From the IMG/VR virus record IMGVR_UViG_3300022848_000047, positions 1 to 27,920 of that record: 27,920 nucleotides of DNA; one strand, 5' to 3'. Shown in pieces: positions 1-27,920 of the stretch; position 1 is the stretch's first letter; every line of letters starts with the position of its first letter. The notes under the pieces are model-generated. The model did no database searches. It saw nothing but the letters and a program-made list of their open reading frames with translations, and had not been told where the DNA came from. Source of the stretch: a virus. The position numbers and the translations under genes are program-made.

Positions 1-1
1 C

Positions 2-178
2 ATGGAAGCGGGGAAATCCTGCGAAATGCGCATCGAAGACGCCCTTGCTTTGAAGACGTCAGGGAAGGCGAGAATCGTCCCTGGTGTTAAGGTTGAACGC
101 GCTGTCCTGAACGACGCGCCGGAGACCGCGGAAACGCCGATGAAGGCCGCGAAGAAAAAGCGGAATTCAGTCGTATAG
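2..178 (+). CDS. Small hypothetical protein, possibly 5'-truncated by the window edge
   Basis: An open frame runs from the window edge to TAG at 176-178 and would give 58 residues from the ATG at position 2. The ATG lies at the very edge, so this may be the C-terminal part of a longer protein. The tail is Lys/Arg-rich (KAAKKKRNSVV). Its place just before the head-tail connector fits the small accessory protein often found between the major capsid and connector genes. The stretch around LALKTSGKARIVPG loosely resembles the C-terminal half of such proteins. I do not recognise a family, and no function is assigned. Confidence 0.5.
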   Translation: MEAGKSCEMRIEDALALKTSGKARIVPGVKVERAVLNDAPETAETPMKAAKKKRNSVV

Positions 179-188
179 AAAAAATTAA

Positions 189-212
189 GGAGCGGGGCTT
201 AGGTCCCGCTCC
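189..212. terminator. Perfect 8-bp stem-loop between the capsid-side gene and the connector gene
   Basis: GGAGCGGG (189-196) is exactly complementary to CCCGCTCC (205-212), with an 8-nt loop. There is no U-run after it on the plus strand. On the minus strand the stem is followed by a T-rich stretch (complement of 180-187). In this position it could be an attenuator, a processing site or an mRNA 3'-end stabiliser between abundant capsid-side transcripts and less abundant connector transcripts. The stem is seen directly; the role is inferred. Confidence 0.6.
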
Positions 213-227
213 ATCCGACTTTAAAAA

Positions 228-818
228 ATGAACGTCAATTACAAGATATCCACGGCGCCGACAGCCGAACCGATCACGCTCGCTCAGGCAAAATCGCAAT
301 GCTTGGTTGAGTCCGAATATACGGAGGATGACGATTTTTTGAAAACCGCGATCATCGCGGCTCGCGAGTATTTCGAGCGAGTCACTGGGAAGTTGCTTAT
401 GCCGCAAACGGTAAAACTTGCTCTTTCCCGATTCCCGCGTGGTAGGAAAATAGACCTCGGACTTTTCCCGATTGAGTCGATTACGTCGATAAAATACCGG
501 GATTCCGATAATGCGGAAGTGGTTTTGAGTGCTGCACTCTACTCTTTTGTAGATTTTATTACGCCGCCGATTATCGAATTGGACAGCGCCGAATCTTGGC
601 CGGTTACTTACATTCGGCTCGATGCGGTTATCATTGAGATGGTCGCAGGTTATACAACCGCATCGCTTGTCCCTCAATCCTCCAAGAACGCGATTTTGAT
701 GCTTGTAGCGAGCTTGTACGCGAATCGGGAAACCGTAACGGAAAACGGAAAAGCGTCCGTGATGGACAAAACCTATTCTAATTTATTCACATCGGAAAAA
801 ACACTCGGGCGATGGTAG
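228..818 (+). CDS. Head-tail connector protein (gp6 / phiE125 gp8-like)
   Basis: This 196-residue protein resembles the gp6-like connector family (phiE125 gp8 type), which forms a ring below the portal and joins the head to the tail. Typical features are ITLAQAK near residue 20, a following acidic DDDFLKTAIIAAREYFERVTGK helix pair, and a C-terminal helical segment (NAILMLVASLYANRE). The length fits the family. The start sits behind an A-rich leader with no Shine-Dalgarno sequence. It overlaps the next gene by 7 bp (ATGGTAG), so the two are probably translationally coupled. The family call rests on sequence pattern only. Confidence 0.85.
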   Translation: MNVNYKISTAPTAEPITLAQAKSQCLVESEYTEDDDFLKTAIIAAREYFERVTGKLLMPQTVKLALSRFPRGRKIDLGLFPIESITSIKYRDSDNAEVVLSAALYSFVDFITPPIIELDSAESWPVTYIRLDAVIIEMVAGYTTASLVPQSSKNAILMLVASLYANRETVTENGKASVMDKTYSNLFTSEKTLGRW

Positions 819-1144
819 CAGCTGGTAAATTAACTCATTCGATAACGTTCCAGAAAAAGGGGACGACGCTCGATTCGCTCGGAGAACCGAATCACGAAAC
901 GTTTACCGATTTTCTAAACGTTCGCGCTGGGATATTGGCCCAAACTCCACAGGAGCGATTTATGAGCGGATCGGATCAAGCATTTCGCAAAACAAAGTTC
1001 AAGATTCGTTATCGTTCGGATATCCACGAAGACATGGGGATAACTTTCGAGGGTTGGAGGTATGAAATCGAGGGAATCGAACCAGCAGGGCGACGAAATC
1101 GCGAAACGATGATCGTCATGGCAAACAGGGTACAAAAGTTATGA
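812..1144 (+). CDS. Head closure / head-tail joining protein (SPP1 gp16-like)
   Basis: This 110-residue protein starts with MVAAGKLTHSITFQKK, the usual opening of phage head-tail joining proteins, which bind under the connector ring and close the DNA channel until the tail docks. Further family features are an ERFMSG segment at about residue 49, a FKIRYRSDI strand near residue 69, and a closing WRYEIEGIEP...R.R region. It overlaps the connector upstream by 7 bp and the next gene by 4 bp (ATGA). This is a compact, unbroken copy with no oddities. Confidence 0.85.
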   Translation: MVAAGKLTHSITFQKKGTTLDSLGEPNHETFTDFLNVRAGILAQTPQERFMSGSDQAFRKTKFKIRYRSDIHEDMGITFEGWRYEIEGIEPAGRRNRETMIVMANRVQKL

Positions 1145-1509
1145 ACACGATTACTAGAGAGACCTGGAATCGAGGCGATACGATCGCAATCCTGATTGAC
1201 GAAATTACTGATGTAAACGGCGATCTGGTCACGAGTTTTGCCTCATGGGAATTTCATGCATCTCTCAAAGCTGCGAATGATGATGCTGACGCCTCGGCGA
1301 TTGCGACTCTCGACACGGCTGCATTTACTCAGGACGCGGCAAACAGCAAAGTGATTGGATATTTGGAAACCGAATCGCTCTCTCTCGACTTGGAAACTGA
1401 CTACTATTTTGACGCTCAAACAGTAGATGCAAACGGATACGTCACCACAGCGATCGAGCGAATTCTCGTTTTCAAACGAGATACAACTCAGAGAATCACA
1501 GATCTTTAA
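1141..1509 (+). CDS. Hypothetical tail/appendage protein, beta-rich (BppU-N-like)
   Basis: This 122-residue acidic protein starts in an ATGA overlap with the head-closure gene. Alternating hydrophobic strands, an early RGDTIAILIDEITD stretch and a central SWEFHASLKAANDDADA segment resemble small immunoglobulin-like or baseplate-upper-protein N-terminal domains that anchor receptor-binding proteins. No enzymatic motif, signal peptide or membrane segment is visible. It opens the fibre block that separates head-closure from tail-completion genes, so an adsorption-apparatus role is inferred. The domain comparison is weak. Confidence 0.55.
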   Translation: MNTITRETWNRGDTIAILIDEITDVNGDLVTSFASWEFHASLKAANDDADASAIATLDTAAFTQDAANSKVIGYLETESLSLDLETDYYFDAQTVDANGYVTTAIERILVFKRDTTQRITDL

Positions 1510-1520
1510 ACGGAAATAAA

Positions 1521-1727
1521 ATGAGCTTAAAAAGGGTATATTCGTTTGCTTCTTCGTTGGCCAAAGTGGTCAGCGCTAGCTCTTCGATGACTCTGGCGAG
1601 AGTTGTTGTCGTCATCACTTCTAAATCATGGGCAGCACACGAAACCGGAGGCGCTAGCGAGGCGACTTGGGCAGGTTTTGAAACAGGCGGCGCTAATCCT
1701 ACAACATGGGCGGGACTAGAAACTTAA
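1521..1727 (+). CDS. Short repeat protein with a WA-x2-ET 13-residue repeat
   Basis: This is a 68-residue protein of unknown family. The N-terminal half is Ser/Val-rich (VVSASSSMTLARVVVVITS). The C-terminal half has three tandem units of 13-residue period headed by Trp at residues 37, 50 and 63: WAAHETGGASEAT, WAGFETGGANPTT, then WAGLET. Its stop (TAA) is directly followed by the ATG of the large fibre gene with no gap. The start lies after an A-rich leader. Position and repeats suggest a small structural piece of the fibre apparatus, but this is inference. Confidence 0.6.
   Translation: MSLKRVYSFASSLAKVVSASSSMTLARVVVVITSKSWAAHETGGASEATWAGFETGGANPTTWAGLET
1629..1724 (+). repeat. Imperfect 39-bp (13-codon) tandem repeat
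   Basis: There are two full units and one partial unit in frame, each beginning TGGGC and carrying a GAAAC (Glu-Thr) four codons on. Encoded units start at Trp37, Trp50 and Trp63 of the short protein. The period is a multiple of three, so this is a protein-level repeat. Confidence 0.75.
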
Positions 1728-3656
1728 ATGAGTACAATCACGACAATTCAAGGCACCGATAAGATCGGAGATAGCCGGACGGTTTTAAACACGAACCTGT
1801 CCAATCTGAACACGGACAAGCTCGAAGCTGCCGACATTGATACGCAGGCTAAGATCAATGCAATTCGGACTAATTTGATCGATTTAAACGTAACAGCCGG
1901 ATCATCGGGAGCTCGATACGCGATTACCAAACAGTTTACAGAGGTAAAGACAGTGACAGCTAGCGATTTCTATCTTTCGCTTCCAGCGGCGAGCTCCGTA
2001 AATGTTGGCGATCAGTACACTATATTAAATCAATCAACATCAGATTCTCCGTGTGCGGCATTAGCCGACGGGTCGGATACAATAGGCGATAACACATACG
2101 CACACGAAACAATATACAAAGGGGAAAGCCTTACATTTACGGCGCTCAGCTCTACTCATTGGGGAGTAGATCACCATATCTCATTGGTTGAAGCATTTAC
2201 CGCTCTCGGAACTACTTACGCGACTGGATTTCAGCCAACCGACCCAACAAGAACGACATTCATAGCAAGCACAGTTACCGCATCCGATTACGTTTTCTCG
2301 TTGACGCCTGGTGAGTTTCCGCGTCCAGGCCGAGTGCAGCTTATACACAATATAGATGCGTCAGACGCCTTGACCGTCATGCCCGAACTCGATGAAGACA
2401 TCGGCTTTGGAACGGGTATTGGGTTTACCATATCCGCCGGAGAGTGGGCATATGTTTACGTTGGATGGAATAATAATTATTACGTTTTAGAGCGATCTGA
2501 ACTAGCCCTGACGACTGCCGAACGGAGCAAACTTTCAGGAATTGAGACCGGCTCGACGGCGGATCAGACAGATGCGGAAATAAAGACAGCGTATGAGAAC
2601 AACGCCGACACGAACGCCGTAACCGATGCGGAGAAAACGGTAATCGGGAACACGTCTGGCACCAATACGGGCGACGAAGTGGCATCATCTGCAACGGTCG
2701 CGGGTGTGGTAGAACTCGCAACGCTTGTCGAAGTAGACGCGGGAACGGACACCGTGCGAGCAGTTACTCCAGCGGGATTGGCAACCATCCAGACGGACGT
2801 TGATGCCAACACAGCGAAAGTCACTTACCCAAGCGGTGACTCGACCAAACTATCGGGAATCGAGGCGTTGGCCGACGTAACGGACGCAACAAACGTCACA
2901 GCGGCAGGCGCTCTTATGGACTCGGAGGTTACAAATCTTGCCGCCGTCAAAGCCTTTGCGACCACGGATTACGCCACCGCAGCCCAAGGCACGACCGCAG
3001 ACAGTGCGTCACAAGCGACGGGAGTCGAAAACAACGCAGATGTAACCGACACGGCCAACGTAACGAGCGCGGGCGCTCTCATGGACTCGGAGCTAGCATC
3101 CATTGCATCAGTCAAGGCGATGGATCAAGGCGTTGCGGTTGCCGATGCTCCGACATTCGACGGCGTGTTTATGAGCGAAAAGGCGGCGGCTGATGCTGAC
3201 GTTGCTGGTGATGGGCAGTTTTGGACCAAAAACACGGTGGCGAATCGCCCAATGTTTACAGATGACGCTGGAACCGATTACGAGCTACTCCGACTCGACG
3301 GCGGTATCGCGGCGAGTGACGAGACTACGGCTCTTACAGCATCGACTTCAGTCGCCAAAGCCTCATTCCACGCGCAGCGAGCGGGATTGATCGAAGAGGT
3401 ACTGGTCGGACTTACCGCAGCTCCAACAGGGAGCATTTTTACCGGAGACGTCCACCTGAACGGCACAACAATATTTTCGACCAAACCGACTATCGACGCC
3501 ACGGAAAAAACGTCGGTAACGGCGGCAACAGCGGCAGTCCTCACAACCTCGCCGACTGTAGTCGCAAAGGGCGATCTCATAGAGCTTTTTGCCGATGGGG
3601 TCGGCTCAACAATTACAGGGGCCGGACTCAAGTTTTACTTCAACTATATAAAATAA
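1728..3656 (+). CDS. Tail fibre / appendage protein with internal repeats
   Basis: This 642-residue Ala/Thr/Asp-rich protein has fibre composition. Its N-terminus (IQGTDKIGDSRTVLNTNLS, NLNTDKLE) is a pattern seen at the start of many phage fibre and appendage proteins and probably serves as the virion anchor. The middle carries repeated KLSGIE, NNAD and TNVTAAGALMDSE-type segments typical of fibre shafts. The C-terminal part (about 525-642) is a beta-rich distal domain. Two 51-bp direct repeats encode the ALMDSE units. It follows the repeat peptide with zero spacing. No depolymerase motif is apparent. A role in host attachment is inferred from composition and context. Confidence 0.75.
   Translation: MSTITTIQGTDKIGDSRTVLNTNLSNLNTDKLEAADIDTQAKINAIRTNLIDLNVTAGSSGARYAITKQFTEVKTVTASDFYLSLPAASSVNVGDQYTILNQSTSDSPCAALADGSDTIGDNTYAHETIYKGESLTFTALSSTHWGVDHHISLVEAFTALGTTYATGFQPTDPTRTTFIASTVTASDYVFSLTPGEFPRPGRVQLIHNIDASDALTVMPELDEDIGFGTGIGFTISAGEWAYVYVGWNNNYYVLERSELALTTAERSKLSGIETGSTADQTDAEIKTAYENNADTNAVTDAEKTVIGNTSGTNTGDEVASSATVAGVVELATLVEVDAGTDTVRAVTPAGLATIQTDVDANTAKVTYPSGDSTKLSGIEALADVTDATNVTAAGALMDSEVTNLAAVKAFATTDYATAAQGTTADSASQATGVENNADVTDTANVTSAGALMDSELASIASVKAMDQGVAVADAPTFDGVFMSEKAAADADVAGDGQFWTKNTVANRPMFTDDAGTDYELLRLDGGIAASDETTALTASTSVAKASFHAQRAGLIEEVLVGLTAAPTGSIFTGDVHLNGTTIFSTKPTIDATEKTSVTAATAAVLTTSPTVVAKGDLIELFADGVGSTITGAGLKFYFNYIK
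2877..3092 (+). repeat. Pair of 51-bp direct repeats in the fibre shaft
   Basis: Copies at 2877-2927 and 3042-3092 begin GTAAC and end with ATGGACTCGGAG, and encode (V)TDxxNVTxAGALMDSE. They lie 165 bp apart (55 codons), so they are in frame. By eye about four-fifths of bases match. They are a substrate for shaft shortening or lengthening by recombination. Confidence 0.7.
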
Positions 3657-3662
3657 AAAATC

Positions 3663-4229
3663 ATGATAGATTATCCAGTAGATACAGAATCAACAAAAGG
3701 GCGGTGGATGCTCTATGACACGACCACGGAAGCCGAACCCGTTAGGATGAGCGGAACAGGCAATTGGCCCGTTGGCGACGGTGGCCCGATCCAAGGACTC
3801 GCCGAAAACCTCGTTCCGTTGCTCAAGGTGACAGACGATCAGCCTTTGGTTGATGACGCAATGGCCCGACTCGTAGGCACTCCGGCAATCGACGTTTCGG
3901 CAAACGAGATCCGCACTACTTGGGCGATCGTCTCTCGATCATTGCAGGAAAAACAGGATGTTGTCGCCAATCTTGAATACGAAGAGGCGAACAAGCATTT
4001 CGACATCCAAAGAGAGGCGCTCGAAACCCGTATTGTGGTGGCGGCTTTACTTCGGACGGTCAAAAACCTGAACGTGCCTGGAGCCTTGCAGACATTTGCA
4101 GACAACTATTTAGCCAAGGCTACTAAGATCTACAAAAACCGTCAGAAAATCCAAGCGGTCTTGGATCAAGTCGAAGCTGGCGAAAACGTTGACCTCGATG
4201 CGCTCGTATTCGAGCCGACCGATGACTAA
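3663..4229 (+). CDS. Hypothetical fibre-associated protein (possible fibre chaperone)
   Basis: This 188-residue protein has an N-terminal segment rich in Trp/Gly (GRWMLYDT, GNWPVGDGGPI) and a C-terminal half that is strongly helical and charged (QEKQDVVANLEYEEANKHFDI, then a KIYKNRQKIQAVLDQVEAGE helix). That arrangement resembles small proteins encoded beside tail fibres that help fold or tip them, but I do not recognise a named family. It begins 6 bp after the fibre stop and overlaps the next gene by 8 bp. The function is inferred from context only. Confidence 0.6.
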   Translation: MIDYPVDTESTKGRWMLYDTTTEAEPVRMSGTGNWPVGDGGPIQGLAENLVPLLKVTDDQPLVDDAMARLVGTPAIDVSANEIRTTWAIVSRSLQEKQDVVANLEYEEANKHFDIQREALETRIVVAALLRTVKNLNVPGALQTFADNYLAKATKIYKNRQKIQAVLDQVEAGENVDLDALVFEPTDD

Positions 4230-5130
4230 TAACCTACACAGCGATCCAAGCGTGATTATAAATCCATACAGATTTGCGGCAGCGGGTGGCGGCTCACCGA
4301 TATTAGATGATATTTCGGGATCTGCTGACTTTGCATTTTCGGTGAGTCGATATTTGGCTACGGCGTTTATCGGATCTTCGGTTGTGAAACTGCGAGAGGA
4401 TGCAACTGATACGACTATACAGTTTAAGCTAGATGGCGGCTCGTTAGTCACAAATGACGCAAACGAATACAGCGTTGCTACGTGGCTATCTAATAACTCG
4501 GCTTCTGCCGCATATGTGGAAAGGTGGTACGATCAATCAGGCAACGCTCGCGATGTTCAGCAAACCATACTTGCCGATCAACCGATTTTTGTTGCCAGTT
4601 GGTCAAACGGGCATCCTTCAATAAAAGGTGTGCTAACCGTCAGTAACGATGCCAGGTTAATTACTGTTTCGTCTTTTACGGCTTCAAAGACGGCTGGGAT
4701 AAGCGCCTATATCGTGGCGGAATTTGATGGGTCAAACAGTGGGGGACTATTCGGCGATCCTAACTCTACTACTTTGGGGTTTAAGCAGGAAGGGTTAAAG
4801 GCTGAATACTTTGCTGACACTGGATCTGCTGTATCCACGACAAGCGATTTATCCGCAGTGCCTCACAGCATTTCGTTCGAAAGTGCCGCAGGATCTGGTT
4901 CGCAAACTGCAACCATTCGTGTGGACGGCGTCCAAGACGCAAGCGCATCGCTAAGTAGCGACGCACGTTCGGGGACTTGGGTGATGTTTCACAGAAGGGC
5001 AGGAGGCTCAAACACTTCGGGTCGGTGGAACGGCTGGATGGGGGAAATGATCTTTTCAAATTCTTCATTTAGCACAACCGACAGGGACCTAATCGAAGCA
5101 TCTCAAAAGCTACAGTTTAATCTTCCGTAA
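4222..5130 (+). CDS. Tail protein with arabinofuranosidase/lectin-like (LamG-type) fold
   Basis: A 302-residue protein starts at ATG 4222, which overlaps the previous stop by 8 bp; earlier TTG 4189 and ATG 4198 are possible but lie deeper in the upstream gene. After a Gly-rich start, residues about 30-110 read AFSVSRYL...WYDQSGNARD.QQ. This matches the N-terminal pattern of the alpha-L-arabinofuranosidase B catalytic-type (concanavalin-like) domain, in which a WYDQSGN signature follows a Leu-Arg strand. The rest is beta-sandwich-like with ATIRVDGVQDA and a closing GEMIFSNSSF, as in LamG/laminin G folds. It probably binds or trims a host surface glycan. Catalytic acidic residues cannot be assigned by eye. 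Confidence 0.65.
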   Translation: MTNNLHSDPSVIINPYRFAAAGGGSPILDDISGSADFAFSVSRYLATAFIGSSVVKLREDATDTTIQFKLDGGSLVTNDANEYSVATWLSNNSASAAYVERWYDQSGNARDVQQTILADQPIFVASWSNGHPSIKGVLTVSNDARLITVSSFTASKTAGISAYIVAEFDGSNSGGLFGDPNSTTLGFKQEGLKAEYFADTGSAVSTTSDLSAVPHSISFESAAGSGSQTATIRVDGVQDASASLSSDARSGTWVMFHRRAGGSNTSGRWNGWMGEMIFSNSSFSTTDRDLIEASQKLQFNLP

Positions 5131-5534
5131 TGAAACACCTAGTAACAATCGCGGCGGTACTCTTCGCCCTTACTGTAAACGCGGCAACGCTCACGCTGAC
5201 ATGGTCGGATAATAGTACTAATGAGGACGCATTTCAAATCGAGCGTTCAATCGGCGACGACCAGAGCTTTGCCTTGCTCGCAACGGTCCCGCTCGACGTG
5301 ACGACCTACACGGACGCCGAAGCCATCGCGGGATTTCCCAACTTTTACCGCGTGAGAGCGATTAACGAGTATGGAGAATCGGGATACACGAACACCTCAT
5401 CCGCGACTCCCGTTGACGACTCGCTCAGAGACAGTCCAAACAGCCTCATCATCGAGATCCAGACAAAACCCAAAACGCGCACAATCACTATCGACCAGGA
5501 CGGCAACGTCACGGTGGAGGAAATCAGCCAATGA
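5130..5534 (+). CDS. Exported fibronectin type III domain protein
   Basis: This 134-residue protein starts in a TAATG overlap. Residues 1-18 form a signal peptide (K at 3, hydrophobic IAAVLFALTV core, probable cleavage after NA-A). Residues about 20-93 are one FN3 domain: LTLTWSDNSTNEDAFQIERS, a central ATVPLDVTTYTD strand, and FYRVRAINEYGESGYTN at the C-terminal end. A short Thr/Ile-rich tail follows. A signal peptide is unusual for a tail component, so it may act in the envelope or on the host surface rather than in the virion. It overlaps the lipoprotein gene downstream by 4 bp. Confidence 0.7.
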   Translation: MKHLVTIAAVLFALTVNAATLTLTWSDNSTNEDAFQIERSIGDDQSFALLATVPLDVTTYTDAEAIAGFPNFYRVRAINEYGESGYTNTSSATPVDDSLRDSPNSLIIEIQTKPKTRTITIDQDGNVTVEEISQ

Positions 5535-5710
5535 AAAAGATAATCCTAGCAATATCTCTCGCAGCCCTGCTATCGGGATGTGCGACTACTAAAGTCGATT
5601 CGCTTTCAGTAGCCAATCGCTCAGTAAAATTTTCAATCCTGAATGTGATCGTATTCGAGAAAACAACCGAGGGCCTTGAGGTCGGTGGGGCGGAGATCAT
5701 CGAAGAATGA
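5531..5710 (+). CDS. Small lipoprotein (candidate outer-membrane spanin or surface moron)
   Basis: This 59-residue protein has a clear type II signal: MKKIILAISLAALLSGC gives a basic start, a hydrophobic core and the lipobox LSGC with the lipidated Cys at position 17, followed by ATT. The mature part is only about 42 residues and acidic at its end (EVGGAEIIEE). It overlaps the FN3 gene and the DUF1353 gene, each by 4 bp (ATGA). Small phage lipoproteins near a holin are often o-spanins, but this one is not proline-rich and no partner i-spanin is evident. A superinfection-exclusion or other envelope role is equally open. Confidence 0.7.
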   Translation: MKKIILAISLAALLSGCATTKVDSLSVANRSVKFSILNVIVFEKTTEGLEVGGAEIIEE

Positions 5711-6063
5711 AACGATTCCCGCTAGAATTGTTCGTCAAGCTTCGGTCGGTAAATTACCAAGACAAGCCTTGCGAGCTGACCGAGGATTTCGAGTACATAT
5801 CGAATGCGGGCGAAACTATTCGCGCATTGAAAGGCTACCGTTCGGACTTTGCATCGATCCCTCGCTTTTTCTGGCGCATCTTCCCACCGATGGGTCGTTA
5901 CACCTACGCGGCAATAATCCATGACTGGTTATGCGATCAACAGGACAACGACTACAAGCACGCCGCCGGAATCTTTCTGGAGTGCATGGAGCACCTAAAC
6001 GTTCCCAAGATCAAACGGCTTTCCATGCATCGAGCTGTCCTCTGGTTTGGTCCTAAATTTTAA
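5707..6063 (+). CDS. DUF1353 family protein
   Basis: This 118-residue protein carries the DUF1353 signature: GYRSDFASIPRFFWRIFPP at about residues 43-61, then YAAIIHDWLC near 67-76, and a downstream helix with AAGIFLECMEHLNVP. The invariant Asp of SDFASIP and the His-Asp pair of IIHDWL are present. The family occurs in many tailed phages, often near lysis or tail genes, and its reaction is not established to my knowledge; the conserved Asp/His residues would suit a metal-dependent hydrolase. Here it sits between a lipoprotein and a holin-like gene, so a part in wall degradation is a reasonable inference. Confidence 0.8.
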   Translation: MKRFPLELFVKLRSVNYQDKPCELTEDFEYISNAGETIRALKGYRSDFASIPRFFWRIFPPMGRYTYAAIIHDWLCDQQDNDYKHAAGIFLECMEHLNVPKIKRLSMHRAVLWFGPKF

Positions 6064-6071
6064 TCTGCTCT

Positions 6072-6356
6072 ATGTTACCGATAATTCCAAATTCTACCAT
6101 CGCAATCAACCAACTGAGCGCCTGGTCCTTTGCGGCTGCTGCGCCGACCGTTATCTTGTCAGATGAGATATTCAACGTTTTCGATCGCTACGGGGCGGGT
6201 GGGCTGTTCGTCGTTGCCGCGTATTTCTTTTATAAACGATCTGAAAAGCTCAACGCTCTACGCGAGACAGAACACAAGGAACACATTATTGCATTGAAAG
6301 AGGAACTGATCCGAGAGCGGAAAATTGATAAGAAATTGGAAGGGGTAGACGAATAA
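6072..6356 (+). CDS. Single-pass membrane protein, holin-like (BhlA-type topology)
   Basis: This 94-residue protein has one clear membrane segment (GAGGLFVVAAYFFY at about residues 42-55) followed by KRSEK and a charged helix (ALRETEHKEHIIALKEELIRERK) likely to form a coiled coil. The positive-inside rule places the C-terminus in the cytoplasm. A weaker hydrophobic stretch lies at residues 16-31. A single membrane span plus cytosolic charged helix is the arrangement of BhlA-type holins. It follows the lipoprotein and DUF1353 genes and overlaps the next gene by one base (TAATG). Holin is the best guess; a membrane anchor of another kind cannot be excluded. Confidence 0.55.
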   Translation: MLPIIPNSTIAINQLSAWSFAAAAPTVILSDEIFNVFDRYGAGGLFVVAAYFFYKRSEKLNALRETEHKEHIIALKEELIRERKIDKKLEGVDE

Positions 6357-6850
6357 TGGCTCAAGCAGGTCTTACAGTTAAAGTTACGGGATTGACTGCG
6401 TCGATTAACGCAATGTCTAAGCTCGCAGACGGTCGAGCCGTCGATAGGCGGGTAAATGCGGCGATGAAAAAAGCGGCTGCGCCTATGCTTGAATTTGCGA
6501 AGAGCAAAGTTCCTGTGGACCAGGGAGATTTGAAGAGGTCGCTGATTATCAATTCGAAGAAATTGAAAAACGGGAATCGATCCGTTCGGGTGGGTCCTGA
6601 AGCCGCAGCGATCATAAGAACGTCAGGGAATAGCAGTTTCAATGTCGGTCGAGATGTGAAATGGCCTGCTCGATACGGTCATCTTGTCGAGTTTGGCCAC
6701 ACGGCCTTTGGTAAGTTTTGGGTCAGGCGTCAGCCATTTATGCGGCCGGCCGTCGCTCGTTTCGGTGGATCTGTTTTCGCTGAGACTTTCCGAACCGAAC
6801 TTGATAAATCATATCGGAGGCTGGCGAAAAAAATCAATAAATCAAAATAA
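6356..6850 (+). CDS. HK97 gp10-like tail completion protein
   Basis: This 164-residue basic protein matches the HK97 gp10 family of minor tail/tail completion proteins. Typical features are VTGL near the start, a central AKSKVPVDQGDLKRSL segment (residues about 50-65), an RVGPEA strand, and the closing YGHLVEFGHTA...QPFMRPAV motif. These proteins join the tail tube to the connector. It is joined to its neighbours by TAATG overlaps on both sides. In most siphoviruses it directly follows head closure; here about 5 kb of other genes intervenes. Confidence 0.88.
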   Translation: MAQAGLTVKVTGLTASINAMSKLADGRAVDRRVNAAMKKAAAPMLEFAKSKVPVDQGDLKRSLIINSKKLKNGNRSVRVGPEAAAIIRTSGNSSFNVGRDVKWPARYGHLVEFGHTAFGKFWVRRQPFMRPAVARFGGSVFAETFRTELDKSYRRLAKKINKSK

Positions 6851-7239
6851 TGCTTTCCGATCTTAGAACATATATTTTAGCGGATACGACAATCAGCGGA
6901 TTGATTGGAGCTCGATTCCATTACGAGCGGGTTCCGCAAAATTCCGCATTCCCGAATTGCCAATACTCGATCATAGACGAGCGAGTGACCAATACTCACG
7001 GAGCGGATACATCTAGGCTGAGCGAAGATATTATCCAGATCGACGTTTATGCCAAAACCGGATCTGAGAGCCTGGATGTAAAGGACGCGATCAAGGACCG
7101 ACTAGACAGCAAGGCATTTACAGAGGGATCGACCAGGTTCGGCTTCGTCCAATGGGATTCCAACTTTTCCGGATACGAGCCAGACGTAGAGATTTTCACT
7201 CAAACAATCACGCTTAAAATCCGCTGGTCGGCGGTATAA
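6850..7239 (+). CDS. DUF3168 tail completion / tail terminator protein
   Basis: This 129-residue protein starts LSDLRTYILADTTISGLIGARFHYERVPQ, the DUF3168 opening, and contains the family's central QIDVYAKTGSESLDVKDAIKDRL segment and a C-terminal TITLKIRWSAV strand. DUF3168 proteins cap the tail tube and attach it to the head. The start overlaps the gp10-like stop by one base. A 38-bp A/T-rich gap follows before the tail tube gene, the first real intergenic leader since the fibre block. Confidence 0.85.
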   Translation: MLSDLRTYILADTTISGLIGARFHYERVPQNSAFPNCQYSIIDERVTNTHGADTSRLSEDIIQIDVYAKTGSESLDVKDAIKDRLDSKAFTEGSTRFGFVQWDSNFSGYEPDVEIFTQTITLKIRWSAV

Positions 7240-7277
7240 GCTTTCTCAAGATCAACAATAATTAAAAAATAAATACA

Positions 7278-7688
7278 ATGTCAGAAAAATACTCAGCAAA
7301 AGGCGCCATAATTTCCGTAGGCGGCACAGCAATCGATGGAGTTCAATCGCTTTCGATTCCATCTGATTCCGTCGATTTGATCGACGTTAGCTCTCACAGC
7401 TCCGCAAATGCTCGAAGGGAATTTGTTTCGGGCATGATCGATTCGGATGATTTGAGTATCACTCTGATCTACGATTCCGCAGATGCCGTCCATGAAACGC
7501 TAAGAACCGCGCCAGGCGGCGCCGCTTTGTCGTTTGTCATCACGTTGGCGGGTGGCCTATCAAACGACATCCACACTTTCAGCGCGTTGGTAACTGGCTT
7601 CGCGATCGATCTAGCATACGACGGGGCAGAAACTGCTACGGTCACGATCAAACGCACAGGCGCTGACACAGTAACATCAACTCCATAA
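7278..7688 (+). CDS. Major tail tube protein
   Basis: This 136-residue protein starts MSEKYSAKGAIISVGGTAIDGVQSLSIPSD, a common opening for small siphovirus tube subunits. It contains LIDVSSHSSANARREFVSGMIDSDDLSITLIYDS, a segment typical of this family, in which a DVSSH...RE..pG motif precedes paired strands. The end is a beta hairpin (GAETATVTIKRTGADTV). Copies stack into hexameric rings around the tape measure. Its own A-rich leader (7240-7277, no Shine-Dalgarno, almost no G before the ATG) fits a gene needing independent high expression. Confidence 0.85.
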   Translation: MSEKYSAKGAIISVGGTAIDGVQSLSIPSDSVDLIDVSSHSSANARREFVSGMIDSDDLSITLIYDSADAVHETLRTAPGGAALSFVITLAGGLSNDIHTFSALVTGFAIDLAYDGAETATVTIKRTGADTVTSTP

Positions 7689-7729
7689 TCAGTAAAATTC
7701 TAAAAACGTAACCCCAACCACAGACAAAA

Positions 7730-8068
7730 ATGGAAGAAAGAAAAATAGAAATCACACTCGGGGGGCAGACCTTCGAAATATACGCAGGAAACGCCGCTCT
7801 TCGGAGATACCGGAAAGCGGGGGGATCGATGAAGGACATCGAGGGAATCGATACGGAGGGAGACAATACAGTAGATTCGATGATGGATGCGCTGGACAGT
7901 CTCGCCATTTTGATTCACTCGAATCTGGTTGCCGGAAACGGGATGACGATCGAGGACGTTATAAACGGATTCGAATCGATGAAGGGCCTTTTCGATGCCG
8001 CAGAAGAAATCTTTACCGGTGTCCCGTGGTTGGGAAACGGCGCAGCGGCTGGGAAAGATCCGAAATAG
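7730..8068 (+). CDS. Tail assembly chaperone, zero-frame product (gpG-like)
   Basis: This 112-residue acidic protein lies between tail tube and tape measure genes, the fixed position of the tail assembly chaperone. It starts MEERKIEITLGGQTFEIYAGN and contains a helical LRRYRKAGGSMKDIEG region and a C-terminal FESMKGLFDAAEEIFTG helix. It stops at TAG 8066-8068, shortly after a slippery GGGAAAC. The leader contains AACCCCAACC and no Shine-Dalgarno sequence. In lambda the equivalent gpG coats the tape measure and recruits tube subunits, and a small fraction is extended by frameshift. Confidence 0.85.
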   Translation: MEERKIEITLGGQTFEIYAGNAALRRYRKAGGSMKDIEGIDTEGDNTVDSMMDALDSLAILIHSNLVAGNGMTIEDVINGFESMKGLFDAAEEIFTGVPWLGNGAAAGKDPK

Positions 8069-8280
8069 AAAATTGGGCTTTTTCAGTCGTTGCTTTAAGA
8101 TGGACGCGCGACGAGTACTGGCTAGCAAGCAGGGCTGAGTTTACGGAATGCAAAAAAATGTGGATGCGTATGCAAGGAATAGATACAGGTCCAGAAGATC
8201 CGACAGACGAACAAACCGAGGCGTTGAGCAATCAGCTCAGCGCTCGATTTGGGGGAACAGTTGAGAAGAAGAAAAAATAA
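7730..8280 (+). CDS. Tail assembly chaperone, -1 frameshift fusion (gpGT-like)
   Basis: The join is 7730-8038 (103 codons) then 8038-8277 in the -1 frame (80 codons) with stop at 8278-8280, giving about 183 residues. The extension begins RRSGWERSEIENWAF, continues with WTRDEYWLASRAEF and ends in a Lys-rich tail (VEKKKK). The T-like extension of such chaperones is thought to bind the tail tube protein while the shared G part binds the tape measure. A free-standing start at GTG 8026 for the second frame is possible but less likely given the well-phased slippery site. Size and gene order match lambda G/GT. Confidence 0.82.
8032..8038 (+). promoter_or_regulatory. Programmed -1 ribosomal frameshift site (G GGA AAC)
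   Basis: The heptamer GGGAAAC is in the exact X XXY YYZ phase: zero-frame codons are TTG GGA AAC at 8030-8038. A -1 slip at this point enters a frame that stays open to 8280 and ends in a TAATG overlap with the tape measure gene. A second GGGAAAG at 8051-8057 is out of phase for tandem slippage. Confidence 0.85.
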
Positions 8281-10643
8281 TGGCTAAAGTTGGGAGTATG
8301 TTTTTTGACGTTCAGGCGAACGTCTTCAAATTCACCGGTCCGATTAAGCGGGCAAAGAAGCAGCTTTCGCTTTTCGGTCGGGTCTCGCTTGCGACGAACA
8401 AGGGATTCAAGCGATTGAATTCCAGCTTCGGCACGTTCGCCCTAAAAGCCGCTGCCGTTGCCCTTGCTCTTCGTACGGCTAGCATCGCTCTAAAGGGCGC
8501 TGTCTCGCCTGCCGCCGATCTTGAGGAAAGCCTGAACCGCGTTAGCGGAGTTATGGGCAACCTTCCGACAGGCGCCTTTGACGCCATCAAGGAAAAGGCT
8601 CGCGAACTTGGTCGAACTACGGAGTTTACAGCAGGCCAAGCGGCAGACGGTTTTCGGCTTCTGGCGATGGCTGGACTTGACGCAACCGAGGCTCTGCAAG
8701 CGATTAAACCCGCGTTGAATCTTGCGTCAGCGGGCGGGATCGAGCTTTCGGAATCGGCCGACCAAGTGACTAACATCATGGGCCAGATGGGGATCGCTTT
8801 CAGCGAGACAGAAAGGGCGGTTGATGTACTTGCTAAAACCGCATCTTCTTCGAACACGACCGTGACGGAAATGGCGGAGGCGTTCAAATTCGCTGGTCCG
8901 ACAGCTCGCGCTTTGGGTGTAGAGATTGAGGAGGTTGCGGCAGTCATTGGAACACTCGCAAACTCAGGGCTCAAGGCGGGAATCGGTACTCGCGCGCTTT
9001 CGACTGCGTTGGCAGGGCTGGCTTCACCGGAGACTGGAAGGAAGCTGAAAGAGCAACTCGATATCGCCGCATTCACCGACGAGGGAAAATTCATCGGTAT
9101 CATCGATTTGATAGACGAGATGAACAAAGCGTTTGTTGGACTGACTGACCAAACGCGCCTTTCGGTAATCTCTGACGTTTTCGGAAAAAACGCGCTCCAA
9201 GAAATGGACGTGTTGCTCAATGCTGGCGTAGGCTCGTTGCGTGAGTTCGAGACCTCTCTTAAAAATGCAGGCGGCGCGGCTCAGACGATGGCCGATGCCA
9301 ATCTCAAGGGGCTTAATGGTCAGATTAAAAAGATGAAATCCGCGTTTCAAGACGTGTTGATTTCGCTGGGCGATGCCGGGCTTTTAAAGTTATTGACCGA
9401 AACATCTAAGCGATTTACCGACCTTTTTTCTACGCTCTCGGAGTCTCGGGTTGTTTTCGAGTTTTTCGAAGCCTCAGTTAGAAATCTGAAAATCGCTATG
9501 GAATCAATGGAGTTTGTGGTTAAGACCTTCATCATTGGCTGGAAAGCGATCGGGGAAGCGATCAGTTTTGTATTTACCAAATCCCTCGATTTGGTGGATT
9601 TTTGGCAGAACGTTTTTATTGGAACGCTTAGAAAAGTTACGAAGGCGATGGAAAACACGTTTCTTTTCGTTTCGAAAATAATCCAGGATTCGCTTACCCT
9701 AATTTTGAATTCTCTGGTTTTTACCGTTGAAATGTTTGGCAAGCTGGATGGCTTGCCTGGCGTTAAAATCGACGTAAGCGGCGCGCTTGAATCACTGGAA
9801 AATTTGAGAGCGAAGATGCTCGAAGCGGGGAAGTTTATAAACAAGGGCATTTCTGCCACGTTTGACATAGTTCCTCCCTCAGTTCCGTCGATTCGCGAAA
9901 TCGCGGATGACTTCGTTTCTGTTTTTATTCGATTCATCAAAAGTCAGAAGTCAAAAATGGATGATGCATGGGCGACGCTGACGGAGCCGCTAAAGGAAAA
10001 AATGATCCTATCGGCAGGCGAGGCGTTCGAGTTCGTGAAAGAGCAAGTTGAAGCGTTTTCGAAGTCCCCAGAAGTTGAAGAGTTGGGCAATAAGGCCAAA
10101 CAGTTCTCGAAGGACTGGGTTAAGTTTGGAGTGACGATGCAGGATACGATCGTTAATGCCGCTATCGAGTTCAAATCATTCGGTGATTTGGTTGGCGATA
10201 TACTCAACAAGATACGGGAAAACATGATTAAATCCTTTCTGCTCGGGAAAATAGACGTCGCAGGAAACCGAAGCGGCGGATTGCTAGAGAATCTATTCAG
10301 CACTTCCGTTGGCGGCGGAATCGGCAAATTCTTCGGAGGTCTCTTTAAAGCAAAGGGCGGCCCAGTTTCGAAAGGCGGTCTTCATGTCGTCGGCGAAGAA
10401 GGTCCTGAATTATTCACTCCGTCTCAAAATGGTTCGATAATCCCGAATAACAAACTAGGGAATTTGACTCCTGGCAAAAACGGAATCGGCGGGGAAGCAA
10501 AAACGATCCAAGTGACTAACAATTTTGAAATACGCGGAAGCGATCAGGAGGTCCAGCGCATGATCGCTCAATCGGTCAAGATGTCTGTATCTCTCGCGAT
10601 TTCCGAAAACCAGAACTTAAAACAGAGAGGATTTATCCGATAA
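8280..10643 (+). CDS. Tail tape measure protein
   Basis: At 787 residues this is the second longest product in the window. Residues about 85-300 match the PhageMin_Tail/TP901 core: ESLNRVSGVMGN, AGQAADGFRLLAMAGLDATEAL, then EMAEAFKFAGPTARALGV. Hydrophobic segments near 400-480 are usual for a protein that enters the host membrane during DNA injection. The end has the tape measure C-terminal pattern GGLHVVGEEGPELFTPS. At roughly 0.15 nm per residue the predicted tail is about 115 nm. TAATG overlaps join it to the frameshift chaperone and to the next tail gene. No lytic domain is visible. Confidence 0.92.
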   Translation: MAKVGSMFFDVQANVFKFTGPIKRAKKQLSLFGRVSLATNKGFKRLNSSFGTFALKAAAVALALRTASIALKGAVSPAADLEESLNRVSGVMGNLPTGAFDAIKEKARELGRTTEFTAGQAADGFRLLAMAGLDATEALQAIKPALNLASAGGIELSESADQVTNIMGQMGIAFSETERAVDVLAKTASSSNTTVTEMAEAFKFAGPTARALGVEIEEVAAVIGTLANSGLKAGIGTRALSTALAGLASPETGRKLKEQLDIAAFTDEGKFIGIIDLIDEMNKAFVGLTDQTRLSVISDVFGKNALQEMDVLLNAGVGSLREFETSLKNAGGAAQTMADANLKGLNGQIKKMKSAFQDVLISLGDAGLLKLLTETSKRFTDLFSTLSESRVVFEFFEASVRNLKIAMESMEFVVKTFIIGWKAIGEAISFVFTKSLDLVDFWQNVFIGTLRKVTKAMENTFLFVSKIIQDSLTLILNSLVFTVEMFGKLDGLPGVKIDVSGALESLENLRAKMLEAGKFINKGISATFDIVPPSVPSIREIADDFVSVFIRFIKSQKSKMDDAWATLTEPLKEKMILSAGEAFEFVKEQVEAFSKSPEVEELGNKAKQFSKDWVKFGVTMQDTIVNAAIEFKSFGDLVGDILNKIRENMIKSFLLGKIDVAGNRSGGLLENLFSTSVGGGIGKFFGGLFKAKGGPVSKGGLHVVGEEGPELFTPSQNGSIIPNNKLGNLTPGKNGIGGEAKTIQVTNNFEIRGSDQEVQRMIAQSVKMSVSLAISENQNLKQRGFIR

Positions 10644-11062
10644 TGGCTTACCCAGCATATCCATCAACTCAGTCCTTCCCGCTCACCTTTCCGGTCAATC
10701 CTAAATTCAAGAGGTTTCAGATTCGGGAAATATGGACAACGCCTGCGAGTCAATCGCCATTCACTGGAGATGTTCAGATTTTTAAATATACGGGCTCAAA
10801 CAAAATCGAGTGGGAGGCTGAGATCCCGCCGATGAAAGACGGAGACGCGAACATTGATATTTGGATACGGTTTTTAATGCAGCTTCAAGGAGCGTTTGGG
10901 ACCTTTACGCTCAACATTCAAAACCATACGGCGATTGATTATGTTTCTGGATATACCTCAGGTCTTCCCACTGTCTGGCGATCGAGAGACAACTCCCACG
11001 GCTGGGGATTTAATGAGCAACGACTCATGGACGGCATAACGATAAGGGCACGCGAAGCATGA
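10643..11062 (+). CDS. Minor tail protein (lambda gpM position)
   Basis: This 139-residue protein starts in a TAATG overlap with the tape measure gene and overlaps the next gene by 4 bp. It begins AYPAYPSTQSFPLTFPVNPKF and has strands FQIREIWTTPA, a central PMKDGDANIDIWIRFL helix and a closing HGWGFNEQRLMDGITIRAREA. Position directly after the tape measure is that of the lambda gpM/distal-tail component that starts the tail tip. I do not recognise a specific Pfam family; the call is from order, size and beta-rich nature. Confidence 0.65.
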   Translation: MAYPAYPSTQSFPLTFPVNPKFKRFQIREIWTTPASQSPFTGDVQIFKYTGSNKIEWEAEIPPMKDGDANIDIWIRFLMQLQGAFGTFTLNIQNHTAIDYVSGYTSGLPTVWRSRDNSHGWGFNEQRLMDGITIRAREA

Positions 11063-11712
11063 GCAGGAATCTTACAGCAGCAATGGTTACGGCACTTTCA
11101 AGCAATACCGTACAACCAGTCTTTTTTGCAAAATTCGAGTTTCCTTCAGATGATCCGACTAGCCACGTCTTTTTATGGACAGGCAAGGGGGATAAAACAT
11201 GGAACGGTGACACGTATTCTGGATTAGGCGATTTGGGGAATCTTTCGTTCCCACAGGAAAACAGCCAGGGGGCGACCGGCGGGGTCGTTTTTGGAATCAA
11301 TGGAATACCGTCGAACAATACGAGCCTCGCGCTCACCGAAAATTATCAGAATTTTCCCTGCTATGTTTGGCTTGGAGCTCTTGATGACTCGGGTTCGATA
11401 ATCGCCGATCCCTATCTCATGTTTTCGGGATTGATGGATGTCATGGAGATGACCGATGACGGCTCATCAGCGGAGATCACCTTAAAAGCAGAGGGTTTTG
11501 CTTATGGCGTAGGTCCTAGCAATGCCCGATACACTGACGAGGATCAGCAGCGAGAGTTTCCAGGCGATACGGGCCTTGAGTTCGTCGCGGGGCTGCAATC
11601 GAAAGAAGTTTTTTGGGGTATTAAAGCTCCATCCTCAAGATTTGCTCTCCCTCCGAATACAAGTCCAGGAGGAAACTTTGACGACCTCGGAGATGGTTAC
11701 GACATACCATGA
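11059..11712 (+). CDS. Tail tip protein (lambda gpL position)
   Basis: This 217-residue protein has FFAKFEF, LWTGKGDKTWNGDTYSGLGDLGNLSF and GGVVFGINGIPS in its N-terminal half, then FSGLMDVMEMTDD and ARYTDEDQQREFPGDTGLEFVAGLQ near the end. This run of motifs recurs in phage tail-tip and hub proteins that occupy the lambda gpL position. It has a single Cys, so the iron-sulfur cluster of lambda gpL is not expected. ATGA overlaps on both sides tie it to gpM- and gpK-position genes. The role is as a ring under the distal tail supporting the J-like protein. Confidence 0.7.
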   Translation: MSRNLTAAMVTALSSNTVQPVFFAKFEFPSDDPTSHVFLWTGKGDKTWNGDTYSGLGDLGNLSFPQENSQGATGGVVFGINGIPSNNTSLALTENYQNFPCYVWLGALDDSGSIIADPYLMFSGLMDVMEMTDDGSSAEITLKAEGFAYGVGPSNARYTDEDQQREFPGDTGLEFVAGLQSKEVFWGIKAPSSRFALPPNTSPGGNFDDLGDGYDIP

Positions 11713-12134
11713 GCAGGGAGGAAAAAGCGAAAGAAGCGATTGAGCAAATCAAGTCCGGTCGATTTAATTGGGCGAATTGGAATTGCGCTATTGCAGCGGC
11801 TCAAGTCGCGAAATCGTATTGCGGGATCGATTACTCGGAAAAGTATTTTTCGAAATGCAAGGGGATGCTTTCAGCGCTTCGGATCGTCAAAAAAGCCGGG
11901 GGTCTGGGTAGGCTGATTGAGGAAACCGATTTGGTAGAGATACCGCATGAGCAATCGCAAATCGGAGATTTTGCGCTGGGAGAAATCAATTTGATGAAAA
12001 GGTCGATTCCACACAGGCAAAGTCTGGGAATCGTTTGCGATAATGGCACCGCAATTTTTCCTTCGATGAATGGTTATTTCCGGTTGGATTTAGAAAATTG
12101 CATAAAAATCTGGGAGGTCAAAACACATGAGTAA
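11709..12134 (+). CDS. Tail tip cysteine hydrolase-like protein (DUF6950 / NlpC-P60-like)
   Basis: This 141-residue protein is in the lambda gpK position. The N-terminal helix carries NWANWNCAIAAAQVA with the likely nucleophile Cys26, followed by GDFAL at 86-90 and His102 before LGIVCDNG, the order expected for a papain-like NlpC/P60 or DUF6950 fold. The usual DC is replaced by NC here, which is within family variation. Such proteins cut peptidoglycan peptides during DNA entry or help assemble the tip. It overlaps the gpL-position gene by 4 bp and the J-like gene by 8 bp. Activity is inferred; the fold call is moderately firm. Confidence 0.7.
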   Translation: MSREEKAKEAIEQIKSGRFNWANWNCAIAAAQVAKSYCGIDYSEKYFSKCKGMLSALRIVKKAGGLGRLIEETDLVEIPHEQSQIGDFALGEINLMKRSIPHRQSLGIVCDNGTAIFPSMNGYFRLDLENCIKIWEVKTHE

Positions 12135-15100
12135 AATCAACATTGGGGCGTGGGTGGTAGGTCTATTCACAGGGGCGACTGGCGTTTTAGTCGGCGCGGC
12201 AAACGTGGTTGCGACGATTATCAACGTCGTGGCGATTGTCGGCTTAAATTTGGCATTAGCTCCACGGAATAAATTCGGGAGATCATCGAGCGCAAAACGT
12301 GAATTGGCTGGTCGAACGTTGAACTCGCGCGGTCCAATTGAGTCGAGGCAATACATTTACGGAGAGGTCAAAGTTGGTGGTCAAATCGTTTTTATGGAGA
12401 CGACCGGCAAGGACGTTGGCACCGATAACAAATACCTCCATATCGTAATTGTGCACTCATCTCATGAGGTCGAGGAGATTGGGGATTTGTATCTCGGGGA
12501 TGAGAAGGTGGATTTAGAGCCTTTTGTCTCTGAAGGAACGGTTAGAGATCCGATCTCGTCGAGCAAATACTTTACATATTTGAAGGTTTACGATCACTAC
12601 GGCGCTGACGATCAAACATACAACACAGCATTGGCGAGCTTTAGCTCGAAATGGAATACCGACCATCATCTCAAAGGGATGGCTTACACTTATTTGAGAT
12701 TTGAGCTGGATGTCGAGAACAACGTTTTCCCATCTGGCGTACCTACTATTTCTAGGGTTATTAAGGGCAAAAAAATCTATGATCCGAGACCGATAACCAT
12801 TACGGGCGCGACTCAAGCAGATCCGGTTGTTGTAACCGCAGTGGGCCACGGAATGACCAGTGGCGACCTGGCAATCCATGATTCGGTTGTAGGTATGACC
12901 GAACTCAATGGAACGACGTATTCCGTAACTCGATTGACTGACGACACCTACGAGGTTGACGGGCTCGATGGGACGGGTTTCACGGCCTACTCTTCAGCCG
13001 GAAATTTGCGGAAAACCTCCTACTCGAATAACGCTGCTTTATGCTCTGGGGATTACATCATTTCTGAAAATGGCTACGGTCGTCAAGGCGCTGTCTTGGC
13101 CGACATCAGCGTCCCCGAATGGATTGCGGCTGCCGATGTATGCGATGATCCAATTACGCTCAATACGCGTCCTTGGGAGACGGGGAAATGGTTACGCCCT
13201 GGGGTGACTCGGACTTCGGATACGGCTCCCGTAAATCTCTACACGTCGATTTTGGGCGGCGGTCCAACTGGATCAACCGCTCCGACGGGAACAGGAACGG
13301 GAATCGACGATGGCGGCGTACTGTGGGATTACGTTTCAGAATTTCCGCCTGACGAATTGCGGTACACACTCAACGGAGCAATCCAATCTGACGAAGATCC
13401 GATTGCCATTACTCAAAAGATGCGAACCGCATTTGCAGGATTTATTGAATATATCGGCGGGAAATGGATCATTCACGCGGGGGAATATCGGACTCCTACC
13501 GTGTCTCTGGACTCGACCAACCTGGCGGGCTCCGTTAGTGGCGCGACTAAGGACGACCGGAGGGCATCCATCAATCGAATCAAAGGAGTTTTCGCGAATC
13601 GCTTGGATGGTTTTAATGTGGTAGAGTTTCCGGCTGTCGTAAATGCGACATACTTGGCGGAGGATAATAACGTCAAAACCTGGCGGGATCTGGATTTGAG
13701 ATTTACAACCAGCGAGGCGACTGCTCAGCGATTGGCCAAGATCGAGCTAGAAAAGGCCCGTCAGCAGATTACCCACACAGCTCAATTCAGTCTTGCTGCA
13801 ATGGAGCTTCAGGCGGGCGATGTTTTCAACTTTACGTTTTCGAAATATGGATATTCGTCAAAGCCGTTTATGATTTTGACCCATCGGCTGATGATGACAA
13901 CCGATGGAGCGCTGGTTGTCGAAATGAATTTCCGCGAAACGGCGTCCACTATTTACGATTGGAACAACGGCGAGGAAACGATTGTTGATCCTGCTCCGAA
14001 TACAAATCTGCCCAATCCGTTTACGGTATCGGCTCCGGCCATCGGAACTCTAGCCTCTGGGACTGCTCAACTGATAATTGGCGGCGATGGATCAATCATC
14101 AGCCGAATTTACGTTCCGTTCATTTTCGGAACGGAGGGCCATGTTCTCGGCCATGAAATGCAATGGATAGTTTCAACTGATTCCTTCAGTGATCCGACTG
14201 AGGTCAATTCGATCTATCTGCCAGGCCCAAGCGCGGCTCACTACATATCAGGAGTAGATGACGCGCTTTCCTACATTGTCCGAGTTCGGGCTGTCACAGG
14301 GATCGCTAAGAGCGAATGGAGCACATCTCCGACTCATGATGTGGTAGGAAAGGAATCGGACCCAGATCAGCCAACGGGATTATCAGCGGTTGCGAAGGTC
14401 AACGCGGTTGAGTTGACCGTAGATGCGGCGACCGAACCGGATTTCCGCTTGTGGAAGGTTTACAAAAGCACAAGCAACACGCAGCCAGGTGCGCACGATT
14501 ACACGACACGTGACGTTGTTTTCACGACTCCGGCAGAGCTGGTCGCCGGAACTCAGTACTATTTCTGGTACGAGGCTTTAGACACGACCGGGCATTCGTC
14601 ACCAGCGACTGCCAGCGTGAGTGCAACGCCGACCGCGCTTCCTGATTCGGGCATTCTGGACATCGGCGCAGAAAAGATTTTGGCGGGAACGATAACCAAC
14701 AAGATTTTAGAAATAGAGGGTCCAACTTCTGGAGCGGCTGGGGGAATTATTCGATCGAAAAACTACGATGAAAACGTCGATGGTTGGAAGATCGAGTCGG
14801 ACGGGTCGGTTGAATTTAACAACGGGACGTTCCGAGGGGATTTGGTTGCGGGTACTATCAATATATCAGACAACTTTACTGTAACGGCCACTGGGGTCAT
14901 TACTATTGGGAACAAGGTATCGTCCGAATATTATTTTGAGTTCATTGATGGAGACGTGGGCAAAATAGAGGCGTTCGACGATGTAGGAGCATCAACAGGT
15001 TACTGGAAAACGATCAGCGGTTTTGAGTCGGAAATAAAGCTAAGAAAAGGGCTTACTGCTTCTGATGCATACGCGAAAATCAATAGTCAGGGGCTCGTTG

Positions 15101-15900
15101 ATATACATACAGACGGAACCATAGATGATTCATTTAATGTACACCGAGACGTAGGGACAACGAATGAAAGGTTCAATATCGGAATAACAAATACTGGTGT
15201 TCTTGAGTTTGGGCTAAGCGCCACGCGCGACTGCAACCTTTATAGAGACTCAGCGGATGTACTAAAAACTGATGATTCATTCATTATTGGGGGAAATCTT
15301 ACTTTATCGAGTGGGGCAATAATTAGTAATTCAGTTCGTGCAACAACTACACTGTACGTCGGCTCCACCGCAGACGCAGGCTTCGAGCGCGAATCAGCCA
15401 ACCTCATACGTACACTCGCGGGGGATTCGCTACACGTATCTGGTGGGCTCACGGTGGGGGCAAGCTCACTGATTGGAGAGTGGTCAGTAGGGGATACGGA
15501 CATCGACGCATTGATTGGAGGCTCCACATTCGGCACGCTCATTGAGGGGCGGCTCAGCGGCCACTTGACAATGGCTGTTCGAGGAAACGACACCTCAGAC
15601 GGTTTTTCCGTAATAAAAGACACAAATAATGCTATTGGCAGGGGCTCATACGATGCGCTACTGTTTACGGTGGACTCAGTTGCCGCGTCGTTTGGCAGTG
15701 CCATCAATCTAACAGTAAACGGGGACATCACAGCTACTGGAAATCTAAAAGCAGACCTTTATCACTCAACTCTCAATGACGGGTATGCGTATTTCCGATA
15801 CGGAAGCGGGACCATTGTAGACTTCCAGCTCAGGGTGAACTCTGGGAATTTGGAGTACTCGACGGACGCCACAAACTGGAATGTTCTCGCAACAGTTTAA
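12127..15900 (+). CDS. J-like tail tip / host specificity protein with FCCH, FN3 and fibre-type C-terminus
   Basis: This is a 1257-residue protein. Residues about 5-45 are strongly hydrophobic (GLFTGATGVLVGAANVVATI), as in tail assembly I-type proteins, suggesting a fused I-like head. Residues 80-215 resemble the J N-terminal region. Residues about 218-300 (GATQADPVVVTAVGHGMTSGD...LNGTTYSVT) match the E1 FCCH-type domain often found in phage adsorption proteins. The central part has RFTTSEATAQRLAKIELEKAR, the tail-hub domain. FN3-like segments follow at about 640-840. The C-terminal third is fibre-like with NLYRDSADVLKTDDSF units. It ends the tail-tip operon and is the main receptor-binding candidate. 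Confidence 0.85.
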   Translation: MSKINIGAWVVGLFTGATGVLVGAANVVATIINVVAIVGLNLALAPRNKFGRSSSAKRELAGRTLNSRGPIESRQYIYGEVKVGGQIVFMETTGKDVGTDNKYLHIVIVHSSHEVEEIGDLYLGDEKVDLEPFVSEGTVRDPISSSKYFTYLKVYDHYGADDQTYNTALASFSSKWNTDHHLKGMAYTYLRFELDVENNVFPSGVPTISRVIKGKKIYDPRPITITGATQADPVVVTAVGHGMTSGDLAIHDSVVGMTELNGTTYSVTRLTDDTYEVDGLDGTGFTAYSSAGNLRKTSYSNNAALCSGDYIISENGYGRQGAVLADISVPEWIAAADVCDDPITLNTRPWETGKWLRPGVTRTSDTAPVNLYTSILGGGPTGSTAPTGTGTGIDDGGVLWDYVSEFPPDELRYTLNGAIQSDEDPIAITQKMRTAFAGFIEYIGGKWIIHAGEYRTPTVSLDSTNLAGSVSGATKDDRRASINRIKGVFANRLDGFNVVEFPAVVNATYLAEDNNVKTWRDLDLRFTTSEATAQRLAKIELEKARQQITHTAQFSLAAMELQAGDVFNFTFSKYGYSSKPFMILTHRLMMTTDGALVVEMNFRETASTIYDWNNGEETIVDPAPNTNLPNPFTVSAPAIGTLASGTAQLIIGGDGSIISRIYVPFIFGTEGHVLGHEMQWIVSTDSFSDPTEVNSIYLPGPSAAHYISGVDDALSYIVRVRAVTGIAKSEWSTSPTHDVVGKESDPDQPTGLSAVAKVNAVELTVDAATEPDFRLWKVYKSTSNTQPGAHDYTTRDVVFTTPAELVAGTQYYFWYEALDTTGHSSPATASVSATPTALPDSGILDIGAEKILAGTITNKILEIEGPTSGAAGGIIRSKNYDENVDGWKIESDGSVEFNNGTFRGDLVAGTINISDNFTVTATGVITIGNKVSSEYYFEFIDGDVGKIEAFDDVGASTGYWKTISGFESEIKLRKGLTASDAYAKINSQGLVDIHTDGTIDDSFNVHRDVGTTNERFNIGITNTGVLEFGLSATRDCNLYRDSADVLKTDDSFIIGGNLTLSSGAIISNSVRATTTLYVGSTADAGFERESANLIRTLAGDSLHVSGGLTVGASSLIGEWSVGDTDIDALIGGSTFGTLIEGRLSGHLTMAVRGNDTSDGFSVIKDTNNAIGRGSYDALLFTVDSVAASFGSAINLTVNGDITATGNLKADLYHSTLNDGYAYFRYGSGTIVDFQLRVNSGNLEYSTDATNWNVLATV

Positions 15901-15911
15901 CCTAATAAAAA

Positions 15912-16229
15912 ATGTCATTAACTAAACGAATCACCCTACCGAGCAGAATTGACATCGAATATTGGCGCTTGGCGTACATCGGTCTGGACCCTATAAACAA
16001 GACCGTGTATTTCGATATTCACGGCTACGCTAACAAGGCTGCGTTCGATTCAGGGGGTACTCCCGTGGAGACAACCTCGCTGCAAGTGAGCAAGGAACAG
16101 TTTCAGGCGTCTGGAATTCCCAAATTGGGAGCCATCACAAAAGCTTTTTTGAACGCGATGGACAAACTGGTGCTGGATAACAAGTCCGACCTGTGCGATG
16201 CGGTCGAGGACGATACCGATGTGCTATAA
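15912..16229 (+). CDS. Hypothetical late protein downstream of J
   Basis: This 105-residue protein follows the J-like stop by 11 bp, behind the leader AACCTAATAAAAA. It contains YIGLDPINKTVYFDIHGYANKAAFD, a beta-strand pattern, and a C-terminal amphipathic helix (ITKAFLNAMDKLVLDNKSDLC) with an acidic end. There is no signal peptide or membrane segment. It may be a small virion or tail-tip accessory protein, but no family is recognised. Confidence 0.6.
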   Translation: MSLTKRITLPSRIDIEYWRLAYIGLDPINKTVYFDIHGYANKAAFDSGGTPVETTSLQVSKEQFQASGIPKLGAITKAFLNAMDKLVLDNKSDLCDAVEDDTDVL

Positions 16230-16289
16230 TCGATTCTTGCAACTGTCTTTCAACCTGGCTCACTCTGACAACCCCTAACAATAAAACAT

Positions 16290-16511
16290 ATGAAAAACAC
16301 CTTAGAAAAACGAACCACAGAGCTCGAAGGCTTGCGCGCTCAAAACACTGAACAGCTCATCAAAAACAAGGCCACGCACGAAAAGCTAGCCGCAGAAATC
16401 CAGGCGGGGAATATGCGTGACGTCGCCATCGCAAATCGAATCGACGAGATCGCATCACTGATTAAGCAATTGCCGGATCATGATATCCCAAAAAAGGCGG
16501 GAAAGCCTTGA
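16290..16511 (+). CDS. Small coiled-coil protein
   Basis: This 73-residue protein is highly charged and almost entirely helical (LEKRTTELEGLRAQNTEQLIK, then HEKLAAEIQAGN), with a basic Pro/Lys end. The leader contains CCCCTAACAATAAAACAT. Its stop lies 1 bp from the stop of the opposing minus-strand gene, so there is no room for a terminator between the late and early operons. The coiled coil suggests oligomerisation; the function is unknown. Confidence 0.6.
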   Translation: MKNTLEKRTTELEGLRAQNTEQLIKNKATHEKLAAEIQAGNMRDVAIANRIDEIASLIKQLPDHDIPKKAGKP

Positions 16512-16512
16512 A

Positions 16513-16743
16513 TCATGTAAATGAATTGTAGATACGCCTCAAGCAATAGCTACGGGCGAATGATACGACGGTGTAAAATACGCCGATTGCCAGGTTTTGC
16601 TTGAGCGTGATTTCCCAGCCGAAAACTGGGAATATTAGAAAATTTGCTAGCAGGTTCACGCCGTATCCGAATGCGATATTCGTCGCGGCTTCGATCGCAG
16701 ATGCCCTTTTAGATTGGCCGCGTTTTGATTGGGATCGTTTCAT
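16513..16743 (-). CDS. DUF7220 family membrane protein
   Basis: This 76-residue protein starts with a Lys/Arg/Ser-rich segment, then SAIEAATNIAFGYGVNLLANFLIFPVFGWEI, a second span (NLAIGVFYTVVSFARSY) and a final LRRIYNSF. This is the DUF7220 pattern of small phage inner-membrane proteins with two spans and basic cytosolic ends. It overlaps the VRR-NUC gene by 35 bp and is the last gene of the minus-strand operon. The family's function is not known to me; exclusion or envelope modification is a guess. Confidence 0.75.
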   Translation of the reverse strand: MKRSQSKRGQSKRASAIEAATNIAFGYGVNLLANFLIFPVFGWEITLKQNLAIGVFYTVVSFARSYCLRRIYNSFT

Positions 16744-17167
16744 CGGTTGAGCTTCTGCTCATGGGTTTCGGGTGGCTCATGTAATCGTCTATGACCATCC
16801 TCGCCTCATTGAATCCGGTTGCGAAGGTCGCGCGGTACCCTCGGTAAAGTAGGGCCTGAATCGCGTTGAACTGCTCGCCTAGATGCTCGCCAGCCTTGAG
16901 CTCACCGTTTTTCTTGAAGGGCGTCTGACCCTCTCGCTTGAGCTCGATCATCAGACCGTGATACCCTCCCCTTGCTTCGAGAATGATTAGGTCTGGCAAT
17001 CCGCGCTGGGATCTTTGTTTCTTGGCCTTTAAAGCCTGATTCCATGACCGATTGATTCCCGAACTTTCGCACGTAAATATTACTGAATGAAAGGCCATCT
17101 TCAAGTAGGTCGAAACCTGGATCTGAAGCGATTCCTCATTTTGCTTTAAAATTTTAAGCTTCCTCAT
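16709..17167 (-). CDS. VRR-NUC domain nuclease
   Basis: This 152-residue protein has the VRR-NUC signature: an N-terminal helix with Glu11/Gln15 (EESLQIQVSTYL), RGLPDLIIL with Asp59, then GLMIELKREG with Glu75 and Lys77 forming the PD-(D/E)xK site, and QFNAIQALLYRGYRATFATGFNEA. Phage VRR-NUC proteins act as structure-specific or Holliday junction nucleases in recombination and packaging. The start has an A-rich leader. It belongs with the exonuclease and RecT of the same operon. The C-terminal 20 residues are a loose Ser/Thr/Pro tail overlapping the next gene. Confidence 0.85.
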   Translation of the reverse strand: MRKLKILKQNEESLQIQVSTYLKMAFHSVIFTCESSGINRSWNQALKAKKQRSQRGLPDLIILEARGGYHGLMIELKREGQTPFKKNGELKAGEHLGEQFNAIQALLYRGYRATFATGFNEARMVIDDYMSHPKPMSRSSTDETIPIKTRPI

Positions 17168-17236
17168 TTTGTTTCTCTAATTTGTGAAAATTTATATATC
17201 GTCCAGCCTCTGGGCTTCCGAGCCTTTGCCCGCTTG

Positions 17237-17578
17237 TCAGATCATCGTGATTGACCTTTTTTTCATGATGCTTGGCTTCGCGTTATCCGAAGCGCATCGA
17301 ACAATCGGTAAACCCAGTATTTCATATGCCGCGTTTTTCTCTAGGTCTCCTTGCGAATTCGTGGCTGCTTGATAATTGCTTGCGAGATAATCCAATGCGG
17401 TTCCATACGCTTCCCCTCCTCGCCATGAGTAAAGCATGGTTGATGCTGTCCAGTAGCGCGTTAGATCGTCCTTGATTAGTTTATTTAGAAGATTTACCCA
17501 TTCATCAGGGGTTTTAGTTTCGAGAGCGTCTCGAAGTTGCTTCCTAAAAAGTCCATTATCGTTTTTTTTGTTATTCAT
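17237..17578 (-). CDS. Hypothetical early protein, helical
   Basis: A 113-residue product starts at ATG 17578, which overlaps the previous stop (ATGA). The same frame is open further upstream to 17725, but that stretch duplicates the coding region of the Cys-rich gene in another frame, so the shorter start is chosen. It contains FRKQLRDALETKTPDEWVNLLNKLIKDD and a YWTASTMLYSWRGGEAYGTALDYLAS segment. It looks helical and soluble and ends in a basic MKKRSITMI. No family is recognised. Membership of the recombination operon suggests an early accessory role. Confidence 0.6.
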   Translation of the reverse strand: MNNKKNDNGLFRKQLRDALETKTPDEWVNLLNKLIKDDLTRYWTASTMLYSWRGGEAYGTALDYLASNYQAATNSQGDLEKNAAYEILGLPIVRCASDNAKPSIMKKRSITMI

Positions 17579-17754
17579 TTTGTTTTTTCTTGGTTGATTT
17601 CGATTTTGTAAAAGCATCGATTCGGATCGCTCGTTATCGTTTGCCATTCGAATTTTGCTTCTTTGTCGGATCGCTGGACGAACCTCGCGCATGTCTCTCG
17701 TTGATCGCATCCAATTCCATCGCATCTAGGATCAGATTTCGAAAGTTGGCTCAT
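17575..17754 (-). CDS. Small four-cysteine protein
   Basis: This 59-residue ORF starts at ATG 17754 (MSQLSKSDPRCDGIGCDQRE) and stops in an ATGA overlap with the next gene. Four Cys residues occur as C-x4-C-x5-C followed by a distant NRCFYKIE, a layout seen in small phage zinc- or cluster-binding peptides. It was chosen over the overlapping frame starting at 17725 because of the overlap junction and a more protein-like composition. It lies just downstream of the PAPS-reductase-like gene. Function is unknown; metal binding is inferred from the Cys spacing. Confidence 0.6.
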   Translation of the reverse strand: MSQLSKSDPRCDGIGCDQRETCARFVQRSDKEAKFEWQTITSDPNRCFYKIEINQEKTK

Positions 17755-17826
17755 GATTTTGACGGCATAACAGCGAAATCGCCGTGTTATGCGTCATTTT
17801 TGACGCTAAACAATAGTGTTAGGTGA

Positions 17827-18675
17827 TTAAAGAGAATGACATTCGCACGGCATATAGTACGGGTCTATCTCGTCGAGATGGTCCCAAAGTTTTGCCTGTG
17901 CGTCATCTTGATTTGCTACGTCTTCCCATCGTAGTGAATGCCCCCCTAGCCCACGACCCTCAGTTTTCAAAATCGCGTTGGCTTCGATCTTCAAAGCTCG
18001 CTCAAAAAGCTTTGGATGCATTTTTTTGAGATGCAATATCTCTACCCGTTTCCGAGCTGGACAAAAGAAACAAGCACTTTTCCCCGCTTGTGGAATTTTG
18101 TTTCGGCACACCGCTGCACTACATTCCTTGCGGCTCCACCCCCATTCTGCTAGTGGATACCAGAACCGCATCACTCGCCCTTTCTTAAGGTCAACCGGTG
18201 GCCGCTCTTTAAGTCGGTGTTGCTCGCTCGCATCGAACCCCATAGCTAGCGTTATTTCCTTAGATCCAACCTTATCCATGAATTTCTTACGAAGGCTATC
18301 CTGTACCTCTATCTTGAACTTCTGAGAGCACCCTTTTCGACCATAGGCGAGACTCGGAAGCATTTTCATGCGAAGGCAGTTTTCTTCGAGCGTTTCGAAT
18401 TTTCCTTGATAGGTTTTACGAACCGTCTGGATTTCGATTCCCCACCATTCCTTAACCTTCGCGGTCATTATCTCCACATGCTCGTAAGTATGCGGCATCT
18501 CCGATCCTGTATCCGCAAACGTGATTATGTCGGGTCGGATTCCTCTCTCATGGAACCCGCAAAGCATCGCCGTACTATTGGTTCCGCCCCCAAAGGACAC
18601 ACCTAACAACGAATTGGAATCAATGAGCACAGGCGGCTCGGTCGGTTGATTTTCGGTTTCAGTATTTGTACTCAT
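17827..18675 (-). CDS. PAPS reductase / ATP-pyrophosphatase-like protein
   Basis: This 282-residue protein belongs to the adenine nucleotide alpha-hydrolase (PP-loop) group. The PP-loop variant SFGGGTNSTAML is at residues 27-38. DIITFADTGSEMPHTYEHVE follows, as in PAPS reductases. GRKGCSQKFKIE near residue 113 corresponds to the Cys-Thr-x-K substrate region. SACFFCPARKR in the C-terminal third supplies a CxxC. Phages carry such genes widely and their substrate is unresolved; thiolation or sulfur-linked nucleic-acid modification and counter-defence are the usual proposals. No cysteine desulfurase or partner is visible nearby. It is transcribed from a leader containing CACCTAACC. Confidence 0.8.
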   Translation of the reverse strand: MSTNTETENQPTEPPVLIDSNSLLGVSFGGGTNSTAMLCGFHERGIRPDIITFADTGSEMPHTYEHVEIMTAKVKEWWGIEIQTVRKTYQGKFETLEENCLRMKMLPSLAYGRKGCSQKFKIEVQDSLRKKFMDKVGSKEITLAMGFDASEQHRLKERPPVDLKKGRVMRFWYPLAEWGWSRKECSAAVCRNKIPQAGKSACFFCPARKRVEILHLKKMHPKLFERALKIEANAILKTEGRGLGGHSLRWEDVANQDDAQAKLWDHLDEIDPYYMPCECHSL

Positions 18676-18689
18676 AATTCAATTAAAGG

Positions 18690-18944
18690 TTAGGTGTTTA
18701 TATTTCCGCGTTTCATGTGGTGGGCTTGGATCTGGTATTTCAGTTCAGGATGATCTATGACCAATTCCTCTAGGAAATCGCAGTGAAGCATATTGAGGCG
18801 TTCGAGGCTGTCTCGCTGGTAGGTCATTACGAAAATATCTTCTCCCGTTGATTTCATCCATGCCCACCTAACAACACACCTCAGCCAATGAGAGCATGCC
18901 GCTCCCACTCGCTGGATTTTAGATTGATTCGTTTTTGCTCTCAT
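18690..18944 (-). CDS. Early protein with repeat-encoded N-terminal leader (copy A)
   Basis: An 84-residue ORF runs from ATG 18944. Residues 1-26 (MRAKTNQSKIQRVGAACSHW...) are 24/26 identical to the start of the ORF at 19514-19777; the rest is unrelated. The second part (from Met30, MKSTGEDIFVMTYQRDSLER) looks like an ordinary small helical phage protein. Met30 (ATG 18857) is preceded by AGGTGG at a good Shine-Dalgarno distance, so either the whole ORF is translated or the real gene is 18690-18857 with the repeat as its 5' region. Two of the four base changes in the shared segment are silent Arg changes, mildly favouring translation from 18944. Confidence 0.55.
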   Translation of the reverse strand: MRAKTNQSKIQRVGAACSHWLRCVVRWAWMKSTGEDIFVMTYQRDSLERLNMLHCDFLEELVIDHPELKYQIQAHHMKRGNINT

Positions 18945-18965
18945 CGCTGGGCTCTAGGGTTATAC
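18867..18965 (-). repeat. 99-bp repeat, copy A, with ATGAGAGCA/TGCTCTCAT inverted repeat
   Basis: This stretch matches 19700-19798 at all but nine positions by hand alignment. Within it ATGAGAGCA (18888-18896) and TGCTCTCAT (18936-18944) are perfect 9-bp inverted repeats. On the minus-strand RNA the second arm contains the start codon of the downstream ORF. The 5' end of the repeat abuts the stop codon of the upstream gene (18960-18962). Confidence 0.85.
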
Positions 18966-19157
18966 TGGAATTACTCGAACCTTGATAGCTCGATCCCCGT
19001 TTTTAGTACATTCTTTCCAGTCGGTTCGACCCAGCGCACTCATGTGGTTTTTCTTCGCATCTCTACGGGTGTATGATGCACCCACATAGAGGCCGCAGCT
19101 TCCGTAGATTGCCCACATTATTTCCGCTTTCGGTTTTGGTGTTTTTACAGTTTTCAT
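18960..19157 (-). CDS. Small hypothetical phage protein
   Basis: This 65-residue basic protein starts MKTVKTPKPKAEIMWAIYGS. The pattern WAIYGSCGLYVGASYTRRDAK, then H...GRTDWKECTKNGDRAIKVRVI resembles a widespread class of small phage early proteins in which a WA...G strand, an R..A helix and a final KV-I strand recur. No function is known to me. The stop sits inside repeat copy A, 15 nt before ATG 18944. Confidence 0.65.
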   Translation of the reverse strand: MKTVKTPKPKAEIMWAIYGSCGLYVGASYTRRDAKKNHMSALGRTDWKECTKNGDRAIKVRVIPV

Positions 19158-19180
19158 AAATTTCGTATAACAATTTCATG

Positions 19181-19203
19181 GTGGCAATTCGTACCTCTGC
19201 CAC
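19181..19203. other. Small stem-loop in an intergenic gap
   Basis: GTGGCA (19181-19186) pairs with TGCCAC (19198-19203) around an 11-nt loop, in the 88-bp gap between the minus-strand genes ending at 19246 and starting at 19157. There is no T-run on either side, so this is not a convincing terminator; it may be a processing or operator element. Confidence 0.35.
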
Positions 19204-19245
19204 ACTCGGAGGTTATTTGATCTCTTGTATTCATACCAAAGGGTT

Positions 19246-19488
19246 CTAAAAACTAAGCGTTAGGCCAAACTCTCTTCGCATCGGCGGTGAGTACCTCTTA
19301 ATTTTCACCGCTTGGGGTGGGTAGATTGCCCCCGTTCTCACGTCAGGCAGGTCGAAACTCTCGGGCGGAGGGATGAAGTTTTCGTTGATCTCATATTCGC
19401 CGACTGGGAGCGAATTAATGATTTCGATTAATTCTGATTTATTCATATTTGTAGTTCTGGTTGATTTCAGTTTATTTATATTCATCAT
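19246..19488 (-). CDS. Small hypothetical early protein
   Basis: The frame runs from ATG 19488 (80 residues), but ATG 19446 (66 residues, MNKSELIEIINSLPVGEYEIN) is the better start. It is preceded by TCAACCAGAACTACAAAT, almost the same leader as the gene at 20004, and the upstream 14 residues are low-complexity. The C-terminal half is Pro-rich (FIPPPESFDLPD, YPPQAVKIKRYSPP). It is soluble, with no recognised family. Confidence 0.55.
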   Translation of the reverse strand: MMNINKLKSTRTTNMNKSELIEIINSLPVGEYEINENFIPPPESFDLPDVRTGAIYPPQAVKIKRYSPPMRREFGLTLSF

Positions 19489-19513
19489 TTTTCATATCCG
19501 TAGTGTTAGGTAA

Positions 19514-19777
19514 TTATTGATCGCTGTACCCTTCGATTCCGATTTCTAAAAAAATTGCGAAGCATAGCCACATCAACCGTAGTTCTCTCGGCTGCCACAT
19601 CACTTTGGGCCCCCAAAACCACCAAACAAATCCATATCTGGATCGGTAGTCGTTTGGTTGCTCAAGATCCTCTTCCTTGGGGGAAACAATAAATCTACAC
19701 CGAACAACACGCCGCAGCCAATGAGAGCATGACGCTCCCACTCGCTGGATTTTAGATTGATTCGTTTTTGCTCTCAT
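19514..19777 (-). CDS. Early protein with repeat-encoded N-terminal leader (copy B)
   Basis: An 87-residue ORF runs from ATG 19777. Residues 1-26 share 24 of 26 positions with the ORF at 18690-18944; the following sequence is different: acidic (PKEEDLEQPND), then aromatic-rich (RYGFVWWFWGPKVMWQP) and a hydrophobic LMWLCFAIFLEIGIEG segment that could associate with membrane. No good internal start is seen, so here the shared leader probably is the real N-terminus. The leader is basic with a Cys17-Ser-His-Trp motif. It lies immediately downstream of the gene at 19795-20004. Function is unknown. Confidence 0.6.
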   Translation of the reverse strand: MRAKTNQSKIQRVGASCSHWLRRVVRCRFIVSPKEEDLEQPNDYRSRYGFVWWFWGPKVMWQPRELRLMWLCFAIFLEIGIEGYSDQ

Positions 19778-19798
19778 AGCTGGGTTTTATGGTTCTAC
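19700..19798 (-). repeat. 99-bp repeat, copy B, with ATGAGAGCA/TGCTCTCAT inverted repeat
   Basis: Second copy of 18867-18965, 833 bp away in the same orientation. The inverted repeat arms are at 19721-19729 and 19769-19777, the latter containing the ORF start codon. Identity is higher inside the ORF (74/78) than in the 21 bp upstream (16/21). Confidence 0.85.
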
Positions 19799-20004
19799 AT
19801 TAGTTCATCTATCAATCTTCTAAGATCAATCGGATTTACGACCATCACCCCATCGGGCCATTTGGTGCAAATAGTCAAACCCTCTCGTATGTGACTAGGA
19901 TTATCACACAGAGATTGTAGGTAATTTAAACGTTCCGTGTCCGTAGAACAACCCGCATCATTCAATTCCTTACGTTCCTTACGTTCCTTCGTCTCTTCAG
20001 TCAT
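19795..20004 (-). CDS. Small hypothetical early protein
   Basis: This 69-residue protein has a Lys/Glu-rich start (TEETKERKERKELNDAGC), a TDTERLNYLQSL helix, and a WPDGVMVVNPIDLRRLIDEL end. Small phage proteins with a D..RL..L helix and a closing -LR.-ID segment are common near recombination genes, but no function is assigned. The leader TCAACCAATAGTACAATC lacks a Shine-Dalgarno sequence and closely resembles that of the gene at 19446. Confidence 0.65.
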   Translation of the reverse strand: MTEETKERKERKELNDAGCSTDTERLNYLQSLCDNPSHIREGLTICTKWPDGVMVVNPIDLRRLIDELM

Positions 20005-20040
20005 GATTGTACTATTGGTTGATCCATTGCTGATGTAATT

Positions 20041-21174
20041 TTAAAACTCGATTGAGACGTGTGGAATTTTCCCTTGCTCAAGCGCATAAGTGATCCCTTC
20101 AGCCTGGATCTCGTTTAGCTTCATGTAATCAACGAGGAACGCCTGAACTTCAGAGACGATATTCGCCTGATGCTTCTTGTCTGCCTTGCGCTTGAGCTCC
20201 GCGTTTTCCTTGGCGAGTCTGTCGGCTTCGGCTCTGTCTGCGTTTTCCTTGTCGATCGCGGCCAAGTCCTTCGCGATTTTGGCAAGCCGGTCCTCGGTCT
20301 CCTGGATCGCATCGATCTTCGCTTGAGCGATTCGCGCGTCCTCGTCGATCTTGCGTTGCTCCTCGGCCAATTCAAAAGCGATTTTGTCATCATGTATCTT
20401 CTGATCCGCGATAACCTTATCAAGTTCAGCTTGGACGGCTCGATCGGCTTCCAGCTTGTGGTAATGAGCCTTTATTCTGTCTTCTTCCGCCTTTTCTTCC
20501 TCGGCCGCCTGACGCTCCTCATCCTCGATCTTCCGCTTCTCGGCTTCGTCTTGCAGCTTTTTCAACTCGGCGTCTTTTGCCGATTGGGTTTCGATCTCCT
20601 CTTTGCGTTGGACCAATGCTTTCAAAGCTCCAGCTGCGATGATTTCACCTTCGTCGGCGTATTCTTGGAGGTTTGCGGAATCGAATGATCTGACCTCGGC
20701 GATATATGTATCGATCTCCTCAGTATCAAGATTGTAAACGTCAGAACCAATTAATTTAATCCGAGCAATAGCGCTACGATGTTTTTCGCACCGATTATGC
20801 TCTTCGACTTCCCACTCGATAGAAGCCTCCTTACGCTTGTCCCTGATTCCGTCAAAACGAGATTCGAGCCGTATCCGTTCGCTGGTTACGGCCTTGACTG
20901 TCGCCTTGGCGTCCTCGATCGACGCATTTGCCATCTTTACGACCCTGGATTTCGCCTGGGACACCTTGAAGGCTAGAGACTTTTCACGATCACGCCCTTT
21001 GGTGGTCGTGACGTCGATCACTTCAGACATAACTTCGGCTTCAATCGCTTCGGCTGCTCGTTCGATTACGTCGTATTTGTAAATCTCAAGCGACTTGAAC
21101 TCATTCAAAATCGTGAGTGATTGCGTTTCTTCTACTGCTGGTTTTTCTTCGGTTATCATATATCTATTTCTCAT
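20041..21174 (-). CDS. Large coiled-coil protein of the recombination operon
   Basis: This 377-residue acidic protein has long coiled coils (about 85-125 and 200-330, rich in Glu/Lys/Ala such as EEERQAAEEEKAEEDRIKAHY). A compact C-terminal domain (VQAFLVDYMKLNEIQAEGITYALEQGKIPHV) recurs in phage coiled-coil proteins encoded beside exonuclease/RecT pairs. It follows the exonuclease gene; ATG 21174 overlaps its stop and ATG 21159 lies 4 nt after it, either of which could be used. It may organise or regulate the recombinase, but no biochemical role is established to my knowledge. Confidence 0.7.
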   Translation of the reverse strand: MRNRYMITEEKPAVEETQSLTILNEFKSLEIYKYDVIERAAEAIEAEVMSEVIDVTTTKGRDREKSLAFKVSQAKSRVVKMANASIEDAKATVKAVTSERIRLESRFDGIRDKRKEASIEWEVEEHNRCEKHRSAIARIKLIGSDVYNLDTEEIDTYIAEVRSFDSANLQEYADEGEIIAAGALKALVQRKEEIETQSAKDAELKKLQDEAEKRKIEDEERQAAEEEKAEEDRIKAHYHKLEADRAVQAELDKVIADQKIHDDKIAFELAEEQRKIDEDARIAQAKIDAIQETEDRLAKIAKDLAAIDKENADRAEADRLAKENAELKRKADKKHQANIVSEVQAFLVDYMKLNEIQAEGITYALEQGKIPHVSIEF

Positions 21175-21826
21175 TGGTTGTTATCAATTTTTGCCTGGTT
21201 TTCATTTCTTCCCACTTCTCGGACATTATTGCCGTCTTCGCTTTGTACTCGTAGCAGAACCTCAATAATCCGGAGAGCATCGACTCCGTGAACTCATCAC
21301 GTTTGACCCGCACCATCAAAGACGGGAGCGATGGAGAGTAGCTGTAAAAGTCAACATACTCCCATTCGCAAATAGCCATCTGCATATGGCATTGCGCTTT
21401 GTATTGTTCGGGTAGAGTTCCATCGAGCAGGTACTTAACATGAGTCTGCGGCAATGGAGCTTTGATCTCCACTCCGGACTTCCGGTTACGCGTTAGCCCG
21501 TCCGGACTTACACCCATCATTCCATTATCGTGCATAATGAAACCTACCTCCTCAACCTCGTTTCCGCTTTCCAGCTCGTAAGCTTTTCTTGCCTCCGGTT
21601 CGAGCGCTGAACCCCTTTTTACGGCCCAAGTTTCGTAAAAGGGCTGCATTTCTTCGCCGCTCTTTTCTGCCAGCTTGAGGCATATCAGATTTAAAGCGGC
21701 CTTCTCATCGGTTTTCGTGCGTTTCTCTTTCGTTACCCAAACGCCTATTTCGCTAGCCGAGATTGTGCCGATTCTCAAATCCAGCCATTCAGAAGTTCCC
21801 TGGATCAAATCAGTATGGTACCTCAT
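21164..21826 (-). CDS. YqaJ / lambda-exonuclease family recombination nuclease
   Basis: This 220-residue protein has the complete YqaJ signature. QGTSEWLDLRIGTISAS is at residues 9-25, RGSALEPEARKAYE follows with Glu76, then GVSPDGL with Asp109, and GVEIKAP with Glu120 and Lys122. Together these form the PD-(D/E)xK active site. A closing Gln/Tyr-containing helix (YKAQCHMQMAICEW) is also typical. The enzyme degrades one strand from double-strand ends 5' to 3' to provide ssDNA for annealing. It overlaps the RecT gene by 4 bp (ATGA), indicating coupled expression of the pair. Confidence 0.92.
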   Translation of the reverse strand: MRYHTDLIQGTSEWLDLRIGTISASEIGVWVTKEKRTKTDEKAALNLICLKLAEKSGEEMQPFYETWAVKRGSALEPEARKAYELESGNEVEEVGFIMHDNGMMGVSPDGLTRNRKSGVEIKAPLPQTHVKYLLDGTLPEQYKAQCHMQMAICEWEYVDFYSYSPSLPSLMVRVKRDEFTESMLSGLLRFCYEYKAKTAIMSEKWEEMKTRQKLITTNEK

Positions 21827-22623
21827 TTCGCCAACTCCTTCTCAACGATGGCTTTGTAGTCGGCGGCGTCCTGTTCGAACGGAGCATCGAACGGGTTTTG
21901 GTCGGCAGGTTTCGCGGTCGCCGCTTTCTGCTGGAAACTCTGCGACTCCGACGACTCCTCCTTTTCTATCTGATCCATTATTTCGGGTGAGAGGATCTGA
22001 CGCTTGAGCAATCGGCGGATGGTCGTCTTTTTTGCCATCTCGCCCCAATCAGTCATCCAAGGGCCGGACTGTCCAGCCTTCGAGCGGTCACGGATCGCGT
22101 TGATTTCTTCAACGGACATAAACTCGAAATCCCTCTCGCCATTTTTGAAGCTAACAACCGAATACCCTCCCAGAACCTCGCCGCGATCCTTCAGTACTGG
22201 CTTGTGTGTGATCTGGCGTTCTGTTCCGAGGTCGTACTCAAAGAAATCATTCTCGTAGACCAGGGCCGCGTAAACGTTGCTGACATAGCCGTTGCGCTTG
22301 CACAGCTCAATCAATCCCATGTAGGAGATTATTAGCGTGCACTCTTTGCCATACGGAATCAGATATGCGCGGCGTCCATCTGGTTCCAATCCCAATGCGG
22401 AGCAGTCCAGCATACAGCGGAAAAGGCTCATTTGTGTACATTGCTGGAGCTTCGGAACCCGATTAAGGGCCGTCAAGGCGACTCGAATAAACCGCTCAGG
22501 CGTCAAATGCTCGGGCAATGCCTTTGCAATCTCGCATCGAAAGGCGTCGCTCGATAGTCGATCCTTGATTGTTAATTGCTTGTTTGCTTGACCATCGGCC
22601 AATGCTATATTTTTATCTGTCAT
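21823..22623 (-). CDS. recT: RecT family single-strand annealing protein
   Basis: This 266-residue protein is a RecT homologue: LTPERFIRVALTALNRVPKLQQC at about residues 39-61, then SLFRCMLDCSALGLEPDGRRAYLIPYG, GYSVVSFKNG and a terminal QKAATAKPADQNPFD linker as in the E. coli Rac type. It coats the ssDNA produced by the neighbouring exonuclease and anneals it to homologous sequence. The upstream region is 67 bp with AACCAAACC and no Shine-Dalgarno sequence. It heads the exonuclease/coiled-coil sub-operon. Confidence 0.93.
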   Translation of the reverse strand: MTDKNIALADGQANKQLTIKDRLSSDAFRCEIAKALPEHLTPERFIRVALTALNRVPKLQQCTQMSLFRCMLDCSALGLEPDGRRAYLIPYGKECTLIISYMGLIELCKRNGYVSNVYAALVYENDFFEYDLGTERQITHKPVLKDRGEVLGGYSVVSFKNGERDFEFMSVEEINAIRDRSKAGQSGPWMTDWGEMAKKTTIRRLLKRQILSPEIMDQIEKEESSESQSFQQKAATAKPADQNPFDAPFEQDAADYKAIVEKELAK

Positions 22624-22660
22624 ATCGTTATTTCATCGATTTGGTTTGGTTTATTCCATT

Positions 22661-22692
22661 GAGCGGCTGTCTTTCGAGGCAGTCGCTCTTTT
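22661..22692 (+). terminator. Rho-independent terminator-like hairpin on the plus strand
   Basis: GAGCGGCTGTC (22661-22671) pairs with GGCAGTCGCTC (22678-22688) through 11 positions, two of them G-U, around a TTTCGA loop and is followed by TTTT. On the minus strand those two pairs become A-C mismatches and there is no T-run, so it is a better terminator for plus-strand transcription, although flanking genes are on minus. It lies between the stop of the gene at 22691 and RecT. Confidence 0.55.
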
Positions 22693-22918
22693 AATTCTTC
22701 CCGTCATGCGCGTTTTTAGTGACCAGTCTCGATCGTTCATTCGCAACATATCGGAGCGTCTCGATCGTTTTTTCGTGCTTCAGGATCGTGACCAATTGCT
22801 TGTGGCATTCGTCGAGCAAATAGCGAATTCTCATCCTGTCATCATCGACTCGGAATGCGTACCCGATCATCGATCCTACGATACCCGAAATTAAGGATGT
22901 CAGGATTAGGGAAATCAT
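22691..22918 (-). CDS. Small membrane-anchored protein
   Basis: This 75-residue protein starts at ATG 22918, chosen because it overlaps the previous stop (ATGA); an in-frame ATG at 22933 also exists. Residues 1-19 are hydrophobic (MISLILTSLISGIVGSMIGYAF) with no charged start, giving a single N-terminal membrane anchor. The rest is a charged helix (RMRIRYLLDECHKQLVTILKHEKTIE). It may be an N-out, C-in bitopic protein. The family is unknown; the position before RecT suggests an early-expressed membrane accessory. Confidence 0.6.
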   Translation of the reverse strand: MISLILTSLISGIVGSMIGYAFRVDDDRMRIRYLLDECHKQLVTILKHEKTIETLRYVANERSRLVTKNAHDGKN

Positions 22919-23109
22919 TGACCGTCCTCCCATCTAAACGGCGCGATTTTGGGATTAAAACTGTTCCGTGTGCAGAAGATCACCATTTGTTGGAATGTCA
23001 TCGCCCTCGTCCGACCGTTTTCAAGGTACTGCCCTACCATTTCAGCGGTTTTGGGATCAACCTTCATCATATTAAATGAGAGCGTTTCTAATTCGTCGTT
23101 TTTGTCCAT
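22915..23109 (-). CDS. Small hypothetical protein
   Basis: This 64-residue protein starts behind AATCATACTAATT, without a Shine-Dalgarno sequence, and ends in an ATGA overlap with the membrane-protein gene. Helical N-terminal half (DELETLSFNMMKVDPKTAEM), then a GQYLENGRTRAMTFQQMVIFC segment and a Trp-containing acidic end. No family is recognised. Confidence 0.6.
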   Translation of the reverse strand: MDKNDELETLSFNMMKVDPKTAEMVGQYLENGRTRAMTFQQMVIFCTRNSFNPKIAPFRWEDGQ

Positions 23110-23120
23110 AATTAGTATGA

Positions 23121-23579
23121 TTAAAATTTAGTCCCAGCTCTCACTAGATCACGAGCGAAGGTTAGTTTTTTGATTGAGTAATTCGGAGCGTAGGTCAGGA
23201 GTATTTCGTGTAGCTCGTCGAGCAACGGCAGGACGTGTTTGTTCATTTCGACCAAAGCGCCTTGCGATCCAATCAAATGATGATTGGCGGCGGCGAGAGC
23301 TGCGATCTGATTACAGGCGGCGGCGAATGCGTCTGGCGTATTCGTAATCAGCTGTTCTCCGATTTCGTCAGGGGTCATGTTTGCACCGGATATTGGTTTA
23401 CTGGTCGTCGTCTCGCAGCCGACTACATAGTCAAACCAGTTTGCGGGAAACCAGACATCCTGACCATCTAATTGCACCTGATGGCCAATCTCTATATTAT
23501 CGCGTTCCTGGTAGTCAAAAGACTTGCAAGGCGCGACGCCTGGGACAATTCGGCCAGCTCTCAGTTTAACCCTCATCAT
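23121..23579 (-). CDS. Hypothetical early protein
   Basis: This 152-residue protein has an N-terminal beta-rich domain (MRVKLRAGRIVPGVAPCKSFDY, DGQDVWFPANWFDYVVG) like small phage proteins with an R.G...pG strand and a W.P..W/F motif. A helical C-terminal half follows (TPDEIGEQLITNTPDAFAAAC, ALVEMNKHVLPLLDELHEILL). The start is in an ATGA overlap with the upstream gene. The two halves look like separate modules. No known function. Confidence 0.65.
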   Translation of the reverse strand: MMRVKLRAGRIVPGVAPCKSFDYQERDNIEIGHQVQLDGQDVWFPANWFDYVVGCETTTSKPISGANMTPDEIGEQLITNTPDAFAAACNQIAALAAANHHLIGSQGALVEMNKHVLPLLDELHEILLTYAPNYSIKKLTFARDLVRAGTKF

Positions 23580-23806
23580 TCCTCGCCCTCATTGTAGTTG
23601 CTCAACGTTCGAGCTGCTATTTTGTCGTAAAGGTCGGGCGCCTCTTCGAGAAGCAACCCATTCAATTCAACATCTCCTAAAAAGATTTTGGTAATGTTCA
23701 CGCTCTCATCATAAAATTCCTCTCCCCATGATGCCTTAATTTCAGGGATGTACTCGAAATGTACATCAAATTTGAATCCTCCTATATATACTATCTGGTT
23801 TTCCAT
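23576..23806 (-). CDS. First gene of the leftward early operon, hypothetical
   Basis: This 76-residue acidic protein contains VYIGGFKFDVHFEYIPEIKASWGEEFYDES, a mixed beta and Trp-containing region, then LGDVELNGLLLEEAPDLYDKI. It starts close behind the candidate minus-strand promoter (-10 at 23819-23824), which would leave a leader of only a few nucleotides. It overlaps the next gene by 4 bp. No family is recognised. Confidence 0.65.
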   Translation of the reverse strand: MENQIVYIGGFKFDVHFEYIPEIKASWGEEFYDESVNITKIFLGDVELNGLLLEEAPDLYDKIAARTLSNYNEGEE

Positions 23807-23818
23807 AATTGAGCTCTA

Positions 23819-23846
23819 TCTCTACCGAGCAATGAACTCATGTCAA
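23819..23846 (-). promoter_or_regulatory. Candidate leftward early promoter
   Basis: On the minus strand TTGACA (23846-23841) is followed after 16 bp by TAGAGA (23824-23819). The -35 is perfect for a sigma70-type box and the -10 is weak. The -35 lies partly inside one arm of the inverted repeat at 23842-23886, so repressor binding there would block it. Confidence 0.4.
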
Positions 23847-23886
23847 TAACATTAGTAAAGATTAGTAAAATAAAGTAATTATTGAC
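23842..23886. promoter_or_regulatory. Divergent control region: inverted repeat enclosing tandem ATTAGTAAA
   Basis: GTCAATAA (23842-23849) and TTATTGAC (23879-23886) are perfect 8-bp inverted repeats and each arm contributes most of a -35 box (TTGACA leftward, TTGACT rightward at 23882-23887). Between them are two ATTAGTAAA units 10 bp apart (23851 and 23861) and a degenerate AATAAAGTAA. No Rho-independent terminator or ORF occupies 23807-23910. This is the switch between leftward early and rightward replication genes. Confidence 0.55.
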
Positions 23887-23916
23887 TTTCGGGGCATTCG
23901 GGTAGATGGGTTGAGC

Positions 23917-24105
23917 GTGAACAAACAGGTTAAATATCAGAGGCGTATGCTATCCGAGGGTAGGTGTGTGACTTGCGGGAATGAAGCGAGCCTTAAAAAT
24001 AAGAGGCTTTGCGAATTCCATCGTGAGCGTAGGAGCGTTTACAACCGGACGTACCGTATTAACCAAAAAAAAAAAGAAGTTGACGAAATAATCGCCAACC
24101 TCTAA
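23917..24105 (+). CDS. Small Cys/His-rich protein, zinc-ribbon-like
   Basis: A 62-residue product starts at GTG 23917 (TTG 23911 gives 64). GRCVTCGNEASLKNKRLCEFH provides a CxxC followed after 13 residues by C-x2-H, a zinc-binding layout, and the rest is basic (RERRSVYNRTYRINQKKKE). Phage proteins of this type sit near replication genes and may bind DNA; no catalytic HNH residues are visible. The start directly follows the rightward promoter region, so the message may be leaderless or nearly so. Confidence 0.65.
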   Translation: MNKQVKYQRRMLSEGRCVTCGNEASLKNKRLCEFHRERRSVYNRTYRINQKKKEVDEIIANL

Positions 24106-24117
24106 TTTTTGAATCTT

Positions 24118-24276
24118 ATGAAGAACTCAATATCAGAAACTGCCGCTGAACCGTCGCCGGATCAAGCAAATAACGCCGAGTACGTAACAAGACTCGAAGA
24201 CAAGATACTGGAGCTCGCTAACGAGGTTCTCAGACTCAAAAAGAGGCTCTCGCGCATGGAAGGGATGAGGAAATAA
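24118..24276 (+). CDS. Small leucine-zipper-like protein
   Basis: This is a 52-residue ORF with an A/S/P-rich start (NSISETAAEPSPDQANNAEY) and a heptad-patterned helix (VTRLEDKILELANEVLRLKKR) typical of a dimerising coiled coil. It begins 12 bp after the zinc-ribbon-like gene. The basic end (LSRMEGMRK) could contact nucleic acid. The size and helix suggest a transcriptional or replication accessory, but no family is recognised. Confidence 0.55.
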   Translation: MKNSISETAAEPSPDQANNAEYVTRLEDKILELANEVLRLKKRLSRMEGMRK

Positions 24277-24375
24277 TTGACTAATAGCAGAACTCCCAGC
24301 ATGATTTTTAGCAGCCTAGGTTTAGCGACCGAAGAGCGATCTAGTCCATCGTCTGGCTGTGACTTTTTGGACTGA
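24277..24375 (+). CDS. Tiny uncertain ORF with TTG start
   Basis: A 32-codon frame starts with TTG immediately after the preceding stop and ends at TGA 24373-24375 (SRTPSMIFSSLGLATEERSS). Only the zero-gap junction favours it. There is no ribosome-binding site and no known family, so it may be a spacer rather than a gene. Confidence 0.2.
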   Translation: MTNSRTPSMIFSSLGLATEERSSPSSGCDFLD

Positions 24376-24377
24376 GC

Positions 24378-24467
24378 ATGAACGAGGTACTTAATATGCA
24401 AGAAAATGAAAATAGGATGCCGATTATCGGCGATGAAACCTTGAATGTCAGAGAGGAGCGAGATTGA
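24378..24467 (+). CDS. Tiny ORF translationally coupled to the replication gene
   Basis: A 29-residue acidic frame (MNEVLNMQENENRMPIIGDE) stops at TGA 24465-24467, sharing a base with the ATG of the DnaD-like gene (TGATG). That junction is typical of coupled genes in this phage. It may be a leader peptide that meters translation of the replication protein, or a small protein in its own right. Confidence 0.4.
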   Translation: MNEVLNMQENENRMPIIGDETLNVREERD

Positions 24468-25360
24468 TGGAGGGCTGGATATGGTTACACAGGAAGATCC
24501 AAGAGAGTTCCCTTTACCAATCACTCAACTCCAAGCAGCGCGATGTAATGATCCAATGTCTACTCATGGCGAACCACAAAAAGCAGAAGTGGGAATGGGA
24601 GAAGAAAACCTATTGGTGCGAGCGCGGTCAGTTCATCACTAGTCTCGATTCTATCACTCGAAATTGCGGGAATGACGTACGAGTACAGTCAGTACGCACC
24701 GCCTTGCTGAAGCTAGAGAAGTGGGGTTTTTTAACAAACGAATCAACAAAGACAGGAAGGCTCATAACTATCTGTAAGTGGGAGACTTACCAAGGCAAGG
24801 GAGGACTTACTAACAAAGCAACCAACAAAGAGCTAACAAAGACCCAACAAAGAGCTAACAAAGAGCTAACACCTAACAAGAATGGAAAGAATGGAAAGAA
24901 CTCTACTACTACCGCATCAGAAGATGCGGATGTGGAGGTCTGGCTTTCTGCAAAAAAACGGAAGTTAAAGGGCAAGCGGCTCGACGCATTCAAACTGTTC
25001 TGGAAATCATTCGGATTTCCAAAAAGCCGCGCCGCCGCAATCGACGCCTGGCTCGATATTCCGGAGCTCACAGATACGCTTGTCTCCGAAATCTGCAAAG
25101 CTGCCGAATTAGAAGCAACCGAAAGGCCGTCTCTTTTAGCAAATGGGAAAACACCGAAATATGCTCAGGGATGGATTAGCGATAGGCGATGGGAGGACGA
25201 ACTTATCAAATCAGTCGCTCCGATAAACGGATTCGACGCCGACGGCAGGAGACTCGACCCGAACTACGACAATTTCAAAACCTGGAACAGCAACAGCAAC
25301 GCCGGATACGCTCCAGGGCCAACAGCGCCGCCTATAGACCCAAAAAACCGTAGATTATGA
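24467..25360 (+). CDS. DnaD-like replication initiation / helicase-loading protein
   Basis: A 297-residue product starts at ATG 24467 (TTG 24464 is one codon earlier). Residues 1-105 match the phage replisome-organiser winged-helix pattern: GWIWLHRKIQESSLYQSLNS, LLMANHKKQKWEW, RGQFITSLDSITRN, VRTALLKLEKWGFL and a final TICKWETYQ strand. Residues about 108-148 are a low-complexity Asn/Lys/Thr linker encoded by 11-bp repeats. The C-terminal domain (about 160-270) is helical with WLDIPELTDTLVSEICKAAEL. It overlaps the helicase by 4 bp. The protein would bind the origin, probably within its own gene, and load the helicase. Confidence 0.8.
   Translation: MEGWIWLHRKIQESSLYQSLNSKQRDVMIQCLLMANHKKQKWEWEKKTYWCERGQFITSLDSITRNCGNDVRVQSVRTALLKLEKWGFLTNESTKTGRLITICKWETYQGKGGLTNKATNKELTKTQQRANKELTPNKNGKNGKNSTTTASEDADVEVWLSAKKRKLKGKRLDAFKLFWKSFGFPKSRAAAIDAWLDIPELTDTLVSEICKAAELEATERPSLLANGKTPKYAQGWISDRRWEDELIKSVAPINGFDADGRRLDPNYDNFKTWNSNSNAGYAPGPTAPPIDPKNRRL
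24812..24881 (+). repeat. 11-bp iteron-like tandem repeats within the replication gene
   Basis: The core AACAAAG occurs at 24812, 24824, 24835, 24846 and 24857, spaced 12, 11, 11 and 11 bp, then degenerates to AACACCT (24868) and AACAAG (24875). The complete unit is about AACAAAGAGCT. Because 11 is not a multiple of 3, successive units are read in different frames, so DNA-level selection is more likely than protein-level. An origin inside the initiator gene is known in lambda. Confidence 0.65.
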
Positions 25361-26691
25361 GACTAAACGAGACACAATTTGAGATCGAGCAAAGATTTGT
25401 TTCCGCGATCTTCCACAATTCCGACGTCCTCGACCTGCTAGACAGGGCCGATTTAGGATGCGAAATCATCTATAATGACTTTTTACGCAACGTGCTAAGG
25501 CTCTGCATTGCCGAGCGAGCAAAGGGGAACCTCGTTGATATGCTGGCGCTCAAGCGTCAGATGTTTATCGATGGCGCGACAGTACCGGATAAAAGCGAGG
25601 TCGTCGAGCTACTAGACGCCGCCGATACATCGATTCACGCCGTCGATGATTTCCGTCTGATAATCCAGGATTATAAGCGCCGCGTTACCAAAACTCAGGC
25701 CCTAGTACTCCAAACGCTCGCAAACGATGAGGACTGGGACGAGAGCTCGGAGAAAGCCAAAGCCACTCTCCAACAAATAAACGAAATCGACGTTGCCGAA
25801 AAGCCCCTCGGTTATCGAGACCGAGCAAAGGCTGCGCTAAAGCAGCGACAGAATATGATCGAGGGAAAGGTTGAAAACGAGGCCGTCAGGATCAATACGG
25901 GTATCCCATGTATTGATAGATACTGCCGTCCACTGTCTACAGCTACAGGAGATTTCAACTGCATTCTGTTCGCTCCGACATCGACAGGCAAGAGCTCGCT
26001 CATGGCTCAAATAGTTTCCTATAACACATTTAGAAATCTGAATCTAGCCGTTTTTCTGGGTGAGACCAACGTTGAGGGGATGCTTGAGCAAATGGCTGGA
26101 CAGTCTTCCAAGGTTGCTATCGACACGTTTGATTTTAAAAATGAAATGCCGCATCGCCAGCGCGAATATATGGAGCATCTCGAAGATATTGCATCACATT
26201 GCGGCGAGAATCTATTTATTCACGACGATCGATTTTTTATTGAGGACATTATTACGAGGTGCAAAAAGCTAGAGCAGGAAAAGGGGAAGCTGGATTTGGT
26301 CGTCATCGACCATATGCACTGCTTGAGGACCAGGCGTAAATTTACCGACGAGAGGCTGAAGTACAATTATATATCGGGATCGCTCAAACCGTTGGGAATA
26401 GACATGAAATGTCCGATACTTTGCCTCGCACAGCCTTCCAGGGATCTCAAGAAGTCCGGTCGTCCTCCCGTTCGATCCGACCTCAAAGAATCAGGAAACC
26501 TTGAGGATGACGCCGACCGTATTTGGGCCCTCTGGATGCCTCCAACTGCCTCCGACGGGTCGCCGCAAGAAGATAAATCGCCACATCCAGAGATTAGGTT
26601 TTATCAGCTCAAATTCCGACGCGGAAGAGTTAATGATGTCAATCTCAAAATGGAGCGATGCTTCACGCTGTTTACCGACAACGAGGGCTGA
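25357..26691 (+). CDS. DnaB-type replicative DNA helicase
   Basis: This 444-residue protein is a DnaB-family helicase. The N-terminal domain begins FEIEQRFVSAIFHNSDVLD. The Walker A motif APTSTGKSS is at 206-214 and the Walker B LDLVVIDH at 312-319. Further motifs are CLAQPSRDLKK and a DLKESGNLEDDADRIWALW stretch containing the arginine-finger-side motif, followed by QLKFRRGR. It forms a hexamer at the fork and unwinds DNA ahead of the host replisome. The gene overlaps the DnaD-like gene by 4 bp. It is convergent with the terminase gene, leaving only 16 bp between stops. Confidence 0.93.
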   Translation: MRLNETQFEIEQRFVSAIFHNSDVLDLLDRADLGCEIIYNDFLRNVLRLCIAERAKGNLVDMLALKRQMFIDGATVPDKSEVVELLDAADTSIHAVDDFRLIIQDYKRRVTKTQALVLQTLANDEDWDESSEKAKATLQQINEIDVAEKPLGYRDRAKAALKQRQNMIEGKVENEAVRINTGIPCIDRYCRPLSTATGDFNCILFAPTSTGKSSLMAQIVSYNTFRNLNLAVFLGETNVEGMLEQMAGQSSKVAIDTFDFKNEMPHRQREYMEHLEDIASHCGENLFIHDDRFFIEDIITRCKKLEQEKGKLDLVVIDHMHCLRTRRKFTDERLKYNYISGSLKPLGIDMKCPILCLAQPSRDLKKSGRPPVRSDLKESGNLEDDADRIWALWMPPTASDGSPQEDKSPHPEIRFYQLKFRRGRVNDVNLKMERCFTLFTDNEG

Positions 26692-26707
26692 GCTTAATCT
26701 AAAATGG

Positions 26708-26998
26708 TTAGAATCCTTTAAATTCGTTACTGCTGGAATCGTGAGCTCTTTTCCATTTGCTTATTAATTCTGAGCTCAGCTTTATAGCATCCCTCTCGAT
26801 TTTAATAGAAGGATGCTCAATGACGGAGCCTTTTTGATCCCTTACGACCTCGCCTTCCTCCTTTATTCGGGCCGATGAGTTTTCAATTCTCTCGACTAAC
26901 TTGCAAATGCTATCGATGATTTGCTTCGGACATTCTTCGGAGAGTTGGGCTACGATCTTAGCTCTTTTTTCGGATGATGTGAGTGGTTTTTGCTTCAT
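26708..26998 (-). CDS. Terminase small subunit-like protein (P27 type)
   Basis: This 96-residue protein resembles the P27-type terminase small subunit: a helical start with KIVAQLSEECPKQII, a central EEGEVVRDQKGSVIEHPSIKIERDA with the family's G.vv.d.kG...HP pattern, and an LISKWKR helix. It is shorter than many members. The start has the leader AACCAACTGAAAACAA and overlaps the upstream gene by 41 bp. TerS recognises the packaging site and guides the large subunit; the large subunit is not in this window. The assignment is moderate. Confidence 0.6.
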   Translation of the reverse strand: MKQKPLTSSEKRAKIVAQLSEECPKQIIDSICKLVERIENSSARIKEEGEVVRDQKGSVIEHPSIKIERDAIKLSSELISKWKRAHDSSSNEFKGF

Positions 26999-27629
26999 TT
27001 GTTTTCAGTTGGTTAATGGTACCGGCCTGGACTTCTAAAAATGGAAATGATTCCTGAACATCAGACATTTCCAGCATTCGCGATCTGTTTTCGCCCTCAT
27101 TCACTTCTGCGAAAACAGAATCGACAATGGATTGGAAGAAATCAGAAAATGAAAGCGATTCGGATATTTCTATGTTTTCGAGTCTTGGGTTTTCGTTTAG
27201 GTTCATTGACGTTCGTACGACAATATTCCATTTTTCGTTACGAATTAGCATGAATTTAGCGTGAGTTCGAATGGCTCGAATGCATGATGGGCCAAATAGA
27301 TTCCGCATATGCTGAACGTATTCGGGCTGCCTGCTTTCAAAACTGCGATCGACTATCATTTTGAAATCCAAGATTTGAGCGTCATTCATCAGTTCCTTTG
27401 ACTTTTCCAGATGAGCACTTGCCGCCGTCCATGTTGAGATTGCAACATTCGCGGGACCCGTTTTCTCCAAGATTGCAACAAGCGCGTCGATGAGTGAAAA
27501 CTGCCCGAATGTCAGGATAAAAAGGTCGCAACTATGTTCGAGTTCGCCGATGGATTCGCGAGCTGTCGAGAGCTTAGAAACGCGAATTTCTTTTCCCTTA
27601 TTGGTTTTTTTGAATGTTTGTGGTTTCAT
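26958..27629 (-). CDS. PLD-like (phospholipase D superfamily) phage protein
   Basis: This 223-residue protein contains a half HKD-type site: RTHAKFMLI with His123 and Lys125, then VVRTSMNLNENPRLENIEIS. An HxK site followed by S-N-L-x2-N is the pattern of phage-encoded PLD-like proteins usually found next to a P27-type terminase small subunit. A single half-site implies dimerisation. Their role is not clear; a nuclease or DNA-end-processing function in packaging is the common inference. The start is in an ATGA overlap with the HTH gene upstream, and the end overlaps TerS. Confidence 0.72.
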   Translation of the reverse strand: MKPQTFKKTNKGKEIRVSKLSTARESIGELEHSCDLFILTFGQFSLIDALVAILEKTGPANVAISTWTAASAHLEKSKELMNDAQILDFKMIVDRSFESRQPEYVQHMRNLFGPSCIRAIRTHAKFMLIRNEKWNIVVRTSMNLNENPRLENIEISESLSFSDFFQSIVDSVFAEVNEGENRSRMLEMSDVQESFPFLEVQAGTINQLKTNEAKTTHIIRKKS

Positions 27630-27799
27630 TTTACGTTCTCCATTCGTTTAAGAGCGCCTTCCTGAGCCACTGCGAGCGGGACCTTCCCTGCCTCCCAGTA
27701 TTCGTATGTGCGCTTGCTCACGTCGAGCAAGGCCGCCGCCTCGGGTTGCGTTAATCCGAGGCGGGCGCGGTGGGTTTTGAGTTTTTCGGCGAAGGTCAA
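27626..27799 (-). CDS. Small XRE-type helix-turn-helix protein
   Basis: A 57-residue protein starts at TTG 27799 because an in-frame TAA lies two codons upstream and no ATG or GTG precedes the HTH. The sequence FAEKLKTHRARLGLTQPEAA, then LLDVSKRTYEYWEAGKVP is a textbook XRE-type HTH: helix 2 at LTQPEAAALL and the recognition helix at SKRTYEYWE. It overlaps the PLD-like gene by 4 bp (ATGA). It may regulate this cassette. The promoter candidate overlaps its own start region, consistent with autorepression. Confidence 0.7.
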   Translation of the reverse strand: MTFAEKLKTHRARLGLTQPEAAALLDVSKRTYEYWEAGKVPLAVAQEGALKRMENVK

Positions 27800-27801
27800 G
27801 C

Positions 27802-27832
27802 GTTATATCGCAAATAATGCGTTTGTTTTCAA
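27802..27832 (-). promoter_or_regulatory. Candidate promoter and operator for the HTH-PLD-TerS cassette
   Basis: On the minus strand TTGAAA (27832-27827) is followed after 19 bp by TATAAC (27807-27802). The -10 overlaps an imperfect palindrome GCGTTATATCGC (10/12 symmetric). The spacing is longer than usual, and the start codon TTG at 27799 would lie only a few nucleotides from the start of transcription. Confidence 0.35.
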
Positions 27833-27920
27833 TCCGGCGGCGAATATTAGTTGACCGCATCCAGTCCAGCCCGTTTTGTAACTTTGCAGGTTGGAGAAGT
27901 CCGGCATCTCATCAGGCCCA
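27833..27920. other. Window end, no supported gene
   Basis: No conserved gene or RNA is recognised here. A minus-strand frame is open from the edge to TAA near 27804 but cannot be supported. The stretch may be the end of a flanking gene or a promoter region. Confidence 0.3.

Follow-up and report, generated by a model that had tools for sequence, protein, structure and literature searches.

Replication origins inside initiator genes are known from lambda-type O genes and from pSK41 rep (PMC7466680, PMC5703833), and an in-gene origin has been demonstrated for SPP1 gene 38 (PMC6316719). In lambda, O dimers bind iterons that are inverted repeats of 18-19 bp (PMC5043065); by our computation, the starts of these repeats lie 20, 24 and 23 bp apart. 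An origin within the gene is also indicated for 80alpha ORF20, for which there is no complementation in trans and the ORF20-21 pair drives a plasmid (PMC5499656). In the RepA_N initiators of the pSK41 family, the origin lies in a dispensable linker of rep, and the C-terminal domain has been swapped between replicons (PMC5703833, pPR9); the semi-palindromic iterons described for this family have an A tract at the center (PMC7145576). In the Rep_3 iteron plasmids P1, F and R6K, the iterons are helically phased direct repeats to which initiator monomers bind (PMC5043065). Origins inside initiator genes are thus already known, and what is new here, as far as the searchable literature shows, is a class of 11-bp frame-cycling iterons, of which we found no prior description there (the standard review, Weigel and Seitz 2006, lies outside its coverage).

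The stretch of DNA that we analyzed (the window) is a 27,920-bp IMG/VR virus record. Besides tail genes, it encodes a RecE/RecT pair and a replication pair (Table 1). A sequence-only reading had described five AACAAAG cores in the linker of a DnaD-like initiator gene and had taken them for a candidate origin in the lambda O arrangement. The cores are present as described, starting at 24812, 24824, 24835, 24846 and 24857 (spacing 12, 11, 11 and 11 bp), and they are followed by a partial sixth unit, CTAACACC, at 24866-24873. Tandem Repeats Finder returned the array as the top tandem repeat in the window (24810-24871, period 11, 5.5 copies, score 87). Its period score of 25.5 log units was matched at no period by any of 1000 dinucleotide shuffles (maximum, 12.9). 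Relative to the ATG at 24467, the cores lie in frames 0, 0, 2, 1 and 0, so that with this spacing the frame cycles only after the first pair. The argument that protein repetition does not explain the repeat held: a period of 11 bp does not preserve the reading frame, and synonymous-codon shuffles, which keep the protein constant, reached the lag-11 signal in only 2 of 2000 trials. Because the array also shapes the amino acid sequence, this null retains part of the array signal, and we replaced it with dinucleotide shuffles and neighboring open reading frames. Two AATGGAAAG units had also been seen directly after the array; they occupy 24881-24889 and 24890-24898, so the feature extends to approximately 24900 rather than ending at 24881. 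The AACAAA words noted shortly upstream (24732-24752) are likewise real, but they encode the wing motif LTNESTK, which is conserved in the protein family, and this AACAAAC/AACAAAG pair consequently needs no explanation at the DNA level. Elsewhere in the window, the total number of iteron matches was at chance level; those with at most one mismatch clustered in the array, with a single stray at 18603, and we therefore saw no second origin in the window. The sign of the GC skew switches near 23.5 kb together with gene orientation; as the skew follows gene orientation, it gave no independent signal and is uninformative for the origin.

Table 1. Coordinates of the array, its surroundings and the replication genes in the window.
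Feature	Position	Strand	Details
Replication initiator gene (297 aa)	24467..25360	+	PHROG 2514 match; AlphaFold2
Winged-helix DNA-binding domain (predicted)	24467..24796	+	Helix 73-85, wing 89-102 (LTNESTKTGRLIT)
Iteron array, five full units and one partial	24810..24871	+	Consensus CTAACAAAGAG, period 11 bp
Stop-avoiding variant codon CAA	24845..24847	+	Fourth core; the frame there would turn consensus TAA into a stop codon
Partial last unit and conserved junction CTAACACCTAACAAG	24866..24880	+	Family consensus AACCACTAACAAGAATG; anchored alignment, 42 relatives
Candidate DNA unwinding element	24873..24905	+	AAGAATGGA repeats, 9 bp, 24878-24900
DnaB-like replicative helicase gene	25357..26691	+	Pfam DnaB_C 2.6e-30; phrog_19 4.1e-38

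AlphaFold2, run with 38 relatives, predicted an initiator composed of a winged helix (aa 1-110), a disordered linker (aa ~113-153) and a helical C-terminal domain. The pLDDT was ~95 for aa 11-100 and below 50 for aa 113-129 and 142-153, and the helical C-terminal domain was less certain. The disordered linker is encoded by the array and the AAGAATGGA repeats that follow it. The helix and wing listed in Table 1 are the probable DNA-reading elements, judging from predicted secondary structure and from the covariation of wing and iteron among relatives. The label "DnaD-like" fits the N-terminal half, which matches the PHROG 2514 DnaD-like helicase loader (E 8.7e-26, residues 1-153), but not the C-terminal domain of the window protein (P0001), which has no match to the DnaD domain TIGR01446; relatives in Bacillus and Staphylococcus phages do match it. 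The start of the helicase gene overlaps the end of the initiator gene by 4 bp.

The comparison with lambda O stood for location and layout, as in both cases the initiator gene carries the iterons where it encodes the linker, with AT-rich DNA following them. It did not hold for iteron type: the window units are non-palindromic, 11 bp long and arranged head to tail, and the 18-19-bp palindromes that recur every 20-24 bp in lambda are absent. The proteins differ as well, in that the window N-domain has no O-type match at threshold (Pfam Phage_rep_O, 17.2 bits, E 0.0077, below the cut-off of 28.7) and the next gene encodes a DnaB-like helicase rather than a P-type loader. SPP1 gene 38, 80alpha ORF20 and TP901-1 rep resemble the window in being initiator or replisome-organizer genes with repeats, but those of 80alpha and TP901-1 have a 15-bp periodicity. 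As ORF20 shows no detectable similarity to the window initiator and its repeats are of another type, the 80alpha genetics supports the general arrangement only. The RepA_N initiators share a winged-helix N-domain and an origin within rep; the window initiator has no RepA_N family match in a Pfam scan, and its fold similarity is weak (5kbj_A, E 0.09). Rep_3 plasmids carry their iterons outside the gene, whereas those of the window lie inside it. Phages of Listeria, Bacillus and Staphylococcus encode related DnaD-like helicase loaders (PHROG 2514 and PHROG 186), which have the N-domain family, the 11-bp array and the junction of the window, but a DnaD C-domain in place of its different one.

For a wider comparison of repeat spacing, relatives were collected from INPHARED phages and IMG/VR, dereplicated to 80 and scanned by likelihood over periods of 8-24 bp. 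The best period in the corresponding linker was 11 bp in 67 of the 80, and the score exceeded the maximum of 800 dinucleotide shuffles in 67/80. Scores above 20 were reached by 38/80 initiators and by none of 143 neighboring open reading frames. Run-based autocorrelation against a synonymous-codon null gave enrichments of 6.2-fold at lag 11 and 5.3-fold at lag 22, compared to 1.4-fold at lag 13 and 0.5-fold at lag 14. A separate scan of named genomes with an alignment query yielded 29 prophage loci (two pairs being near-duplicates) in Bacillota, Bacteroidota and one Phycisphaerae assembly, 23 of which again had 11 bp as the best period; a single-protein query of the same genomes returned no relatives. 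Overall, most relatives with the same protein do carry the periodic repeats, the opposite of the outcome that the sequence-only reading had named as counting against it. The 11-bp array is a conserved feature of the family, far beyond chance.

While the spacing is constant, the letters of the unit vary widely, from CTAACAAAGAG in the window to CTAACAAACAG in Listeria, CTAACAAGCAA in Bacillus, CAACAAATCAA in Staphylococcus, a GCAAACGAAT type in Vibrio and TGTCCAGCCGA in Klebsiella, with TGGCAAACAAG, AAATGTCCAGC, GCAACCAACGA and GCAAGCSAGGG as further examples. The window itself belongs to the 11-bp frame-cycling class as we define it here, with an 11-bp period right after the winged helix, frame-cycling units and the junction AACAAGAATG. 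Eleven bp was not the best period in 13/80 and 6/29 relatives, some of which look degenerate. One of the loci (L219) has a 12-bp in-frame array of six TAACCA-type units at the corresponding linker position, possibly a variant geometry, and another (L183) has no repeats visible in the linker. A Bacteroidales assembly (L452) carries ten consecutive 11-bp units (AACAAACGGAT / AACAAACAAAT / AACAAACGAGC), and these form a 33-bp higher-order repeat that fits the cycling through three frames.

Low-complexity DNA that is prone to slippage could in principle produce such repeats while encoding an N/K/T/Q-rich disordered tether without any function in the DNA. The linker is indeed predicted to be disordered and of low complexity, and tandem duplication can create repeats; nevertheless, we regard this explanation as highly improbable, given that 11 bp does not fit the codon period, that unrelated units have one common period, and that the array signal is missing from all 143 neighboring open reading frames. 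Stop-like triplets also speak against it, as they are lost only in frame. In arrays whose consensus contains TAA or TGA, the triplet was intact in 98/103 out-of-frame copies and altered in 28/28 in-frame copies, by a single-base change in 27 of them. An open frame requires the loss of in-frame copies, but not the retention of those out of frame. Arrays of units without a stop-like triplet need no such exception, and these are often near-perfect (L429, L171 and L200). Synonymous codons, moreover, switch between array and flank: the AAT fraction of Asn codons was 0.23 in the array, where AAC is preferred, 0.79 in the next 48 bp and 0.56-0.57 elsewhere in the same genes. These patterns indicate that selection acts on the DNA of the array itself, beyond the protein.

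The DNA that follows the array is unstable. Across 47 loci, the mean AT content was 0.77 over the first 45 bp past the array, up from ~0.62 in the surroundings. In 37/47, the 30-bp stretch of lowest stability within 300 bp began at a position from -11 to +46 relative to the array end. In the window, the candidate unwinding element CTAACACCTAACAAGAATGGAAAGAATGG is within the least stable ~3% of 30-bp stretches; it is less AT-rich than most of its counterparts, and the instability is moderate in the window and strong in relatives. The junction near AACCACTAACAAGAATGATAAGAATG is common to very different iterons, always in an identical reading frame. Array and adjoining unstable DNA together resemble origins built from iterons and an unwinding element. 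The AAGAATG-type 9-bp repeat 3' of the array (24878-24900 in the window) is kept in distant relatives in one constant reading frame, and it may be more than an AT-rich melting site, such as a single-strand binding site or a point of helicase entry.

A winged helix on phased direct repeats would also suit a repressor or a TubR-like partition protein, and our fold search returned only generic winged helices, with CodY first and TubR among them (none with E <=0.001). The array might accordingly be an operator, through which the initiator represses or times its own operon, or a partition site. We consider this unlikely, since the array is in the middle of the gene and not at a promoter, unstable DNA follows it in nearly all relatives, and the genes are annotated as encoding helicase loaders or initiators and often lie beside helicase or loader genes. 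Promoter and terminator scans of the window found nothing linked to the array. Autoregulation by the initiator may in any case be compatible with the array being an origin.

Two loci, L002:5557-6288 and L021:1426-2376, are natural domain swaps, reciprocal to each other, between initiators of the lambda O type and of the window type. The first protein (L002) combines a lambda-O-type N-domain with a window-type C-domain (55% over 91 aa), and 16-bp palindromes spaced 22 and 24 bp lie in its linker. In Erwinia phage 59, a lambda O C-domain (70% over 124 aa) is joined to a window-type N-domain, and the linker carries 11-bp TGCCA units in two clusters. In a control set of 62 lambda-O-type initiators, periods peaked at 15, 18 and 21-24 bp, and the linkers were richer in palindromes. 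From the two fusions and the control set, the comparison of sequences indicates that the class of iteron goes with the winged-helix N-domain. Within the subgroup of the window, K at the first variable wing position accompanies AACAAA(G/C) (25 distinct scored sequences) and N accompanies AACAAGC (5 distinct scored sequences), with no contradictions among the 30 distinct scored cases, a pairing to which shared ancestry contributes. An array by itself does not identify its binder, which could be a host protein or another phage protein, such as a nucleoid protein or a different initiator, rather than the encoded one. That the iteron type follows the encoded N-domain in both fusions, and that wing residues covary with iteron bases, makes such a reader very improbable.

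We therefore favor, with a probability of roughly 80-85%, the reading that the array is the initiator-binding part of a phage replication origin located inside the linker of the initiator's own gene. The proposal of initiator-binding iterons in a candidate in-gene origin thus gains support from stop avoidance, codon bias, unstable DNA and domain swaps. Several copies of the initiator would bind the array through the N-terminal winged helix, head to tail and at about one per 11-bp unit; with about one initiator per helical turn, the copies would all sit on the same side of the DNA. Binding by monomers, as in iteron plasmids, is suggested by the helical phasing of these non-palindromic direct repeats. 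The iterons of Rep_3 plasmids have a period of ~22 bp, and their initiators contain two winged helices. By analogy, this may explain the half period of window-type initiators, with their single winged helix. The crowded initiator complex would then strain and open the unstable AAGAATG-rich DNA just downstream, after which the C-domain would place the DnaB-like helicase encoded by the next gene.

A more extensive proposal, for which we see about even odds, is that these loci constitute an unrecognized class of origin in phages and prophages of Bacillota, Pseudomonadota, Bacteroidota and probably Planctomycetota. Non-palindromic iterons of one helical turn (11 bp) would run through all three frames of the initiator gene, with the DNA and protein codes reconciled by one stop-avoiding base per third unit; the winged helix and array would move between unrelated C-domains as an origin-specificity cassette, and a short wing motif would set the letters of the iteron. 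If this is true, the origins of very many uncharacterized phages and prophages could be read from sequence by finding a winged-helix initiator and folding its linker at 11 bp, whereupon iterons and unwinding element would appear. The class would also show, in a clean natural example, how a DNA signal and a coding sequence can occupy the same bases under opposing constraints, and it would supply a recognition code from wing to iteron that can be tested, with the natural domain swaps as controls.

Among the relatives, Dulem virus 31 (PP511318.1; L018) is filed under Microviridae, yet the 35.8-kb record includes genes for an exonuclease and a replisome organizer, as is typical of tailed phages, and this taxonomy looks wrong. 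Within the window, a strong terminator-like stem followed by ten T lies between the recombination block and the initiator (24075-24103, minus strand). A gene for a 377-aa protein of unknown function (phrog_1376; 20041-21174, minus strand) adjoins the RecE/RecT pair, and a PAPS reductase-like auxiliary gene (phrog_424, E 1e-30) is located at 17827-18675 on the minus strand.
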